Source: Candidatus Poribacteria bacterium (GTDB lineage Bacteria > Poribacteria > WGA-4E > WGA-3G). From it: a DNA stretch of 64,000 nt. The DNA is taken from the NCBI GenBank assembly GCA_022827885.1, contig JAJEIP010000117.1:1-64000 (forward strand), in the 5' to 3' direction. The notes beneath the pieces were generated by a model. That model was not told where the DNA came from. It ran no database searches and worked only from the letters and a program-made list of their open reading frames with translations. Shown here in pieces: positions 1 to 64,000 of this stretch; positions within the stretch are counted from its first letter, which is position 1; every line of letters starts with the position of its first letter. The position numbers and the translations under genes are program-made.

Positions 1-192
1 AGATGTTTCACTTCTCCTGGTTGTCCCTCGTGTAAACACGAGTAGCAGGGATTAACCTGCTCGGTTGCCCGATTCGGGAATCTCCGGATCAAAGCCTATT
101 AAGCGGCTCCCCGAAGCTTATCGCAGCCTGTCACGCCCTTCGTCGACTCCTGGCACCAAGGCATCCACCGTAAGCCCTTAGTTGCTTGATAA
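1..192 (-). rRNA. rrl: 23S ribosomal RNA, 5' end (partial)
   Basis: Read on the minus strand, the sequence begins with a 23S-like 5' end: an AAGC-ACTAAGGGCTTACGGTGGATGCC stretch followed by GGCGTGACAGGCTGCGATAAGCTTCGGGGAG. These are conserved landmarks of domain I of bacterial 23S rRNA. The mature 5' end is placed near 192 by comparison with the E. coli 23S start. The gene runs off the left edge, so only about 190 nt are present. Upstream of it lie a tRNA-like sequence and tRNA-Ala but no 16S rRNA gene; pafA follows instead. Confidence 0.95.
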
Positions 193-266
193 GTAATATC
201 ATTATTCTACCGATTTACCCTCTATATACAATTGTCAAAGAACAACACCTATTTAATTATAGGCGA

Positions 267-335
267 TGGAGTTGAACGGGATCGAACCGTTTTCTGTCAG
301 ACTTATGACAGATGCTCACCTAAATGAGCTACTCC
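267..335 (-). tRNA. tRNA-like sequence, degenerate, anticodon unresolved
   Basis: On the minus strand there is a perfect T arm (AACGG-TTCGATC-CCGTT), a 3' acceptor strand CAACTCC plus discriminator A, a matching 5' strand GGAGTAG with one mismatch, and a D arm with stem CTCA/TGAG. The anticodon arm does not fold canonically: TCTGTC pairs with GACAGA around an 8-nt loop ATAAGTCT. Positions 8-9 appear to be missing and the total length is only 69 nt. In most rRNA operons tRNA-Ile(GAT) sits here. CAT (Met/Ile2) could be read only in a poorly paired alternative fold. It may be a tRNA pseudogene or a structural relic of the rRNA spacer. Confidence 0.5.
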
Positions 336-351
336 TATGTGCGTCAATGGT

Positions 352-398
352 AAGTATACCACAAAAAATTGGCTTTGTCAAATTTATTTCGCAAAAAA
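352..398. repeat. AT-rich 50-bp repeat, isolated copy
   Basis: This stretch (AAGTATACCACAAAAAATT, then GTCAAATTTATTTCGCAAAAA) matches the units at 601-740. It lies between the degenerate tRNA-like sequence and tRNA-Ala. It is non-coding. Confidence 0.7.
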
Positions 399-514
399 TC
401 TGATTTTCGCCGAAATTCGACCGATTATCGTTTTTTTCACCGTGAAAACCGAACCTGTCATTCGGTCTCCGAGTCAGCTCACTTTGTGCCTCTCCTGAGG
501 ACAGCTAACCCAGA

Positions 515-587
515 TGGAGATGAGCGGATTTGAACCGCTGACCTTCTGGTTGCAAACCAGATGCTCTCCCAACTGAGCTACACCCCC
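515..587 (-). tRNA. tRNA-Ala (anticodon TGC)
   Basis: The minus strand gives a standard 73-nt cloverleaf: acceptor GGGGGTG/CATCTCC with G-T wobbles, D arm GCTCAGTTGGGAGAGC, anticodon arm TCTGG-TTTGCAA-CCAGA with anticodon TGC, and T arm AGCGG-TTCAAAT-CCGCT. The discriminator is A and CCA is not encoded. tRNA-Ala(TGC) is normally part of the 16S-23S spacer. Here it precedes the 23S gene but no 16S gene follows in the upstream direction. Confidence 0.95.
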
Positions 588-600
588 AAACGATAGTATG

Positions 601-740
601 TCGTATACTCCAAAAAATTAACGTCGCCACATTTATTTTGCAACAGAGTTAAGTATACCACAGGAAACGCTGAATGTCAAATTTATTTTGCAACAGAGTT
701 AAGTATACTCCAAAAAATGATAAACGTCAAATTTATTTTA
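601..740. repeat. Tandem 50-bp AT-rich repeats (about 2.8 units)
   Basis: Units start near 601, 651 and 701. Each has a GTATAC(T/C)C(A)C head, a variable middle, and a GTCAAATTTATTTTG-CAACAGAGTT tail; the third unit is cut short at about 740. The last unit overlaps the stop codon of pafA (738-740), so the repeat has replaced or formed the end of that gene. The GTATAC core is palindromic. No reading frame is evident. Confidence 0.75.
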
Positions 741-2189
741 GGTGCGTGGGGGGCGTTTTCGTAGTCGTTTCATCCATCTTTGCGCCTTCGCGACGCTGGT
801 GTCAAACGGTTCTTTCATCTCAAAATATTCTGTATGTCCTGCATATATTTGATGCCAATCAACAATACAAGGCATTCGGTTTTGGGTGAGGGTACGCATC
901 AGGAATGCCCGAACTTTGGCACGGGTATCTTGTGGGGCATTTTCTACGGCGTATTGAATATGTTCATCGGTCACAACTCTTTGCATCTGTCCCTGTTCCT
1001 GAAGTGCGTAGTAAAGCCCGCTTTCCGTCCGAATATTATGATATTCCAAATCTTGACTTTTAATCCAAGCGTCTTCCCAATCCAATTTTTCTTCATCAAT
1101 AAAAGCTTCGAGCAGCCATTTCTTTGCCGCCCAATCGACGCGATCAATAACATTTAGCCACCCATCTTCGAGGTCATCAAGGATAGACTCCCATGCCGCA
1201 AGCACCCATTCGGTTTCCTCGTCCGGTTCGATAGTCAAAGCCTGAACGAAGTTAAGATACTCTCTCTGTAAATCAACAGCAGAGATCGTTTTCCCCGATT
1301 TCAGTTCGACGCGCCACGCGAAGGTATTATCGCGTGAGATGTGCCGAATCGCGTAAACGGGATCCGCGAGTTCGAAACTCGGTAGTGGCAATTTTTCGCC
1401 ATACATGTCGTGGAATGTTTCAATAGCAGAGAGCAAAAGTGCGGTCGTGCCTACTTTCAAGGCGGTTGCGTACTCTGACATATTGGAATCGCCAACGAGA
1501 AGATGGAGGCGCCGGTATTTTGTGTAATCGCTGAGGGGTTCGTCTCGTGTATTGATGATGGCGCGGCTGAACTGAATCCATTCGTATATTTCAGTGACGA
1601 TGTGATCGGCGCGCTGCGAGATTTGATAGTATTGATGCTCGGCAAGTTCGTCGTGAAAATCACCGAATTCAATCATTTCATCATAAGCCCCGACTCTGCC
1701 CGCCCCGGCGTAAATTTGGCGTGTAACGAAGAAGGGCATAAGTGTCGGGATGACAACACGGAAAAAGGGGACGTCCCGACTGATTTGGAAGTTTTCGTGA
1801 CATCCGAAGGTTGCCCCTGTAAAATGATCAATATTATTTTTGAAGAACGCCGTGGGTAGCCCTGTATCCGTAAGGATATTGTTGATGACATGTTCAATGG
1901 CTTTATCGTAAGCGATAAGGTCAAAGAGTGTGCCACATTCGGGAGTCGCGTACTCCAGATGCCCCATATCGATATAGAGCCGTCCGCCATTGTATAGGAA
2001 TCCACCGTTGCCCGGGGGTTCGCCCCAGTCGCGGTAATGGATATCCCGGAGACCGAGTTCCAACACATCGAAGACATAATCTCGGACGCGCGCAGCAACC
2101 CCTTCAGAAGTGCCACGCACCCGTTCGGTATCCGTCATGCATCCAAATTCAGTTTCGATTCCAAAAATTCTTTTTTCCATCTTTTTCAC
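738..2189 (-). CDS. pafA: Pup/UBact-protein ligase PafA
   Basis: This protein is a carboxylate-amine ligase of the glutamine-synthetase-like fold that attaches the C-terminal Glu of the tagging protein to substrate lysines. It starts KRIFGIETEFG, the PafA/Dop nucleotide-binding loop, and carries NGGRLYIDMGHLEYATPEC with the catalytic Asp. It also has NTRDEP, YRRLHLLVGDSNMSEYATALKVGTTAL and a C-terminal VDW. The C-terminus (TRAKVRAF..VDW) follows PafA, not Dop. It is the last gene of the mpa-dop-ubact-prcB-prcA-pafA operon, 48 nt after prcA. GTG at 2189 and ATG at 2180 are both possible starts, and neither has a clear Shine-Dalgarno. About 480 aa is the usual family length. Confidence 0.93.
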   Translation of the reverse strand: MKKMEKRIFGIETEFGCMTDTERVRGTSEGVAARVRDYVFDVLELGLRDIHYRDWGEPPGNGGFLYNGGRLYIDMGHLEYATPECGTLFDLIAYDKAIEHVINNILTDTGLPTAFFKNNIDHFTGATFGCHENFQISRDVPFFRVVIPTLMPFFVTRQIYAGAGRVGAYDEMIEFGDFHDELAEHQYYQISQRADHIVTEIYEWIQFSRAIINTRDEPLSDYTKYRRLHLLVGDSNMSEYATALKVGTTALLLSAIETFHDMYGEKLPLPSFELADPVYAIRHISRDNTFAWRVELKSGKTISAVDLQREYLNFVQALTIEPDEETEWVLAAWESILDDLEDGWLNVIDRVDWAAKKWLLEAFIDEEKLDWEDAWIKSQDLEYHNIRTESGLYYALQEQGQMQRVVTDEHIQYAVENAPQDTRAKVRAFLMRTLTQNRMPCIVDWHQIYAGHTEYFEMKEPFDTSVAKAQRWMKRLRKRPPRT

Positions 2190-2237
2190 TATTAAATCTG
2201 TTAACCATCAACTCGTGTTTTAACACTTATACAGCAC

Positions 2238-3008
2238 TTAGGGAAGGGCATCTTCAATTTCCTGAGAGGTTAGCAGCCGAAATTTACTTGTTCCGCGTTG
2301 GGTCGTCTCCAAAACCCCGGCTTCAATTTCACCATCTTCCCGTGCAAGCTTGATAATTTCGTGCATCTGGGAAGTATCTATCTGGGTGTCCTCCGATTCA
2401 GTTTCCTCCGGTGCCCGTGAACTCAATTCTCTACCAACTGCCCACGCTTCTAAACCCAACTGGAGCGCAGCGGCTAAATCTCTGTCGGCATCTGTAGAAG
2501 CCGTCGCGAGATAGTTTTGCATTCCCGTCTCGATGGTTTCTGTACCGCCGATAACGGTAGCGGTTGTGTCTGTTCGGACATTCCCGTCGTAGTTGATACA
2601 GGTAAAACGGTTTTTATCGTCCGTGCTGCCGAGTTCGGCGAGCAACATTTTAATGATATACGCTTCACCGACAATGGACTCAAACGCTTGTTTAAAGGTA
2701 TGTGCTAAAACAAAGTTCGTGAGTCGGTGTAGGTTGACATCCTCGGTGGCGTTTTGGAAACCTTGGACGCTGGCGGTATCGGTAACAAGCATTCGGAGGC
2801 GTTCAATATCGGCGGGATGTCCGATTGCGGAGAGTGCGATTCGGTCGTGCACTTCAAAAATTTTGCGTTGTCCTCTCCCAATCGTGAGTAGCACCATGCC
2901 TTGGTTATAGGTAAGTCCTACGACGGGACTTCCGACCCGAAGTTGGTCTTCAATGTAGTCTCGTCGGTCCTGGATCGCTTCTATCCAGCGATACGGTTCA
3001 TCTCGCAT
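2238..3008 (-). CDS. prcA: 20S proteasome alpha subunit PrcA
   Basis: This 256-aa protein is the gate-forming, non-catalytic alpha subunit of the bacterial 20S core particle. Visible features are VVGLTYNQGMVLLTIGRGQRK, the KIFEVHDRIALSAIGHPADIERLR block typical of PrcA, and an acidic C-terminal tail. No N-terminal nucleophile Thr is present, as expected. It follows prcB after a 283-nt gap filled by two copies of a dispersed repeat. The repeat tail CCGTAAGGAATAATTAAAAA abuts the ATG at 3008 and seems to serve as its ribosome-binding region. Confidence 0.93.
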   Translation of the reverse strand: MRDEPYRWIEAIQDRRDYIEDQLRVGSPVVGLTYNQGMVLLTIGRGQRKIFEVHDRIALSAIGHPADIERLRMLVTDTASVQGFQNATEDVNLHRLTNFVLAHTFKQAFESIVGEAYIIKMLLAELGSTDDKNRFTCINYDGNVRTDTTATVIGGTETIETGMQNYLATASTDADRDLAAALQLGLEAWAVGRELSSRAPEETESEDTQIDTSQMHEIIKLAREDGEIEAGVLETTQRGTSKFRLLTSQEIEDALP

Positions 3009-3117
3009 TTTTTAATTATTCCTTACGGTTTTTTAATTATTCCTTGCGGTTAGACGCCGCGGGTTTGCGCTTTGACATCCCGTTCTGAAATCCGCTCTCC
3101 ATTTCATTACGAGCTAC
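3009..3117 (-). repeat. Dispersed repeat family B, copy 1 (upstream of prcA)
   Basis: On the minus strand the element runs from GTAGCTCGTAATGAAATGGAGAGCGG to a duplicated tail, CCGCAAGGAATAATTAAAAA followed by CCGTAAGGAATAATTAAAAA. It ends immediately before the prcA ATG. Head and tail match the copies at 3131-3242, 5874-5961 and 10458-10546, while the middle differs. The tail offers AAGG as a weak Shine-Dalgarno about 11 nt from the start codon. Confidence 0.75.
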
Positions 3118-3130
3118 GCGCTTTGGACGA

Positions 3131-3242
3131 TTTTTTAATTTTTCCTTGCGGTTCGGTAAGGTGCGTTTGGAGAATAATGTGCGTTTCCGCGTATTTAGGG
3201 GAAATGCCCGAGCAAAAACCCCTTCACTACGTTACGGACTAC
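3131..3242 (-). repeat. Dispersed repeat family B, copy 2 (prcB-prcA spacer)
   Basis: This is a second copy in the same orientation. It has head GTAGTCCGTAACGTAGTGAAGG and tail CTTACCGAACCGCAAGGAAAAATT. The interior is the most diverged of the four copies. Together with copy 1 it fills nearly all of the prcB-prcA intergenic region; nothing else is visible there. Confidence 0.65.
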
Positions 3243-3291
3243 ACGCCTTCTATAACATACCTTAGAAATTAGGTATGGAAGCGAGACTAAA

Positions 3292-4140
3292 CTAAACAGT
3301 CTCTCCGTCTGGTTGTGCTTCAGCGTAACAGGTCTCCAATTCATCGTCGGAAATATCTTCAACGCCGGTGCGTGTCACAGTTTTGATATTTGGGAATATT
3401 TGTGCCCTTGCGTTGTACCCACTTGTTGCGGCATCATACTCGCTGGCTGTGTCCAAAAGTCGTAAGATCGTGATGGTCGCCTGCTGCTCATCCATCTCCT
3501 GCAAGGGTGTGTCCCCGAATCGAGAGAGATAGCGTAAAACGCCGCGGATCCAGATGGAGCCGGAACCGGTCGTGGCAAAATTGACGTTTTCAAAATGTGC
3601 ACCGAGTGCGTCATAGAAGAAAATCTTGCCGCCATTCTCGTCATCAGCGGCATTCAAATCGTAGAGTGCAAAGATCGGGATAACGCCTCCGATACCTTGA
3701 AGTGCCATCGGCAGATTCTCCCGGATGAGCCGCGATAGCATTCGAAGCTTGCCTTCAAGACTCAATTCTTGGAGCTGGCTGCGGCGAAAGTATTGAAACG
3801 AATGCTCCAATATTCTGGCGATCTCATAAGCGATTGCGGGTGAACCTGAAATAGCGAGCACAGAGTGCCTATCGATCTGTAAAACTTTCTCTGCGCGATC
3901 ATAGATGACAGAAGTGCCAGCGGTGGCACGCCGATCGCCTGCGATCATAACGCCATCCCGGTAACGGACAGCAACAACGGTTGTACTATGTGCTATCTCA
4001 ATGTCAACCCCGTGCTGTGTTGTTTCCGATGGCACATCTATTTTCAAAGGATAGTTTGCTTGTTTTAAAAGGCTTAGGAAGTCCCCTTTATGGTTATCGC
4101 TTGATTTAACGCTTTGCGAATTATCAAAAAAAGCGTTCAT
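3292..4140 (-). CDS. prcB: 20S proteasome beta subunit PrcB
   Basis: This 282-aa protein is the catalytic beta subunit of the core particle, made as a precursor. A propeptide of about 52 residues precedes HS-TTVVAVRYRDGVMIAGDRRAT, so the N-terminal nucleophile should be Thr53 after self-cleavage. Lys in the DRAEKVLQID block and the SGSPAIAYEIARILEH segment fit the beta fold. The residue before the cleavage site is Ser, where the Mycobacterium protein has Gly. The ATG overlaps the ubact stop (TAATG) with GGGGGAG just upstream, so tag and protease are probably translationally coupled. Confidence 0.93.
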   Translation of the reverse strand: MNAFFDNSQSVKSSDNHKGDFLSLLKQANYPLKIDVPSETTQHGVDIEIAHSTTVVAVRYRDGVMIAGDRRATAGTSVIYDRAEKVLQIDRHSVLAISGSPAIAYEIARILEHSFQYFRRSQLQELSLEGKLRMLSRLIRENLPMALQGIGGVIPIFALYDLNAADDENGGKIFFYDALGAHFENVNFATTGSGSIWIRGVLRYLSRFGDTPLQEMDEQQATITILRLLDTASEYDAATSGYNARAQIFPNIKTVTRTGVEDISDDELETCYAEAQPDGETV

Positions 4141-4337
4141 TACTCCCCCGTTCTTTGGCGATACCGTCTGGACTGATCTTTGTCAACACGGCGCATCCGT
4201 TTGAGCAGTTCTTGTGTATCGGGCCTGCTGACTTTCTGTCTTTTGGGTCCCTCGTTATCACCCTCACCATCACCGGGGCCGATGGGTTTGGTGTCCCTTT
4301 GCTTACGTTCAAGTTGAGCAATCATTTTGGCTGTCAT
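4140..4337 (-). CDS. UBact-type ubiquitin-like protein modifier (Pup analogue)
   Basis: This is a 65-aa, highly charged, probably disordered protein in the exact position of pup, between dop and prcB. The C-terminus is RQRTGE, matching the R-(T/S)-G-(E/Q) ending known for the UBact family of Gram-negative bacteria rather than the GGQ/GGE of actinobacterial Pup. Because it already ends in Glu, no deamidation would be needed before ligation. A helical stretch (TQELLKRMRRVDKDQ, about residues 41-55) precedes the tail and may bind the Mpa coiled coil. The ATG at 4337 has AAAGGAGACATAAA upstream. A longer upstream reading frame exists but lacks this good site. Confidence 0.92.
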   Translation of the reverse strand: MTAKMIAQLERKQRDTKPIGPGDGEGDNEGPKRQKVSRPDTQELLKRMRRVDKDQSRRYRQRTGE

Positions 4338-4353
4338 TTTATGTCTCCTTTTT

Positions 4354-5946
4354 TTATAGATGCAACTTCTCAATGAGCGTCTCAACGGTTGGCGATTGAT
4401 CGAGTACCTCGTTATATTGGCGTGCGATCTCTGCATCCGCGAGGGCATTTAGATTGACTTCGCGAGTGCGTCCGTTTACAGTGAAGGTAATACTATCCCA
4501 CTGTATAGCCTTTATGGCACTGCTGAATCGATCTACGGCGCGTCCGCGGAAGTATGCCCGTGTGTCAGCAGGTGGATTATGGAGGGCGGCATCAATCTGT
4601 TCGTCCGTAACGACGCGCCGCATCGGAATCCCATAGTATAACCCTTCATCAAGATCGATGTTATGATATTCTAAATCCAAACTTTGGAGCCATGGGTCAT
4701 CCCAGGCGACCCCCTCTTCCTCAGCAAACGTTTCAAGCAGCCATTTTTTCGCGACCCAATCCAGTCGATCCGTGAGCGACATTGGATCCGCCTCAAGGGC
4801 GTTGAGGGTATCCTCCCACTCCGTGAGCACCCAGTCGGTTTCAGGTAGGCACGAGGTTCCTCCGCTATTGCTAAGATGCTTCTGTGCGAGGGCAAGATAC
4901 TCACGTTGATGGTCGATAGCGGACATTGTTTTCCCCTCCGCCGTCATTACTATCCAACGATACGTCTGGTCATGCGATACAGTTTTGATGGTATCAATGG
5001 GGTTGACGAGTGCTAACCGCTCTGGGACCTGCCGTTGTTCAATCAAGGTAATCACAAGTGCTGTCGTACCGACCTTGAGTGCCGTTGCGTATTCGGACAT
5101 ATTCGCATCTCCCGCAATGCCGTGTAATCTACGATATTTAGAGGCATCCGCATGCGGTTCATCACGCGTATTGACGATAGGGCGGTTATGCATGGTATCC
5201 ACACTCGCCTCCACGTGAAAGAAATCGGATCTTTGAGATAACTGGTAGTGTCCTGGGGTCGCGAGTCCGGCTTCTGTTTCAATGCCAATTTTTCCTGCGC
5301 CTGCGAAGATCTGGCGTGTGATAAAGAAGGGCATGATACCTTGCTTGAGCGTTTCGAACGGGACTTCGCGTGCCATCAGGTAGTTATCGTGGCATCCATA
5401 ACTATGTCCATGGAAATCGGTATTATTTTTGTATAAAAGCACCCGTTTTCCGAGTTTCTGACTGCGCGTTTCGGCACACCGTTGAAGGATACGTTCGCCG
5501 GCTTTATCGTGTGCGACGAGGTCGAAGAGACGACTGCATTCAGGCGTTGAATACTCCGGGTGTGCGTGGTCGTTGTAGAGCCGTGCCCCGTTCGCGAGGA
5601 TGTGATCACTTTTGATTTCAGCAAAAGAGAGCCGTTCTTTAGTATTACGGTTCCGATCGCGCTCTTCCTCTTCCTTCTCATCAGGGTGATTGGAAAGGGC
5701 GCTCGCCCGAAAGCCGCGTTCATCTCGAAACGGGTCCTCGCCGCGGTAATCCCACACGGGTCGAAAATCTTCCTGTCGGTAGCTTTTTATGAGCTCAATA
5801 GATTGCTTGACGGCATCAAGGTGCGCTTCATTTTCGAGTGTTATTCCGTATTCAGTTTCGATTCCAAAAAGTCTTTTAATTTTACCTTGCGGTTCGGTGA
5901 GGCGAATTATACAAACAACGATCCTCTCCGTAGAACCGCCCTCCAC
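4354..5946 (-). CDS. dop: Depupylase/deamidase Dop homologue
   Basis: Dop removes the tag from substrates and can deamidate it in systems whose tag ends in Gln. The sequence has RLFGIETEYGI, the Dop-specific WDYRGEDPFRDERGF loop, NGARLYNDHAHPEYSTPEC with the nucleophilic Asp, YRRLHGIAGDANMSEYATALKVGTTAL, and the Dop C-terminus TRAYFRG..WDSITF, which separates it from PafA. The first 24 residues of the frame come from a dispersed repeat, and the only conventional start is the GTG at 5946 inside it. The expected start, just before KRLFG, would be an ATT codon preceded by AAGGTAAA. The start is therefore unsettled. Confidence 0.9.
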   Translation of the reverse strand: MEGGSTERIVVCIIRLTEPQGKIKRLFGIETEYGITLENEAHLDAVKQSIELIKSYRQEDFRPVWDYRGEDPFRDERGFRASALSNHPDEKEEEERDRNRNTKERLSFAEIKSDHILANGARLYNDHAHPEYSTPECSRLFDLVAHDKAGERILQRCAETRSQKLGKRVLLYKNNTDFHGHSYGCHDNYLMAREVPFETLKQGIMPFFITRQIFAGAGKIGIETEAGLATPGHYQLSQRSDFFHVEASVDTMHNRPIVNTRDEPHADASKYRRLHGIAGDANMSEYATALKVGTTALVITLIEQRQVPERLALVNPIDTIKTVSHDQTYRWIVMTAEGKTMSAIDHQREYLALAQKHLSNSGGTSCLPETDWVLTEWEDTLNALEADPMSLTDRLDWVAKKWLLETFAEEEGVAWDDPWLQSLDLEYHNIDLDEGLYYGIPMRRVVTDEQIDAALHNPPADTRAYFRGRAVDRFSSAIKAIQWDSITFTVNGRTREVNLNALADAEIARQYNEVLDQSPTVETLIEKLHL

Positions 5947-5961
5947 TTCGTTACGGGCTAC
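5874..5961 (-). repeat. Dispersed repeat family B, copy 3 (dop N-terminus)
   Basis: On the minus strand the head is GTAGCCCGTAACGAAGTGGAGGGCGG and the tail ACCGAACCGCAAGGTAAAATT. Read in frame with dop it encodes EGGSTER near its start and TEPQGKIK at its end, the same peptides that copy 4 adds to the lipid kinase at 10458-10546. The element is joined directly to the conserved RLFGIETEYG block of Dop. Confidence 0.8.
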
Positions 5962-6009
5962 TGAAACTTAACAAGAACATGAAGAATTGGCAAAACCCCG
6001 AAGTGTCCC

Positions 6010-7830
6010 CTAAATAACGCGGGAGCCGGAGGTTTTGCGTCGCTCCTGTTTCTCCGCCTTGATAGGTGTCACCTTAACAACATTCACTGGATCGTAATCA
6101 AGGAGTTTGAGCCAGTCTTCAGTCGCCTCAGTCGGCGGGAATATTTCGCTTTCACCATACTCTGCTGCGAGGGCATTTAACAGGTCGGCGCGCGTGATAC
6201 CACTTTCCTTCTCTGGGTTCTGAATTGCACGTTTGAGTGCGGACTCCTTCGCCCGCTGCACAATCGACTCAATAATTGCACCGCTGCAGAGATGTCCTTT
6301 ATAGAGGATATCACGTCTGCCACTCCTGAGAGACACTTCAAGGAATCGGTTATCTTCCTCTTCACGGAACATCTCATCGACGACCTGTGCGATAAGATCA
6401 GCAACGGCTTTCTCAGCCGGGATAACTTCGGGGGGTGTTTCACCGTTTCCTGTTTCGGTATCCTTCTCCGCATTCAGGAGTGAAGCGATAGGGAGTTCAG
6501 GGGTGAGGTAGATACGGAAGATATCCTTTGCAGCCTCTGCATCTGGACGTGTTACTTTAATCTTTCGATCAATGCGCCCTGGGCGTAAAATGGCAGGGTC
6601 AATCAAATCAGGCCGGTTTGTCGCCAAAATAATGACGACATCCTGCAGTGATTCAATACCATCCATCTCTGCACAAAACATCGGAACGAGTGTATTCGAG
6701 ATACTGTGGGATCTGAGTGCCCGGCGTGTCCCGAGTATTGACTCGGCTTCATCGATAAAGACGAAAGCCAGTTTGCCATCCTCTTTTTTCTCACGGGCGA
6801 TCTGAAAAATTTCTCGCACTTTCCGCTCAGATTCGCCGAGCCACATGTTGAGAATTTCAGGACCTTTGATATGTAAGAAACAGCCTTCAACATCCTCGCC
6901 GCTTTCCCTTCGGAGCCGTTGGGTTAAATTGTAAGCCGTCGCCTTGCCAATGAGCGTTTTTCCACAGCCTGGAGGTCCGTGGAGCAGGAAACCTTTCGGT
7001 GCACTGTATTGGAATCGTTCAAAAAGTTCGGGGTGCAGGATCGGCAGTTCAATTGTGTCCTTAATGCGTTGGATAGTGTCCTCAAGCCCACCGACCTTTG
7101 ACCAGGGTATATTCGGGACCGCCTCAAGTGCGTAAGCGTCTGTCTCTTTGGCGGCGATATGTTCAAGGGCGACACGGAAATTGGAGTCAATCCGCACCTC
7201 ATCACCGGGCTTCAGTTTTTCATCTGCGAGGTCCGTGGAGCGTTCAAGGATGACAGTTTGCGCGTTCGGTTCTTGACCGATCCGGAGCCGTCCATCTGGC
7301 ATGACATCGGCGATCTTTGCAATGGGACCTGCATCGTTGTATCCGAGTTCGCCGACAACGACAAAAGCGTCGTTCAATAGGATGCTGAACCCCTTTTTAA
7401 GGGTGGACGCTTTCAGTTCTGGATCAATATTCGCATAGTATTCGGAGCCACCGACGATAACGCGGGCAATATCTTCTTTGGGCAATCCGAGCAAGGTTCC
7501 GATCCGATTCGCCGGTGCGGTGAGTTTTTCAATCTGCTCCTCCATTTCGGCGTGGATACGGAGTGCCTCCTGCTGAATAGCACGGACCCTCTCCTGAAAT
7601 TCACCTTCATCACTGAGAATAGAGCGCCGGAGTTCCATGAGCCAGCGACGGCGCCGGTCATCTACCGGGGTCTCGGCAATAATGTGGTGAATTAATTGCA
7701 ACGAATAGCCAGAACCCATCGCCTCCTCTTCGGGAGCGAGTTCCTCTTCAAGTTCCTCGTCATCTTCAATAAACAGGTCATTCCCATCGGGACCTGGACC
7801 CGCAGTTCTACGATTCTTCTTATCGTACAT
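6010..7830 (-). CDS. mpa: Proteasome-activating AAA ATPase (Mpa/ARC)
   Basis: This 606-aa ring ATPase recognises tagged substrates and feeds them to the 20S core. An acidic N-terminus (1-40) is followed by a coiled-coil region (about 55-105), tandem OB-type domains (about 110-235), and an AAA domain with VGGL at 247-250, Walker A GPPGCGKT at 285-292, Walker B FVFIDEAES at about 356-364 and ATNRPDLIDPAILRPGRIDRK. The C-terminus is TSGSRVI. It lacks the GQYL/HbYX tail that mycobacterial Mpa uses to dock on the core. The ATG at 7830 has AGGAG upstream. It is the first gene of the proteasome operon. Confidence 0.93.
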   Translation of the reverse strand: MYDKKNRRTAGPGPDGNDLFIEDDEELEEELAPEEEAMGSGYSLQLIHHIIAETPVDDRRRRWLMELRRSILSDEGEFQERVRAIQQEALRIHAEMEEQIEKLTAPANRIGTLLGLPKEDIARVIVGGSEYYANIDPELKASTLKKGFSILLNDAFVVVGELGYNDAGPIAKIADVMPDGRLRIGQEPNAQTVILERSTDLADEKLKPGDEVRIDSNFRVALEHIAAKETDAYALEAVPNIPWSKVGGLEDTIQRIKDTIELPILHPELFERFQYSAPKGFLLHGPPGCGKTLIGKATAYNLTQRLRRESGEDVEGCFLHIKGPEILNMWLGESERKVREIFQIAREKKEDGKLAFVFIDEAESILGTRRALRSHSISNTLVPMFCAEMDGIESLQDVVIILATNRPDLIDPAILRPGRIDRKIKVTRPDAEAAKDIFRIYLTPELPIASLLNAEKDTETGNGETPPEVIPAEKAVADLIAQVVDEMFREEEDNRFLEVSLRSGRRDILYKGHLCSGAIIESIVQRAKESALKRAIQNPEKESGITRADLLNALAAEYGESEIFPPTEATEDWLKLLDYDPVNVVKVTPIKAEKQERRKTSGSRVI

Positions 7831-7939
7831 TTGACATCTCCTCAGACAGCGCGGATGACTTTACGATAGAGTTTACCACATTTCCCACAATTTTACGAAT
7901 ATTTCCGCTTAAAGTTGGGCTACTGTGGTAATTTCCAAT

Positions 7940-7969
7940 AGTTTAGCACAATTCGTAACACTAACGCAA
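7940..7969 (-). promoter_or_regulatory. Putative promoter of the proteasome operon
   Basis: On the minus strand, TTGCGT (7964-7969) and TAAACT (7940-7945) are separated by 18 nt, with an extended -10 (TGCTAAACT). A second, similar TGGTAAACT occurs at 7870-7878, closer to mpa. Both are candidates by pattern only. Confidence 0.4.
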
Positions 7970-8014
7970 GAAAAAAAACAAGTTTCAGTAGAATTTCGTT
8001 TGCGCAGGATTAAC

Positions 8015-8043
8015 TTGACTTCTGTCAATTCGTATGTTAGGAT
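8015..8043 (+). promoter_or_regulatory. Putative sigma70-type promoter of the acyl-CoA synthetase gene
   Basis: TTGACT (8015-8020), a 17-nt spacer and TAGGAT (8038-8043) lie about 60 nt before the ATG at 8106. This region is divergent from the mpa promoter. Confidence 0.5.
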
Positions 8044-8105
8044 AACGTCGGGATTTGGAGATCCCTCCTACAAGAAATCTACGAGGTAAACAGGAGGAGC
8101 ACTTT

Positions 8106-9941
8106 ATGACACTCATATCTCTGTTAGAACACTCAATCCAACACTATGGCAGTAAACCAGCATTGGCACATAAACCGAAAGGTGGCACCTATCAAGACAT
8201 CTCTTATACTGAATTTGGCGAATCGGTGGACGCTTTCTGTAAAGGGTTAAACGCTTTAGGGGTGCAAAAGGATGATCGGGTCGCGCTTCTCTCTGAGAAC
8301 CGTCCCGAATGGGCGATCACGGATTTTGGTAGCCTCAAAGCCGGTGCGGTAACCGTGCCGATGTTCTCAACGCTGACTGCGGCGCAGGTCGGTTATATCC
8401 TAAAAGATTCCGGATCAAAAATTATCTGTGTCTCCACGAGTCGGCAGTTGGAGAAGGTAACCGCTATCCGAGATGAAGTGCCGACACTTGAACAGATAAT
8501 TGTCTTTGATCCGATTGAAGGTGAACTCCCTGAAGGTGTTATCCAATTTGAGGCGGTCTGTGAATTGGACGGACAGGGACAAGAAATCGGGGTTAGAAAC
8601 CCCTCCCACGCGAGCGAAGACGACATCGGGGTTAGAAACCCCTCCCACGCGAGCGAAGACGACATCGCAACGATTATCTATACTTCGGGGACAACGGGGG
8701 ATCCGAAGGGGGTCATGCTGACACATGCGAATTTCATTTCAAATTTACAGGCGTGTAAATCGCTGATTGAGGTCAGTGATGTAGACGTGTTGCTGTCGTT
8801 CCTACCGCTATCACATGTATTTGAGCGGCTCGGCGGGCATTATGTGCCGTTGTCCTCGGGTGCGAAGGTGGCTTACGCCGAGAGCACGTTCACGGTCGCA
8901 CAGAATATGCGGGAGGTCGCCCCGACAGTGATGCTCAGCGTGCCGAGACTCTATGAAACCATGCATGACAGAATCCTGCGTGCCGTGCAGGAAGGCTCAC
9001 CGCTCAAACAGAAGATCTTCCATTGGGGTGTCTCCGTGGGTTCATCCGTCAGTTCAGCGATTCAAAACGGGAAAAAACCGTCTGCAATTTTGCAATTACA
9101 ACAGAACATTGCGGACAAACTGGTTTTCGCGAAATTGAAGGCGGCAACGGGGGGACGGCTACGTTTCTTCGTCTCAGGTGGCGCGGCGTTACCACAATCG
9201 ATCGCCGAGTTTTTCCACGCGGCAGGAATATTGATTTTGGAAGGGTACGGTTTAACGGAGACATCGCCCGTCATTAGTATGAACCATCCTGCACAATGGA
9301 AGTTTGGAACCGTTGGCGTGCCTGCTCCCGGTGTGGAGGTGCACATCGCTGAAGATGGTGAGATTCTAACCCGCGGTCCACACGTCATGAAGGGGTATTT
9401 CAATAACGAAGCCGCGACAGCAGAGGTCATCGATGAAGAGGGTTGGTTTTACACGGGGGACATCGGTATCATTGATGCGGATGGATTCGTTAAGATTACT
9501 GACCGGAAGAAGAATATTATTGTGCTTTCCAACGGTAAGAACGTCGCCCCGCAACCGATAGAGAGTGAATTGGTGCAAAGTCCGTTTATTGACCAGATTA
9601 TGCTGGTCGGCAATGAACGTAAAAATCTCGCGGCACTGATTGTCCCGAATTTCGAGGCGCTCAAGGCGTGGGCAGCGGAGAATAACGTTGCAACGGGAGG
9701 GACGGACAGGGAGACTCCGCCCCTACATGAGACGCGTGAGGTGCAGCAACTCATTCAAAGCGAAATCCGAAGTCGTTTAACCGATTTCTCGGACTTTGAA
9801 CAGGTGCGCCGGTTTAAACTCCTTGAAAAGGAGTTCTCACAAGAAGCGGATGAGATGACCCCCACGCTGAAGTTGAAGCGGAATGTCATTATGGCGCGAT
9901 ACGGAGATGCGATTGCAGAGATGTATCCAGAAGACTCCTAA
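8106..9941 (+). CDS. Long-chain acyl-CoA synthetase (AMP-forming)
   Basis: This is a FadD/FAA-type enzyme of about 611 aa that activates fatty acids to acyl-CoA through an acyl-adenylate. The adenylate-forming core motif TIIYTSGTTGDPKGVMLTH is intact. Others seen are FVSGGAALP, LEGYGLTETSPVIS, GWFYTGDIG, and KITDRKKNIIVLSNGKNVAP with the C-terminal Lys loop. ATG 8106 is chosen because AGGAGG lies 8-13 nt upstream and the protein then begins at the normal family start. A 39-bp unit is tandemly duplicated just before the P-loop motif, adding two copies of GVRNPSHASEDDI. A second repeat-derived segment lies near 9696-9726 (GGTDRETPPLHE). Confidence 0.92.
   Translation: MTLISLLEHSIQHYGSKPALAHKPKGGTYQDISYTEFGESVDAFCKGLNALGVQKDDRVALLSENRPEWAITDFGSLKAGAVTVPMFSTLTAAQVGYILKDSGSKIICVSTSRQLEKVTAIRDEVPTLEQIIVFDPIEGELPEGVIQFEAVCELDGQGQEIGVRNPSHASEDDIGVRNPSHASEDDIATIIYTSGTTGDPKGVMLTHANFISNLQACKSLIEVSDVDVLLSFLPLSHVFERLGGHYVPLSSGAKVAYAESTFTVAQNMREVAPTVMLSVPRLYETMHDRILRAVQEGSPLKQKIFHWGVSVGSSVSSAIQNGKKPSAILQLQQNIADKLVFAKLKAATGGRLRFFVSGGAALPQSIAEFFHAAGILILEGYGLTETSPVISMNHPAQWKFGTVGVPAPGVEVHIAEDGEILTRGPHVMKGYFNNEAATAEVIDEEGWFYTGDIGIIDADGFVKITDRKKNIIVLSNGKNVAPQPIESELVQSPFIDQIMLVGNERKNLAALIVPNFEALKAWAAENNVATGGTDRETPPLHETREVQQLIQSEIRSRLTDFSDFEQVRRFKLLEKEFSQEADEMTPTLKLKRNVIMARYGDAIAEMYPEDS
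8586..8663 (+). repeat. Tandem 39-bp in-frame repeat carrying palindrome family A
   Basis: Two identical 39-bp units (8586-8624 and 8625-8663) each contain the hairpin GGGGTT-AGA-AACCCC followed by CTCCCACGCGAGCGAAGACGAC. Thirty-nine is a multiple of three, so each adds 13 residues (IGVRNPSHASEDD) without breaking the gene. The same palindrome occurs at 12793, 25544, 25593 and 48292. Confidence 0.9.
9696..9726 (+). repeat. Dispersed repeat family C inside the acyl-CoA synthetase gene
   Basis: The segment runs GGAGGGACGGACAGGGAG-ACTCCGCCCCTAC. The GCCCCTAC end is shared with the copies at 13001-13029 and 26926-26950, and the GGAGGGACGGA start recurs at 56230-56240. It is read in frame. Confidence 0.5.
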
Positions 9942-9961
9942 GCATAAGGAAATACGGAGCA

Positions 9962-10966
9962 TCAACGGGGTGCCATTACCGCAAGTCCATGCTTGATAAT
10001 CTCGATTGTGGCAGGGGTTTCGCACATCGGCTCGCCATCGGCATACAGCAGCATAGGGGTATCCGTCTCAATTGTTAACCTGCGGGTCTGGTGCATAGAT
10101 ACGGCAGGATGTGAAACGTGTCCCCCCCAGAAAAGTGTCACCAGTAGCCGTAGCACCGTTAGAGAGGACACTGGACGGATAATACAAACATCGAAAAGCC
10201 CATCGTCGATGCGAGCCTTCGGCACAATTTGAAATCCACCCCCGTATCGGTTTGTGATGCCGGTCGCAGCGAGGAGGAGCGGTCCCTCGTGGACACCGAA
10301 ATCGCCTTCAAGACGGACGAACGGCGGGTCGTAATAGAAAAGCGTCTCTACGGCTGCGTAAGCATAGGAGGCAGTGCCTGCAAAGAGGGGGGTTCCCTTC
10401 GCCGCCCGGCGACTCACCTCCGTATCGTAACCGCAAGTGGCGATGGTAATGAAGTAGTTTTTAATTTTTCCTTGCGGTTCGGTCGGTGAGGTTTGGACAT
10501 TGAAGCACCTTTCCGTAGATCCGCCCTCCATTTCATTACGGGCTACATCATTTGGATTAACAGCTGACTGTTGACTGCTATTCTGGTAGCAACATCCTAA
10601 ATCCACACGGATAGGGGTGCCGGATAAGAGGGTTTCAATCGCGGCTTCCGGTTTCAGTGGGACGCCGATCGCCGCTGCGAAATCGTTGCCACGACCACAG
10701 GGAAGCACCCCCAAGGTTACATCGGGAACCGTTGCAATACCATTGACGACTTCGTGGAGTGTCCCATCACCCCCGCACGCAATTACGGATCGGACGCCAT
10801 CAGAGACGGCTTCTTGTGCGAAACGCTTGGCGTCGCCGGATGCCGAGGTGAAGGTCAATTGTCCCTGCGCCCCGGATTCCGTAAGCGTCGTATACGCCTG
10901 TTCAGCAATGCTTTTCGCGTGTCCTTTACCTGAAATGGGGTTTGCAATGAGAATAAAATTCTTCAT
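9962..10966 (-). CDS. Lipid/diacylglycerol kinase family protein with repeat insertion
   Basis: This 334-aa protein has the DAGK catalytic domain: ILIANPISGKGHA at the N-terminus, the nucleotide-binding ACGGDGTLHEVVNGI, and LGVLPCGRGNDFAAAIGVPL. The family phosphorylates diacylglycerol or related lipids at the membrane. Its ATG overlaps the subtilase stop (ATGA), so the two are probably co-transcribed. After VDLGCC a foreign segment of about 45 residues (including EMEGGSTER and TEPQGKIK) interrupts the usual link to the ITIATCGYDTEV strand. It is encoded by repeat copy 4 and keeps the frame. Whether the product remains active cannot be told. Confidence 0.85.
   Translation of the reverse strand: MKNFILIANPISGKGHAKSIAEQAYTTLTESGAQGQLTFTSASGDAKRFAQEAVSDGVRSVIACGGDGTLHEVVNGIATVPDVTLGVLPCGRGNDFAAAIGVPLKPEAAIETLLSGTPIRVDLGCCYQNSSQQSAVNPNDVARNEMEGGSTERCFNVQTSPTEPQGKIKNYFITIATCGYDTEVSRRAAKGTPLFAGTASYAYAAVETLFYYDPPFVRLEGDFGVHEGPLLLAATGITNRYGGGFQIVPKARIDDGLFDVCIIRPVSSLTVLRLLVTLFWGGHVSHPAVSMHQTRRLTIETDTPMLLYADGEPMCETPATIEIIKHGLAVMAPR
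10458..10546 (-). repeat. Dispersed repeat family B, copy 4 (inside the lipid kinase gene)
   Basis: On the minus strand the head is GTAGCCCGTAATGAAATGGAGGGCGG and the tail GACCGAACCGCAAGGAAAAATT. It matches copy 3 in dop in both end sequences and in the encoded peptides EGGSTER and TEPQGKIK. The gene frame is open through the whole element. Confidence 0.85.
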
Positions 10967-13900
10967 TTTATGACTGCGATTTTACCTATCCTTTTTTCGG
11001 TCTCAAATTCAAGGACATAGATATAGATACCCGTTGATACGTCTGCGGTGTTATTGCTCGTAAGCCACCACTCTTTGCGGTTGTGATCCTGATCGGTCAC
11101 ATCCAATGTTTCAAGTAACTCACCGCCTGCAGTAAAAAGTTGGATGCGGGTGCCGATAGGCAACCTATCGAAAGTGATTGCCCCTTTGTCAGCGACGTTA
11201 GGACGGATCGGATTTGGATAGACCCGCACTTGCGTCAGGTCAGACACTGCCACTCCGATAACATCGAGGGGTATTTCAAGCGGTTGTGTAGAAGCGCGGA
11301 TAGGATTCTCATCAATATCGACCACATTCGAGACGGTAATCTCATATTGGTCTGTTGTATCGGTGAGCGATTGCCCGAAGTGCTCAAGCAGACTGCCTGT
11401 ATCAAATGCCAAGAGTGCGCGCCTCCCCATCCTGTCTCGGATAGCGGACACCGGACTCACCCCCCCAATCCGCGCCGCGGCTCGTAAGACGTACCGGTTC
11501 TCATTCCCAATTCCGGGATCCATCCGCCGGTCAAAGGTGACGAGGACCCAGAAATTTCCACTTGTGGAACCCCCATTAGGTGTCTGAGTTTCAGATTCCG
11601 GGAACTGAGTTAGATGTCCACCACCTCCTGGACGATGATAGGTCGCCCCAATCAACTGAGGGGGTTCCCGCGGTGTCGCAGCAACAGGCTCGGTGCGTTC
11701 CGTTTCGTTCCCGTCTTCATCCTTCGTGGTGATAGTGTACCAGTAGGTATTATCCTTCGTAACTCGCCTGTCAAGAAACCTTGTGACGGTGAGGTTTTCT
11801 GCCACCTTTTCATAAGTGTCGGAGGCGGGTGTCTCCGTCTTTTCCCCTTGTGCGCGGTAGACAGTAAAATAGTGCGTCTGACCTGTCTGTTCCGTATCCG
11901 TTTCGTTGTTCTTCTCGGCCTCCCATGTAACGTGCACCACTTTTTGTGTTAGCGGTTTTGCTTCAACGTTCCACGGCTTAAGCGTATCAATGGCATTTGG
12001 GTCGGTTGCGTAGATGGATTCAAAGTGGTAGATACCCTCTTCAAGGTTAACGTAAAACTCATCGAACCCGTTTTGGTTGAGTTCCGCGGTCAGGAGCGCG
12101 GGGGTTTCCTCCATCTTTCGGTGCCAGAGGGGGACCATCGCCGTGCCATTCCACTGCATCACATAGAGATTTGGATAGGTCGCGATGATCAACCGATTGT
12201 GCCCATTACCTTCCAAGTCCGCGATTGCGAGACTATTCCCGCTTCGTCGGTGCGGTGCAATCGCGACAGTCGCGTGACGCGGTCCCTCTGAGAGCAGTGC
12301 GTAGCCATTTAGTGTATGCGTGAAGACAAAAAACTTCCAGATGAGGGGTCCCGAAGGGTTCGCTGGAAGCGACAGCAACCCCCCAACAACAAACTCAGGC
12401 ATGCCATCACCGGTGAGATCCCCAGCAGTGAGTTGCGTGATGTCCGCAAGCGGAAGTTGTGTCTGCCATTCAAGGCGAAACGTGTTGTGGATAGAGGTAG
12501 ATTCATAAACGAAAAGGTCCCCTTCGCTATCTGCTGCTATGAGTTCCATGCGCCCATCAGCATCAAAATCGTTAATAGCGAAGTTTTGCGCGAATACATT
12601 AGAGCCAGCGGACTCGTTCATCAAAACAGCCCGCTCAAGATATGTGCGTGTCGCAGGGTCGTATTCATAAACGAGGAGTCGGTCATTGTTGTTATCGGCA
12701 CCGATAATTTCCTTTTGTCCATCACCATCCAAATCGGCGATCGTGCCACCGGAGAGAAATGGGGTTTCCCAGATGATCTGGTGCGGGAATTCGGGGTTAG
12801 AAACCCCTCCCACACCAAGATTCTCAATAAGGAAGGTTCTTGCATCGTCGGTTGCCAAGACTTCGAGCAAACCATCGTTATCGGTGTCATCTACTGTCCA
12901 CGTAACGAATTTTTCGAGATTGGAGAGTCCGTCTATACTCTCAAGGGTATGCGCCAGTTCATATCTTCCGTTTGGAAGCCGTTCATAGACGGCGAGGATA
13001 GTGGAGGGATTGGGTAACCCAGCCCCTACGGTGTCAAGCGTTTCCGAGGACACCGGACTTCCGACGATTTCAAACTGACCGTCTCTGTCGAAGTCTGCGG
13101 TGACGCTTGCGATGTGGAGGGGTGGAATATTGAGAGATTTTTCAGTGAATCCGCTCGGCGAGATATAACCAGCGACAACCTCAGTTGTATAAAACGCGCC
13201 GCCGTTATCCTCTCTCGTCTTGAGATTTGTCGTATTCTCTGCTTCAACAAAAAACTGGTAAGTTCCGCGCTCTAAACCCAAAAATAGGAATTGTTCTACG
13301 CCGAGATCGGTTGTTTCAATAGGAGCGAAAGGTGCGAGACTCCCCTTTCGTCGGTAGTAGAGTGTATTCAGCGTGACATCATCTGTTGCCCATGTGAAAA
13401 TTGTAAGGGGTCGCTCGCCGTAAAGTGTATCCGTTGCGGTAAGGGAAATAATTTGCGGAGGGGTCCGGTCTACACTCAACACGACCTGATCGTGTATCTG
13501 TTGCCCATCCGTGGCGGTTGTTGTTAAACGGACAGTATAAATCCCCTCTGGGACGGTTGTGGTATCCCAAACAACCAACGTCTCACCGATTTTTTGGACA
13601 TTGGAAGATTGTGTGAAAGGCGTAAATTGGGTTGGAACTGTGGATTCGCCATAACTGAGCTGCCAAGAACGGAACTTATAGCCACCTGCTGTTCCGAAGA
13701 TAGTAATTGAATCCGCGCCGCCACTATTGGTTTCAGGTGCGAGGATACGTGCCTGTAGGACACCGCTTGCGAGGAGTGCGCGTTCAGCATTGACAGTGCC
13801 CGCCCCTACAAACCTTTCATCCAATGCCTCGCTCTCCTCTTGGAAAACAGGATCGGCGGTGCTAATGAGTATATGTCGCACCTCTTCATGTGTCAGGGTG

Positions 13901-15144
13901 GGACGTTTGGCGAGTAACAACGCGGCGACACCCGCCACGTGTGGCGATGCCATTGAGGTCCCGGTGAGGAGCCGATATTGGTTATGAATCTGTGTGCTGA
14001 GAATCACGTTGCCGGGAGCCCCGATGTCCACGGATGCACCAAAATTAGACTGGTAGAACCGTTGCTGATTCTGTTCAGTAGATGCGACAGCAATGACCTT
14101 CCGATAGGCAGCGGGAAAGATCGCGGTAGGCTTCTGCGAATTGCCAGCGGCGGCGACAAGGATTGCCCCCCGTGCATACGCATAATCGATTGCGTCCTGG
14201 ATAACGAAAGAACGACGCTCACTGCCCCAACTCATATTGACGACGCTCGCGCCGTTGTCAACGGCATAGACAATCGCCGCGGCGGAGTCGTCATCCTGCA
14301 TCCGAGAACTCCCACCGATCGAGAGTCCAGCGCGTATTGCCATGAGCGGACAGTCCCAAGCCACCCCGGCGATACCGATCCCGTTATCAGGCATAGCACC
14401 GGCGATACCTGCGACGTGTGTGCCGTGTCCTTTCTCATCAATCGGCTCGTTATCGCCTTCAAGGTAATCACCCTCTGCTTGTACATTAGGGGCATCGGTA
14501 AAATCCCAACCGTAGACATCATCAATGTAACCGTTGCCGTCGTCATCCAACCCATTTTCAGGCATCTCACCTGGATTTATCCACGCCTTGGGTGCCAGAT
14601 CATCGTGTCTGTAGTCGATGCCGGAATCAATAATGGCAATTACAATGTTCCTGTTGCCTTTTTCGATTGCCCACGCCTGCGGTAGCTTCATCAACGGTAG
14701 GCTCCACTGTTCAGGATACTTCGGATCATTGGGAACGACCCCGGTTGCCAGCGTTGGACGGAGATAGTTATACTCGACAGCCTCAACGAGTGGACTCTGT
14801 TCGTAAACAGCCCTGAGATCCTCAAGCGGTGCGTCGGGTGCAAATCGCAACAGATAGATACGCTTTAGGTTAGGATTCAGCGCCGGACGCGCGATGTAGG
14901 AGAATAGGGGGTGTAGGGATTCAACCTTATGCTGGACGTGCAGGATGGAGATTGGCGCGTTCGCCTGCAACCGATCAAGGTCCGATGCCGAATCAGGCGT
15001 TAAGCGGATGAGCAACTCACCCGGAGTTATATCCGAAGCGATGTCCGCGAAAGGCAAGTTCTCCGCTTTCATCTGAGAGAATTCGGAGCAGATTGCCATT
15101 ATTAAAAGTAGGAGGGTTATTGATAAAACCGAACTGTGTTTCAT
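10963..15144 (-). CDS. Large secreted subtilisin-like protease with FG-GAP-type repeats and C-terminal sorting-like domain
   Basis: This 1393-aa exported serine protease begins with an N-terminal signal segment and a propeptide of about 130 residues. The S8 catalytic domain has Asp173 (AIIDSGIDYRHDD), His240 (GHGTHVAGIAGA), the oxyanion Asn region (AAGNS) and Ser397 (GTSMASPHVAG). After the protease come Ig-like segments, a run of FG-GAP/VCBS-like motifs (ADFDRDGQFEIVG, ADLDGDGQKEIIG, NDFDADGRMELIA, GDLTGDGMPEFVV), a fibronectin-III-like domain, and a C-terminus (VRVYPNPIRP..STGIYIYVLE) resembling FlgD-Ig/type-IX sorting domains. Two short repeats (12793, 13001) are inserted in frame within the FG-GAP part. 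It is likely surface-bound or secreted. Confidence 0.88.
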   Translation of the reverse strand: MKHSSVLSITLLLLIMAICSEFSQMKAENLPFADIASDITPGELLIRLTPDSASDLDRLQANAPISILHVQHKVESLHPLFSYIARPALNPNLKRIYLLRFAPDAPLEDLRAVYEQSPLVEAVEYNYLRPTLATGVVPNDPKYPEQWSLPLMKLPQAWAIEKGNRNIVIAIIDSGIDYRHDDLAPKAWINPGEMPENGLDDDGNGYIDDVYGWDFTDAPNVQAEGDYLEGDNEPIDEKGHGTHVAGIAGAMPDNGIGIAGVAWDCPLMAIRAGLSIGGSSRMQDDDSAAAIVYAVDNGASVVNMSWGSERRSFVIQDAIDYAYARGAILVAAAGNSQKPTAIFPAAYRKVIAVASTEQNQQRFYQSNFGASVDIGAPGNVILSTQIHNQYRLLTGTSMASPHVAGVAALLLAKRPTLTHEEVRHILISTADPVFQEESEALDERFVGAGTVNAERALLASGVLQARILAPETNSGGADSITIFGTAGGYKFRSWQLSYGESTVPTQFTPFTQSSNVQKIGETLVVWDTTTVPEGIYTVRLTTTATDGQQIHDQVVLSVDRTPPQIISLTATDTLYGERPLTIFTWATDDVTLNTLYYRRKGSLAPFAPIETTDLGVEQFLFLGLERGTYQFFVEAENTTNLKTREDNGGAFYTTEVVAGYISPSGFTEKSLNIPPLHIASVTADFDRDGQFEIVGSPVSSETLDTVGAGLPNPSTILAVYERLPNGRYELAHTLESIDGLSNLEKFVTWTVDDTDNDGLLEVLATDDARTFLIENLGVGGVSNPEFPHQIIWETPFLSGGTIADLDGDGQKEIIGADNNNDRLLVYEYDPATRTYLERAVLMNESAGSNVFAQNFAINDFDADGRMELIAADSEGDLFVYESTSIHNTFRLEWQTQLPLADITQLTAGDLTGDGMPEFVVGGLLSLPANPSGPLIWKFFVFTHTLNGYALLSEGPRHATVAIAPHRRSGNSLAIADLEGNGHNRLIIATYPNLYVMQWNGTAMVPLWHRKMEETPALLTAELNQNGFDEFYVNLEEGIYHFESIYATDPNAIDTLKPWNVEAKPLTQKVVHVTWEAEKNNETDTEQTGQTHYFTVYRAQGEKTETPASDTYEKVAENLTVTRFLDRRVTKDNTYWYTITTKDEDGNETERTEPVAATPREPPQLIGATYHRPGGGGHLTQFPESETQTPNGGSTSGNFWVLVTFDRRMDPGIGNENRYVLRAAARIGGVSPVSAIRDRMGRRALLAFDTGSLLEHFGQSLTDTTDQYEITVSNVVDIDENPIRASTQPLEIPLDVIGVAVSDLTQVRVYPNPIRPNVADKGAITFDRLPIGTRIQLFTAGGELLETLDVTDQDHNRKEWWLTSNNTADVSTGIYIYVLEFETEKRIGKIAVIK
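12793..12807. repeat. Palindrome family A within the subtilase gene
   Basis: GGGGTT-AGA-AACCCC is followed by CTCCCACACCAAG. On the coding strand it is read as GVGGVSNPEF, in frame between two FG-GAP-like units. Confidence 0.75.
13001..13029. repeat. Dispersed repeat family C within the subtilase gene
   Basis: The segment is GGAGGGATTGGGTAACCCAG-CCCCTAC. It contains GGGTAACCC and ends with GCCCCTAC, as does the mutL copy at 26926-26950. It is read in frame as VGAGLPNPS. Confidence 0.6.
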
Positions 15145-15230
15145 AATGGATGTTGGCTATCAGCGATTGGCTATCAGTCCTCAGCAAGATACGTGTGTCG
15201 GGGTTGTAGCTGACTACTATTTAAACTATA
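15145..15230. other. Leader region of the subtilase gene
   Basis: The region holds a direct repeat of TTGGCTATCAG at about 15156-15176. Nothing else is recognised before the MITE-like element that begins at 15231. Confidence 0.4.
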
Positions 15231-15379
15231 CAGGACTTACGCAAAATTGGCTTCTATGCCAAAATTGAGGCAATATTCCCGAAGAATGCGCATTGTCCCG
15301 CAAGTCCACACGCGACTTGCGCCATTGCGCTACTACGAACCAAAAACAGCATAAAAACGGAACAACTGCGTAAGTCCTA
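15231..15379. mobile_element. MITE-like element with 12-bp terminal inverted repeats
   Basis: AGGACTTACGCA at 15232-15243 is exactly inverted as TGCGTAAGTCCT at 15367-15378. The direct repeat ACTATA flanks it on both sides (15225-15230 and 15379-15384), as expected for a target duplication. The 120-odd bp inside have no reading frame. The interior shares GC(G/A)CTACTACGAACCAA with the intergenic region near 50446. Confidence 0.75.
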
Positions 15380-15429
15380 CTATATTAGCATATCACTGAA
15401 GAAAAAAACAGCAAAAGCGGAATTGGGAT

Positions 15430-15475
15430 AAAAACAAGAGCCTTGCCATCAGCGAGTGGCTAATGACAAGGCTCT
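15430..15475 (-). terminator. Rho-independent terminator of the binding-protein gene
   Basis: On the minus strand AGAGCCTTG (15467-15475) pairs with CAAGGCTCT (15437-15445), followed by TGTTTTT. It lies 25 nt after the stop at 15500. Confidence 0.75.
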
Positions 15476-15499
15476 GTTTATATTCATCCAATGATGGGG

Positions 15500-17737
15500 T
15501 TATTCAAAGAGTTGAAGTTCCCCGTCTTTGACCATAAGGACAGTTGGATCATATACCGCTTCACCGTTGGCATCAAACGAAAAATCCCCTAAAATCGTTG
15601 GGAAATCCATTGTCTGTGCCAGTGCATCACGAATCGCTGCAGAATCTACCGACTGTGCGTTCGCAATCGCCCCGGCGAGAATATAGAGGGTGGCATACGA
15701 CTGTGCCGCCCACGGTTCGGGTTCAATTCCGTATTTCGCCTGATACTTTTGGATGAAGTCTTGGTTTCCGGGGATATTAGACAGGCTCGTCCATCCTGTA
15801 AAGGCTATCGCACCCTCAGCGGCATCGCCCGCATTTTGGATCTCTTTTGCCGACAAGTCAGGCACAATAAGTTGAACAGTGTCGGGGATACCGATTTCTC
15901 CCGCTTGAATGATAACCTGCGTCATCTCTTCTGACAAAGCAGAGACAAAGAGTGCCTCGGGTGCCATGTCCATGATGTTGGTTAGCTGCTCAGTAAAATC
16001 GGTATCACCGGTTTGGAAAGTTTCTTGTGTCAGAATCTCGACCCCGCTTGCCTCAAGTGCTTTCGCTATTTCCTCGTTGCTACTCATGGAATAGGTATCC
16101 GCGGCATCGTATATCGTTGCGACTTTTGTATAGCCGAGTTTTGCTTGCGTTATCTGCAAACCAGCCGGGTTCAGTATATTGGTGGCGAGACCGGTGCGGA
16201 AGACGTAATCGCCAATCGCGCTCAAACCCGCAGCGGAGGAAACCGAGCTAAAAGCGACCACGCCACTTTCTTGTGCGATCGGAAAAGCATCTTCGAGATA
16301 ATCTGAAATAGCGATCCCGACGATGGCAGGTACGCCTTGATCTACCAATTGCTGGACGGCTGCAATCGCCCCTTCTTCAGAACTCTGATCATCCACAGTA
16401 ACAAACATGAGGCTCGCATGGCCGGTCGCGTTAAGCTCTTCTCGTGCCAATTCAAAACCGCGTTGCATCGGGAGTCCATACGGCTCGGCATCTTTCCCCG
16501 TCAGGGATACGGCCAGACCGATGGGAATTGTCGGGGTCGTATCAGTAGTCATCTCAGGTGCTATCGTTTCAAGGGGCTGAAGTTTCCCGTCTTTCACGAC
16601 ATGTACAATCCGTTCTCTAACCCGATCATACATCGCCTCTCCGTTGGGATCGAAAGAGAAATTGCCTAAAATCGTGGGGAGATCCATCGTCTGTGCCAGG
16701 GCATCACGAATCGCAGTGGAATCTGTCGATTGGGCGTTTGCGATCGCATTCGCGAGAATATGGAGCGTTGCATACGCCTGCGCCGCCCACGGACTAGGTT
16801 CAACACCGTATGCTGCCTGATAACTCTGGACGAAGGCTTGGCTCCCTGGAGCATCAGACCCAACAGACCATCCAGAAATTGTGATCGTACCCTCGGCAGC
16901 ATCACCCACTTCCTGAATTTCTGCTGAAGTCAAATCAGGAACAATAAGTGGATTGGAAATACCAACTTCGCGCGCCTGAGTGATAATCTGAACTATCTCT
17001 ACCGATAGCGCAGCGACAAAGACCGCGTCAGGTTCCATGTCCATGATATTGGTCAGTTGCGTAGAGAAATCGGTATCGCCTGTTTGGAAGGTTTCCTGCG
17101 CGAGAATCTCAACACCGCCTGCCTCAAGTGCTTTCACTATTTCCTCGTTGCTACTTGTCGAGTAGGTATCCGCGGCATCGTATATCGTCGCAACCTTTGT
17201 ATAACCGAGTTTCTCCTGGGTCGTCATCAGACCAACCGGAGTCAGTATATCGACGGCGAGACCGGCGCGGAAGATATGATCTCCAAGTGCGCTCAAACCC
17301 GCAGCGGAGGAAATTGGGCTAAAAGCGACCACCCCATTCTCTTGTGCGATTGGGAAAGCCTGTTCGAGATGTGTTGAGATACCAATACCGACGATGGCAG
17401 ACACGCCTTGATCCACTAATTCCTGGACGGCTGCTTTCGCGCCCTCTACGGTGCTCTGAGCATCCACAGTAACGAAGGTGATGTTCGCATCGGTGAGCAT
17501 ATTAATCTCTTCCCGTGCCAACTCAAGACCTCGTTGCATTGGGAGTCCATACGGTTCAGCGTATTGTCCTGTCAGTGCTAAGGCGACACCGATGGGAATC
17601 TCTCCATCTATCATTTTAGGCATTGTCGTTTTGTCGTCAGGCACCATCGGAGCGATCTTCTCGCAACCCGAAAGCCCTACAATCAAAGCAACTACTGCCA
17701 ATGCAAATGTGAATGTTATGATTCTTCTTACGTTCAT
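15500..17737 (-). CDS. Doubled periplasmic binding lipoprotein (branched-chain amino acid/ABC type)
   Basis: This 745-aa lipoprotein has a signal ending in LSGC (Cys25). It consists of two complete Leu/Ile/Val-type binding domains in tandem. Domain 1 (about 40-395) and domain 2 (about 400-745) share IPIGxAxxLTGxxAEPYGLPMQRG, KLGYTKVATIYDAADTYS, ETFQTGDTDF and ILGxFSFDxNGEAxYD. The halves differ at many positions, so the duplication is old and not an assembly error. No permease or ATPase genes adjoin it. It may present two ligands, or form a high-avidity receptor for an unlinked transporter or sensor. The gene is followed by a clear terminator. Confidence 0.9.
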   Translation of the reverse strand: MNVRRIITFTFALAVVALIVGLSGCEKIAPMVPDDKTTMPKMIDGEIPIGVALALTGQYAEPYGLPMQRGLELAREEINMLTDANITFVTVDAQSTVEGAKAAVQELVDQGVSAIVGIGISTHLEQAFPIAQENGVVAFSPISSAAGLSALGDHIFRAGLAVDILTPVGLMTTQEKLGYTKVATIYDAADTYSTSSNEEIVKALEAGGVEILAQETFQTGDTDFSTQLTNIMDMEPDAVFVAALSVEIVQIITQAREVGISNPLIVPDLTSAEIQEVGDAAEGTITISGWSVGSDAPGSQAFVQSYQAAYGVEPSPWAAQAYATLHILANAIANAQSTDSTAIRDALAQTMDLPTILGNFSFDPNGEAMYDRVRERIVHVVKDGKLQPLETIAPEMTTDTTPTIPIGLAVSLTGKDAEPYGLPMQRGFELAREELNATGHASLMFVTVDDQSSEEGAIAAVQQLVDQGVPAIVGIAISDYLEDAFPIAQESGVVAFSSVSSAAGLSAIGDYVFRTGLATNILNPAGLQITQAKLGYTKVATIYDAADTYSMSSNEEIAKALEASGVEILTQETFQTGDTDFTEQLTNIMDMAPEALFVSALSEEMTQVIIQAGEIGIPDTVQLIVPDLSAKEIQNAGDAAEGAIAFTGWTSLSNIPGNQDFIQKYQAKYGIEPEPWAAQSYATLYILAGAIANAQSVDSAAIRDALAQTMDFPTILGDFSFDANGEAVYDPTVLMVKDGELQLFE

Positions 17738-17929
17738 GCTAAATCTCCTTTATTTTTACAATTAAAATCTCAGGTGGGTTAATATAAGAAAAACGCCACC
17801 TTCAATCAGATTCGTTGTCGTTAGAGCGAACAAGTTTTGTATTAAACCTACAGTTGATACCCAAAATCGTTTTGGAGACCAAACACCGGAAGACAACGTT
17901 CTGGTGTGGAAAAAAAATAATCGTTGCTT

Positions 17930-17958
17930 ATTATTTCATAGTTAGAAATTATTGTCAA
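17930..17958 (-). promoter_or_regulatory. Putative promoter of the doubled binding-protein gene
   Basis: On the minus strand TTGACA (17953-17958), a 17-nt spacer and AATAAT (17930-17935) lie about 190 nt before the ATG. Confidence 0.5.
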
Positions 17959-18145
17959 GAAAAAACGGGAAATTAGGGGCATTGCGTCTTAAGTTGTCAG
18001 CATGCTTACCCTGAAAACGGTCAGGAAATTATTCTTTAATTATCGGTTCTTGGATTGTCCTAATATTACCTGACGTTATATTGATGCGGATAGGGGGGAA
18101 CTGTTGAATATCCTCAAGTATCTCTCCTTGGATAATTTTTTCTCC

Positions 18146-18174
18146 TTGACATCTATTTGAGAGTCCTCTAAAAT
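18146..18174 (+). promoter_or_regulatory. Putative sigma70-type promoter of the sulfatase gene
   Basis: TTGACA (18146-18151), a 17-nt spacer and TAAAAT (18169-18174) form a near-consensus promoter about 70 nt before the chosen ATG. Confidence 0.65.
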
Positions 18175-18207
18175 TAAAAAAGTGCGCAGCCTGAAACGAA
18201 ATGGAAA

Positions 18208-18231
18208 GGTTTTTGCAATGTAATACAAGGA
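18208..18231 (+). repeat. 24-nt leader repeat (first copy)
   Basis: The 24-nt string (GGTTTTTGCAATG, then TAATACAAGGA) recurs exactly at 51330-51353. Here it forms the untranslated leader and ribosome-binding region (CAAGGAAAATTAAAAAA-ATG) of the sulfatase gene. Confidence 0.7.
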
Positions 18232-18242
18232 AAATTAAAAAA

Positions 18243-19610
18243 ATGCCACAAAATGATACAAATCAACCGAATGTTATCGTCTTTTTCACCGACCAGCAAC
18301 GCTGGGACACCTCCGGTTTACACGGCAATCCACTTGACTTAATGCCCAACTTTGACCGGATGGCGCAGCGGGGGACACATGTCCGTCGCTCCTTTACATG
18401 CCAACCCGTCTGTGGACCCGCCCGCTCCTGTCTACAAACCGGATTATACGCCACACGCACTGGCTGCTTCCGAAACGGTATCCCACTATCCCCGAATCTT
18501 AAGACCCTGGCGCACCACTTCGGTGAATCCGGCTACGCCACCGGATACATCGGCAAATGGCATCTCTATAGCGGCGGCACTGGTCCGGGACCTGTGCCAG
18601 CTGAGCATCGCGGCGGGTATGACGAGTGGTTAGCGTCCAATGTCCTCGAATTCACTTCCGATGCGTATCAAACGACGCTCTACGATAACGACAATAATCC
18701 TGTAGATCTTCCTGGCTATCGCGTGGACGCGCTCACGGATGCGGTGATCCGTTACGTTGATCGGCATCAGAACGAACCGTTTTATCTCTTTACGTCATAC
18801 ATTGAACCGCACCACCAGAACCATCTGGATGATTATCCGCCACCGGACGGATATCGGGAACGGTATGCTGGGAAATGGATACCCCCAGACCTCGCCGCGC
18901 TCGGAGGTTCGACGCATCAACACTTGGGCGGCTACTACGGTATGGTGAAAAGGCTCGACGAGGCACTCGGTAGACTTCTCGATGCCCTCAAGAGCCTCCA
19001 TTTGCTTGATAACACTGTCATTCTCTTTACCTCTGACCACGGGTGTCATTTCAAGACCCGCAACGGTGAATACAAACGCTCATGCCACGAGAGTTCCATC
19101 CGTGTCCCGACGGCGTTCCACGGTCCCGGATTCATCGGGGGTGGGCAGGTCCAGGAACTTGTGAGTCTTGTGGATCTCCCGCCGACGCTCCTGGATGCCG
19201 CCGGATTGGACGTTCCAGGTGAGATGCAGGGCAAATCCATTCTGCCCCTGCTCCGTGGCGAAACAGATGACTGGCAAGAGGAGGTCTTCGTCCAAATCAG
19301 TGAGGCACAGGTCGGACGTGCCGTCCGGACGCAACGCTGGAAATACGGCGTGGATGCCCCGCATAAAAATGGCGGCGCGGATGCCGGGTCAGACCGGTAT
19401 GTCGAGCAGTATCTCTATGATCTCCACGCGGATCCCTACGAGTTACGGAACCTTATTGGATTGCAATCGCACGAAATTGTGACAGCGGTCATGCGGGAGC
19501 GGCTCATTCGTCGGATGTTAGAGGCGGGTGAAGAGGCACCCACAATCGAACCCGCCCCCACGCAGAGAAGTGGACAACGCAGCGTCTCCGAAGCAGAGGC
19601 AAGAAGTTAA
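18243..19610 (+). CDS. Sulfatase (arylsulfatase/alkaline phosphatase superfamily)
   Basis: This protein of about 455 aa should hydrolyse sulfate esters. The N-terminal NVIVFFTDQQRWDT supplies metal ligands. The formylglycine motif reads CGPAR-SCLQTG (Cys in the modifiable position, Ala in place of the commoner Ser). GYIGKWHLY and FTSDHGCHF supply further catalytic and metal residues. No signal peptide is evident, so it may be cytoplasmic. The ATG at 18243 is preferred over 18201 because the upstream 14 codons belong to the leader repeat. It heads a run with an enolase-superfamily dehydratase. Confidence 0.9.
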   Translation: MPQNDTNQPNVIVFFTDQQRWDTSGLHGNPLDLMPNFDRMAQRGTHVRRSFTCQPVCGPARSCLQTGLYATRTGCFRNGIPLSPNLKTLAHHFGESGYATGYIGKWHLYSGGTGPGPVPAEHRGGYDEWLASNVLEFTSDAYQTTLYDNDNNPVDLPGYRVDALTDAVIRYVDRHQNEPFYLFTSYIEPHHQNHLDDYPPPDGYRERYAGKWIPPDLAALGGSTHQHLGGYYGMVKRLDEALGRLLDALKSLHLLDNTVILFTSDHGCHFKTRNGEYKRSCHESSIRVPTAFHGPGFIGGGQVQELVSLVDLPPTLLDAAGLDVPGEMQGKSILPLLRGETDDWQEEVFVQISEAQVGRAVRTQRWKYGVDAPHKNGGADAGSDRYVEQYLYDLHADPYELRNLIGLQSHEIVTAVMRERLIRRMLEAGEEAPTIEPAPTQRSGQRSVSEAEARS

Positions 19611-19735
19611 CAAAGAAGGCTAATTAAGCCCTTTGAGATGCTACGGGGCTTGATTTTAACAAGGAACCGCCTGCAACAATACGCAGAAACACCCCTGCAA
19701 AAACACGCAGGCGAGTAAGGTCCATAATTAAAAAT

Positions 19736-20881
19736 ATGAAAATTACAGATGTTAAAACCCTGGTCATGGGCACCAGTTGGCGCAACCTAACGTTCGTGAA
19801 AGTTGAAACCGACGAAGGCTTAACCGGTATCAGTGAAGTGCGGATGAACAACCGGACGGACGCGCTCGTTGCCTATATTGATGGCGCGAAACGCCGACAT
19901 GTCATCGGCAGCGATCCGTTCAACACCGAGGACCTCTATCAACGCCTGTTCCGCGACGATTATGGTCGCGCGGGTGAGATCGTTGCAACCGGTATCAGTG
20001 TTATTGAGATTGCATGCTGGGATATTATCGGTAAAGCCGTGAACCAGCCCGTCTACCGCTTACTCGGTGGTGCCTGTCGCGATAAGATCAAAGCGTATGC
20101 CAACGGCTGGTATCGGGTTGAACGCTCAGCCGAAGAATTTCACGCCGCCGCTAAACGTGTACTCGAAAAAGGCTATCGAGCCCTCAAGTTCGACCCGTTC
20201 GGTGCTGGGTATTATGAGCTCTCTTATGAAGAGAAGTGGAAATCCGTTGAACTCGTTGAAGCCGTGCGGGATGCCGTCGGACCGGATGTCGAAATTCTTG
20301 TTGAGATGCATGGTCGGTTTAGCCCGTATATGGCAATCGAGATTTCTGCAGAATTGGAGAAATTCCAACCGAGTTGGGTTGAGGAACCTGTCCCACCGGA
20401 CAACATTGCGGCACTTGCCAAAGCCTCGGAGAAAATTAACCTCCCCGTGGCTACGGGTGAGCGGCTCCACAATAAGTATGAGTACCGGGAATTGATTAAC
20501 TTACAAGCCGCGGATATCCTACAGCCCGACATTACGCAGACAGGCGGATTCTTAGAAACCAAGAAAATCGCGGCGATGGGCGATATGTGTTATATGACGG
20601 TAGCACCGCATAACGTCGGTGGACCCGTCTCCACAGCAACTGCCTTGCACTTTGCTGCCTGTACCACTAACTTTAAAATTCAGGAACATTTCAACGATTT
20701 CTCTGAAGCGTGGGTGAAAGAGGCTGCCACCGGGTGTCCTGAAGTCATTGATGGCTATTTCAGTCTGCCCAATGGACCAGGACTCGGTATGGAACTGAAT
20801 GAAGACCTCATCGCTGAACATCCGTATCGCGAAGGTTCATTCAACCTCTTTGAAAGCGACTGGCATAAGCGTGAGTATTAG
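19736..20881 (+). CDS. Enolase-superfamily dehydratase (mandelate racemase/galactonate dehydratase-like)
   Basis: This 381-aa enzyme has the N-terminal capping domain and a barrel domain with ALKFDPFG (base Lys region), VEMHGRF, WVEEPVPPDN and ATGERLHNKYEY metal-ligand strands, and APHNVGGPVS with the general-acid His. These fit the mandelate racemase subgroup acting on sugar acids. The exact substrate is not readable. The start is ATG in the A-rich context AATTAAAAAT. The location after the sulfatase suggests use of sulfated polysaccharide sugars. Confidence 0.87.
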   Translation: MKITDVKTLVMGTSWRNLTFVKVETDEGLTGISEVRMNNRTDALVAYIDGAKRRHVIGSDPFNTEDLYQRLFRDDYGRAGEIVATGISVIEIACWDIIGKAVNQPVYRLLGGACRDKIKAYANGWYRVERSAEEFHAAAKRVLEKGYRALKFDPFGAGYYELSYEEKWKSVELVEAVRDAVGPDVEILVEMHGRFSPYMAIEISAELEKFQPSWVEEPVPPDNIAALAKASEKINLPVATGERLHNKYEYRELINLQAADILQPDITQTGGFLETKKIAAMGDMCYMTVAPHNVGGPVSTATALHFAACTTNFKIQEHFNDFSEAWVKEAATGCPEVIDGYFSLPNGPGLGMELNEDLIAEHPYREGSFNLFESDWHKREY

Positions 20882-20961
20882 GTCGATGTATTTCGTCTGG
20901 CACTTGCACGCTCTGTATGGTATCCTTAATGGAGGTCGCTCATAGGTGGCGACTGGATTGA

Positions 20962-22272
<1,311 letters not shown>

Positions 22273-22303
22273 GGCAGTCTTCAGCGGGCATCGCCCTATA
22301 TTC

Positions 22304-23320
22304 TCATAACCGTTCTTCCAAGAACGCGATCCCGGACTCCAGATCAATTTCATGTTCACCCTGAAAGTGATCCAACACTAATTGATCCCGTCCGCCTGAG
22401 GCGGCATAAATTTTCTCCAGTTGCCCGAACGCTGCCAAAGCATCTGACTCGATAAAACACATATCCTCCGAGCCGATCTGCACCATACAGGCTCGCGGGG
22501 CGATGAGTCCCGCTACGTCTGCGATGTCGCCTGCCTTCCGAAGCCCGAACATGAACTGCGAGCCGCACGTATTTCCACGTCCTCTGTCATTTAACGCGTC
22601 CGTTACTGTGCTGAGGTAACAAACAATAACCGCCGCCTTCACCCGCTGGTCCAATGCAGAGATATAGGTCGTCATTGTCCCGCCGAAGGAGCATCCCATG
22701 CATCCTAACCGCCGCCCGTCAACTTCCGGGAGCGACTGAAGATAGTCCAAACACCGTTGTCCGTCTGAGATATTCAGTTGTATCAGTTGATAACCGAAGT
22801 ACCCAAACGCGAGATACGCGACATTGCATCCATCGCGACTCGGACGACGCACCCATTCGTCTCTATCCTTTCGTTCACCGAAGCACCGCCAGTCGGGTGC
22901 TAATGTGACGAAACCGCGCCGCGCCAATTCGACTGCGTACTGTTTTTGATAGTCCTCCACAATTCCAACTGCCCCGTCCTTACCGACCCCATGTCCGTGT
23001 GCACATAAGACTGCAGGTGCTGGATTCTTCGCACTCGCGCTTTCTGGGATTAAGAGATATGCCGGGATTGAAGAAAATGGGTCTGGATTAAAAATTACCT
23101 TTTTCCGTGTGTAACCGTCCCGTTTTATCTCCTCTAAGGTTTCGACCTCCAACGGCAACGCTTCCGGCGAAGGTCCCAGGTCCTTGACGAGGTTGCGCCG
23201 AAATCGTCTTCTCCATTCTTGCCATTCCGTTTTTGTCTTTCCCTTGAAATGGAGGAGTGGGGTTGTTTTCAGGAGTTGTTCAACGCCTTGCTCTGATGTC
23301 AAAAAACGCCGTGCTGCCAT
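22304..23320 (-). CDS. Alpha/beta hydrolase (dienelactone hydrolase/acetyl-xylan esterase-like)
   Basis: This protein of about 338 aa has the nucleophile elbow GCSFGG, a late catalytic Asp candidate in IGSEDMCF and a His near the C-terminus (HFQGEHEID). VLCAHGHGVGKDG matches the oxyanion region of AXE1/abhydrolase_7 proteins common in planctomycete-like genomes. It has no signal peptide, and the ester substrate is unknown. The ATG at 23320 has GGAGG upstream. A longer frame starting at 23428 would overlap the dpp promoter and is not used. Confidence 0.8.
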   Translation of the reverse strand: MAARRFLTSEQGVEQLLKTTPLLHFKGKTKTEWQEWRRRFRRNLVKDLGPSPEALPLEVETLEEIKRDGYTRKKVIFNPDPFSSIPAYLLIPESASAKNPAPAVLCAHGHGVGKDGAVGIVEDYQKQYAVELARRGFVTLAPDWRCFGERKDRDEWVRRPSRDGCNVAYLAFGYFGYQLIQLNISDGQRCLDYLQSLPEVDGRRLGCMGCSFGGTMTTYISALDQRVKAAVIVCYLSTVTDALNDRGRGNTCGSQFMFGLRKAGDIADVAGLIAPRACMVQIGSEDMCFIESDALAAFGQLEKIYAASGGRDQLVLDHFQGEHEIDLESGIAFLEERL

Positions 23321-23416
23321 TTCGGTTACCTCCAAATGATGTCTCCTTTTGGGGATATTAAAGCATATTTGGGTTTGTGTGTCAACCTCAAAAAATTTAG
23401 GTTTTCTCAATTCCCC

Positions 23417-23446
23417 TTGACTTTTCACAAAATCCTATGCTATAGT
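23417..23446 (+). promoter_or_regulatory. Putative promoter of the dpp ATPase gene, possibly giving a leaderless mRNA
   Basis: TTGACT (23417-23422), an 18-nt spacer and TATAGT (23441-23446), with extended TGC, end only 6 nt before the ATG at 23453. No Shine-Dalgarno fits in between. Confidence 0.6.
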
Positions 23447-23452
23447 AATCCT

Positions 23453-25540
23453 ATGGACGACACATTGCTGAGCGTACAGAACCTCAAAACCTATTTTCGC
23501 ACCCCCGAAGGGCTTGCCCGTGCGGTTGATGGCATCTCTTTTGACATCAAACCGAACGAAATTTTCGCACTCGTTGGGGAGTCGGGTTGTGGTAAAAGCG
23601 TCACCGCGCTCTCTCTGATTCAGCTCATCGCGCAACCTGCTGGGTTCATCGCCGACGGTGCCATCTATTATAAAGGGCAAGACATCACGGGCTTATCTGA
23701 AGTTGAGAAACGGAAGATCCAAGGCAACGACATCGCCATGATATTCCAAGAACCGATGACCAGTCTCAACCCTGTTTTCACCATCGGCAATCAAATTTCA
23801 GAGGCAATCCAGGAACATCAAGACCTTCGCGGTGCCGCCGCAAGAAATGCAGCAATTGAGATGCTCGACCGCGTCGGCATTCCGGAACCCGCTGCCCGTT
23901 ACGACGAATATCCACACCAAATGTCGGGCGGTATGAAACAGCGTGTTATGATTGCGATGGCGCTCTCCTGTCGTCCAGGACTCCTCATCGCCGATGAACC
24001 CACAACCGCGCTGGATGTCACCATACAGGCACAGATCCTCGAACTTATCCAACGCCTCCAACAGGAATTACAGATGGCAGTCCTCCTGATTACGCATGAT
24101 TTGGGGGTCGTCGCCAACATCGCTGACCGAGTTGCTGTTATGTACGCCGGAAAAATTGCTGAGATGGGGACATGGGAACAACTCTATGAGACGCCACAGC
24201 ACCCTTACACCATAAAACTCCTCGAATCCACACCGGCGCGGGATAAACGCGGAACAGCGTTGAACACAATTAGCGGCAGAGTCCCGAAAGCAACTGCGTA
24301 TAATGACGGCTGCCGATTCGCCGATCGGTGTCCAAAGGTCATGGACGGATGCGACACCATTATCCCTACGTTACATGCTGTCAACGGTAGCGAACACAGT
24401 GTTGCCTGTCATCTCTACAATCCGGAACCGCCCTTTTCGGTGCGGCTTGCAGACCCAGAACTTGCTATACAAGAGCATGCTACAGTCGTTTCAGCTACAA
24501 AACTTGAACTTGAAACAGAAGTCGTCCAACAAAGTGAAAGGGTTTCGGAGCAACCGACAGCGTCGCATCCGCAACTTCAGGTGAAGGACCTATGTGTCCA
24601 CTACCCTATTCAGAAAGGTATCTTCAAACGGACGGTCGGTTATGTTTATGCCGTTGATGACGTTACGCTTGATATCCCACGCGGCAAAACATTGGCACTC
24701 GTCGGAGAGTCTGGATCCGGCAAAACCTCCTTCGGTAAAGCGGTTCTTCAGTTGGGTGTGCCTGTCGAAGGTGACATCGTTTATGATGGCGTTAACATCG
24801 CCACGACGACCCGTCAACAGATGCATCCCTATCGGAAAAGAATGCAAATTATCTTCCAAGATCCCTACGCGTCCCTGAATCCGCGGATGCCTGTGGGTCG
24901 TATTATTCAGGAGGGGATGCAGACACACGGTATTGGTGCCTCTGACGAGGAACGACAGACACGGACCGCAGAACTGATGCTGCGAGTTGGCTTATCTCCA
25001 GATATGGTAACCCGCTATCCACACGAATTTTCCGGTGGTCAAAGACAGCGCATCGGCATTGCCCGGTGTCTTGCTGTCGATCCGGAGTTCATTGTGTGTG
25101 ACGAGGCGACCAGCGCGTTAGATGTGTCCGTGCAAGCGCAAATACTCAATCTATTGAAATCGCTACAGGTCGATTTTAATCTCTCTTACCTCTTCATCAC
25201 ACATAATCTTTCCGTTGTTGAGTACTTTGCGGATGAGGTCGCGGTGATGTACCTCGGTAGGATCGTTGAGCGTGGAACAACAGAAGAGATTTTCGATGCG
25301 CCTAAGCATCCTTATACGCGGGCACTCCTCTCCGCTGTCCCGAAGATGGATACGCAGACAGGTGTTGAAAAGATTCGATTGGAGGGGGATGTGCCTTCCC
25401 CAATCAATCGTCCAGCCGGGTGTCATTTTCATCCACGGTGCCCGGAAGTGATGCCCGTGTGTAAAGAAGAATATCCGGGTGCAACCCATTTTACACAGAC
25501 GCATTCGTGCCACTGTTACTTGTATCGGGATGCTGAGTAG
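23453..25540 (+). CDS. Fused dipeptide/oligopeptide ABC transporter ATPase (DppD-DppF type)
   Basis: This protein of about 695 aa has two full ABC domains. The first has Walker A GESGCGKS, signature MSGGMKQRV and Walker B LLIADEPTTALD. The second has GESGSGKTS, FSGGQRQRIG and FIVCDEATSALD. Each is followed by an oligopeptide-transporter C-terminal domain with a Cys cluster (CRFADRCPKVMDGC and CHFHPRCPEVMPVC). The fusion resembles GsiA/YejF-type proteins. Permease and binding-protein genes are not adjacent. ATG 23453 is chosen because conserved sequence begins there. Upstream codons overlap the promoter. Confidence 0.92.
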   Translation: MDDTLLSVQNLKTYFRTPEGLARAVDGISFDIKPNEIFALVGESGCGKSVTALSLIQLIAQPAGFIADGAIYYKGQDITGLSEVEKRKIQGNDIAMIFQEPMTSLNPVFTIGNQISEAIQEHQDLRGAAARNAAIEMLDRVGIPEPAARYDEYPHQMSGGMKQRVMIAMALSCRPGLLIADEPTTALDVTIQAQILELIQRLQQELQMAVLLITHDLGVVANIADRVAVMYAGKIAEMGTWEQLYETPQHPYTIKLLESTPARDKRGTALNTISGRVPKATAYNDGCRFADRCPKVMDGCDTIIPTLHAVNGSEHSVACHLYNPEPPFSVRLADPELAIQEHATVVSATKLELETEVVQQSERVSEQPTASHPQLQVKDLCVHYPIQKGIFKRTVGYVYAVDDVTLDIPRGKTLALVGESGSGKTSFGKAVLQLGVPVEGDIVYDGVNIATTTRQQMHPYRKRMQIIFQDPYASLNPRMPVGRIIQEGMQTHGIGASDEERQTRTAELMLRVGLSPDMVTRYPHEFSGGQRQRIGIARCLAVDPEFIVCDEATSALDVSVQAQILNLLKSLQVDFNLSYLFITHNLSVVEYFADEVAVMYLGRIVERGTTEEIFDAPKHPYTRALLSAVPKMDTQTGVEKIRLEGDVPSPINRPAGCHFHPRCPEVMPVCKEEYPGATHFTQTHSCHCYLYRDAE

Positions 25541-25543
25541 TGT

Positions 25544-25613
25544 GGCGAGGTTAGAAACCTCGCCTACCGTTGGATTTTCGCCAGGCCTGGTAGGTGCAGT
25601 TTCTAACCGCACC
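25544..25613. repeat. Pair of palindrome family A copies after the dpp ATPase gene
   Basis: The first copy is GGCGAGGTT-AGA-AACCTCGCC (25544-25564), a perfect 9-bp stem. The second is GGTGCAGTT-TCT-AACCGCACC (25593-25613) in opposite orientation, with one mismatch. They could form an extended cruciform or act as REP-like transcript ends. There is no T-tail. Confidence 0.8.
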
Positions 25614-25676
25614 GGGCATACTACAATAGCGGTGAACGCTTTTACACAATCGCTTGCTACCCTGCCTGCAAACGAA

Positions 25677-25700
25677 CAAACCGCAAGGTAAAATCAAAAA
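25677..25700 (+). promoter_or_regulatory. Repeat-B-like ribosome-binding region of mutL
   Basis: AACCGCAAGGTAAAATCAAAAA directly precedes the mutL ATG at 25701. It matches the tail of repeat family B. Only the tail is present here. Confidence 0.55.
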
Positions 25701-27590
25701 ATGCCAAAAATTAAAATACTCTCCGCAGATGTTGCCAATAAGATCGCCGCAGGCGAGGTCGTCGAGCGTCCTGCATCCGTCGTCAAAGAACTCATTGAAA
25801 ACGCCATAGATGCAGAAAGCACCTCCATCCGCGTCGAGATTCGGGCAGGCGGGAAACGTCTTATCCGTGTATCTGATAACGGTATCGGTATGCAACGCGA
25901 GGACGCACTGCTCGCCTTAGAGCGCCATGCAACGAGCAAAGTGAATCGTATTGAGGACCTTGAGCGTATTTACACCTTTGGGTTCCGCGGGGAGGCTCTC
26001 GCAAGTATCGCCTCCGTGTCCCAATTTGAACTCCTCACTCGCACGGCTGACGCGCTTGAAGGAACGAAGGTGGACGTTGAGGGCGGCGTTTTCCGGTCTG
26101 TGCAGGAGAGCGGATGTTCCCCCGGCACCCACATGTCCATCAACAACCTCTTTTACAATGTTCCGGCACGCCTGAAATTCCTCAAAACCGATACGACTGA
26201 GATGAACCATATCACGAATCAGGTGACATGGGCGGCACTTGCGCATCCGAAAATCCACTTTTCGCTGACGCACAACGGCAGATCAATACTTGATGTCCGT
26301 TCCTGTGATTCATACCTCGAACGCGTTCGCCTCCTCTACGGCAGAGAGTTCGCCGAAAATCTCATCGAATTTACAGAGGCACTGCCCGACCTGAAGATGT
26401 ATGGTCTGCTCGGTAAACCCGAATTTACGAAGCCGAACCGAGAATATCAACTCTTTTTCCTCAATCAGCGACCGATACGCAGCCGTATCATCGGCGCAGC
26501 ATTGACAGAAGCACTTAATGCCATGGTTGCCAAAGACAGGCAGCCTGTTGCGCTCCTTTTCCTGACACTGGAACCCGAGACGGTCGATGTAAATGTGCAT
26601 CCCGCCAAAATCGAGGTGCGCTTTCGGAACGAGCGGACGATTTATAGTGGCGTCGTCCGGATGCTCCGTGATGCGCTCCATAAAACAAAATATATCCCCA
26701 AAATTGAAACCCCTATTGAATCGACGCACGCCGAGGGAGATACTGAAAACCGTGATGTCAGTCGGTCGCACCGGGTTCCCTCACTGGGTTCCCTATCGGG
26801 TCTTGGAAGGGGACAACGAACAGCACCTATCCCACAGGTGCAGCGCGGGCAAACACCGTCTGTCACACCACAGGCGACAGAGAACAGAGATGAGGCTTCG
26901 GAAGCGCAAACGCCGTCTACGCAGCACGGGCAAGGTAACCTCGCCCCTACGATCGTTGTGCAGCCACCACAGCAGCAAGTGTCTGATGATGCAAATCTCA
27001 GTCTGCTTGACTTCGAGAATGTCCAACTCAAGACGAACCTCTTTAAAACCTACATTGTCGTTGAGGCGGGAGATAAAATCTTCTTCATTGACCAGCATGT
27101 TGCTGCTGAACGCGTCCTTTATGAACGTTTCGTCAACCAAGTGGAAACCGATGGGATTCCTGTGCAGGGGTTGCTACTGCCGGTGACTTTAGAAGTCACA
27201 CCGCAGCAGCTCGGGGTCCTCAAAATTCACGGCGACATCTTCAAGAAACTCGGCTTCGATCTGGAGGAGTTCGGTGGGAATACTATCCTCATTCGTGCGA
27301 TCCCGTCGCCGTTACCCACGCGTATTGCCGCGCAGACCGTTACGGATCTACTTGACAAACTCCCGGAAGTCCCCCATACCGATGTCCAAATCCCAGAGGC
27401 GATGGACAACGCTCTGGTAACGCTCGCCTGCAAATCGGCTGTCAAAGCCGGGGATACATTGGATACGAAAGAGATGATGAACCTCATCAAGGAGTTGTCT
27501 GAGGCGAAACTCCCGTTCAATTGTCCGCACTCCCGTCCTATTATCGTCGAGATGGGGCGCGATGAATTGGAACGCCGATTCCACCGGTAG
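25701..27590 (+). CDS. mutL: DNA mismatch repair protein MutL
   Basis: This 629-aa protein couples mismatch recognition by MutS to strand incision. The N-terminal GHKL ATPase has ELIENAIDA, DNGIGM and TFGFRGEALASI, and VDVNVHPAKIEVRF closes the transducer domain. The C-terminal domain has DQHVAAERVLYE, close to the endonuclease motif DQHA-x2-E-x4-E, plus CPHSRP. This suggests a nicking MutL as in bacteria without MutH. The linker (about 350-435) is low in complexity and contains a family C repeat. A Dam-type methylase gene does occur at 49260-50095 but is frameshifted. Confidence 0.95.
   Translation: MPKIKILSADVANKIAAGEVVERPASVVKELIENAIDAESTSIRVEIRAGGKRLIRVSDNGIGMQREDALLALERHATSKVNRIEDLERIYTFGFRGEALASIASVSQFELLTRTADALEGTKVDVEGGVFRSVQESGCSPGTHMSINNLFYNVPARLKFLKTDTTEMNHITNQVTWAALAHPKIHFSLTHNGRSILDVRSCDSYLERVRLLYGREFAENLIEFTEALPDLKMYGLLGKPEFTKPNREYQLFFLNQRPIRSRIIGAALTEALNAMVAKDRQPVALLFLTLEPETVDVNVHPAKIEVRFRNERTIYSGVVRMLRDALHKTKYIPKIETPIESTHAEGDTENRDVSRSHRVPSLGSLSGLGRGQRTAPIPQVQRGQTPSVTPQATENRDEASEAQTPSTQHGQGNLAPTIVVQPPQQQVSDDANLSLLDFENVQLKTNLFKTYIVVEAGDKIFFIDQHVAAERVLYERFVNQVETDGIPVQGLLLPVTLEVTPQQLGVLKIHGDIFKKLGFDLEEFGGNTILIRAIPSPLPTRIAAQTVTDLLDKLPEVPHTDVQIPEAMDNALVTLACKSAVKAGDTLDTKEMMNLIKELSEAKLPFNCPHSRPIIVEMGRDELERRFHR
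26926..26950 (+). repeat. Dispersed repeat family C in the mutL linker
   Basis: The segment is CACGGGCAAGGTAACCTCG-CCCCTAC. It shares GGGnnnGGTAACC and GCCCCTAC with the copy at 13001-13029 and lies in the variable linker, in frame (HGQGNLAPT). Confidence 0.5.
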
Positions 27591-27626
27591 TATCTAACAG
27601 GTCGCGCCTACAAATGAAATTATTGC

Positions 27627-27656
27627 TTGACAGCCATCAGCTACTGCTGTTAAAAT
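27627..27656 (+). promoter_or_regulatory. Putative promoter of the small coiled-coil gene
   Basis: TTGACA (27627-27632), an 18-nt spacer and TAAAAT (27651-27656) are followed by GAAGGAGGG and the ATG at 27677. Confidence 0.6.
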
Positions 27657-27676
27657 ATAACGAAGGAGGGATTTCC

Positions 27677-27976
27677 ATGGCAAATCATTTCAACGATCTA
27701 CTGCTTCAGACCCTAAAACAGATAAACGTCCGCTTGGATCGCCTTGATGGACGTATGGATCGCCTTGATGGACGTATGGATCGTTTGATGGAAACAAAAG
27801 CCGATCAAACAGCCCTCGACGCGACGAACGAAAAATTGGACAGCCTTAGCGAAAAGGTTGATGACCTCGGACGACGTATGGGACGTCTCGAGGGCGGGAT
27901 TGGAACTCTCAAATGGATCATTGGGGCTGAAGTCGCCGTTATCGGTGTGATTCTCGCCTTCATTAAAGCGTGTTAG
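27677..27976 (+). CDS. Small coiled-coil protein with C-terminal membrane segment
   Basis: This 99-aa protein is built of heptads (VRLDRLDGRMDRLDGRMDRL, then LDSLSEKVDDLGRRMGRLEG). It ends in one hydrophobic helix (WIIGAEVAVIGVILAFIKAC). A 21-bp unit is exactly repeated at 27738-27758 and 27759-27779, adding one 7-residue heptad. The layout resembles XhlA/DUF1640-like tail-anchored proteins, but I do not recognise a specific family. ATG 27677 is chosen for the GGAGGG 6-11 nt upstream and the promoter just before. Confidence 0.7.
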   Translation: MANHFNDLLLQTLKQINVRLDRLDGRMDRLDGRMDRLMETKADQTALDATNEKLDSLSEKVDDLGRRMGRLEGGIGTLKWIIGAEVAVIGVILAFIKAC

Positions 27977-28273
27977 CGGTTCTCTTCTACGCACTTTCAG
28001 GCAGTTTTTTCTATCCTACCGATCCCCGGAATCTTGGTTCAGACGATGTACCCTCCGACCTAAAATATTCCATAAAAATACTGATACGATACGTTAATTT
28101 CGTTTTCACACCTGTTTTTCACGGAGAAACGGTATAGTGTGTTTTGGCGACCCACGTCACGCCTACGTCCGCAAAAACCTCCGTGAAGCCTCCCTTCAGA
28201 AAATTCCATAGTCAGATATACAATTTTCTCCATGTTCACCTTTTCTGACGTGAAATCTGTCTTTAATAACAGG
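27977..28273. other. Intergenic region downstream of two convergent genes
   Basis: About 300 nt hold no convincing gene. A loose inverted pair (TTTTTCACGGAG near 28112, CTCCGTGAAG near 28180) is the only structure seen. Confidence 0.4.
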
Positions 28274-30163
28274 TCAAGACACCCACACAGCCATCTGTCC
28301 CGCACCGCGATTGCACCATGCGTAATAGGGAATCGCCGTAACATCTGTGCGTTTCAAAGTAGGTTTTGAACGTAGATAGAGGTTATCTCCCCAATCTGCG
28401 GTGTCAAGAACTGTTCCTGAACCGTGGATGCGGGTAACACCGCCCAAGAGTTCACTGTCAAACGCTGCTTCTAAGGGGGCACCCTCTACCAGTGCCAACG
28501 TCTGAAAAACGCCATCGGGATTGTCCACATCTTCAAAACAGTAGACCAGAGGACCGCGGCGCAAAGCGAACCGTCCAAGATTTTCTTTCACAAGCGGATG
28601 TGCATAAACTCGCTCGATGGGCATAGCGAGTCTCAAATCAATGGTATCCTTTGCCTGCCATTGCCGCACAATTGAGAGGTACCCGTTAGGGTTTGTTTCT
28701 GGCGTGTGAACTGCTCCGTTAACGCGCACTTCAAAGGCGTCACACCACGCTGGGATGCGTAAATTCAATCCGAACCTTACAGGTGTTTCAGGATCCACCG
28801 TTATCTTGACCTCACCCGACCACGGATAATCCGTTTCTTGCGTCACTTTCACTGCGACATCTCCGGCAACAGTTGCGTCAGCGGTGCCACCGATATATAA
28901 GTTCACCCATACGCCTTCATCCGATTCGCAGTATGCATACTGCCCGACTGAGGCGAGCAGTCGCGCAATATTCGGCGGGCAACATGCGCAGCCGAACCAT
29001 TCGTGCCGATGCCGACCGCCGTGGCTTGCCAATGGATTCTGATAGAAGAAGCCCGTGCCATCAAGCGAGATACCAGAGAGCGCACCGTTGTAAAGTGCCG
29101 TCTCCAATACATCAACAAAGCGGGATTCACCGCGCAATAGGAACATTCGGTGTGCCCAAAATATCAGTCCGATAGACGCGCATGTTTCGGCGTAGGCAGA
29201 GACGTTTGGCAACTCATAGTCGTTCGTGAAACCTTCATTGTGTCCAGAGGGCCCCACACCACCGGTGACATATAGGCGTTTCTCTGTTACGTTCCGCCAT
29301 AGTGTTTCCAGTGCGTTTACAATTGCGGTATCACCTGTCTGGTGTGCGATGTCGGCAGCGGCACTGTAAAGATACATTGCCCGGACGGCATGTCCGACAC
29401 ACTCTGTTTGTTCCTGTATTGGGAGATGTGCTTGTGCGTAATGTCCCTCAAATTCTCCATCGCGCGTAAAATGATGTTGATACGCCTCAAGTCCACCCGG
29501 AATATCCGGATTCTCTAATTCCTTTTCAAAAACCGAGGGAGAATGTCCACGTCGGGTGACAAAGTATTCGGCGAGTGCCGAGTAGCGTCTTTCCCCTGTA
29601 ACACCCGCCAATTTCACGAGCGCAAGCTCAATACCTTCATGTCCGGGGAGTCCGTCCCGTTTATCGGGTCCAAAGATACTGTCGATGAGGTCTGCGAATC
29701 GGCACGCAACGTCAAGGAGAATACTCTTTCCAGTGGCTTGATAATGCGCCACGGCTGCTTCAAATAGGTGCCCGGCACAGTAGAGTTCGTGCATGATACC
29801 GAGGTTTTGCCACCGCTTCGTCGGTTCGACCAGCGTAAAATAGGTGTTCAGATACCCATCAGACTGTTGACTGGCGGCGATCTTTGCGATGACCGCGTCC
29901 AGATCGGATTCCCAGTCTGGGTTCGGATGTGTCTGAAGTGTATACGATGCCGCCTCTACCCATTTATGGACATCGGAATCGTTAAAGAAAATACCTTCAA
30001 ATTCGCCAGACATCAAGCCAGAGGCTTTCGCGAAGTTATCGATCCGACCCGTTGTTCGGCACTGTGCCAATTCGTGCGGGATCGTTACCTCGGAATTCGT
30101 CTGCTGCCGAGGTCCCCAGAACCGGTCGCGAATCGTAACAGCCGTGAACGGAAGAGTTCTCAA
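28274..30163 (-). CDS. Glycoside hydrolase family 127-like (beta-L-arabinofuranosidase, DUF1680)
   Basis: This protein of about 629 aa matches the family through RDRFWGPRQQTN at the N-terminus, GIFFNDSDVHKWVEAASY, QQSDGYLNTYF, HNEGFTNDYELPNVSAYAETCASIG and the Cys-rich HEWFGCACCPPNIARLL, which holds the zinc-Cys active-site region of GH127. The family removes beta-L-arabinofuranose from plant-type or glycoprotein glycans. No signal peptide is present. A TTG start at 30161-30163 with GAGGG upstream fits the family N-terminus. The longer ATG frame overlaps the preceding lipoprotein gene by 109 nt and is unlikely. Confidence 0.85.
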   Translation of the reverse strand: MRTLPFTAVTIRDRFWGPRQQTNSEVTIPHELAQCRTTGRIDNFAKASGLMSGEFEGIFFNDSDVHKWVEAASYTLQTHPNPDWESDLDAVIAKIAASQQSDGYLNTYFTLVEPTKRWQNLGIMHELYCAGHLFEAAVAHYQATGKSILLDVACRFADLIDSIFGPDKRDGLPGHEGIELALVKLAGVTGERRYSALAEYFVTRRGHSPSVFEKELENPDIPGGLEAYQHHFTRDGEFEGHYAQAHLPIQEQTECVGHAVRAMYLYSAAADIAHQTGDTAIVNALETLWRNVTEKRLYVTGGVGPSGHNEGFTNDYELPNVSAYAETCASIGLIFWAHRMFLLRGESRFVDVLETALYNGALSGISLDGTGFFYQNPLASHGGRHRHEWFGCACCPPNIARLLASVGQYAYCESDEGVWVNLYIGGTADATVAGDVAVKVTQETDYPWSGEVKITVDPETPVRFGLNLRIPAWCDAFEVRVNGAVHTPETNPNGYLSIVRQWQAKDTIDLRLAMPIERVYAHPLVKENLGRFALRRGPLVYCFEDVDNPDGVFQTLALVEGAPLEAAFDSELLGGVTRIHGSGTVLDTADWGDNLYLRSKPTLKRTDVTAIPYYAWCNRGAGQMAVWVS

Positions 30164-30183
30164 AATTTTATCCCTCGTTCTCT

Positions 30184-30870
30184 TTAGCGACTTCTCACAC
30201 CAATCCCTTGGAATGCCTCTGTCGGTAGGTATCTCCCTAACACCCTCTGAACGTCTATGTCCGAGAGTTGTTGTGGTGTGATTAGAACACATTTGCTCCG
30301 TGAGACTTTACGCCAGGATGCCTCAAAATCCGTATAACTCAATCGACGTTTATTAAGGCTCATCGGATTCTGGAGCGACATTTCGCTCAATTGGTCGTTG
30401 TAATCGGACAATATTACGATCTCGGGGGTTCGTCCTTGGAATTGGATCATCACAATAGGGGGCCATCCTTTCGCAACAAATGCCTTTAGGACATCGAGCG
30501 AACAGTTGGAGATGATGGCAAGATTTTGTACCCGACTGCGGGTCGTTGCGTAGAAATCATCGAGGGCACCTCTGCTCCCAACGCGCGGGGGTTCTTTGAA
30601 AGCGTTTCTGACGTAGGGCATTTTTTGTAACTGGATCGTAGCACTTTCAGGTAAACTCGCTTCGCTCGCTCCGGACGCTTGGCTCGTGTTCCTTTCCGCA
30701 GCGGCGAGTGCCGTTTCCGGGACGTGGTATTCCCCTTGCGGTGGCGGACCACAGTTTATTGCCAGCAGCACGAACACAAGTGCGGCAACGCAAGCGCGCA
30801 CGGTTGAATATGACGAACCCTTAAGTAACTCTTGACGAAATCCTCTTAAATACGACAGGTAATGTTTCAT
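30184..30870 (-). CDS. Putative lipoprotein with C39-peptidase-like fold
   Basis: This 228-aa protein has a hydrophobic signal ending in LLAINC, a poor but possible lipobox. A low-complexity stretch follows, rich in Ala, Ser and Glu. The C-terminal 130 residues (SNCSLDVLKAFVAKGWPPIVMIQ, EIVILSDYND, SYTDFEASWRK, CVLITPQQL) recall the bacteriocin-processing C39-like family. The usual catalytic His before the VxLxGYDD-like strand is not evident, so it may be non-catalytic. It ends 20 nt before the GH127 start and is probably co-transcribed with it. The function is not known. Confidence 0.6.
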   Translation of the reverse strand: MKHYLSYLRGFRQELLKGSSYSTVRACVAALVFVLLAINCGPPPQGEYHVPETALAAAERNTSQASGASEASLPESATIQLQKMPYVRNAFKEPPRVGSRGALDDFYATTRSRVQNLAIISNCSLDVLKAFVAKGWPPIVMIQFQGRTPEIVILSDYNDQLSEMSLQNPMSLNKRRLSYTDFEASWRKVSRSKCVLITPQQLSDIDVQRVLGRYLPTEAFQGIGVRSR

Positions 30871-30929
30871 GGTTCATTCCTCCTGACATGTAGAAACGGC
30901 TTGCGTGAGATATGGTTTACGTCTTGTTC

Positions 30930-31949
30930 TTAATCAATCTTAACCGCGACTTCCCGTTTTTCCTTCCACGATTCCACAATAGCTTCCGTAATCCGTAACG
31001 CTTGCAAACCATCTCTGCCCGTTGGTGCAGGCGACTGATCGGTGAGTAAATCATCGACGAGGGCGGCCACCCGTAAGGCGAATGTTCCATTAAACGCAAG
31101 TTGTTCGTCTCTAAAAATGGAGGGACGGTATTCTTCGACGACCTGATTATCCCGTCTCATCAAAGTCGCTCGTGTCAAAACATTATCAACGACGATTTCG
31201 CCATCGGAACCACAGATTTCGAGTCGCTCGATTGGGTGAATAAAATCGCTATCCCAACTTGCCATCAATGTAGCGACGGTTTCTGTTTCATAACGGAAAG
31301 AAATCGCCATGCTGGTATAACATGCATCTTCGCCTTCCCGCGCTTCGTGTTGCCGCGGTTTCGCCATTTGTACACACACGGCGACAATTTCGCCGCCAAA
31401 CCATCGAAGTAGGTCAATTGCGTGCGTTTCCAGTTCATAAAGCAGGTAATATTCGCCTTTCCACGTTGAGGCGGGTCCCCCTTGCGATAATTTCATATCC
31501 AAGTAGTAAGTCTGCCCGATGGCACCGGCATCGAACCATTTGCGTGCCTGAACATATCCGGGGGCGAATCGGCGGTTGTAGTCGATGGCAAGGTAGACCC
31601 CTTTTTCGTCTGCCTTTGCGACCATCTGCTCTGCTTCATCAATGTAAAGGGACAATGGTTTTTCAGAGATAACGTGTTTCCCGGCTTCCAGACATTCCAT
31701 CACAGGTTCAAAGTGCAGATAATCCGCGGTTACAACGTCTACGAGGTCACACTCTTCATTCGCAAGCATCTCTTTGATGGAAGGGTACCACTTCTCTATA
31801 CCGAGTTCTTCAGCACGTGCCTTCGCTTTAGCAGTGTCTATATCGCATACCGCCACCAATTCCGCACCCGGATGCTGAATATACCCCAGTTGATGACGAT
31901 GCCCGATGCCACCGCACCCAACCGCTGCTACTTTCAGTTTCCCTGCCAT
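30930..31949 (-). CDS. Gfo/Idh/MocA family NAD(P)-dependent oxidoreductase
   Basis: This protein of about 339 aa has a Rossmann start (LKVAAVGCGGIGHRHQLGY), the catalytic EKP motif (HVISEKPLSL) and the typical C-terminal beta-sheet domain. Members oxidise or reduce sugars, inositols and similar substrates. The substrate here is not readable. ATG 31949 has GGAGAATACAATC upstream. The longer upstream frame from 32039 adds unconserved sequence. Confidence 0.88.
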   Translation of the reverse strand: MAGKLKVAAVGCGGIGHRHQLGYIQHPGAELVAVCDIDTAKAKARAEELGIEKWYPSIKEMLANEECDLVDVVTADYLHFEPVMECLEAGKHVISEKPLSLYIDEAEQMVAKADEKGVYLAIDYNRRFAPGYVQARKWFDAGAIGQTYYLDMKLSQGGPASTWKGEYYLLYELETHAIDLLRWFGGEIVAVCVQMAKPRQHEAREGEDACYTSMAISFRYETETVATLMASWDSDFIHPIERLEICGSDGEIVVDNVLTRATLMRRDNQVVEEYRPSIFRDEQLAFNGTFALRVAALVDDLLTDQSPAPTGRDGLQALRITEAIVESWKEKREVAVKID

Positions 31950-32138
31950 GATTGTATTCTCCTTTACGCGCTGGGACGCGTCATGAGCATAGTCTGCTCT
32001 TACCAAAGTTCTGATGGAGACTGACAACCTTCTACTCAAAACTTTGCTTCTGTATATTGTAGTGGCTTACAAATTTCGACCTAAAGATATGATATACAAT
32101 GCAAAAAAAAATAACAAGGGAAATTTTCCAAGGGTCTA

Positions 32139-32168
32139 TTGCGAAAGGAGTCATTTTTGTGGTATACT
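32139..32168 (+). promoter_or_regulatory. Putative promoter of the InsA-like gene
   Basis: TTGCGA (32139-32144), an 18-nt spacer and TATACT (32163-32168), with extended TGG, lie 34 nt before the ATG. GAGGGAGGG serves as the ribosome-binding site. Confidence 0.55.
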
Positions 32169-32202
32169 GTTTCCTATTACATTTTGAGGGAGGGACACCG
32201 CG

Positions 32203-32619
32203 ATGAACTGTCCGCGCTGCAAACGGAAAGATGCCGTCAAAAATGGGAAAGCCAGGGAACGCCAACGCTATAAATGTAAATCTTGTGGATTCCAGTTTAC
32301 ACGGTTTACCGCCCGTGGGAGACCGCCATGGCAGAGAGCCTTAGCGGTGTTTCTATACTGTCGCGGGATTTCTATCAGCACCATCGCGCGAAAGTTTTCA
32401 GTATCGCCGAGTACCGTCTTCAAATGGATTCGGAAGTTTGGCACACCTCTCGGACCTACCCCTGAATCCGACGCAGAGGGGGCGGTTCTTCTTGATGAAG
32501 TTGAAATAGCGAAGTATCTGAAGACGCAGAGCGAAAACTGCGACTCTGGAAAGATTTTTGTCGTCATACCCGAAGACGTATCATCTGAGGATGTAATCGT
32601 CAGCATAAAACGAGATTGA
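32203..32619 (+). CDS. IS1 InsA-like zinc-ribbon and helix-turn-helix protein, solo
   Basis: This 138-aa protein has an N-terminal zinc ribbon (Cys3, Cys6, Cys25, Cys28; CPRCKRKDAVKNGK, YKCKSCGFQFTR) and a helix-turn-helix (GISISTIARKFSVSPSTVFKWIRKFG), as in InsA of IS1. The C-terminal 50 residues do not look like a transposase. No DDE transposase gene or IS1 inverted repeats lie nearby, and the gene has its own promoter. It may be a domesticated DNA-binding regulator. Confidence 0.7.
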   Translation: MNCPRCKRKDAVKNGKARERQRYKCKSCGFQFTRFTARGRPPWQRALAVFLYCRGISISTIARKFSVSPSTVFKWIRKFGTPLGPTPESDAEGAVLLDEVEIAKYLKTQSENCDSGKIFVVIPEDVSSEDVIVSIKRD

Positions 32620-32712
32620 TTCCCATCCTAAAATATCCAAAACTGAAAGGGTCTTGGCTCTGCTATGATACTGTCTCACTTAAGACGGAATAGACACAGA
32701 ATGGAGGAAAAA

Positions 32713-33000
32713 ATGGCTTTAATCATAGAAAAAGGTGAGGTAAACAATGGACACATTATATTATCTAAGCCTTTATCATTACCTGAAGGGACGGCAATAA
32801 TCGTCCAGATAGATCTTGTTGGCGCCGAGAAAGTTGTCGACACTGATGAGACTCAAAACACGGAAACCTGTGAACACGAAGAATTTGCGGATCTCCCTTT
32901 CTTTGGAATGTGGGCAGATCGGGCGGATATGCAGGACAGTGTAGCGTGGGTACGGAAACAGAGGGAAAAATGGGTAGAACGAGTCACACGAACGGAATAA
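32713..33000 (+). CDS. Putative antitoxin (VapB-type partner)
   Basis: This 95-aa protein has an N-terminal beta-rich segment (MALIIEKGEVNNGHIILSKPLSLPEGTAIIVQI), like DUF104/AbrB-type antitoxins. A C-terminal tail (WADRADMQDSVAWVRKQREKW) would wrap the toxin. It overlaps the PIN toxin gene by 31 nt. ATG 32713 has GGAGG upstream. A TGCTATGAT extended -10 at 32661-32669 may be its promoter. Confidence 0.75.
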   Translation: MALIIEKGEVNNGHIILSKPLSLPEGTAIIVQIDLVGAEKVVDTDETQNTETCEHEEFADLPFFGMWADRADMQDSVAWVRKQREKWVERVTRTE

Positions 33001-33368
33001 TTGATACGGATATTCTTATCGATACTACGAAAGGACGCGAGGATGCAATCGCATTTTTGATAGAGCAACGGGCAGTGGGCATTCAAATTAGCATCATATC
33101 CGCCATGGAATTGGTTATCGGTTCGCGGGACAAAACTGAATTGACTCAGATACAGAAATTTCTTCAGGGTTCTACCGTTCTACCAGTTACTGCGAACGCT
33201 TCACGAATTGCCTATCAACTGATAGAGTCCTTTGCGCTTAGTCACGGCCTCCACATGGCAGATGCTCTTATTGGAGCCACGGCTCACGAACAGAATGTGC
33301 CCCTCTATACCAAGAACACGCGCCACTTTCACATGATTCCAGGGTTAGTGGTTGTGCGACCATATTGA
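32970..33368 (+). CDS. vapC: PIN-domain toxin (VapC family)
   Basis: This 132-aa probable endoribonuclease has the PIN acidic residues: Asp in IIDTDILID, Glu in SAMELVIGS, Asp in HMADALIGATA, and a final Asn/Thr region NTRHFHMIPG. VapC toxins cleave tRNA or rRNA. The ATG at 32970 lies within the end of the antitoxin gene, giving translational coupling. The module seems complete. Confidence 0.88.
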   Translation: MGRTSHTNGIIDTDILIDTTKGREDAIAFLIEQRAVGIQISIISAMELVIGSRDKTELTQIQKFLQGSTVLPVTANASRIAYQLIESFALSHGLHMADALIGATAHEQNVPLYTKNTRHFHMIPGLVVVRPY

Positions 33369-33395
33369 ACCCTTAAGGCAGGAAGACTTTTCGCT

Positions 33396-34286
33396 ATGCA
33401 GAATATATATTTGAGATGGTGGGGATGCGGCGCGTTTGACGTGCGTTTTGGAGATGTGAATATCGCTTTCGATCCATACCTGTTTGATCGGAACTTAGCG
33501 GATGCCAAACCCATATACGACTACATCTTCATATCCCACGAACACTTTGACCATTGTCACCCCGTAACCTTACAGAAATTGTGTCGCGGGGCGCGTTTTA
33601 AAAAATTATTCGTCAACCTCGGTTGTATGACCCCTGCACAACCCATCGCTGAGAAATACGGGGATGCTGCATTTGCACGGGATCTACCGATTACCAAGCA
33701 TGTCCCCGCTGATAAGGTCCAGGTTCTCTACCCAAAACATCTCAGCGAAAAACAGGGACTCTCGCGCGCCTTTCAGGGGTCAGATACGCTCGATCTCGGG
33801 GATATTCGCGTCGAAACGATTGAAAGCGGCGAGAACCAAACGCCGAATCTACCGACAAACGGGTATTTGATAACACACACAACAAAGGATGTCTCTGTCT
33901 TACACACTGGCGATTTGCACGAACCCTATCCAGCGTTGGTGAACCTTCAAGACAGGGTGGATTTCCTTATCCATATGAAACTCGGTCTCGGCGAAGGACT
34001 TGCGTCTCGACTCATAGAACTTGTGGACTTAATCCAACCGCGTTTCGTGATACCCACGCATTACCGAACCGATCGAAAATCCGACCCGATACCCGCCGGG
34101 CATTGGCCCCCAAACGTCACCGATGAAATGGCATTTATCGAATCAATTCGTGAAATAGTCGGAGACAGAACGCGCCTCCTCCCTTTTACCGCAGGCATAG
34201 AATACGAGGTAGAAATGCCAAAGAAACAGATTATCTGGAAATGGGATTGGTTCAACACATGGGACGTTCCCCCTTGGCGGGCATGA
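33396..34286 (+). CDS. Metallo-beta-lactamase-fold hydrolase (UlaG-like)
   Basis: This 296-aa protein starts RWWGCGAFDVRF and carries the metal motif SHEHFDHCHP, then VLHTGDLHEP and IPTHYRTD. These fit UlaG-type lactonases or related MBL hydrolases that act on phosphorylated or sugar lactones in the cytoplasm. No signal peptide is present. It is 27 nt after vapC, but its role looks unrelated. The substrate is unknown. Confidence 0.85.
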   Translation: MQNIYLRWWGCGAFDVRFGDVNIAFDPYLFDRNLADAKPIYDYIFISHEHFDHCHPVTLQKLCRGARFKKLFVNLGCMTPAQPIAEKYGDAAFARDLPITKHVPADKVQVLYPKHLSEKQGLSRAFQGSDTLDLGDIRVETIESGENQTPNLPTNGYLITHTTKDVSVLHTGDLHEPYPALVNLQDRVDFLIHMKLGLGEGLASRLIELVDLIQPRFVIPTHYRTDRKSDPIPAGHWPPNVTDEMAFIESIREIVGDRTRLLPFTAGIEYEVEMPKKQIIWKWDWFNTWDVPPWRA

Positions 34287-34327
34287 AATTCCTTCAATTA
34301 ATTTTCTGGGAATAAGGAGTTAAACTC

Positions 34328-36379
34328 ATGAAACTGACGCGATTTTCGATTTTGGTGATGTTTTTTATTGCCACGGTATCTCTCTCGAACGCCTTTTCCC
34401 AAAATTATACGCAGTGGCGTTTACCGGAAGGTGCGAAAGCACGACTTGGTAACGGGGCAATAACGGGAAACGTCCAGTATTCCCCAGATGGCACGCTGCT
34501 CGCCGTCAGCAGTTCCATCGGTGTTTGGCTTTACGATGCGGATACCCATGAAGAAGTTAGCTTACTCACAGGGCATACGGCTTGGGTCTCCTGTGTTGCG
34601 TTCTCTCCAGACGGACAAACGCTTGCCAGCGGAAGTTGGGATAGAACGATTCGGTTGTGGAATCCGGATACAGGTCAACACAAGGCAACCCTCATGAGAG
34701 ACAATATGGGCGATGTTACGTCCATTGCATTCTCACCAGATGGGAGCACCTTAGCAAGTGGTGGTGGAAGATGGAACAAAACGATTCAATTGTGGGATAC
34801 AGAGACGGGAAATCATATAGGGACGCTTAGAGGGCATAAGGGAAATGCCACTTCCCTCGTATTTAGTCCTGACGGGCAAATGCTTGTCAGCGGCGGTGGC
34901 TCGGAAGACAACACGCTTCGATTATGGGATGTAAGAACTGAGGACCCACTCGTGACTTTCGCAGCACATGAAGGTTGGGTGAAGTCCGTTGCGTTCTCTC
35001 CAGATGGAGGAACGCTTGCAACTGCGGGTGTGGATGACACGATTCAATTGTGGAACCCACATACCGGTGAAAATAAGGCAACCCTCACAGCGCACACGAG
35101 TGGGGTCAATTGGGTGACATTTTCCCAAGATGGACAGACGCTTGCGAGTGCGAGTGATGACAAAACAGTTCGATTGTGGGATGCTGTCACTGGCGACCTC
35201 AAGGCGACCTTAACCGAACATACACATTGGGTGAAATCCGTTGCCTTTAGTCCGGATGGCAGAACGCTTGTCAGTTCGGGCGATGATCAGGTGATTCAGT
35301 TTTGGGATTATATCACTGAACAACACAAAGCGACCCTCACGGGACATACGCTGGCGGTCAATGCGGTTGCCTTCAGTCCTGATGGCGAAACACTCGCCGG
35401 TGCGAACGATGACAAGTCGATCTATTTGTGGGATGCGCACACAGGGCATCTCCAAAATACCCTTACGGGACATGGAGGACGGGTCTTTTCAGTCGTGTTT
35501 TCTCCAGATGGTGGAATACTCGCCAGTGGTGGCGGAAGTCCTGACACCACGATTCATTTGTGGGATGCACACACGGGGCAACCCATGGCACCCATCACAG
35601 GACATAAGTATGGCATCGAGGCTATTGCCTTCAGTCCTGATGGGCACACGCTTGCCAGTGCGAGTTGGGACAACACCGTTCGATTGTGGAGTACTCAGAC
35701 AGGCGAGAATAGAGCGATACTTGGGGATATGCAGGATGTCTATGCTGTGGCGTACAGTCCTGATGGGCGTACGCTTGTGAGTGGCGGTAAAAACACCACA
35801 GTTCACTTGTGGGATGTAGGGACCGCGCAACGCCAAGCAACTTTGACAGGGCATACAGAACCTGTTCGAGCTGTTGCCTTTAGTCCGGATGGTAGCACAC
35901 TCGTCAGTGCGGGTCGGGATAGAAGTATCCGATTGTGGGATGTACAGACCGAACAACCCAAGGCAACTTTCGCAGGGAATTTAGGGGCGATCAAATCCCT
36001 CGCGTTCTCTGTGGACGGTCGCACACTTGTGAGTGGGAGTTGGAACAGCACAATTCGATTATGGGATGTAGACAGTGGACGCCGCTTAGGGGTGCTTACA
36101 GGGCACACGAACAGCGTTAACACCCTCGCGTTCTCTGCGGACGGTCGCACGCTTGTCAGCGGGAGCGACGATGGCACGGTTTTGCTGTGGGATTTCACCC
36201 CATTTCTCTTTCAAATACCGGGGGATGTTAACAGTGATGGTGTCGTGAACGTCCAAGATTTGGTGCTGGTCGCATCGAACTTCGGGAAAACCGGCGTGAA
36301 TACCGCGGATGTGAATGGCGATGGTGTCGTGAATATCCAGGATTTAGTACGGGTTTCATTATACTTCGGTCAAAATTAA
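34328..36379 (+). CDS. Exported 14-blade WD40 protein with C-terminal dockerin-like domain
   Basis: This 683-aa protein has a signal peptide (about 1-25) followed by 14 WD40-type repeats. Each has FSPDGxTLASGSxDxTIRLWD-like strands, enough for two seven-blade propellers. The C-terminus holds two Ca-binding loops, GDVNSDGVVNVQDLV and ADVNGDGVVNIQDLV, as in type I dockerins. Dockerin-like tails in non-cellulosomal bacteria may anchor the protein to cohesin-like partners outside the cell. Start ATG 34328 has AAGGAG upstream. Eukaryote-like repeat proteins of this sort are noted in sponge symbionts. Confidence 0.9.
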   Translation: MKLTRFSILVMFFIATVSLSNAFSQNYTQWRLPEGAKARLGNGAITGNVQYSPDGTLLAVSSSIGVWLYDADTHEEVSLLTGHTAWVSCVAFSPDGQTLASGSWDRTIRLWNPDTGQHKATLMRDNMGDVTSIAFSPDGSTLASGGGRWNKTIQLWDTETGNHIGTLRGHKGNATSLVFSPDGQMLVSGGGSEDNTLRLWDVRTEDPLVTFAAHEGWVKSVAFSPDGGTLATAGVDDTIQLWNPHTGENKATLTAHTSGVNWVTFSQDGQTLASASDDKTVRLWDAVTGDLKATLTEHTHWVKSVAFSPDGRTLVSSGDDQVIQFWDYITEQHKATLTGHTLAVNAVAFSPDGETLAGANDDKSIYLWDAHTGHLQNTLTGHGGRVFSVVFSPDGGILASGGGSPDTTIHLWDAHTGQPMAPITGHKYGIEAIAFSPDGHTLASASWDNTVRLWSTQTGENRAILGDMQDVYAVAYSPDGRTLVSGGKNTTVHLWDVGTAQRQATLTGHTEPVRAVAFSPDGSTLVSAGRDRSIRLWDVQTEQPKATFAGNLGAIKSLAFSVDGRTLVSGSWNSTIRLWDVDSGRRLGVLTGHTNSVNTLAFSADGRTLVSGSDDGTVLLWDFTPFLFQIPGDVNSDGVVNVQDLVLVASNFGKTGVNTADVNGDGVVNIQDLVRVSLYFGQN

Positions 36380-36395
36380 TTGGAGAGCATATATC

Positions 36396-37409
36396 GTGTC
36401 AATAACATCGCGCGTTCGGGTCGCTTTCTATGGATGTGGGAACTTCGCGAACCGAACCCGAATCCCGAACCTATTACAGACCCATGCAGTAGATATCGTC
36501 GCTGCGTGCGATAGCAACTCACAAGCGGCACAGGAAACCGCCGAACGTTTCAAGATTCCAAGCGTCTATCAAGACGCTCACGAAATGCTTGACACCGAGC
36601 AGATTGACGTGCTATACTCTATCGTGCCGGCGTACGTCCGAACCAACGTTGAGTCGACCGCTGCAGAAAAGGGGATTCACATTTTCAGTGAAAAGCCGCA
36701 GGCACTCACGATGCAGGTGGCACACCGAATCAACACTGCGATTCAGCAAGCAGGTGTGATTAGCACCGTTGGGTTTCGTGAACGCTATCGTCCGATCTTC
36801 CAAGAAGCACGCCGATATCTGAGCGACAAGCACGTCGTGCATGTCCGGTTTCAAAGTTTCGGAGGTTTACCACCTTCAGCAGAAGGAGACCCCAAAACAT
36901 GGTGGGAGGAGATGGACAAATCTGGGGGCAGTGCTCTCGATTGGGGGGTTCACGCAACCGATTATACCCGATTCATGACGGGGTTGAACGTTGCGAAATC
37001 TCAAGCGTTTTATTGTGAACGTCCGACTTACGCGAATGCGCTGTCTACAAGTTTCAATTACTGTCTTGAGAACGGTGCTACGATGACGCTCAACTTTGTC
37101 GCAGTGGGTTCGGGTCCCAAAGATGAGCCGAGATTTACTATTTTCTATGAAGGCGGATGCCTCGAAATTCACGGATACGATAGGATTGTCGTAAATGGCG
37201 AGGTCCTTTACCAAGCCGACGAATTCGATCCGTGGTTGGAACAGGACAAAATCTTTATCCGTGCCGTTCAGTCTGCGGATTCCAGTCTTCTACAGAGTGA
37301 TTATTACGATGGGCTTTTCTCTTTAGCCCCTATTTTAGCAGGGTGGGAGTCTTCCCGGCGCGGCGGTGTGTGTATGGATGTCGCGGCGTTCATGGAGGAC
37401 GTATATTAA
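36396..37409 (+). CDS. Gfo/Idh/MocA family oxidoreductase (second)
   Basis: This 337-aa protein has Rossmann motif RVAFYGCGNFANRTRIP and catalytic EKP (GIHIFSEKPQAL). It starts with GTG preceded by TTGGAGAG. It differs clearly from the oxidoreductase at 30930-31949. The substrate is not readable. Confidence 0.87.
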   Translation: MSITSRVRVAFYGCGNFANRTRIPNLLQTHAVDIVAACDSNSQAAQETAERFKIPSVYQDAHEMLDTEQIDVLYSIVPAYVRTNVESTAAEKGIHIFSEKPQALTMQVAHRINTAIQQAGVISTVGFRERYRPIFQEARRYLSDKHVVHVRFQSFGGLPPSAEGDPKTWWEEMDKSGGSALDWGVHATDYTRFMTGLNVAKSQAFYCERPTYANALSTSFNYCLENGATMTLNFVAVGSGPKDEPRFTIFYEGGCLEIHGYDRIVVNGEVLYQADEFDPWLEQDKIFIRAVQSADSSLLQSDYYDGLFSLAPILAGWESSRRGGVCMDVAAFMEDVY

Positions 37410-37553
37410 CGGAGAAATAGAGACAAGAATGGAGAACCGTTTTCCAATTTCTTGGCTCTTTAGAGACGTAAAAATTCCCAAACCCAGCCACGAATTAACC
37501 GAAAACCTACAAGAACAACGGACACAGCAGTCCAGGAGGTCCTAATTAAAAAA

Positions 37554-37772
37554 ATGGATGCCAAATTGAAAAAAATTCAGATTACACCAATGAAATTCGA
37601 TAAACAGGGCGAAATACAAAAAGAGGAATTCGCCACACTCACCCTTGAAGTACCGATGGATAGCACAGGGCAACGTGCCGCAATTATAGAATTATGCCAA
37701 CTCCTCGACCAGGAATGGGTTATTGTTAACGTTGAAGGCAAAACAGTCATCGCTGTCAATACTGCCGGATAG
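37554..37772 (+). CDS. Small conserved-looking hypothetical protein
   Basis: This 72-aa protein alternates charged and hydrophobic residues (LKKIQITPMKF, FATLTLEVPMD, WVIVNVEGKTVIAVN), suggesting a small beta-rich domain with one helix. AGGAGG lies upstream, then the A-rich TAATTAAAAAA-ATG. I do not recognise the family. It stands 52 nt before the aminotransferase gene and may share its transcript. Confidence 0.55.
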   Translation: MDAKLKKIQITPMKFDKQGEIQKEEFATLTLEVPMDSTGQRAAIIELCQLLDQEWVIVNVEGKTVIAVNTAG

Positions 37773-37823
37773 GCATTTCGTTCGCAGTTGTGCGATTTAT
37801 TGCACGTTCCGAGACCATTATTT

Positions 37824-38963
37824 ATGATTAAGAAATTGCTTTTTACACCCGGTCCCACGCCGATTCCGCCCGAAGCCCTATTGGCGATGGCGCAACCGAT
37901 TGATTATCACCGCAGCGATGCCGCTGTAACGCTCATTAAAGACGTCCTTGAAAAACTCAAACACGTTTTTCAGACCGAGAATGATGTCCTCTTTCTAACA
38001 TCATCTGGAACCGGTGCTATGGAGGGCGCAGTCGCGAATCTTTTAGCGCGTGAAGACAAAGTCATTGTCATTCGGAGCGGTAAATTCGGGGAACGCTGGA
38101 GCGAGATATGCACCGCTTACGGTATCGAAGTCCTCCCGATTGATGTGACTTGGGGGGCTTCTGTTGAACCCGAGGCAGTTGAGGCACTCCTAACGGAGCA
38201 TCCGGATGTAAAAGCGATTTTTGCGACGCTTTGTGAGACATCGACGGGTGCTTTGCACGACATTGAGGCGTTGGCAGGTCTAACGCGAGTGCGTCCGACA
38301 CTGCTGGTTGTGGATGCCGTCAGCGCGCTCGCTGCCGACGATTTACAGATGGATAATTGGGGGGTGGATGTTGTTGTGTCCTGCTCCCAAAAAGGCTTGA
38401 TGACCCCTCCCGGTCTGGCGTTCGCTGCGCTCAATCAGCGTGCCTGGGATGCCGTTACGTGTTCTGATCTTCCGAAATACTATTTTGATTTCCGAAAAGC
38501 GCACCAAAGCGGTTTGGAGGGATCTGTCCCCTACACACCCGCGGTAACACTGCTGGCGGCACTTCAATGTGCCTTAAATCGCTTATGTGCAGAGGGTATC
38601 CGCAATACCATTGCCCGTCACAACCGATTGGCAGTCGCGACCCGAAGTGCGATTAAAGCACTCGGGTTTTCCCTTTTTGCAGCGTCTCCTGCGAATACGT
38701 TGACCTCTATTCGTTTACCATCGGAAATTGATGGGAAGGCGTTTATCAATCTGATGCGCGATACGTATGGTGTCACCTATGCGGGCGGTCAGAGTCAGTT
38801 GAGCGGGAAAATCGTCCGGATCGCACATCTCGGTTGGATGGATGAGAACGATGTTGTTGTTGCTATCTCTGCCTTCGAGCGGGGACTCCACGCCATCGGA
38901 TATGAGGTCCCACTGGGTGCTGGTGTTACTGCTGCACAGGAAGTTTTTCGTAAGGAAAATTAG
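37824..38963 (+). CDS. Class V aminotransferase (alanine/serine-glyoxylate type)
   Basis: This PLP enzyme of about 379 aa begins KKLLFTPGPTPIPPEAL. It has SSGTGAMEGAVANLL for phosphate binding, VDAVSALAADD with the ring-stacking Asp region, and SQKGLMTPPGLAF with the PLP Lys. The family includes serine-pyruvate, alanine-glyoxylate and 2-aminoethylphosphonate transaminases. Which reaction applies cannot be told. ATG 37824 is chosen by family start. A short gap leads to the next gene at 38968. Confidence 0.88.
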   Translation: MIKKLLFTPGPTPIPPEALLAMAQPIDYHRSDAAVTLIKDVLEKLKHVFQTENDVLFLTSSGTGAMEGAVANLLAREDKVIVIRSGKFGERWSEICTAYGIEVLPIDVTWGASVEPEAVEALLTEHPDVKAIFATLCETSTGALHDIEALAGLTRVRPTLLVVDAVSALAADDLQMDNWGVDVVVSCSQKGLMTPPGLAFAALNQRAWDAVTCSDLPKYYFDFRKAHQSGLEGSVPYTPAVTLLAALQCALNRLCAEGIRNTIARHNRLAVATRSAIKALGFSLFAASPANTLTSIRLPSEIDGKAFINLMRDTYGVTYAGGQSQLSGKIVRIAHLGWMDENDVVVAISAFERGLHAIGYEVPLGAGVTAAQEVFRKEN

Positions 38964-38967
38964 AAAT

Positions 38968-40242
38968 ATGGATGGAACTACACTTTTTGATCCTTCTTAC
39001 GAACACCGAAAAAAGCCGTTGCTAACCCAAACGCTGGAACGTTTGCGTCCGATCTATAGCAAGTCTGAATTGAACGCTTTACGTATTGATAGTATGAGTC
39101 GAGAGGGTTTAGCGCAACGTTCTGGACGCGGATTTGTCAATCGGGATATTCTTGAGACCGTGCTCGGCAATTTGCTGGAATGTGTCGCACCGGGATCGCA
39201 TAACGCGCCGCAGCTGCGTAACCAAAGGCGCGAGCTCTCAGCAGCGATTGAAGAGGTAGCGGACCAGTTATATGCGATGGTCGCCCAATCGTTTTTGGCT
39301 GTTACGGACGAAACCCGTCTCGGTGCTGCGCTTGAAACGGCTTTTTCGCTCCTCTGGGAGCTGCCACGTCTCAAGAGTCGCGCCCTCTGGAATCGCTTCG
39401 CCTCTCTTAAAGATCCCGCTGTCTGGGATGCTTATCTTCTTCACACCGGTATCTCGCGCGAGAAGCTCGCCGCGCTTGATTTTCGTTCCCAAATTGACAC
39501 CGCAATTCAGGAACGAACCTTTGAACCCTACCAAGACTTTCTGGGAAGTTTGAATCTCGCATCTGTTTTGGATTATCAACTTCAGTTGGTAGGGAGTACG
39601 TATCCGGGGTGGCGTGTGCTTTTTTACCACGATGTCGCACACGCTTTAACGCGGAGCGATGACCTTGAGGAAAGTCCAAACATTCACAGAATCCCGGTCC
39701 CGTTGTTGCCGCGCGCCATCTCGGAACTCGGTGGACGCTACTATCAAGCCGATTTACACCCAGAAACCCAGATAGGTGATGCCAATTTCTTGGAGCACCC
39801 GCATCGCGGTGTAACGACTGGACAGACGGGCATTATCGGTTGCGGGTGCGTTATCTATCCCAGCACATTCGGTGGATTGAGTGTCAAGGTAAAACAACGG
39901 CATCCTGTCATCGGCGATTTTGTTGAAATCGGTACGGACACCAGTCTGCTCGGACCTGTTCAGGTTTCTGACCATTCCACTGTCGGAACGAACACCGAGA
40001 TTTATGGGTTTGTTGAAATCGAACAGCGGTGTCGCATCGGTTCATCCGTCGTTATCGGGACGATCCGAGGCGCGGCGGAGCATCCCGGAAGAATCTATAT
40101 AGGAGATGAGGTGCGCATCGGCGACGGCACTGTCATTGAGAATACATCGGAAATGGACCTGATTATACCCAACCGCTCGCAGATTCCGGCGCGAAGCCAC
40201 GTCGCAAATGATGGGTTTGGATTTCCAAGATATGTGGTCTGA
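38968..40242 (+). CDS. Hexapeptide-repeat (left-handed beta-helix) acyltransferase, serine acetyltransferase-like
   Basis: This protein of about 424 aa has a helical N-terminal half (1-225) with no clear family. A beta-helix then follows, starting SELGGRYYQADLHPETQIGDANFLEHPHRGVTTG, with the His region of serine acetyltransferases, and hexad turns down to IIPNRSQIPARS. The family transfers acyl groups from CoA, and the O-acetylserine role is plausible but unproven. It is 4 nt after the aminotransferase and 9 nt before purH, so an operon is likely. Confidence 0.75.
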   Translation: MDGTTLFDPSYEHRKKPLLTQTLERLRPIYSKSELNALRIDSMSREGLAQRSGRGFVNRDILETVLGNLLECVAPGSHNAPQLRNQRRELSAAIEEVADQLYAMVAQSFLAVTDETRLGAALETAFSLLWELPRLKSRALWNRFASLKDPAVWDAYLLHTGISREKLAALDFRSQIDTAIQERTFEPYQDFLGSLNLASVLDYQLQLVGSTYPGWRVLFYHDVAHALTRSDDLEESPNIHRIPVPLLPRAISELGGRYYQADLHPETQIGDANFLEHPHRGVTTGQTGIIGCGCVIYPSTFGGLSVKVKQRHPVIGDFVEIGTDTSLLGPVQVSDHSTVGTNTEIYGFVEIEQRCRIGSSVVIGTIRGAAEHPGRIYIGDEVRIGDGTVIENTSEMDLIIPNRSQIPARSHVANDGFGFPRYVV

Positions 40243-40251
40243 GGAAAAAAG

Positions 40252-41817
40252 ATGAAAAAAATAGAACGAGTTTTAATCAGCGTCTACGACAAAACAAACC
40301 TTTTAGAGATAGCCACTGCCCTATCACAACGGGGTGTGGAAATTCTCTCTACGGGTGGCACAGCCAGACACCTGCGAGACGCTGGGATTAACATCCTTGA
40401 TGTCTCTGACTATACCGGTTTTCCTGAAATGCTTGAGGGTAGGGTCAAAACGCTCCACCCCAAAATTCATGGTGGACTCCTTGCGGATTGGGATAACGCT
40501 GAGCACACTGCCCAAGCGGCGGCACACGGCATTACCGGCATTGACATGGTAATTTGCAATTTGTATCCGTTCGAGGCAACCGTCGCTAAGCCTGATGTAA
40601 CGCTCCCCGAAGCAATTGAAAACATTGACATCGGGGGTCCTACGATGATCCGCGCCGCAGCGAAGAACTACCGGCACGTTGCTGTCCTTACAGCGGCGGG
40701 TCAGTACTCCCAAATTATCGCCGATTTGGATGAAAACGATGGCTGCCTTTCGGAGGCGCGGCGGTTTGAACTGGCAACAGCTGCTTTTGCCCATACCGCA
40801 CACTATGACACCGCAATTGCCGCCTATCTCACTGACGTAGATTCACCACCGGACGAATTCGCCACTGACGTGACACTCCGTTTCAAGAAGGCGCGCACGC
40901 TCCGCTACGGCGAAAACCCACATCAGCGTGCGGCTTTCTACAAAACTGAAGCCAGTCCAGGGGCATGCGCCGCGTGGGCAAACCAGCTCAGTGGACAGCC
41001 ACTCTCCTTCAATAACCTCCTCGATTTAGAAGCCGCCTTAGAGATCGTCAAAGACTTTGCGACCCCTGCGTGTGCGATTATTAAACACAATAACCCGTGT
41101 GGATTGGCGACAGCGGGCACTCTGCAAGATGCCTTCACGAACGCTTTGGAATGTGATCGAACCTCTGCCTTCGGTTCGATTGTCGGATTAAATCGGAAGG
41201 TAACCATCCAGACAGCGAACATTATCCGCGAAGCCGCGAATGCGGGTGTGAAAATTGACGCAATTATCGCACCAAGTTATACCGAAAAGGCACTGCGAGC
41301 GTTATCTCGGGTCAAGCGTCGCCCGATTCTTGAAGCCGGATCGCTCTCGGCAACGGAACCTGTCTTGCAGATTCGCAACATTACGGGGGGTGTGCTGGTC
41401 CAAGACCCGGATGTTCATGACTTAGATGCTAACGATTTAGAGGTCGTAACCGCTTGTGCGCCAACGGAAGCAGAGATAGAATCCCTCCTTTTCGCGTGGA
41501 AGGCGTGCAAGCATGTCAAATCGAATTGCATCCTCCTTGCCAACAGTACACAAAGTGTCGGTATCGGCGCAGGGCAGATGAGTCGAGTCGATGCTGCGAT
41601 CATCGCTATCCGAAAGGCGGGTGAAAAGGCGAAAGGAGCGGTGTTAGCCTCGGATGCCTACTTCCCATTCCCCGATGGTGTTGAAATTGCCGGTGAGGCG
41701 GGCATTCGTGCGATTATTCAGCCCGGCGGCTCTGTCAATGACACACCTGTGATTGAAACGGCTGATGCCTACGGCATGGCAATGGTCCTGACAGGCGTGC
41801 GGCATTTCCGGCATTAG
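40252..41817 (+). CDS. purH: Bifunctional AICAR formyltransferase/IMP cyclohydrolase
   Basis: This 521-aa enzyme catalyses the last two steps of purine synthesis. The N-terminal MGS-like cyclohydrolase domain (LISVYDKTNLLEIA, LSTGGTARHLRDAG, GRVKTLHPKIHGGLL, IDIGGPTMIRAAAKN) is followed by the formyltransferase domain (LRYGENPHQ, IIKHNNPCGLAT, FPFPDGVE). Family length and motifs are normal. Confidence 0.96.
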   Translation: MKKIERVLISVYDKTNLLEIATALSQRGVEILSTGGTARHLRDAGINILDVSDYTGFPEMLEGRVKTLHPKIHGGLLADWDNAEHTAQAAAHGITGIDMVICNLYPFEATVAKPDVTLPEAIENIDIGGPTMIRAAAKNYRHVAVLTAAGQYSQIIADLDENDGCLSEARRFELATAAFAHTAHYDTAIAAYLTDVDSPPDEFATDVTLRFKKARTLRYGENPHQRAAFYKTEASPGACAAWANQLSGQPLSFNNLLDLEAALEIVKDFATPACAIIKHNNPCGLATAGTLQDAFTNALECDRTSAFGSIVGLNRKVTIQTANIIREAANAGVKIDAIIAPSYTEKALRALSRVKRRPILEAGSLSATEPVLQIRNITGGVLVQDPDVHDLDANDLEVVTACAPTEAEIESLLFAWKACKHVKSNCILLANSTQSVGIGAGQMSRVDAAIIAIRKAGEKAKGAVLASDAYFPFPDGVEIAGEAGIRAIIQPGGSVNDTPVIETADAYGMAMVLTGVRHFRH

Positions 41818-41830
41818 AGGAGTCTCAGAG

Positions 41831-42076
41831 ATGACTGAAAGTGCCAAGTATGTCAAGATCGTTGAATGGTCGGACGAAGACGAATGCTTCATCGGATATT
41901 GTCCGGGAATCATCGGTCCGTGCGCCCATGGTCCTGATGAAATCGAAGTGTATCGGCAGTTATGCGAGATTGTTGATGAGTGGATAGAAATCTTTCATCG
42001 CGACAACGAGCCACTCCCACCGCCTACTATCGGTAAAAACATTGCGGAATTTTTGAATGGCGTAGGTAACCACTAA
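41831..42076 (+). CDS. HicB-like protein (first)
   Basis: This 81-aa protein carries a HicB-type partial RNase H-like fold (YVKIVEWSDEDECFIGYCPGI, GPCAHGPDEIEVYRQLCEIVDEWIEI) and ends AEFLNGV. It lies 13 nt after purH and 10 nt before a second HicB-like gene. It could be an accessory antitoxin or a stand-alone regulator. Confidence 0.7.
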   Translation: MTESAKYVKIVEWSDEDECFIGYCPGIIGPCAHGPDEIEVYRQLCEIVDEWIEIFHRDNEPLPPPTIGKNIAEFLNGVGNH

Positions 42077-42086
42077 GGAAGAACAC

Positions 42087-42392
42087 ATGAAAACGTATAC
42101 ATTTGAGGTTGTCATAGAAGAGGACGAATGGCTCGACGAGCGAATTAAAGATCCTGTTTGGCGAGCGTACATTCCCGCATTGGTGCATCAAGGTGCTTCA
42201 AGTTGGGGATATACGCAAAAAGAGGCTTTAAAGAATCTGCAAGATGCTGTTGATTTACTCATTGAATCTCTTTTGGAGCATGGTGAAGAGGATATTTTAG
42301 AGTCAATAGTGCAGCAGGAGAAAAAAAACGCTTCTGAATCCTGTTCATACATTCAAGTCAGTGATGTGCCTTTAATCGCTGTAACAATCTAA
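42087..42392 (+). CDS. hicB: HicB-like antitoxin (second)
   Basis: This 101-aa protein has the HicB pattern YTFEVVIEEDEW, WRAYIPALVHQGASSWGYTQKEALKNLQDAVDLLIESLLEHG. Its stop overlaps the hicA start (TAATG), as in coupled TA pairs. It has no obvious extra DNA-binding helix-turn-helix. HicB antitoxins bind HicA and often repress the operon. Confidence 0.78.
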   Translation: MKTYTFEVVIEEDEWLDERIKDPVWRAYIPALVHQGASSWGYTQKEALKNLQDAVDLLIESLLEHGEEDILESIVQQEKKNASESCSYIQVSDVPLIAVTI

Positions 42393-42640
42393 TGTCTATC
42401 AATTACAGTCGGTTACGCTCACTCAGAGCACGAAAGTTGATACGTGCTTTGAAAAAAGATGGGTTTTATGAAGAAAGAAGCAAAGGGGCCCTCCGTCTTT
42501 TTAAGCATATAGATGGACGGAGAACAACCATCCATCTCCACAATATGGGACAAACTTTTGCTATTGGTACGCTAAAAGCTATCATTGAGGAGCAGGCGCG
42601 ATGGACTGAGACAGACCTTGAACGTCTTGGACTACTTTAA
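42392..42640 (+). CDS. hicA: HicA-like toxin, catalytic His region altered
   Basis: This 82-aa protein belongs to the double-stranded-RNA-binding-like HicA family: LRARKLIRALKKDGFYEERSKGALRLFKH, TIHLHNMGQTFAIGTLKAIIEEQ. Active HicA mRNA interferases normally carry a GSHH-like motif in which the first His is catalytic. Here it reads GALR, so activity is doubtful. The order antitoxin-toxin is the reverse of the common hicA-hicB order. Confidence 0.78.
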   Translation: MSINYSRLRSLRARKLIRALKKDGFYEERSKGALRLFKHIDGRRTTIHLHNMGQTFAIGTLKAIIEEQARWTETDLERLGLL

Positions 42641-42686
42641 TCTTGCTACACCCAACCGGATAATAAATCATTATAGGAATTAAAAA

Positions 42687-43853
42687 TTGTCTGCGACATT
42701 AACACTCCCACACACAATAATTACAGGCGCAGGCGCGTCCGAGAACGTTGGCGAACAGGCGAAGCAGCTCGGCGCGACGAATGCCCTCATCGTGACGGAT
42801 CCGGGCATTGCTAAGATCGGATACGCCGACGAAATCGCCCAGAATTTGAAAAAGGCAGGAATAGCGTCCTCATGCTTCTCCGATGTAACACCCGATCCAA
42901 CTTTACAGAACGTGCAAGACGGCTTAAAGCAATATGCTGATGAAGCCTGTGATGTCATTGTAAGCATCGGTGGCGGAAGTGCGATCGACTGCGGAAAAGG
43001 CATCGCCATGAAGCTGACGAACGACAGGGACTTCGCCGATTACATGGGGGTGGACAAAATCCCGAATCCGGGTGCCCCTCTCATCGCGATACCGACCACA
43101 GGCGGAACAGGCAGTGAAGTCTCCAAAGTTACTGTCATTACTGACACTGAACGGAATGTCAAGATGATGCTCAGTAGTCCGTGTCTGTTGGCATCTGTTG
43201 CCCTTGTGGATCCGATGTTATCCCTGACAACCCCACCGCACCTGACGGCGGCGGTCGGTGTAGATGCCTTGACGCATGCAATAGAGGCATACATCTCCAA
43301 ACGCGCCCAACCGATAACCGATGCCCTCGCCTTGAAGGCAATTGATATGATTTCCCGTTCGTTGCGGCAGGCGTGGGCGGACGGTGAAAACATCCCTGTC
43401 CGCACGGATATGATGATCGGGGCGTCTATCGCAGGGATGGCGTTCAGCAATTCATCTGTGGCTTTAGTTCACGGGATGTCGCGTCCCATCGGTGCGTATT
43501 TCCACATCCACCACGGATTATCAAATTCGGTATTGTTACGGGATGTGATGGCATTTAGCGTCGTCGGTGCCCCTGCCCGCTTTGCCGATATTGCATCTGC
43601 TATGGGTGAACCGATTGACGGATTGTCTCCGATGCAGCAAGCGGACGCAGCGATTGACGCTGTGGAACGGCTTGTCACCGATATTCAGATGCCACGACTC
43701 GGTGAAATCGGCATTGACAGGGAGAAGTTCGAGGCGGTCATTGAACAGATGGCAGCGGACGCGATTGCGAGTGGAAGTCCTGCTAACAATCCACGACAGG
43801 CTACGGTTGAAGAGATCGTCGCATTGTATCGGAAATGTTTTGCCGTCCTTTGA
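42687..43853 (+). CDS. Iron-containing alcohol dehydrogenase family
   Basis: This 388-aa enzyme has the NAD-binding GGGSAIDCGKGIA, TTGGTGSEVSKVTVI, and metal-site His in LTHAIEAYIS and VHGMSRPIGAYFHIHHG. Members reduce aldehydes or oxidise alcohols and hydroxy acids. The start is TTG in the context AGGAATTAAAAA-TTG. The neighbours downstream (2-hydroxyacid dehydrogenase, HyuA, mannonate dehydratase-like) suggest a hydroxy-acid catabolic set. Confidence 0.9.
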   Translation: MSATLTLPHTIITGAGASENVGEQAKQLGATNALIVTDPGIAKIGYADEIAQNLKKAGIASSCFSDVTPDPTLQNVQDGLKQYADEACDVIVSIGGGSAIDCGKGIAMKLTNDRDFADYMGVDKIPNPGAPLIAIPTTGGTGSEVSKVTVITDTERNVKMMLSSPCLLASVALVDPMLSLTTPPHLTAAVGVDALTHAIEAYISKRAQPITDALALKAIDMISRSLRQAWADGENIPVRTDMMIGASIAGMAFSNSSVALVHGMSRPIGAYFHIHHGLSNSVLLRDVMAFSVVGAPARFADIASAMGEPIDGLSPMQQADAAIDAVERLVTDIQMPRLGEIGIDREKFEAVIEQMAADAIASGSPANNPRQATVEEIVALYRKCFAVL

Positions 43854-43901
43854 GGTCAACAACGGTCCTCAGAAGTTTGTCTGGAATTCAAGTTGTTTCT
43901 A

Positions 43902-43910
43902 TGCTAAAAT
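43902..43910 (+). promoter_or_regulatory. Putative extended -10 before the 2-hydroxyacid dehydrogenase gene
   Basis: TGCTAAAAT sits 58 nt before the GTG start with no good -35. Similar TGC-extended -10 boxes are at 23438 and 32661. Confidence 0.4.
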
Positions 43911-43967
43911 AGAATACCTAAAAATAAAAAATCTTAGTTTGACTGTGATTTATGGAAGGAACGCCTT

Positions 43968-44927
43968 GTGAACAAGCTTAAAATCGTTGTTCCCGGTGAT
44001 TCACCACCGCAAATCCAAGGTTCACCACATCTGGAACGTCTCGAACCCTATGGCGATGTCGTTCTTTATACCGACCGACCTGAAACCCTCGAAGAGAAAA
44101 TTCGCCGTGCTGAAGAGGCAGATATCCTCATCAATTCACGCGGCATCGTCAAATGGCCCGCAGAAATCCTCTGCCAACTCCCCAAACTCAAATTAATTTC
44201 GCTCTGCTCCATCGGCACCGATATGATTGGGCTTGATGAAGCGAAAAAGCGTGGAATTACCGTTTGCAATCAACCCGGACGCACCGCCCCGGTTGTAGCG
44301 GAGCACGGGTTTGGACTGATGTTCGCGCTTGCCAAACGGGCGGCATTCCTCACAGCGTCTATGAAGGCGGGTGAATGGCCCCGGATGGACAACATCTATC
44401 TTCAAGGAAAGACCTTGGGAATTATAGGCACTGGGCATATCGGTGCGGAGATGGCACGCCTCGGCAGCGCAGTTGGGATGAACGTTATCGCTTGGACGTA
44501 CCACCCTTCAGCGGCACGCGCAGCAGAATTAGGCGTTCAGTTTGTTTCCCTGGATGAACTCCTCCAGACTGCCGATGTTGTGAGTCTGCACGTCAGATTG
44601 ACAGAGGAGAGTCATCATCTCATTGGGGAACGTGAACTCGGTTTGATGAAACAGGGCGCGCTCCTAATCAACGTCGCGCGTGGCGGCGTCATTGATACAG
44701 ACGCGTTGGTTGCTGCGTTGAACGGTGGGCACCTCGGCGGTGCCGCTATTGATGTCTACGATCAGGAACCACCCCCTGCGGACCACCCGCTTTTGGAATG
44801 CGAGCAGGTAATTTTGACCCCACATTGTGCGGACATGACCCCTGAAGGCGTTGAACTTCTTAATGAGGGCGCGGTGGACAATATTCTCGCTTTTCTGCAA
44901 GGCACACCCCAGAATGTGGTTGAATGA
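43968..44927 (+). CDS. D-isomer-specific 2-hydroxyacid dehydrogenase
   Basis: This 319-aa NAD-dependent enzyme has LGIIGTGHIGAEMARLG for nucleotide binding and the catalytic set Arg (INVARGGVI), Glu (DVYDQEPPP) and His (LTPHCADMT). It starts with GTG preceded by GGAAGGA. Only 1 nt separates its stop from the HyuA gene. Which hydroxy acid it uses is not clear. Confidence 0.9.
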   Translation: MNKLKIVVPGDSPPQIQGSPHLERLEPYGDVVLYTDRPETLEEKIRRAEEADILINSRGIVKWPAEILCQLPKLKLISLCSIGTDMIGLDEAKKRGITVCNQPGRTAPVVAEHGFGLMFALAKRAAFLTASMKAGEWPRMDNIYLQGKTLGIIGTGHIGAEMARLGSAVGMNVIAWTYHPSAARAAELGVQFVSLDELLQTADVVSLHVRLTEESHHLIGERELGLMKQGALLINVARGGVIDTDALVAALNGGHLGGAAIDVYDQEPPPADHPLLECEQVILTPHCADMTPEGVELLNEGAVDNILAFLQGTPQNVVE

Positions 44928-44928
44928 A

Positions 44929-47034
44929 ATGGAGCATCGACCGGATTTGATAGTTAAAAATATTGGGGTTGATACGGGTGGCACTTTCACAGACATTGTG
45001 ATGCGTATTAAGGGTGATCTGTTCACACACAAAGTCCTATCCACGCCACAGAATCCCGCCCTCGCCGTCATACAAGGTGTGAGTGAAATCTTGCATCAGC
45101 ACGACACCGCTACTGAACGGAAACCGGACATTGTCCACGGATCGACAGTCGCAACGAACGCACTTCTTGAGCGCAGGGGGGCGCGTATCGCCCTCGTCAC
45201 GACGAAGGATTTTGAGGACATTTTGGAGATAGGGAGACAGGCACGTCCGGACCTCTATGATTTCTTCGTGGAACGACCCGCGCCGCTTGTCCCTGCCGAT
45301 AGACGCTTCGGTATATCGGAACGCACACTGCACACAGGTGAAATCCAGATTGAGATTGAACCCAGCGATTTAGAAATGCTCACGTCTGAACTCTCTGCAT
45401 TGGAACTGGATGCCATCGCCGTCTGTTTCCTCTTTGCCTACGTCAACCCACACAACGAACAGATTGTTGCGAACTATCTTTCACGGCTCGGTATACCTGT
45501 CTCATGTTCACACGAGGTCTTACCGGAATATCGGGAGTATGCGCGGTTCAGCACCACTGTAGCGAACGCGTATATCCGTCCCACTTTGGAACGGCATCTC
45601 TCTACGCTGATCGATGCTGAACGGTTCCCAGCCACCTTCCGTTTGATGCTTTCTAATGGCGGTTGTATTTCAGCAAGAAATTTTGAATCCGCGGGGATCC
45701 GCACGGTCCTTTCCGGGCCCGCCGGTGGTGTTATTGGGGCGTATCAAGTCGCCAAGGCTGCTGGCTACGACCAGATCATCACGTTTGATATGGGTGGCAC
45801 TTCAACGGATGTGAGTCTCTGCAATAGCGGGATTTCCCTCACGACCGAGAGCACGATTAGTGGACTCCCGATCAAAGTGCCACTGATTGATATTCACACC
45901 GTCGGTGCGGGGGGCGGTTCTATTGCGACTGTGGATGCAGGCGGCGCCCTACGCGTCGGACCGGAAAGTGCCGGTGCAGATCCGGGTCCGATATGTTACG
46001 GAAACAACGGGACGGATGTGACGGTAACCGATGCCAACCTTTACTTAGGACGGATCGCAGCGACCCAGTTCTTAGGCGGTGCGATGTCCCTTGATGTCAA
46101 TAAGCCCCGCAGACACATTGAAGAATTTGCAAAACGTCTTGGCGTTCCACCGCTACAAGCGGCGGATGGCATCCTGAAGATCGCTAACGCGGCGATGGAA
46201 CGCGCCATTAAGGTCATCTCTGTTGAGCGTGGGTTTGATACGCGCGATTTCACACTCGTCTCCTTCGGCGGTGCGGGCGGTTTGCATGCCGCATTTATGG
46301 CGGAGAATCTCGGCATTGGGACTGTGCTTGTTCCACCAAATGGCGGTTTGCTCTCTGCTTACGGGATGCTCTTCGCAGATGTCGTTAAAGATTACTCGCA
46401 GACAGTGCTATGGCAGTTTTCGGAAACACGCCATCGCGATGATCGTAGGACTTCCGAGGAAAAGAACCGCGAAGGGAACGCGAATCTTGTTGAGGCGTTG
46501 AACGCTGGTTTTGATACACTCTTAACCCGGGCAGAAAATGAGATGAAGAATGAGGGATTCGCGCCGCACCAACTTAAAGTTGACCGTTCGCTCGATATGC
46601 GGTATCAGGGACAGTCTTATGAGTTGAATATCCCATGTTTTACCGCAGCATCTGAGCCTGCAACCGAGGTCGTAGAAACCCTTGTTAAAAAGTTTCACGC
46701 TGCGCATGAGCGTCGGTTTGGCTATGCCCGGACCGATGCCCCAGTGGAAGTGGTGAATCTTCGCCTTACAGCGACTGGAGAGACCGACAAACCGCCCATC
46801 GCAGCAGTTCCACTCGCCGATGCTGATGCCGCTGAGGCGTTTACGGTCCAAAATCCTGTTATCTTTGAGGGTGAGGCACTCCCAACGAATTTCTATCGCC
46901 GTGAGATGTTGCGTCCCGGCAATCGAATCATAGGTCCTGCGATTGTCACAGAATTTAGCGCGACAACTGTAATACCCCCGCATTTCTCCGCCGTTGTTGA
47001 TGGCTACCAGAATCTTATTTTGACTAAAAAATAG
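44929..47034 (+). CDS. Hydantoinase/oxoprolinase HyuA-type subunit
   Basis: This 701-aa protein has the ASKHA-fold ATPase motifs GVDTGGTFTDIV, HGSTVATNALLERRGA, LSGPAGGVIGAY, ITFDMGGTSTDVSL and VSFGGAGGLHAAF. HyuA works with a HyuB subunit in ATP-dependent ring opening (N-methylhydantoin, oxoproline) or ketone carboxylation. No hyuB is found in the window. ATG 44929 lies 1 nt after the preceding stop. Confidence 0.9.
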   Translation: MEHRPDLIVKNIGVDTGGTFTDIVMRIKGDLFTHKVLSTPQNPALAVIQGVSEILHQHDTATERKPDIVHGSTVATNALLERRGARIALVTTKDFEDILEIGRQARPDLYDFFVERPAPLVPADRRFGISERTLHTGEIQIEIEPSDLEMLTSELSALELDAIAVCFLFAYVNPHNEQIVANYLSRLGIPVSCSHEVLPEYREYARFSTTVANAYIRPTLERHLSTLIDAERFPATFRLMLSNGGCISARNFESAGIRTVLSGPAGGVIGAYQVAKAAGYDQIITFDMGGTSTDVSLCNSGISLTTESTISGLPIKVPLIDIHTVGAGGGSIATVDAGGALRVGPESAGADPGPICYGNNGTDVTVTDANLYLGRIAATQFLGGAMSLDVNKPRRHIEEFAKRLGVPPLQAADGILKIANAAMERAIKVISVERGFDTRDFTLVSFGGAGGLHAAFMAENLGIGTVLVPPNGGLLSAYGMLFADVVKDYSQTVLWQFSETRHRDDRRTSEEKNREGNANLVEALNAGFDTLLTRAENEMKNEGFAPHQLKVDRSLDMRYQGQSYELNIPCFTAASEPATEVVETLVKKFHAAHERRFGYARTDAPVEVVNLRLTATGETDKPPIAAVPLADADAAEAFTVQNPVIFEGEALPTNFYRREMLRPGNRIIGPAIVTEFSATTVIPPHFSAVVDGYQNLILTKK

Positions 47035-47052
47035 GAAAGGAAAAATTAAAAT

Positions 47053-48246
47053 ATGAAGATTACGGATGTAAAAACGATTTTGACGGCACCGAATGGCACT
47101 CGGCTTGTCGTTGTTAAGATTGAAACGAGTGAACCGGGTTTATACGGGATCGGGTGTGCGACATTTACACAGCGTCCGCTCGCTGTAGCCACCGCAGTCG
47201 ATGAATATCTCAAACCTTTTCTCATCGGAAAAGATCCGGCGAACATAGAGGACATTTTCCAGACCAGTTTCGTCAGCTCCTATTGGCGGAACGGTCCAGT
47301 GCTGAACAATGCCCTCAGCGGCGTGGACATCGCCTTATGGGACATCATGGGCAAGCGTGCCAACATGCCTGTCTACCAATTGCTTGGCGGTAAATGCCGA
47401 GAGGCAGCGACACTGTATGCACACGCAGGCGGTAGCACTTTTGAGGAGGTGGAGGAGAACATCCGCCGTTATATGGAGCAGGGGTATCGCTATGTCCGCG
47501 CACAGGTGGCAATACCGGGGTATTCGACGTATGGTGCAGGCAGTCGGAGACGGAGTTCACCCGCTTTTGAACCGACACCTTATGTCAATACCGTCATCAA
47601 ACTCTTCGACCATTTACGGACACATCTCGGCGACGAAATAGAACTCCTTCACGACGTGCATGAACGCATCCCGCCCATCCAAGCGATTAATCTCGCGAAA
47701 GGACTGGAGCCGTATAACCTCTTTTTCCTTGAAGACCCGTTTGCGCCTGAAGACGTTGACTATTTCCAACTCATGCGTCAACAGACGAGTATCCCGATTG
47801 CGATGGGTGAATTGTTCAACAATCCGAATGAATACGTCCACCTTATCAAGGATCGGCTTATCGACTTTATTCGGGTGCATATCTCACAAATCGGGGGTAT
47901 CAGTCCTGCGCGTAAACTCGCGGCGTTCTGTGAATTCTTCGGTATTCGCACGGCATGGCACGGTCCTGGCGATGTCTCTCCGGTTGGACATGCCGCCAAT
48001 GTTGCGTTGGATCTCGCATGCTATAACTTCGGTATTCAGGAGCAGCATGTCTTTGGCGAAAACACCAAAGAGGTCTTCCCGGGGTGTCCCGAAATTCGAG
48101 ATGGCTGTTTTTGGGTAAATGAGGCACCGGGTCTCGGTATCGATGTAGATGAAGAACTCGCAGCACGCTTCCCGTTCCCAGAGGATCCGCTTAACGGCGG
48201 TTGGGCACCCGTGCGGCGGATGGACGGCACAGTTATCCGGCCATAG
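47053..48246 (+). CDS. Mannonate dehydratase-like enolase-superfamily enzyme
   Basis: This 397-aa protein resembles ManD/RspA-type dehydratases: LYAHAGGSTFEEVEENIRRYMEQGYRYVRAQ, the PGYSTYG loop, HDVHERIPP, FLEDPFAPED, MGELFNNPNEY, VHISQIGGI and WHGPGDVSPVGHAAN. Substrates are C6 sugar acids such as D-mannonate or D-gluconate. It differs in subgroup from the enzyme at 19736-20881. The start context is AGGAAAAATTAAAAT-ATG. Confidence 0.88.
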   Translation: MKITDVKTILTAPNGTRLVVVKIETSEPGLYGIGCATFTQRPLAVATAVDEYLKPFLIGKDPANIEDIFQTSFVSSYWRNGPVLNNALSGVDIALWDIMGKRANMPVYQLLGGKCREAATLYAHAGGSTFEEVEENIRRYMEQGYRYVRAQVAIPGYSTYGAGSRRRSSPAFEPTPYVNTVIKLFDHLRTHLGDEIELLHDVHERIPPIQAINLAKGLEPYNLFFLEDPFAPEDVDYFQLMRQQTSIPIAMGELFNNPNEYVHLIKDRLIDFIRVHISQIGGISPARKLAAFCEFFGIRTAWHGPGDVSPVGHAANVALDLACYNFGIQEQHVFGENTKEVFPGCPEIRDGCFWVNEAPGLGIDVDEELAARFPFPEDPLNGGWAPVRRMDGTVIRP

Positions 48247-48291
48247 ATCTCAATTTTAGGAAAAACATAAGTCTTGATCCCAGGCATGGTA

Positions 48292-48312
48292 GGTGCGGTT
48301 TCTAACCGCACC
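48292..48312. repeat. Palindrome family A between convergent genes
   Basis: GGTGCGGTT-TCT-AACCGCACC is a perfect 9-bp stem in the 88-nt space between the dehydratase gene and murB. It could serve as a bidirectional transcript end. GGCATGGTA precedes it, close to GGCCTGGTA before 25593. Confidence 0.8.
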
Positions 48313-48334
48313 GGATTCCCAGCAAAGTGGCTGA

Positions 48335-49246
48335 TTAGTCATCAAACCCCAACCGTTTCACTTCTGTCTGTAGCGAGATCCCTGTCTTTTCACGCACTTG
48401 TTGTTGGATATACGCAACCAAATCTAACACATCCGCCGCCGTTGCGTTGTCGATATTGAGGATAAAATTGCCGTGGACCGTGGACACCTCTGCACCCCCG
48501 ATACGATGCCCTTTCAGACCGCTGACGTCAATCAGCCGTCCTGCGGAATCGCCAGGTGGATTTTTGAACATACATCCGGCATTCTCTTCGGCGAAGGGTT
48601 GCGTTTCGACTTTCTGCTTGTAAAACGCTTGCATCCGTGCCGTGATTGTATCGGCGTCTCCGGGTTCGAGTCTCAGCGTCGCGCCTGTGACACAGAAATA
48701 AGCGTCCAAGCCGCTGCGTCGGTATTCAAATTCTGCTTCGGCGTGGGTTAACGGGACAAGTTCACCCGTATCAGTCATGACTGTGACATCTGTGACGACA
48801 TCTCCGAAACTGCTCCCCCATGCGCCGGCGTTCATAATCAAGGCACCGCCGACGGAACCGGGGATACCGAGCGCGAATTCCACACCACTCAGACCCTGTC
48901 GCGACATTGTTTTTGAGAGTCGTGGTAATGAGAGACCTGCGCCGACCGAAACAACGTTCCCATCGACCTGTAGTTTCGCTAACTCCCCGACTAACCTAAT
49001 ACCGATGCCGTTGAAACCGGTATCGCTCACCAGCAGATTTGAGCCGCGACCGATGATGGCAACTGGAACCTCCCACTGTCGATGGAAACGTGCCAGTGCT
49101 GCCAATTGGCTTACCGTGCTAACTTCGATGTAAGCGGTCGCTTCGCCACCGATGCCGAAGTAGGTGTGTTTCGCGAGGGGTTCTCCAAACCGGACCCGTG
49201 AACCTGAATCCTTTATGATGTCCAGCAGCGCATCTTTCCACTCCAT
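48335..49246 (-). CDS. murB: UDP-N-acetylenolpyruvoylglucosamine reductase
   Basis: This 303-aa FAD enzyme of peptidoglycan synthesis has HTYFGIGGEATAYIEV, IGRGSNLLVSDTGF, LGIPGSVGGALIMNAGAWG and the catalytic Ser region AGCMFKNPPGDSAGRLID. Its presence implies a peptidoglycan-type wall. The gene is followed by palindrome family A. Confidence 0.95.
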   Translation of the reverse strand: MEWKDALLDIIKDSGSRVRFGEPLAKHTYFGIGGEATAYIEVSTVSQLAALARFHRQWEVPVAIIGRGSNLLVSDTGFNGIGIRLVGELAKLQVDGNVVSVGAGLSLPRLSKTMSRQGLSGVEFALGIPGSVGGALIMNAGAWGSSFGDVVTDVTVMTDTGELVPLTHAEAEFEYRRSGLDAYFCVTGATLRLEPGDADTITARMQAFYKQKVETQPFAEENAGCMFKNPPGDSAGRLIDVSGLKGHRIGGAEVSTVHGNFILNIDNATAADVLDLVAYIQQQVREKTGISLQTEVKRLGFDD

Positions 49247-49259
49247 ATCGCCATTCCTC

Positions 49260-50095
49260 TTAGTAATTTTTGATAAACAATTCTTTCCCTTTTGCCGCGT
49301 TCCGTTGCCGGTAATTGTTCATTCCGTATTGTAGTGTCCATTCCTGAATCTCAGCGAAATCGAAGAGGTCCCTAATGACGGGCGAGTCGTCATAAGTAAT
49401 TAACCATTTGTGGGGGCATTCCCTCATATTCTCAGCAAATTGCACATGGTCAAAAGCCGTATGCAGTGCGCCTCTCACCCCGTACAGTTTCGACGCAGTT
49501 GCCTTCCAATAGGGCGGATCAAGAAAGATAAATACATCGGGGTCTCCATCTTGAAAAGTGCATCGGTATAATCTCCGTTCGTGATTTTGACACTGGAAAG
49601 ATAGGGGCAAATGTTTTTTACACGTTCAATGGATGAATCCGTAAAACGTTTCTCATAGGCAGATTGTGAATATCCGCCGGAATCCACCGTGCCAGAAAAA
49701 GTAATGCGATTGAGCACAAAGAAGCGCACAGCACGTTGAAATTCACAGAGTAATTCTCGGTTTTGGCTCAGTTCATCTTTTGCCTCTGTTAATTCTTCAA
49801 ATAAGGTTCGTCCGTTTGTGGAAGTTGTGTGTTTTTCTCTGAGTGCGTCCACTAAACTGGGCCCATGATCTCTTGCCTGTTTCCAAAAACAGTAAAGGTC
49901 GTAGTTGAGATCGTTGATCCAATAGGATTTAATATGGTTTTGAAAGAGGCTTCGGATCGCAAAAAAGACAGATCCCCCACCCACAAAAGGCTCTCGGAAT
50001 TCCGATATATTCACCGGAATCAGCGGCAAGATCTGTTTGAGTGCTCTTGATTTCCCTCCTGGATACCGTAGTGGGCTTTTGGCTAATTTACGCAT
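49260..50095 (-). pseudogene. Dam-type (D12 class) DNA adenine methylase, frameshifted
   Basis: The N-terminal part (50095 to about 49556) has the SAM motif LRYPGGKSRALK..FREPFVGGGSVFF. The C-terminal part (about 49560 to 49260) has the catalytic FLDPPYW and WLITYDDSPVIRDLF. They lie in different frames. The frames meet at GCACTTTTCAAG near 49553-49564. One extra T would restore GDYTDALFQDGDPDVFIFLDPPY. Either the gene is broken, the read has an error, or frameshifting occurs in the T run. Upstream, a second gene remnant ends at 50131, so it may once have been a restriction-modification pair. Confidence 0.85.
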
Positions 50096-50130
50096 GGCGA
50101 CCGGTTATCCATATTTCTAATCTATTATTT

Positions 50131-50337
50131 TCACTTGCTTAGCCCATAGACCTGTGCTTGATTTACGTCAAATCGGGTTATATCATACGCTTCAAATTTC
50201 TCTGGGTTGAGATGTGGTATATATGTCGCATCTCTTATGAAGCCTTTCAGATAGAGTGTCGGCACGAGTTTTCTCCGTGTGTTTTCGTCAATTGAATTTG
50301 GGATAATGCCAATTATACACGGATATGAAGGACAATT
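50131..50337 (-). pseudogene. C-terminal remnant of an unidentified gene upstream of the methylase
   Basis: The minus strand is open for 68 codons from after TGA 50338-50340 to TGA 50131-50133. No ATG is present, only a GTG at residue 24. It reads like true protein (ENTRRKLVPTLYLKGF, then RDATYIPHLNPEKFEAYDI). It ends 35 nt before the methylase start. It may be the tail of a restriction enzyme or other partner lost by deletion. The family is not recognised. Confidence 0.45.
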
Positions 50338-50340
50338 TCA

Positions 50341-50702
50341 AGGGGAATTGTGGGAACTATAACGTGGCATCCGGCTTGGCAAGATCGGTGAGGTTAAATG
50401 AAGATTAATTTATTAATTCGGTAATTTCTGAACGTGCGATAAATCGCACTACTACGAACCAACCCGTTTGTAGTAGGGAAACCATTCATTGCCCGTCTAT
50501 TACCTAATTATTTTCTGAAACTTCACGAAGTCTCGCCTACCGATATTAATTTTCTATAAACATATCCTGTCGCTTAGAGAAAAAATAAAAAACGAACCTT
50601 TTCCAAACAGACTTGACTAAAAAAGCAGAACACAATTGTGGACGCCTTTCAAAAAGTATTCGAGGCATTCATAAAATCAAAACTTCAATAGGAGAAATGA
50701 AA
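50341..50702. other. Intergenic region with repeat fragments
   Basis: No gene is seen. GCACTACTACGAACCAA near 50446 matches the interior of the MITE-like element at 15231-15379, and TTGTAGTAGGG follows. The end (AATAGGAG) is the ribosome-binding region of the next gene. Confidence 0.45.
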
Positions 50703-51218
50703 ATGAAGCAGAAAATGTTGACAATCGGTGCAATCGCAGTTATCGCAATCGTAGGTTTGTTTGTTTTTGAACACGCAACGTCAGCACAGCGTCCCGACCG
50801 AGACGCACAAGGGCAACGTGGAAACCGTCAGGGCGGTCAGCGAGGCGGCGGTGGAATGGCAGGAATGATGAACCCGGCGTCTTTAGTCGATAATTCTTGG
50901 GTCGATTTGACTTTCACGCTGAAAGTCGATGATGAGACACTTGTGAAGGCACGTCCTATCTATCAGATGGCTCGCGATAAATTTCAAGCGAAGGTGAAAG
51001 AGGCACAGGCATCGGGTGATATGAGAGCCGCTATGTCGGAGATGCAAAGTTTTGCGGCAACCGTCGGGAAAGAGTTCCAAGCGAACCTCAAAGAGGTATT
51101 GACCGAAGAGCAGATGACGAAACTCAACGAATTGACGAAAGAGCGTCAGATGGAACAGCAGGCCCGTATGAACCGTTGGCGTGGCGGTGGCGACCGTCGC
51201 GGTGGTGGTAGACAGTAA
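50703..51218 (+). CDS. Exported Spy/CpxP-like helical protein, Gly/Arg-rich
   Basis: This protein of about 171 aa has a signal peptide (MKQKMLTIGAIAVIAIVGLFVF..ATSAQ). A Gly/Gln/Arg-rich segment follows, then a long helical region (ARDKFQAKVKEAQASGDMRAAMSEMQSF, VLTEEQMTKLNELTKERQ), and a Gly-Arg tail. The helical part with LTEEQMTKL resembles LTxxQ-type periplasmic chaperones and metal sensors. ATG 50703 fits AGGAG 8 nt upstream. ATG 50697 is also possible. A terminator follows at 51264. Confidence 0.75.
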   Translation: MKQKMLTIGAIAVIAIVGLFVFEHATSAQRPDRDAQGQRGNRQGGQRGGGGMAGMMNPASLVDNSWVDLTFTLKVDDETLVKARPIYQMARDKFQAKVKEAQASGDMRAAMSEMQSFAATVGKEFQANLKEVLTEEQMTKLNELTKERQMEQQARMNRWRGGGDRRGGGRQ

Positions 51219-51263
51219 TCATTGCCCAACAGCAAACGCAAATCTCATTCGTTATTACAGGTT

Positions 51264-51294
51264 AGGTCGGGTTTGCCCGACCTTTCTCGTTTTA
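51264..51294 (+). terminator. Rho-independent terminator of the Spy-like gene
   Basis: AGGTCGGG-TTTG-CCCGACCT is an 8-bp perfect stem, followed by TTCTCGTTTT. Confidence 0.8.
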
Positions 51295-51329
51295 AGGCGA
51301 TTTTTGTAGGAGCGAGTGTTTTTGCTTGG

Positions 51330-51383
51330 GGTTTTTGCAATGTAATACAAGGAATGGATTTAGTCTCTCCCCAGACTAAATCC
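51330..51383. repeat. Second copy of 24-nt leader repeat followed by an 11-bp hairpin
   Basis: Positions 51330-51353 equal 18208-18231. Then GGATTTAGTCT-CTCCCC-AGACTAAATCC (51356-51383) forms a perfect hairpin. Here the leader is not followed by a gene on this strand. It may be a relic, or the 3' structure of the minus-strand gene ending at 51426. Confidence 0.7.
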
Positions 51384-51425
51384 GGTATTTCTGCGGATTT
51401 CCCCATGCTCGCGATTCTCCAAAAA

Positions 51426-53849
51426 TCAATTACCCCTGTGTTCTTCGACCCAATCGAGAATCATCTCTCGGTTTTCAGCGTCCCCGTGTTGTTGGAACCA
51501 CTTGGCGAGATGTCTACCGGTTTCAATAAGGCGTGAATCTATATCTTCAGATGTGTCAAGTTTTTTGGTAGCATTCAGCGCGAGTTGATATTTTTCGACC
51601 GCTGCAGTCGATTGTTTTCGATGCATCAAGGCGATGGCAAGCAGACATCGGACCTTGACGAGGGTAGCCTCTCTCATTTTAGTGCTACGTTTGCGGATTA
51701 ACTGGGATTCTAATGACAATAGATTCCTGAAGGCAGGCATGTTAATCGGATCTTTCCGCAGGACAGTTTCAAAACCGGTGAACGCTTTCGCATGTTCGCC
51801 TTCCACGAGATAGAGATAGCCGATGGTATTGTAAATCTCGATGTCGCGCGCAGATTCAGGAATCGCCTCGAATTCAGCGAGTGCGTCGATATACTGCCGT
51901 TGCCGCATGAGGGTGTTGCCTCGTCGGATTTTCAGGTTAATCTGCTCCTCTTTTGCTTGTGGATTCCCCGGTTCTTGTGCCAAAACGCGCGATATTTCCG
52001 TAGCGGCACGCCCATAGTCTTCAGCACCTTGATAGGCGTTCGCCAGGCTCAACCGTAAATTCAGATCGGTAGGTGAGAGGTGAAGTGCCTTTTCAAGCAG
52101 TTGAATTGCTGTTGTGTAGTCTTCCATATCGCTGAGGCTTCGTGCATAGTGATGATACGCTGCAATGAGGTTATGTAGGGCGTGATCGGCGTTCGGATTG
52201 ATGTTATAAACGTGCTGAAATACCGATAATGCCTCGGCGTAGTCGCCCTTTTTGAGATATAACTCCCCAAGCAAATTCCGAATATGCCTGTCGTTCGGAT
52301 GGAGTTTCTGCAATTCGAGATACACCGCCACGGCTGCATCTAATTCGCCTGCTTCACTATGTGCCTTCGCCTTTCGGGTAAATGCGTCGCTCAGGTTCGT
52401 TCGAGCAATTTGGAGCGTCGGCATCAACCGTAAAGCGTTGCGATACGCCTCAATTGCGGCGTCCCATTTTCCACGGTTCCGTAGCGATACACCGTAATTG
52501 TTATAGCAGTGTGCGAAGTTTTGCTGTGTCAGTGCATCCACGGGATTCAGGTCGATCGCTTTTTGATAGTAGTGGATAGCCGTTTCAAATTGTCCGGCTT
52601 GTGCGTATCCGTTCCCCATGAGTTGATAGGTAGGCGCGTCGAGAGGTTCCATCTGTAGCACCCTTTCAAAGGCGTTGGTAGCGGTCTCAAAGTCTTTTGA
52701 TGCGAGTGCTTTGAAGCCTTTGGATCGGAGGAGTTGATGTAGGTTTCGGCGTGCGGCTTTGTGATACGGTGCGATGTGCAGTGCCTTTTCAAAGGCGTGG
52801 ACCGCCTTTTCAACGTCCTTTTTGTCGTAGTAGAAGATGCCGAGCGTATTGTAATCTGCCGCCGAGGGTTTCCCCGCGATCCGTTTCTCAACAAGTGCTA
52901 TTGCTTGATCGGTTTTCCCTGTTTCGTGGTAGATGTGAATAAGTTTTTCTATTGCGGGTTGAAACTTCGGATTTAATGCTTGACAGGTGTGGAAGGTCGC
53001 AATAGCAGCGGGTATATCGCCTTTGTCGAAGTAGACGGCTCCGAGCAGATAGCGTGTCCGCAGCTGCGTTTGAGGGGCTGCGTACGGTTTCTGTTCAATC
53101 TCGGTTTTCAGGACCTTGATAGCGACATCGTGTTGTGACATATTAAGCGGGGTATTATAGAGCTTACGCAGCGTGGCTATATCACGGTCGGACGGCTGTT
53201 GTGCGGTCGCTGTCGGATAACAGATGTCTCCAGGGTGCGGACTGTGTCCCCACAAGCCGATGGCGTGCCCGAATTCGTGAACGCAGACCGTGCGCATCTC
53301 TTCCTGCGACAATTCCCCGACGGTTCCGTAACCCTCTAACATGAGGATAACCTCTACTGTAAAACTGATCTCCTGTATTGTCTCGGTTTCCCGGTCTTCA
53401 ACTGTAGTGATAGAACCCACCTCTAATCCATTAGAAAAAGTGCCGATTTGGACGCTATCTTTGAGGCGTGTGAGTTCAGCACTGCCGAGTCGGGTATCTT
53501 GAAAATCGGCGAGGAGACCGGTATATCCCCAACTGACGCGAATATCTGCGTCCTGCGGTGTCTCGGTTTCTTCAAAACGGATAGCACCCGCGCTGGCGGT
53601 GTGCCAAGTTTCCATCGCATATCGGATTTCAGGGAGGTATGGACTTTCTCTAAGGACAGGGGAGATATACACCCGGATCGGCATCTCTGTGAAACGGGTG
53701 ATCCTTCCTTGAGAAAAAAGCGTGATGTAGTCAAAATAGTCCGCATTTCCCGAGTGGGAGGATTCCCGTGCTGTTGCGTTATTGAGAAGTATAAAAGCAA
53801 ATACTATGAAGGTAATAACGAAGAATGTCTGTAAAATTCTGGTTGGCAT
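51426..53849 (-). CDS. Metzincin-like zinc protease fused to TPR repeats
   Basis: This 807-aa protein has an N-terminal signal or anchor helix (about 8-26) and a metalloprotease domain (about 45-235) with zinc motif HEFGHAIGLWGHS at 191-203. It resembles matrixin HExxHxxGxxH, but with one extra residue before the third His. ICYP follows in place of the Met-turn Met. From about 240 to the end run a dozen or more tetratricopeptide repeats (DYAEALSVFQHVYNINPNADH, ATNAFERVLQMEPLDAPTY). It may be exported and bring substrates to the protease by TPR contact. Confidence 0.85.
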   Translation of the reverse strand: MPTRILQTFFVITFIVFAFILLNNATARESSHSGNADYFDYITLFSQGRITRFTEMPIRVYISPVLRESPYLPEIRYAMETWHTASAGAIRFEETETPQDADIRVSWGYTGLLADFQDTRLGSAELTRLKDSVQIGTFSNGLEVGSITTVEDRETETIQEISFTVEVILMLEGYGTVGELSQEEMRTVCVHEFGHAIGLWGHSPHPGDICYPTATAQQPSDRDIATLRKLYNTPLNMSQHDVAIKVLKTEIEQKPYAAPQTQLRTRYLLGAVYFDKGDIPAAIATFHTCQALNPKFQPAIEKLIHIYHETGKTDQAIALVEKRIAGKPSAADYNTLGIFYYDKKDVEKAVHAFEKALHIAPYHKAARRNLHQLLRSKGFKALASKDFETATNAFERVLQMEPLDAPTYQLMGNGYAQAGQFETAIHYYQKAIDLNPVDALTQQNFAHCYNNYGVSLRNRGKWDAAIEAYRNALRLMPTLQIARTNLSDAFTRKAKAHSEAGELDAAVAVYLELQKLHPNDRHIRNLLGELYLKKGDYAEALSVFQHVYNINPNADHALHNLIAAYHHYARSLSDMEDYTTAIQLLEKALHLSPTDLNLRLSLANAYQGAEDYGRAATEISRVLAQEPGNPQAKEEQINLKIRRGNTLMRQRQYIDALAEFEAIPESARDIEIYNTIGYLYLVEGEHAKAFTGFETVLRKDPINMPAFRNLLSLESQLIRKRSTKMREATLVKVRCLLAIALMHRKQSTAAVEKYQLALNATKKLDTSEDIDSRLIETGRHLAKWFQQHGDAENREMILDWVEEHRGN

Positions 53850-53872
53850 AGTAACCCTTTTTCTTTCGTGAT

Positions 53873-55030
53873 TTAACTCCGACTCGCCAGTTTGTTTGAG
53901 AAGATGCTGATGAGTCCACCCAACATCACATACCCAAAAACGACCTCCAGCGCGACAAGAAAGCGCGCAGAAGCATTGTCGGCGACGACATCCCCGAAAC
54001 CGAGCGTTGTGAACGTCACAACACTAAAATAGAAGCAGTCCGAGAAGGTTAACGTTCGGCCACTATAGAAACCCGCTGTTTGATGGAAACGCGGTGCCCA
54101 ACTTTGCACCCACGCTGGCAACGATTCTGGAAACGGCATATAAGCAAACGCAAACAGGATCGCTAAAAAAAAAGACCAGAACGCCCAGAGCGTCAGGCTC
54201 CGACCGTAGTCCGAACTCCATCGCCATAACTTTGCCAATATGGGATTTGCCTGATTGAATGCACGTATAAACTGTTGGTCAGCAACGTATCGTCTGAAAA
54301 AAGGACTCGCGACTTCGTCTATATATCGGCTATCTAAATAGAATTGCGTGGGCCGATGCTGTTCTCTGCCAAGTTTGGTTGTCATCGCGTGGAAAAGTGT
54401 GTCCGGGATATACTGAACGTCGCGAAAGGCAGCCACAGAGACAAACTGTGCAGCGGTAAAGTTGGCAGATCCCAGAAATGCAGCGTTGCTGAACGTAGTA
54501 ACTTCAGGAAACAATGTTCCTGTACAATCAAGCGTGCCTTGAAATAGCGCGCGACGAAAATTGACTTCGGTATGGAAGTCAGCCTCATGAAAAACAGCGT
54601 TCTCCCGGAACTGAACCCCATGAAAATCAGCAACGTTGTTAAATCTCGCCCGCCAAAAACTGGCACTTCTGCGAAACATCGCACTATGAAAATCAGCGCG
54701 CCTCTGGAAGATGGCTTCACGGAATGCACAGGGACCGTATAAGACGGCTTCCTCTAAATCGAGAATCCCCTCAAAGAGTGTACGCCGAAAGTCAACCTCC
54801 TGTTGAAAAACGACTGCCCGGAAATTGACAATGTTTCTAAACGTACATCCTATACATGTGAGCGACTTCTTGAGAAGAATCCTGTCGTGCTCATCTCGTT
54901 CTAAGCCGGTAGAAAAGATGTCAACAACCCCCTCAATTACGCAATTTGTAAGGACAACACGTCCAGCCTCGCCCTGTAATGCGTCAAGAAAGGTTTGTGC
55001 TTTGATTGTTTCTCCGTGCTTCTCGTACAT
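53873..55030 (-). CDS. Pentapeptide-repeat protein fused to a two-helix ion channel (A)
   Basis: This 385-aa protein has an N-terminal segment ending LTCIGCTF, then pentapeptide repeats (about 60-205, Phe-centred: VVFQQEVDFRRTLFEGILDL) forming a right-handed beta-helix. A linker (YVADQQFIRAF, WRWSSDYGRSL) leads to TM1 (about 279-300), the pore filter TTLGFGD (about 341-347) and TM2 (about 356-377), ending NKLASRS. The filter resembles TVGYGD of K+ channels, so K+ selectivity is likely. It is the last gene of a cassette with an AAA ATPase and a paralogous channel. Confidence 0.88.
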   Translation of the reverse strand: MYEKHGETIKAQTFLDALQGEAGRVVLTNCVIEGVVDIFSTGLERDEHDRILLKKSLTCIGCTFRNIVNFRAVVFQQEVDFRRTLFEGILDLEEAVLYGPCAFREAIFQRRADFHSAMFRRSASFWRARFNNVADFHGVQFRENAVFHEADFHTEVNFRRALFQGTLDCTGTLFPEVTTFSNAAFLGSANFTAAQFVSVAAFRDVQYIPDTLFHAMTTKLGREQHRPTQFYLDSRYIDEVASPFFRRYVADQQFIRAFNQANPILAKLWRWSSDYGRSLTLWAFWSFFLAILFAFAYMPFPESLPAWVQSWAPRFHQTAGFYSGRTLTFSDCFYFSVVTFTTLGFGDVVADNASARFLVALEVVFGYVMLGGLISIFSNKLASRS

Positions 55031-55088
55031 CTATCTATTTTTACCTTGATATCTATTTTTTATAATATGGTGGACGGTGTAGGTTGTG

Positions 55089-56597
55089 TTAAAAATCTGA
55101 AAGGAGATCGGCAAGTGGATTCTGGAGAATCGACTTCTTTTTCGATTGAACAATAGAATGGCTTCTCCCGTCTTTAAGATGATAAACTTCCACATCTTCA
55201 GGCATTAACCAACAGAGTTTTGGGACACGTGCCTCCATTGCAGCCGCCGCCTCTGGATTTTTCTTTGACCGGCGCCCGGCGGTTAGGAGGTTTTTAAGCA
55301 CCGCCAAAAGATATGGACTGTGGGTTGTCATAACGATTTGGCTGTCAATGTAATTTCGCATCAGGGCGATGATATGCATGAGGTGTTTCTGGGTTGTTGG
55401 ATGGAGGTGCGCTTCGGGTTCTTCAATCACGCGGAAAATCATTTCATTGTAAAGCATACTCATGAAGGCATCTTGTAGGATTCGAATGAGATTTTGATGC
55501 CCTGTCGAGGCGTTTTCTAAGAATGTTGTGTTCTCACCCACTGGGTGCAAAAGAAGACGGGATTGAGAAATTTTGTCTGTCGTTTCGTATTCACCGTTTA
55601 AGATAAAGGAAATTTTCTTGAGCAAGAATTCCATCATCGGTTTATCGACATCTCTTGATTCTTCCTCGATCCTTTCGTCAAAAAGGCTCCGGAAGTTCTG
55701 TGTGCTGAAGATATCGAGGAATTCTTCATTTTTTTCCAAGAAGCGTGCGATAAGATGGAGATTGGCACGTGAACGGGTTGCAGCGCGCGTATGGAGGTCG
55801 CTTTTTATGCCGCCATAGAAGATTCTTTTAAGGGCATCTGGGTAGTTGGCAGCGATATTTCTATCTGCCGGAATGAAGAGACCGTCACGATGTTTACCGG
55901 CTAATTTATCCGTGATCTTGCTCATTCCAATCGCCATATTCAAAATGTAATGGAATTGATCGGCGTTTTTATTTAGTTGAGGGGCATTTTCTGAAGACGC
56001 ATCTGTTTCTTTCGGCGCGTCAGACGCCGTTGCAGTATTGTCGGTTTGTTTTAGGTCAATGCTTTTTAGTTTCTCCAGGAGGTTGTAACACAGGTCTTCA
56101 ACTTCGTCCATAACGGTGGGTAATTCAATATGGAGCGATTTATCATCGGTTAACGTCAGTCTGATGGCACTTTCATCTGTATAGTGATAAACGATTTCAA
56201 AGTCGCTATCCGCATTCGGCTGGCGGGGTGGAGGGACGGAGGGATGGGTCCCCTCTTTTCCGCCTTGTCTTTCTTCCGTTCCAGTCTCTTGCTGATTATT
56301 ACTCAGTTTTGCAAACCCTTTGGCATCACCAAAAAACTCACGGAATTTACGAGCAATTTGTGTGCGAAATACCGTCGCCAATTCTTGTCCTGGCGTTTTC
56401 AAATGTTCTGGAGGGTAGGAATTAATCTGTCTGATGTGTTGGCGAAAGTCGCCGATTAACTCTTGGAAAAGATAGATTAGTTTCGCGAGGACACTTTTCC
56501 CGCTGGCGGTTTCACCGATGAAAACCACCAAGGTTTTATCCATATCGATTTCTGCTTCGCGGATATTTATGAAATTTTTGACAAATAGTTTGGGCAT
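55089..56597 (-). CDS. AAA ATPase of the SMC/OLD-like (AAA_15/21) group
   Basis: This 502-aa protein has KNFINIREAEIDMDK at the start, Walker A GETASGKS (28-35), a coiled-coil/helical middle, Walker B IEEPEAHLHP (about 391-400) and the switch His motif MTTHSPYLL (about 423-431). No TOPRIM nuclease domain follows, and the C-terminus is short. The region about 105-135 (RQGGKEGTHPSVPPPRQP) looks repeat-derived. Related ATPases occur in antiphage systems (OLD, Gabija-like, PARIS-like) and in nucleotide-gated modules. It is flanked on both sides by pentapeptide-repeat channels on the same strand. GGAGG lies before the ATG. Confidence 0.85.
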   Translation of the reverse strand: MPKLFVKNFINIREAEIDMDKTLVVFIGETASGKSVLAKLIYLFQELIGDFRQHIRQINSYPPEHLKTPGQELATVFRTQIARKFREFFGDAKGFAKLSNNQQETGTEERQGGKEGTHPSVPPPRQPNADSDFEIVYHYTDESAIRLTLTDDKSLHIELPTVMDEVEDLCYNLLEKLKSIDLKQTDNTATASDAPKETDASSENAPQLNKNADQFHYILNMAIGMSKITDKLAGKHRDGLFIPADRNIAANYPDALKRIFYGGIKSDLHTRAATRSRANLHLIARFLEKNEEFLDIFSTQNFRSLFDERIEEESRDVDKPMMEFLLKKISFILNGEYETTDKISQSRLLLHPVGENTTFLENASTGHQNLIRILQDAFMSMLYNEMIFRVIEEPEAHLHPTTQKHLMHIIALMRNYIDSQIVMTTHSPYLLAVLKNLLTAGRRSKKNPEAAAAMEARVPKLCWLMPEDVEVYHLKDGRSHSIVQSKKKSILQNPLADLLSDF

Positions 56598-56723
56598 GAA
56601 GCCTCCAAGGGGAGAATAGGATGTTGCTTGTTCGGGTTACATCACTGGCGATTTGCTAACGCCCGCCATCTTGAAAGGTCAAATACGGTTCGTATGGACA
56701 CGTCCTCACTACCTATGACATTC

Positions 56724-57887
56724 TTAACTTCGACTGGCGAGTTTATTGGCGAAGATACTAATCAAACCGCCCAGCATGATATATCCGAAAATAACCTCGA
56801 GCGTAACGAGAATACGCGCCAAGGTATTGTCCGCAACAACGTCCCCGAATCCCAAAGTTGTAAACGTGACAATACTGAAATAAAAGGATTTCCAAAAGGT
56901 TAAGGGGACCCCCATGTCTGTCCCAGTGACTTGATGGAATTGTGGCATCCGCTCCTGTAACCATTCCGGAAACCATGCGGGTCCCGGCATCATATACAGA
57001 AACGAAAAGGAGAGGGCGATGAGCAGGGACCACAGTGCCCAAAGTGCTAAACTCCGCCCGTAATCCGAACTCCACCTCCAAATTTGGGCCCAAAACGGGT
57101 TCCGCTCTTTAAAAGCGCGTATAAACTGCTGATCCGCTACGTAGCGTTTGAAAAAAGGGTTCAAAACCTCATTAATATCTTCGCTATCCAGATAGAATCT
57201 CGTTGGTTCATCAGGCTGCCGTTTCCACTTATTCTTAAGCCATTGCCATATTGTGTTTGTCGTATAACGGACATCCTGATACGAGGCCGAGATAGCGAAC
57301 CTTGCGGAGGTGAAATCTATTTTTCCGAGAAATTTTGAATGATTAAAAACAGTTGTTTCGGAAAAACGTGTTTGTGCGAAGTCCAACCCTTTATTGAAAG
57401 AGGTCCCGCTGAAGTGCCCAGCATCTTGGAACACTGCATTCCTAAAAACCGCGTTTTCTTGGAACACCACCTTTTGAAAATCAGCAGCTTGCTGGAAACA
57501 TGTTTGCCGAAAGTTCGTCTTTCCGTGAAAAGATGTTCCTTGGAAGAGTGCCGGACCCGCAAACTTCGACTCTCCAAAGTCGCATGTATTTTGAAAAACT
57601 GCATCGCGAAAATGAACAGCCTCTTGGAAAGCGGAGTTTCCGAAAAAGACCTCTTTTTGGAAATGGGTTTTCTCAAATTTGACGGCGTTTTTAAAGGTGC
57701 ATCCGATACAGACAATTTCCTTGTCAACCACGGACCGTCCATCAGATTTCACCGCGGATTCAGTTGAAAAAATAACTGCCCCTTCGATGACGCAACTCAT
57801 CAAAAAGACGCTTTCATAATCCTCGTCTAAAATTGAGAGGAACGTTCTGGCATCAAGCGTCTGTTCAGTCCCGTGATACGTCTGCAT
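56724..57887 (-). CDS. Pentapeptide-repeat protein fused to a two-helix ion channel (B)
   Basis: This 387-aa paralogue of the channel at 53873-55030 has the same parts: VCIGCTFKNAVKF, Phe-centred pentapeptides (about 62-205), YLDSEDINEVLNPFFKRYVADQQFIRAF, WRWSSDYGRSL, TM1 (about 281-300), filter TTLGFGD (about 343-349), TM2 and the identical end NKLASRS. The linker, pore and tail are well conserved between the two, the pentapeptide part less so. It is the first gene of the channel-ATPase-channel cassette. Confidence 0.88.
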   Translation of the reverse strand: MQTYHGTEQTLDARTFLSILDEDYESVFLMSCVIEGAVIFSTESAVKSDGRSVVDKEIVCIGCTFKNAVKFEKTHFQKEVFFGNSAFQEAVHFRDAVFQNTCDFGESKFAGPALFQGTSFHGKTNFRQTCFQQAADFQKVVFQENAVFRNAVFQDAGHFSGTSFNKGLDFAQTRFSETTVFNHSKFLGKIDFTSARFAISASYQDVRYTTNTIWQWLKNKWKRQPDEPTRFYLDSEDINEVLNPFFKRYVADQQFIRAFKERNPFWAQIWRWSSDYGRSLALWALWSLLIALSFSFLYMMPGPAWFPEWLQERMPQFHQVTGTDMGVPLTFWKSFYFSIVTFTTLGFGDVVADNTLARILVTLEVIFGYIMLGGLISIFANKLASRS

Positions 57888-58004
57888 ACCTATACTCCCT
57901 CTATCCTTACAGAACAGCGGATGCGAAAATTGCGTGAGGGATAGAGAAGAAAGCTGCGGTCCTGTCCTTTAGAGAACTATCGGATTTGCGATAGATGCCG
58001 ACGC

Positions 58005-59483
58005 TTATGCTAAAATCTCACGGACGAGCCGTGCTCTCTCCTCAACGCCCGTTAATCGATGGTCAAGCCCTTGGAACTTGAAGGTTAACCGCTCGTGATC
58101 AATACCGAGTTGATGGAGGATCGTCGCATTTATATCGCGAACGTGGACAGGATCTTTGACGATATTGTAACTGAAGTCATCGGTTTCGCCGTGGACAACA
58201 CCGCCTTTGATACCGCCGCCAGCCATCCAGCGCGTAAAGCATTTCGGGTGGTGGTCGCGTCCGTAGTTATCCGGCGTAAGCGTGCCTTGACAGTAGACAG
58301 TTCGTCCAAATTCGCCGCCCCAGACGACTAAGGTTTCATCGAGCATCCCGCGCTGTTTTAAGTCTTTGATGAGTCCAGCCGAGGGCTGATCGATATCGCG
58401 GGCTTGGTTACGGATGTTTTTGGGCAGCTCCCCGTGTTGATCCCAACCCCGGTGGAAGACTTGCGCAAGACGGACATCGCGCTCCATCATCCGACGTGCC
58501 AGGATACAGCAGTTCGCAAATGTGCCAGGGGTTTTGACCTCAGGTCCATACAGTTCTAAGACGTGCTCGGGTTCCTGAGACAAATCCGTAAGTTCAGGGA
58601 CACTCGTCTGCATCCGAAACGCCATTTCGTATTGTGAGATACGGGCATGCGTTTCGGGATCACCCACTTCCTCGTAGAGTTCCTTGTTGAGTTCAACGAG
58701 GGTATCTAACATCCGTTTTCTCGTCTTTTCATTGACCCCTTCCGGGTTCGAGAGGAATAGGACAGGATCCCCTTGACTCCGCAGGAGCACGCCTTGGTGT
58801 TCCGATGGGAGGAAACCGGATCCCCACAGTCGATTATAAAGGGCTTGTGCCCCCTTCGGACCGCTCCATGTGGCGTTCATTACGATAAACGCCGGCAAAT
58901 TTTCGTTTTCACTCCCAAGCCCGTAACTCAACCATGCCCCAAGACTCGGTTTACCCGGACTTTCGTCACCGGTACAGAAGAAGGTGATAGCCGGATCGTG
59001 GTTAATCGCCTCGGTATGGACCGTCTTGATAATCGCAAGGTCTTTCGCCACCGATCCCGTGTGCGGTAGCAGTTCGCTAATCCATACACCGTCACCCCCG
59101 TTATCATGCTTCTTGAATTCAAATATAGAGGGTGCAATCGGGAATTTATCCTGTCCGGAGGTCATCGTTGTGAGGCGTTGACCCATCCGGACGGACTCTG
59201 GAAGATCCGTATCGAACCATTTTCCCATATTCGGTTTATAGTCGTAGAGATCCAGTTGGGACGGTGCCCCGGACATGAACAGGTAAATGGCACGTTTGGC
59301 TTTCGGTGCAAAGTGTGGTAACTCTGGTAAACCGCCAAATCTCGGTTTTTCTTGACCTGCGAGCGCGTTGGCAATGGCATTCGGTAGCAGCGTAGCGAGT
59401 GCCGCACCACCGAGACCTGACGCACATTTACCGAAGAATTGGCGACGGGTTTCAAGTTTCAAATATTCTTTAACCGGGTCCAT
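58005..59483 (-). CDS. DUF1501 family protein (Tat-exported, sulfatase-like fold)
   Basis: This 492-aa protein has a twin-arginine-type start ([18 protein letters not shown]) and alkaline-phosphatase-superfamily segments ([52 protein letters not shown]). DUF1501 genes nearly always follow DUF1549/DUF1553 cytochrome-type genes in planctomycetes and similar bacteria. The same order is seen here with a 35-nt gap. The biochemical role is unknown, but co-export with the partner is likely. Confidence 0.92.
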
Positions 59484-59518
59484 TGTCTGTCTCCTTGCTT
59501 AATGGTTGAACAACGATT

Positions 59519-62500
59519 CTACCCTTTGTTCAGGACTTCGTCCAAGTTGAGAATCAGGTTTGCAATCATTGTCCATGCAGCGACTTCGACTGCATCTAAG
59601 GTTTCATCGGGTAGCGACTCACCAACAGCAATGAGTTCTTTGGCGGCTTCTGGGTTCGTTTCCAACTCCGCGTAGTGGATTTGGAACGTCTCCAAGAGCA
59701 GTGCCGCCTCCTTCGGCTTCGGCAGGCGAGCCGTTGCCATCTCAAAGATATAGGCGATACGTGCTTCCGGTGTTTCGCCGCCCTCCTTGATAGTGTGCTC
59801 TGCGAACGCACGCGCTGCTTCAAAGAACTGCGGATCGTTCATCAGCATTAACGCCTGCATCGGTGTGTTGGTCCGTTCACGGCGGATTGTGCAGGCTTCA
59901 CGTGAAGGCGCGTCGAGAATGTTCATCTGTGGCGGCGGTGCCGTCCGTTTCCAGAACGTGTAGAGACTCCGGCGGTATACCTTATCAGCACCGGTATCTT
60001 TAACAAATGTGTCCGTGTTAGATCCGGTAAATCCGACCGCTTTCCAGAGTCCATCCGGTTGCGGTGGTTTTACGCTCGGACCGCCAATTTTAGGATACAG
60101 CAAGCCGCTAAGAGCGAGGGCGTTATCTCGCACGATTTCGGCATCGAGTCGGTACCTTGGACTCCGAGAGAGAAGGAGGTTATCTGCATCACGTTCCAAT
60201 TTTTCGGGCGTGACCTGTGCACTCTGCCGGTATGTTGCCGAAGTGAGCATCAATTTGAGCATACCTTGCACATCCCACCCAGAGGCGATGAATTCCGTCG
60301 CGAGCCAGTCAAGCAGTTCTGGGTGCACCGGCGGTTTCCCTTGTGTCCCGAAATCTTCTGATGTTTCCACAATCCCCATCCCAAAGACGTTTTGCCAGAA
60401 ACGGTTGATCGTGACACGGGCAGTAAGGGGATGCTCCGGTGAAAGCAGCCATTTCGCGAAGCCGAGGCGGTTCGGTGCTGCATCTTCTATCATTGCTGGT
60501 AGCACTGCTGGCGTTTGCGGATACACCTGTTCCTCTCGATGCTGGTATTCACCGCGCGCTAAGACGTATGCGCCTCTCGGTTCCTCTCGCTCTTGCATGA
60601 CGAGCGTCGTCGTGAGCGAAGCATCGAGGGTGTCCCGTTTCCCTTGGACCTCCGATAGATCCGCGAAAAGCGTTTTCAGCTCCCCGAAGGCGCGCTTGGT
60701 GTTTTCATTGATTGTCTTATCTGGCGTGACGCTCTGCCGATAGTAATCTCGAATCTGTTCCGTCTGTGCGGTTTCACGTTCACCACGAGGTATCCCGGCG
60801 ATATCGACAATATCTGCTGGCACCATCGGTGGCTCACTTTCCATACGGAAATAGAAACCGGAGGGACCCGAGTAATTGACGACTTTCACGAGCAGCTTAT
60901 TGTTACCGGGCTTGAGAGTGACCTGTATCTGTTCTTGGTCGGCAGCGGCATCCCGCTGAACGTTTTTGGCGAGGAGTTCCGTACCGTTCATCCAAACCTT
61001 CAGGGCATCGTTGCTCCCAATATAGAGGAGTGCTTTCTGTTGTGTAACAGAGCCGATGTTCCGGAAGAGATAGGTGGCGCTGTTTTCGCCAACGATGTCG
61101 TTATGCACCTGTTCGTCAACCCAGTGCGTCTGCTTCTCCCATTTGATGGTTTTTCCATTTACCTCATACGTATCGCCTGTGTTGACATCCTTCGTTTCAG
61201 GTTCGTATGCCTTATAAAAAGCGAGGTTGCCATGTTCAGCGGTGAACGGACCCGCGGCGTGCCAGTCGCCTAAAGTGATTTTGGAGCCGATCGGATAAAT
61301 CGTTGTGACATCTGTAAGCGCGAGGCGGAAGCGTCCAAGTTGTTTCTGTCGCAAATCATATTCGTGTTTGAGACGGATTTTCAATCTGCCACCTTCCATT
61401 CCGAAGGGAGCAGCGACAAGGAAGATGGCTTGCCGATTTTCACTCTTTCTGTCGAGTGCCCATCCCGTTTCCGGCTTATCGTCAATCGCATTGGCAACGA
61501 CACCCTCGAGCTTGTTTTCTCCGAGTGCTTGCTCGTGGTCTGCCCAGGCGTGCACGACTTGGATACGCGTCCACGGGTCATCGGTATCGATGCTTTCTGT
61601 CTCATTTTCTGCTGCTGCCCAGGCTTCATCCGTGGATTCGCTGTCTGCTTGATCTTCGGCGTCGGGCGTATCTTCAGCTTCGACGGTGCTGCCGGTCTCC
61701 GCTTGCGTTTCAGCATTAACCTCGGTATCGGTGTTTTCCGGTTCAGCGGGTGCCTCGCTATCCGCTGCGGAAGGCGCGATGAAAAGCGAGAAATCCGTCA
61801 AAATAACATTGCCGTTACTACTTCTACCGAACCCACTTTCCGGCAGGGACTCGTGTGTGAGACCTTCTAAACGAACGGCACTCCATTTACCGGGTGGCAG
61901 TTCCGCGATAATCTCATAGATTTCCTGTTCAGGATTGGTGCCACTGGCTAAGATAGAATTATCCTCTAAAACTTCAAGGGTCGCGTCACCTTTTGAGTAG
62001 AGCGACGTCGGTTTCAGTGGTGTCCAGTGGGGTATCCTGTTTTCCCAAGCGATTTGCGTCGCGTCTATTTCAGGGATAGGTGCTTTCGTCTGTGCATCCA
62101 GTTCAGCGATCTGTTCATCAAACGCTGCGAGTTCGGCTTCCTGCTCCGGCGTCGGCAACTTCACAACAGGGGGAGAGTCCTTCCGGTTGCCGTCCATCGC
62201 TTTTTCGGTAATATTGTTGAAATAGGCGTAAAGTTGATAGAATTCCTTCTGCGTGATCGGATCGTATTTATGGTCGTGGCACTGCGCGCATCCGACAGTT
62301 AATCCCATCCAGACGGTAGAAGTGGTGTCTGCTCTGTCAATCGCGTATTGGACATAATATTCCTCATCGATCGAGCCGCCTTCACTTGTCGTGACATGGC
62401 ATCGATTAAAACCTGTGGCGATCTTTTGTTCAAGGGTCGGTTCCGGCAAGAGATCCCCGGCTAATTGTTCGATCGTGAATTGGTCAAATGGCATATTTTG

Positions 62501-63313
62501 ATTGAATGCCTCGATGACCCAGTCGCGATAGGGCCACATTTCACGATAGTTATCTAAATGAAGTCCGTGTGTGTCGCCGTAACGTGCGACATCTAACCAG
62601 AAGCGTCCGAGATGTTCACCGTATTCCGGCTTTGCCATGAAGGCATCAATCACTTTTTCGTAAGCCTCGGGCGAATCGTCTGCGAGAAATTGGTGAATTT
62701 CCTCACGCGTCGGGGGTAAACCGGTGAGGTCAAGGCTTAGGCGTCGGATGAGGGTCCGCTTATCGGCTTCGTTTGCAGGGTGTAAGCCTTCTTTTTCAAG
62801 GCGTGAGAGTATGAACGCATCAATGGGATTTCGGACCCAGGTTCCATCCTTGACAACAGGTGGCGTTGGACGGACGGGTGTGGTGAATGCCCAGTGCTCT
62901 TCCCATTTCGCACCTTCTTGGATCCACTGTGTAATCGCTTCAATTTGTTCCGGTGTCAGCGTTTTGTTGAAACCCGCAGGCGGCATGCGGTAATTGTCAT
63001 CGTTGGAGGTGATGCGAATGTGGAGTTCACTCTCTTCCGGTTTACCGGGAACGATGACCGGATATCCGCTCGGTTCAGAGAACGCCCCGGCTTTCGTATC
63101 AATCCGTAGGTTGGCTTGCCGACTCTTCGCGTCTGGTCCGTGGCAAGCATAACAGTTATCCGAAAGGATCGGGCGGATGTCAAGATTATAATTAAGGGGA
63201 GCTTGTGGCGTTTCGTGATGTTCCGCAGAGGCAGTCGGAAGTCCTAATACGGCGAGGCAGAAACATACCAACAAGGCTCCCGTTAGTGGAATCGTATTGT
63301 TAGCAGTCTTCAC
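59519..63313 (-). CDS. Planctomycete-type cytochrome c/DUF1549/DUF1553 protein
   Basis: This 1264-aa exported protein has a signal peptide and a c-type heme motif CYACH (Cys54, Cys57, His58). The DUF1549 (PSCyt2) domain lies about 155-360 ([33 protein letters not shown]). A middle region includes an acidic low-complexity stretch (about 520-580) and a carbohydrate-binding-like part. The DUF1553 (PSD1) domain lies about 970-1210 ([41 protein letters not shown]). It heads the operon with the DUF1501 gene. The role is unknown but may relate to polysaccharide breakdown. Confidence 0.92.
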   Translation of the reverse strand: [1264 protein letters not shown]

Positions 63314-63524
63314 TGGTGTTCTCTCCCTTTTCAGCGTTGTGGGCAGCAGTGCGGCGTAAAAAACGCACGCTGCGGCTTGCTATAACGGTATTAGCAATTG
63401 TGACGCTTCGTTAACAAAAAGGTTTAGCAATATTACGCTATTTTACGATGCAGTTGCATTTTTGTCAAATATTTCCGATTCTGATTGTCGAAATCTTGTG
63501 TATGCTCAATCGTAAGGAGATGTC

Positions 63525-64000
63525 CTACCGGACTCCAATCTTCTCAAAGATGATAACATGCTGCCACGGCAGGTCATCGAGCGTTTCTACCCACACGAGC
63601 GGATGGGGTGTCGCCTCTTTAATCACCTGCAACTCACTCATCTTGTGCAAACGCTTGATCGGCACGCGCCGGTCTTCGGCGCGGTATTCCACAAAAACGA
63701 CCCTGCCGCCCGTTTTGAGACCCCGACAGATATTCTGCATCATCTCATACGGATGCGAAAACTCGTGGTAGACATCCACCATAATCGCCACGTCTACGGA
63801 TGCCGGCGGCAATTTCGGGTCGGTGATGGTGCCCAAGACCCCTTTGACGTTCGTGATACCTGCCGCCGCCATTTTCTCATCAAGCAGATCGAGCATCTCC
63901 TGTTGAATGTCAACGCCGTAAATGGTTCCTGTCTCGCCGATTTTCGGAGCGATCCGCCGAGCGATGTAACCCGTCCCAACACCGATATCCGCCACGACAT
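63525..64000 (-). CDS. SAM-dependent methyltransferase (5' end beyond the window)
   Basis: About 158 residues of the C-terminal part are present. The first visible block is motif I (VVADIGVGTGYIARR), then VYGVDIQQEMLDLLDEK-like motif II (IYGVDIQQEM), MVDVYHEFSHP and GGRVVFVEYRAED. These fit class I methyltransferases of the Methyltransf_11/25 type. The gene is cut by the right edge; the substrate is unknown. The 211-nt space to the DUF1549 gene shows no feature of note. Confidence 0.9.
   Translation of the reverse strand, partial: VVADIGVGTGYIARRIAPKIGETGTIYGVDIQQEMLDLLDEKMAAAGITNVKGVLGTITDPKLPPASVDVAIMVDVYHEFSHPYEMMQNICRGLKTGGRVVFVEYRAEDRRVPIKRLHKMSELQVIKEATPHPLVWVETLDDLPWQHVIIFEKIGVR

Follow-up and report, generated by a model that had tools for sequence, protein, structure and literature searches.

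A UBact-proteasome operon in Candidatus Poribacteria and the Pup-proteasome operon encoded in the same genome

The stretch of Candidatus Poribacteria DNA analysed here (64,000 nucleotides, hereafter the window) carries on its minus strand, from 7830 to 738, a complete operon of six open frames in the order mpa-dop-ubact-prcB-prcA-pafA. We asked whether this locus is an operon of the known UBact type, and how it stands to the other tagging and proteasome genes of the same cell. The UBact conjugation and proteasome system is the subject of Lehmann et al., 2017 (BBRC, cited in PMC5751360), and is represented in Pfam by PF20513. Taken as a UBact operon, the locus belongs to an already known type. 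What is new beyond that type is a cell with two such systems and, as we infer from sequence differences, with a distinct coupling of ATPase to core. Descriptions of bacterial proteasomes give each species one core with one tag, and Poribacteria keep two complete systems.

The window operon and its tag

The first gene, mpa (6010..7830), encodes a UBact-type proteasomal AAA ATPase of 606 aa with OB domains and an AAA domain (Pfam AAA and Prot_ATP_ID_OB N/C). Its score against TIGR03689 was 448.7 bits, under the cut-off of 504.75, and its C-terminus reads ...SRVI and is not of the GQYL/HbYX type. It is followed by the gene for the deconjugase, dop (4354..5946; PF03136, 562 bits; TIGR03688, 489.8 bits against a cut-off of 492.3), by ubact (4140..4337), which encodes a basic tag protein of 65 aa with the C-terminus RTGE, and by prcB (3292..4140), which encodes the 20S beta subunit (282 aa; PF00227; TIGR03690, 168.7 bits) with catalytic Thr1, Asp17 and Lys33 intact downstream of a propeptide. 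The 20S alpha subunit gene prcA (2238..3008; 256 aa; PF00227, 34 bits; TIGR03691, 71.9 bits, below cut-off) retains the pocket lysine (KIFEVHDR), while other pocket residues are altered. The last gene, pafA (738..2189; 483 aa; PF03136, 446.7 bits), encodes the predicted UBact ligase.

The type of the tag was decided with curated models. The 65-aa protein scored 66.7 bits against the Pfam UBact model PF20513 (cut-off 27.8) and 70 bits against NCBIfam NF033388 (cut-off 35), about twice the cut-off in both cases. Pup models gave no match to it, and it was absent from the Pup matches of the genome. A match to a UBact model combined with a C-terminal R[TS]G[EQ] satisfies the tag criterion for membership of the UBact system. 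The neighbourhood criterion is satisfied as well, with the tag gene adjoining a Dop/PafA homologue, 20S subunits and Mpa in a six-gene operon kept in about 70 loci. Membership of a Pup system was not supported, as the operon lacks both a Pup-model match and a penultimate Tyr/Phe in Mpa. UBact was found above cut-off in 76/85 Candidatus Poribacteria genomes, nearly always in this operon arrangement. The genomes of one family (G007-G011) have it in two pieces, mpa-dop and ubact-prcB-prcA-pafA. The tag ends in RTGE in 74 of these 76 genomes and in RTGQ in the other two (G007 and G008). UBact is present also in Armatimonadota, Verrucomicrobiota and Latescibacterota. Tag family, gene set, gene order and the C-terminal R[TS]G[EQ] are all shared with the known UBact system.

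The two ligase/depupylase homologues of the operon can be told apart by sequence features. Dop carries a Dop-loop with the conserved Trp (WDY) and the active-site motif DHAHPEYSTPE. PafA is without the Dop-loop and has the motif DMGHLEYATPE, shorter by one residue than the Pup-type DIGCHPEYATPE. A swap of the two assignments was rejected, since the Dop-loop occurs only in the first enzyme. The predicted structure of UBact PafA (mean pLDDT 83) matched both PafA and Dop crystal structures, with a TM of about 0.8 each, and does not separate PafA from Dop. UBact ends in Glu, and its Dop therefore need not deamidate the tag; the Pup of the same cell (below) ends in Gln, and the Pup-type Dop must therefore deamidate. 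This difference is an inference from established pupylation chemistry. In G007 and G008, where the tag ends in RTGQ, deamidation would still be needed.

A preliminary description, made from the sequence alone, had claimed six genes in canonical order on one strand, a tag of the UBact and not the Pup type, the dop and pafA assignments, and a TAATG coupling between the tag and beta subunit genes. The first three claims held on the evidence of the frames, gene order, curated models, conservation and the Dop-loop. The overlap of the ubact stop with the prcB start was confirmed at 4142-4138 (TAATG, 4138..4142, minus strand), and the junction reads TAATG or TGATG in 45/76 related loci. It had also proposed that Dop only deconjugates, which follows from the terminal Glu as an untested inference, and had named the lack of a conserved 65-aa frame in related genomes as an outcome that would refute its reading of the locus; the counts given above go against that outcome. 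Its statement that the family is known held for the UBact operon. The second, Pup-type operon and the distinct Mpa C-terminus go beyond what it contained.

A second operon of the Pup type

Family searches for the ligase, the ATPase and the 20S subunits identified a second complete operon, mpa-dop-pup-prcB-prcA-pafA, at C14:53180-59806 (locus L207), of Pup type and with the same gene order. The two operons sit on separate contigs. Five of the six proteins exceeded their curated cut-offs (Mpa 720 bits, Dop 584, Pup 50, PrcB 287, PrcA 240), which meets the requirement for Pup-system membership; PafA, at 523.1 bits, fell just short of the 551.3 cut-off. The tag is Pup according to both PF05639 (59.1 bits) and TIGR03687 (50.4 bits), each over cut-off, and has the C-terminus GGQ. 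In all, the genome encodes exactly four PF03136 proteins (two Dop and two PafA) and exactly five PF00227 proteins (two alpha, two beta and HslV). L207 belongs with the actinobacterial Pup-proteasome, to which the window operon is alike in its homologous enzymes, operon order and predicted chemistry. Unlike the window set, that system has an acidic tag ending in GG[EQ] and an Mpa with a GQYL-like end, and the window Mpa, Dop, PafA, PrcA and PrcB all remain under the curated Pup-system cut-offs.

Pup, like UBact, was over cut-off in 76/85 Poribacteria genomes, and both tags were over cut-off in 69/85. In nine genomes (G080, G082, G083, G084, G047, G023, G081, G029 and G028) the two tags lie on a single contig of megabase size, and six of these are one-contig assemblies. 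Several of the genomes without both tags may reflect losses in assembly or at the threshold: G027 and G010 encode a UBact-type Mpa and Dop on short contigs that break off ahead of the tag gene, and in G009 Pup is slightly below cut-off. Two members of the phylum outside the class of the window genome (G001 and G002) have neither tag. Both operons are spread across families of one Poribacteria class, and they have therefore long been kept together.

The combination was met in no other sampled lineage. Among 302 sampled genomes outside Poribacteria, none had UBact and Pup together (UBact in 6, Pup in 11), and another 47 UBact genomes, taken from other phyla, all lacked Pup. Poribacteria thus differ from the known UBact system in adding a full Pup system. 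Neither this coexistence nor the aliphatic Mpa tail described below is reported in the open-access literature that we searched; subscription papers and preprints were outside the search, and the lack of a report does not amount to proof. A 2026 review (PMC13022661) states that only one core form is encoded per species that has a bacterial proteasome, and Rhodococcus erythropolis is the sole species it names with multiple alpha or beta subunits; Poribacteria, by contrast, have two distinct sets and two tag systems. A 2017 analysis (PMC5666114) recognised two subclusters of bacterial proteasomes, one of them Gram-negative (armatimonadetes, nitrospirae, verrucomicrobia). The window PrcA and PrcB are closest to the UBact-linked subunits of such lineages. 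In that analysis the two types occur in different lineages, whereas in Poribacteria they occur in one genome.

The two sets are old and under constraint. Paired proteins of the window operon and L207 are 35-43% identical, the core subunits only 35%. Between species of the genus, dN/dS was 0.02-0.15 for all twelve genes, and both operons are therefore maintained. UBact-operon proteins of other phyla are nearest to the window set, and Pup-operon proteins of other phyla nearest to the L207 set. Recent duplication of the Pup operon was rejected as the origin of the UBact operon, given that its proteins group with the UBact operons of other phyla. In the ligase/depupylase tree UBact Dop, UBact PafA, Pup Dop and Pup PafA each formed a clade; the structurally characterised PafA of C. 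glutamicum and Dop of A. cellulolyticus fell in the Pup-type groups, and the L207 enzymes grouped with them.

Tag charge, Mpa tail and a proposed pair of parallel pathways

The two tags of the window genome are oppositely charged, UBact being basic (net charge +7) and Pup acidic (-20). The net charge of UBact PafA is -28 and that of Pup PafA is 0, where whole-protein charge is a crude proxy for the groove in which a ligase holds its tag. The C-termini of the two ATPases also differ. In 49/49 loci the last two residues of Pup-linked Mpa are [YF][LF], and the penultimate aromatic is a known docking motif (PMC8755798). In UBact-linked Mpa the last two are both aliphatic in 74/74 Poribacteria (Val-Ile in 70/74), after a variable linker, and an aliphatic end was present in every UBact-linked Mpa that we read outside Poribacteria, including Armatimonadota and Latescibacterota.

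Both core types meet the requirements for a 20S proteasome, namely the beta catalytic residues Thr1, Asp17 and Lys33, which are invariant in both PrcB types (81 UBact-type PrcB compared), and the alpha activator-pocket lysine. This tail-binding lysine of PrcA (Lys52 in M. tuberculosis) is likewise invariant in both. Two residues after it, 78/78 UBact-type PrcA have Phe/Tyr, versus Ser in 50/54 of the Pup type; its place in the pocket lining is deduced from strand geometry, without a complex. For M. tuberculosis, a contact of Arg26 with the penultimate Tyr of GQYL has been reported (PMC11953334). At that position Leu, Val, Pro or Gly predominate in the UBact type, and the Pup type has Gln, Lys or Arg. 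The gate region of PrcA also differs in the UBact type. We infer that the aromatic has in effect been shifted from the Mpa tail to the pocket region of PrcA. Since the differences are fixed ones that separate two clades, they represent few evolutionary events, and co-variation of tail and pocket within each clade was looked for and was absent. A docking code is therefore suggested and remains unproven.

These data show that both sets are present and have long been conserved, that their catalytic residues are intact, that purifying selection acts on both, and that the sequence differences between them are fixed. The most likely reading is that a Poribacteria cell runs two parallel, largely insulated pathways of tagging and degradation; activity, insulation and division of substrates are inferred, as we have no expression, conjugation or structural data. 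In the UBact pathway, PafA would attach the tag by its terminal Glu to target-protein lysines, Dop would take it off, and Mpa would unfold the tagged proteins into the chamber of the PrcA/PrcB 20S core. With the Pup pathway alongside, the cell would have two each of tags, ligases, depupylase-type enzymes, unfoldases and 20S proteasomes, each core presumably with one alpha and one beta type. Separation would act at two levels, first through oppositely charged tags each matched by its own ligase, and second through docking of UBact Mpa on its own proteasome by an aliphatic -VI end that fits the altered alpha pocket. Some cross-talk may remain, for example of an Mpa with either core. Such a cell would be a natural experiment on how homologous tag pathways stay apart and on what each degrades, in which the insulation of parallel pathways is directly testable, and it offers a candidate orthogonal pair of tag-ligase-proteasome sets. 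The -VI tail with its altered pocket would extend the rules of gate opening by the ATPase beyond the penultimate tyrosine.

The alternative that survives best, unlikely as we consider it, is that the window holds an ordinary UBact operon and that the second one was acquired and is redundant or decaying; the functions of the two would overlap, and they would share tags, ATPases or core subunits. In its favor, all proteins are homologous pairwise in the same gene order, and the pocket lysine is kept in both cores. Against it, almost every genome has both sets intact, at the low dN/dS given above, they have long been kept together across the families of one class, and the core subunits have diverged, the tags are of opposite charge and the C-terminal difference is fixed. 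There is much less room for the proposal that the aliphatic end of Mpa plays no part in docking, and that UBact-Mpa works without a 20S contact or through another one. The tail is unlike the HbYX/GQYL activators described in the open-access literature searched, and the altered PrcA gate could be read in the same way; however, the terminal Val-Ile is nearly universal in Poribacteria, the remainder being aliphatic, it recurs in Armatimonadota and Latescibacterota, and the lysine that binds the tail carboxylate is invariant. Co-occurrence as an artefact of mixed metagenome bins, which could be entertained since nearly all genomes are MAGs and the window genome has its operons on different contigs, is excluded by the nine genomes with both tags on one contig, and further opposed by the Pup-operon proteins of the window genome, which are 90-98% identical to their counterparts in its closest relatives.

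The preferred reading of two parallel pathways can be put more boldly, as mutually insulated pathways that share no tag, ligase, deconjugase, unfoldase or 20S core, in which a non-HbYX aliphatic tail opens the proteasome in a reshaped alpha pocket and the UBact ligase possibly arose from a depupylase independently of the Pup ligase. We would argue for or against this stronger form with equal readiness. In the trees the two UBact enzymes, Dop and PafA, paired with each other, apart from the Pup pair (support 100/99 and 96/98), with AU test p values of 0.042, which is marginal, and 0.18, which is not significant. On this topology the ligase would have originated twice, contrary to the published view of a single duplication (PMC7947786).

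Repeats in the window operon

The start of dop needs amendment relative to the preliminary description. The open frame begins with GTG at 5946, and its start region is supplied by a copy of an interspersed repeat of about 88 bp (5874..5961, minus strand), the end of which gave 161 matches in the genome, against 0 for a reversed control. Because the first ~22 codons are derived from this repeat, the true start is uncertain; homology begins at about codon 23 (near 5880). In relatives Dop starts with M-x-RLFGIETEYG, and in the window the repeat covers that point. Related copies of the repeat also make up the spacer between prcB and prcA (3009..3291), which at 283 bp compares with a median of ~82 bp in relatives.

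An interspersed repeat adjoining start codons

An interspersed repeat of ~88 bp was found in the window at 5874-5961, 10458-10546 and 3009-3291, and the end of this repeat reads ACCGAACCGCAAGGWAWAATTAAAA. Two of its occurrences adjoin the start codons of dop and prcA, respectively, while another lies in frame within a diacylglycerol-kinase-like open reading frame (ORF). The end of the repeat contains AAGGA, a stretch that resembles a ribosome site. Across the genome, we obtained 161 matches to the repeat end, as compared with 0 for the reversed control.

Another short repeat, which includes the sequence ATCGGGGTTAGAAACCCC, was located at 8586-8664 and 12790-12807. It is present in frame, as two tandem copies in an acyl-CoA-ligase-like ORF and as one copy in a protease ORF.

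Surroundings and variants of the UBact operon

Close downstream of the window pafA, a 23S rRNA gene is present with its 5' end at 1-190, as recognised by eye, together with a tRNA-Ala gene (513-588). One family of Poribacteria has its UBact operon divided between separate places, as mpa-dop and ubact-prcB-prcA-pafA (seen in loci L254-L258, L059, L072, L073 and L077), and in two genomes of this family the tag ends RTGQ. The UBact-type pafA of a further genome (G006:C3:110304-111442) is interrupted by several in-frame stops, which possibly reflect a sequencing or assembly fault. Most of the Verrucomicrobiota loci (L299-L362) have UBact-prcB-prcA clusters without recognisable mpa, dop or pafA in the fetched flanks.

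Additional PafA-like and Pup genes

An additional PafA-like protein (L266, G004:C215:6730-7932; 661-aa frame), located in neither operon, is 48% identical to the Pup-type PafA. One genome from outside the phylum, G181, carries two Pup genes, on contigs C79 and C59, each over the cut-off.
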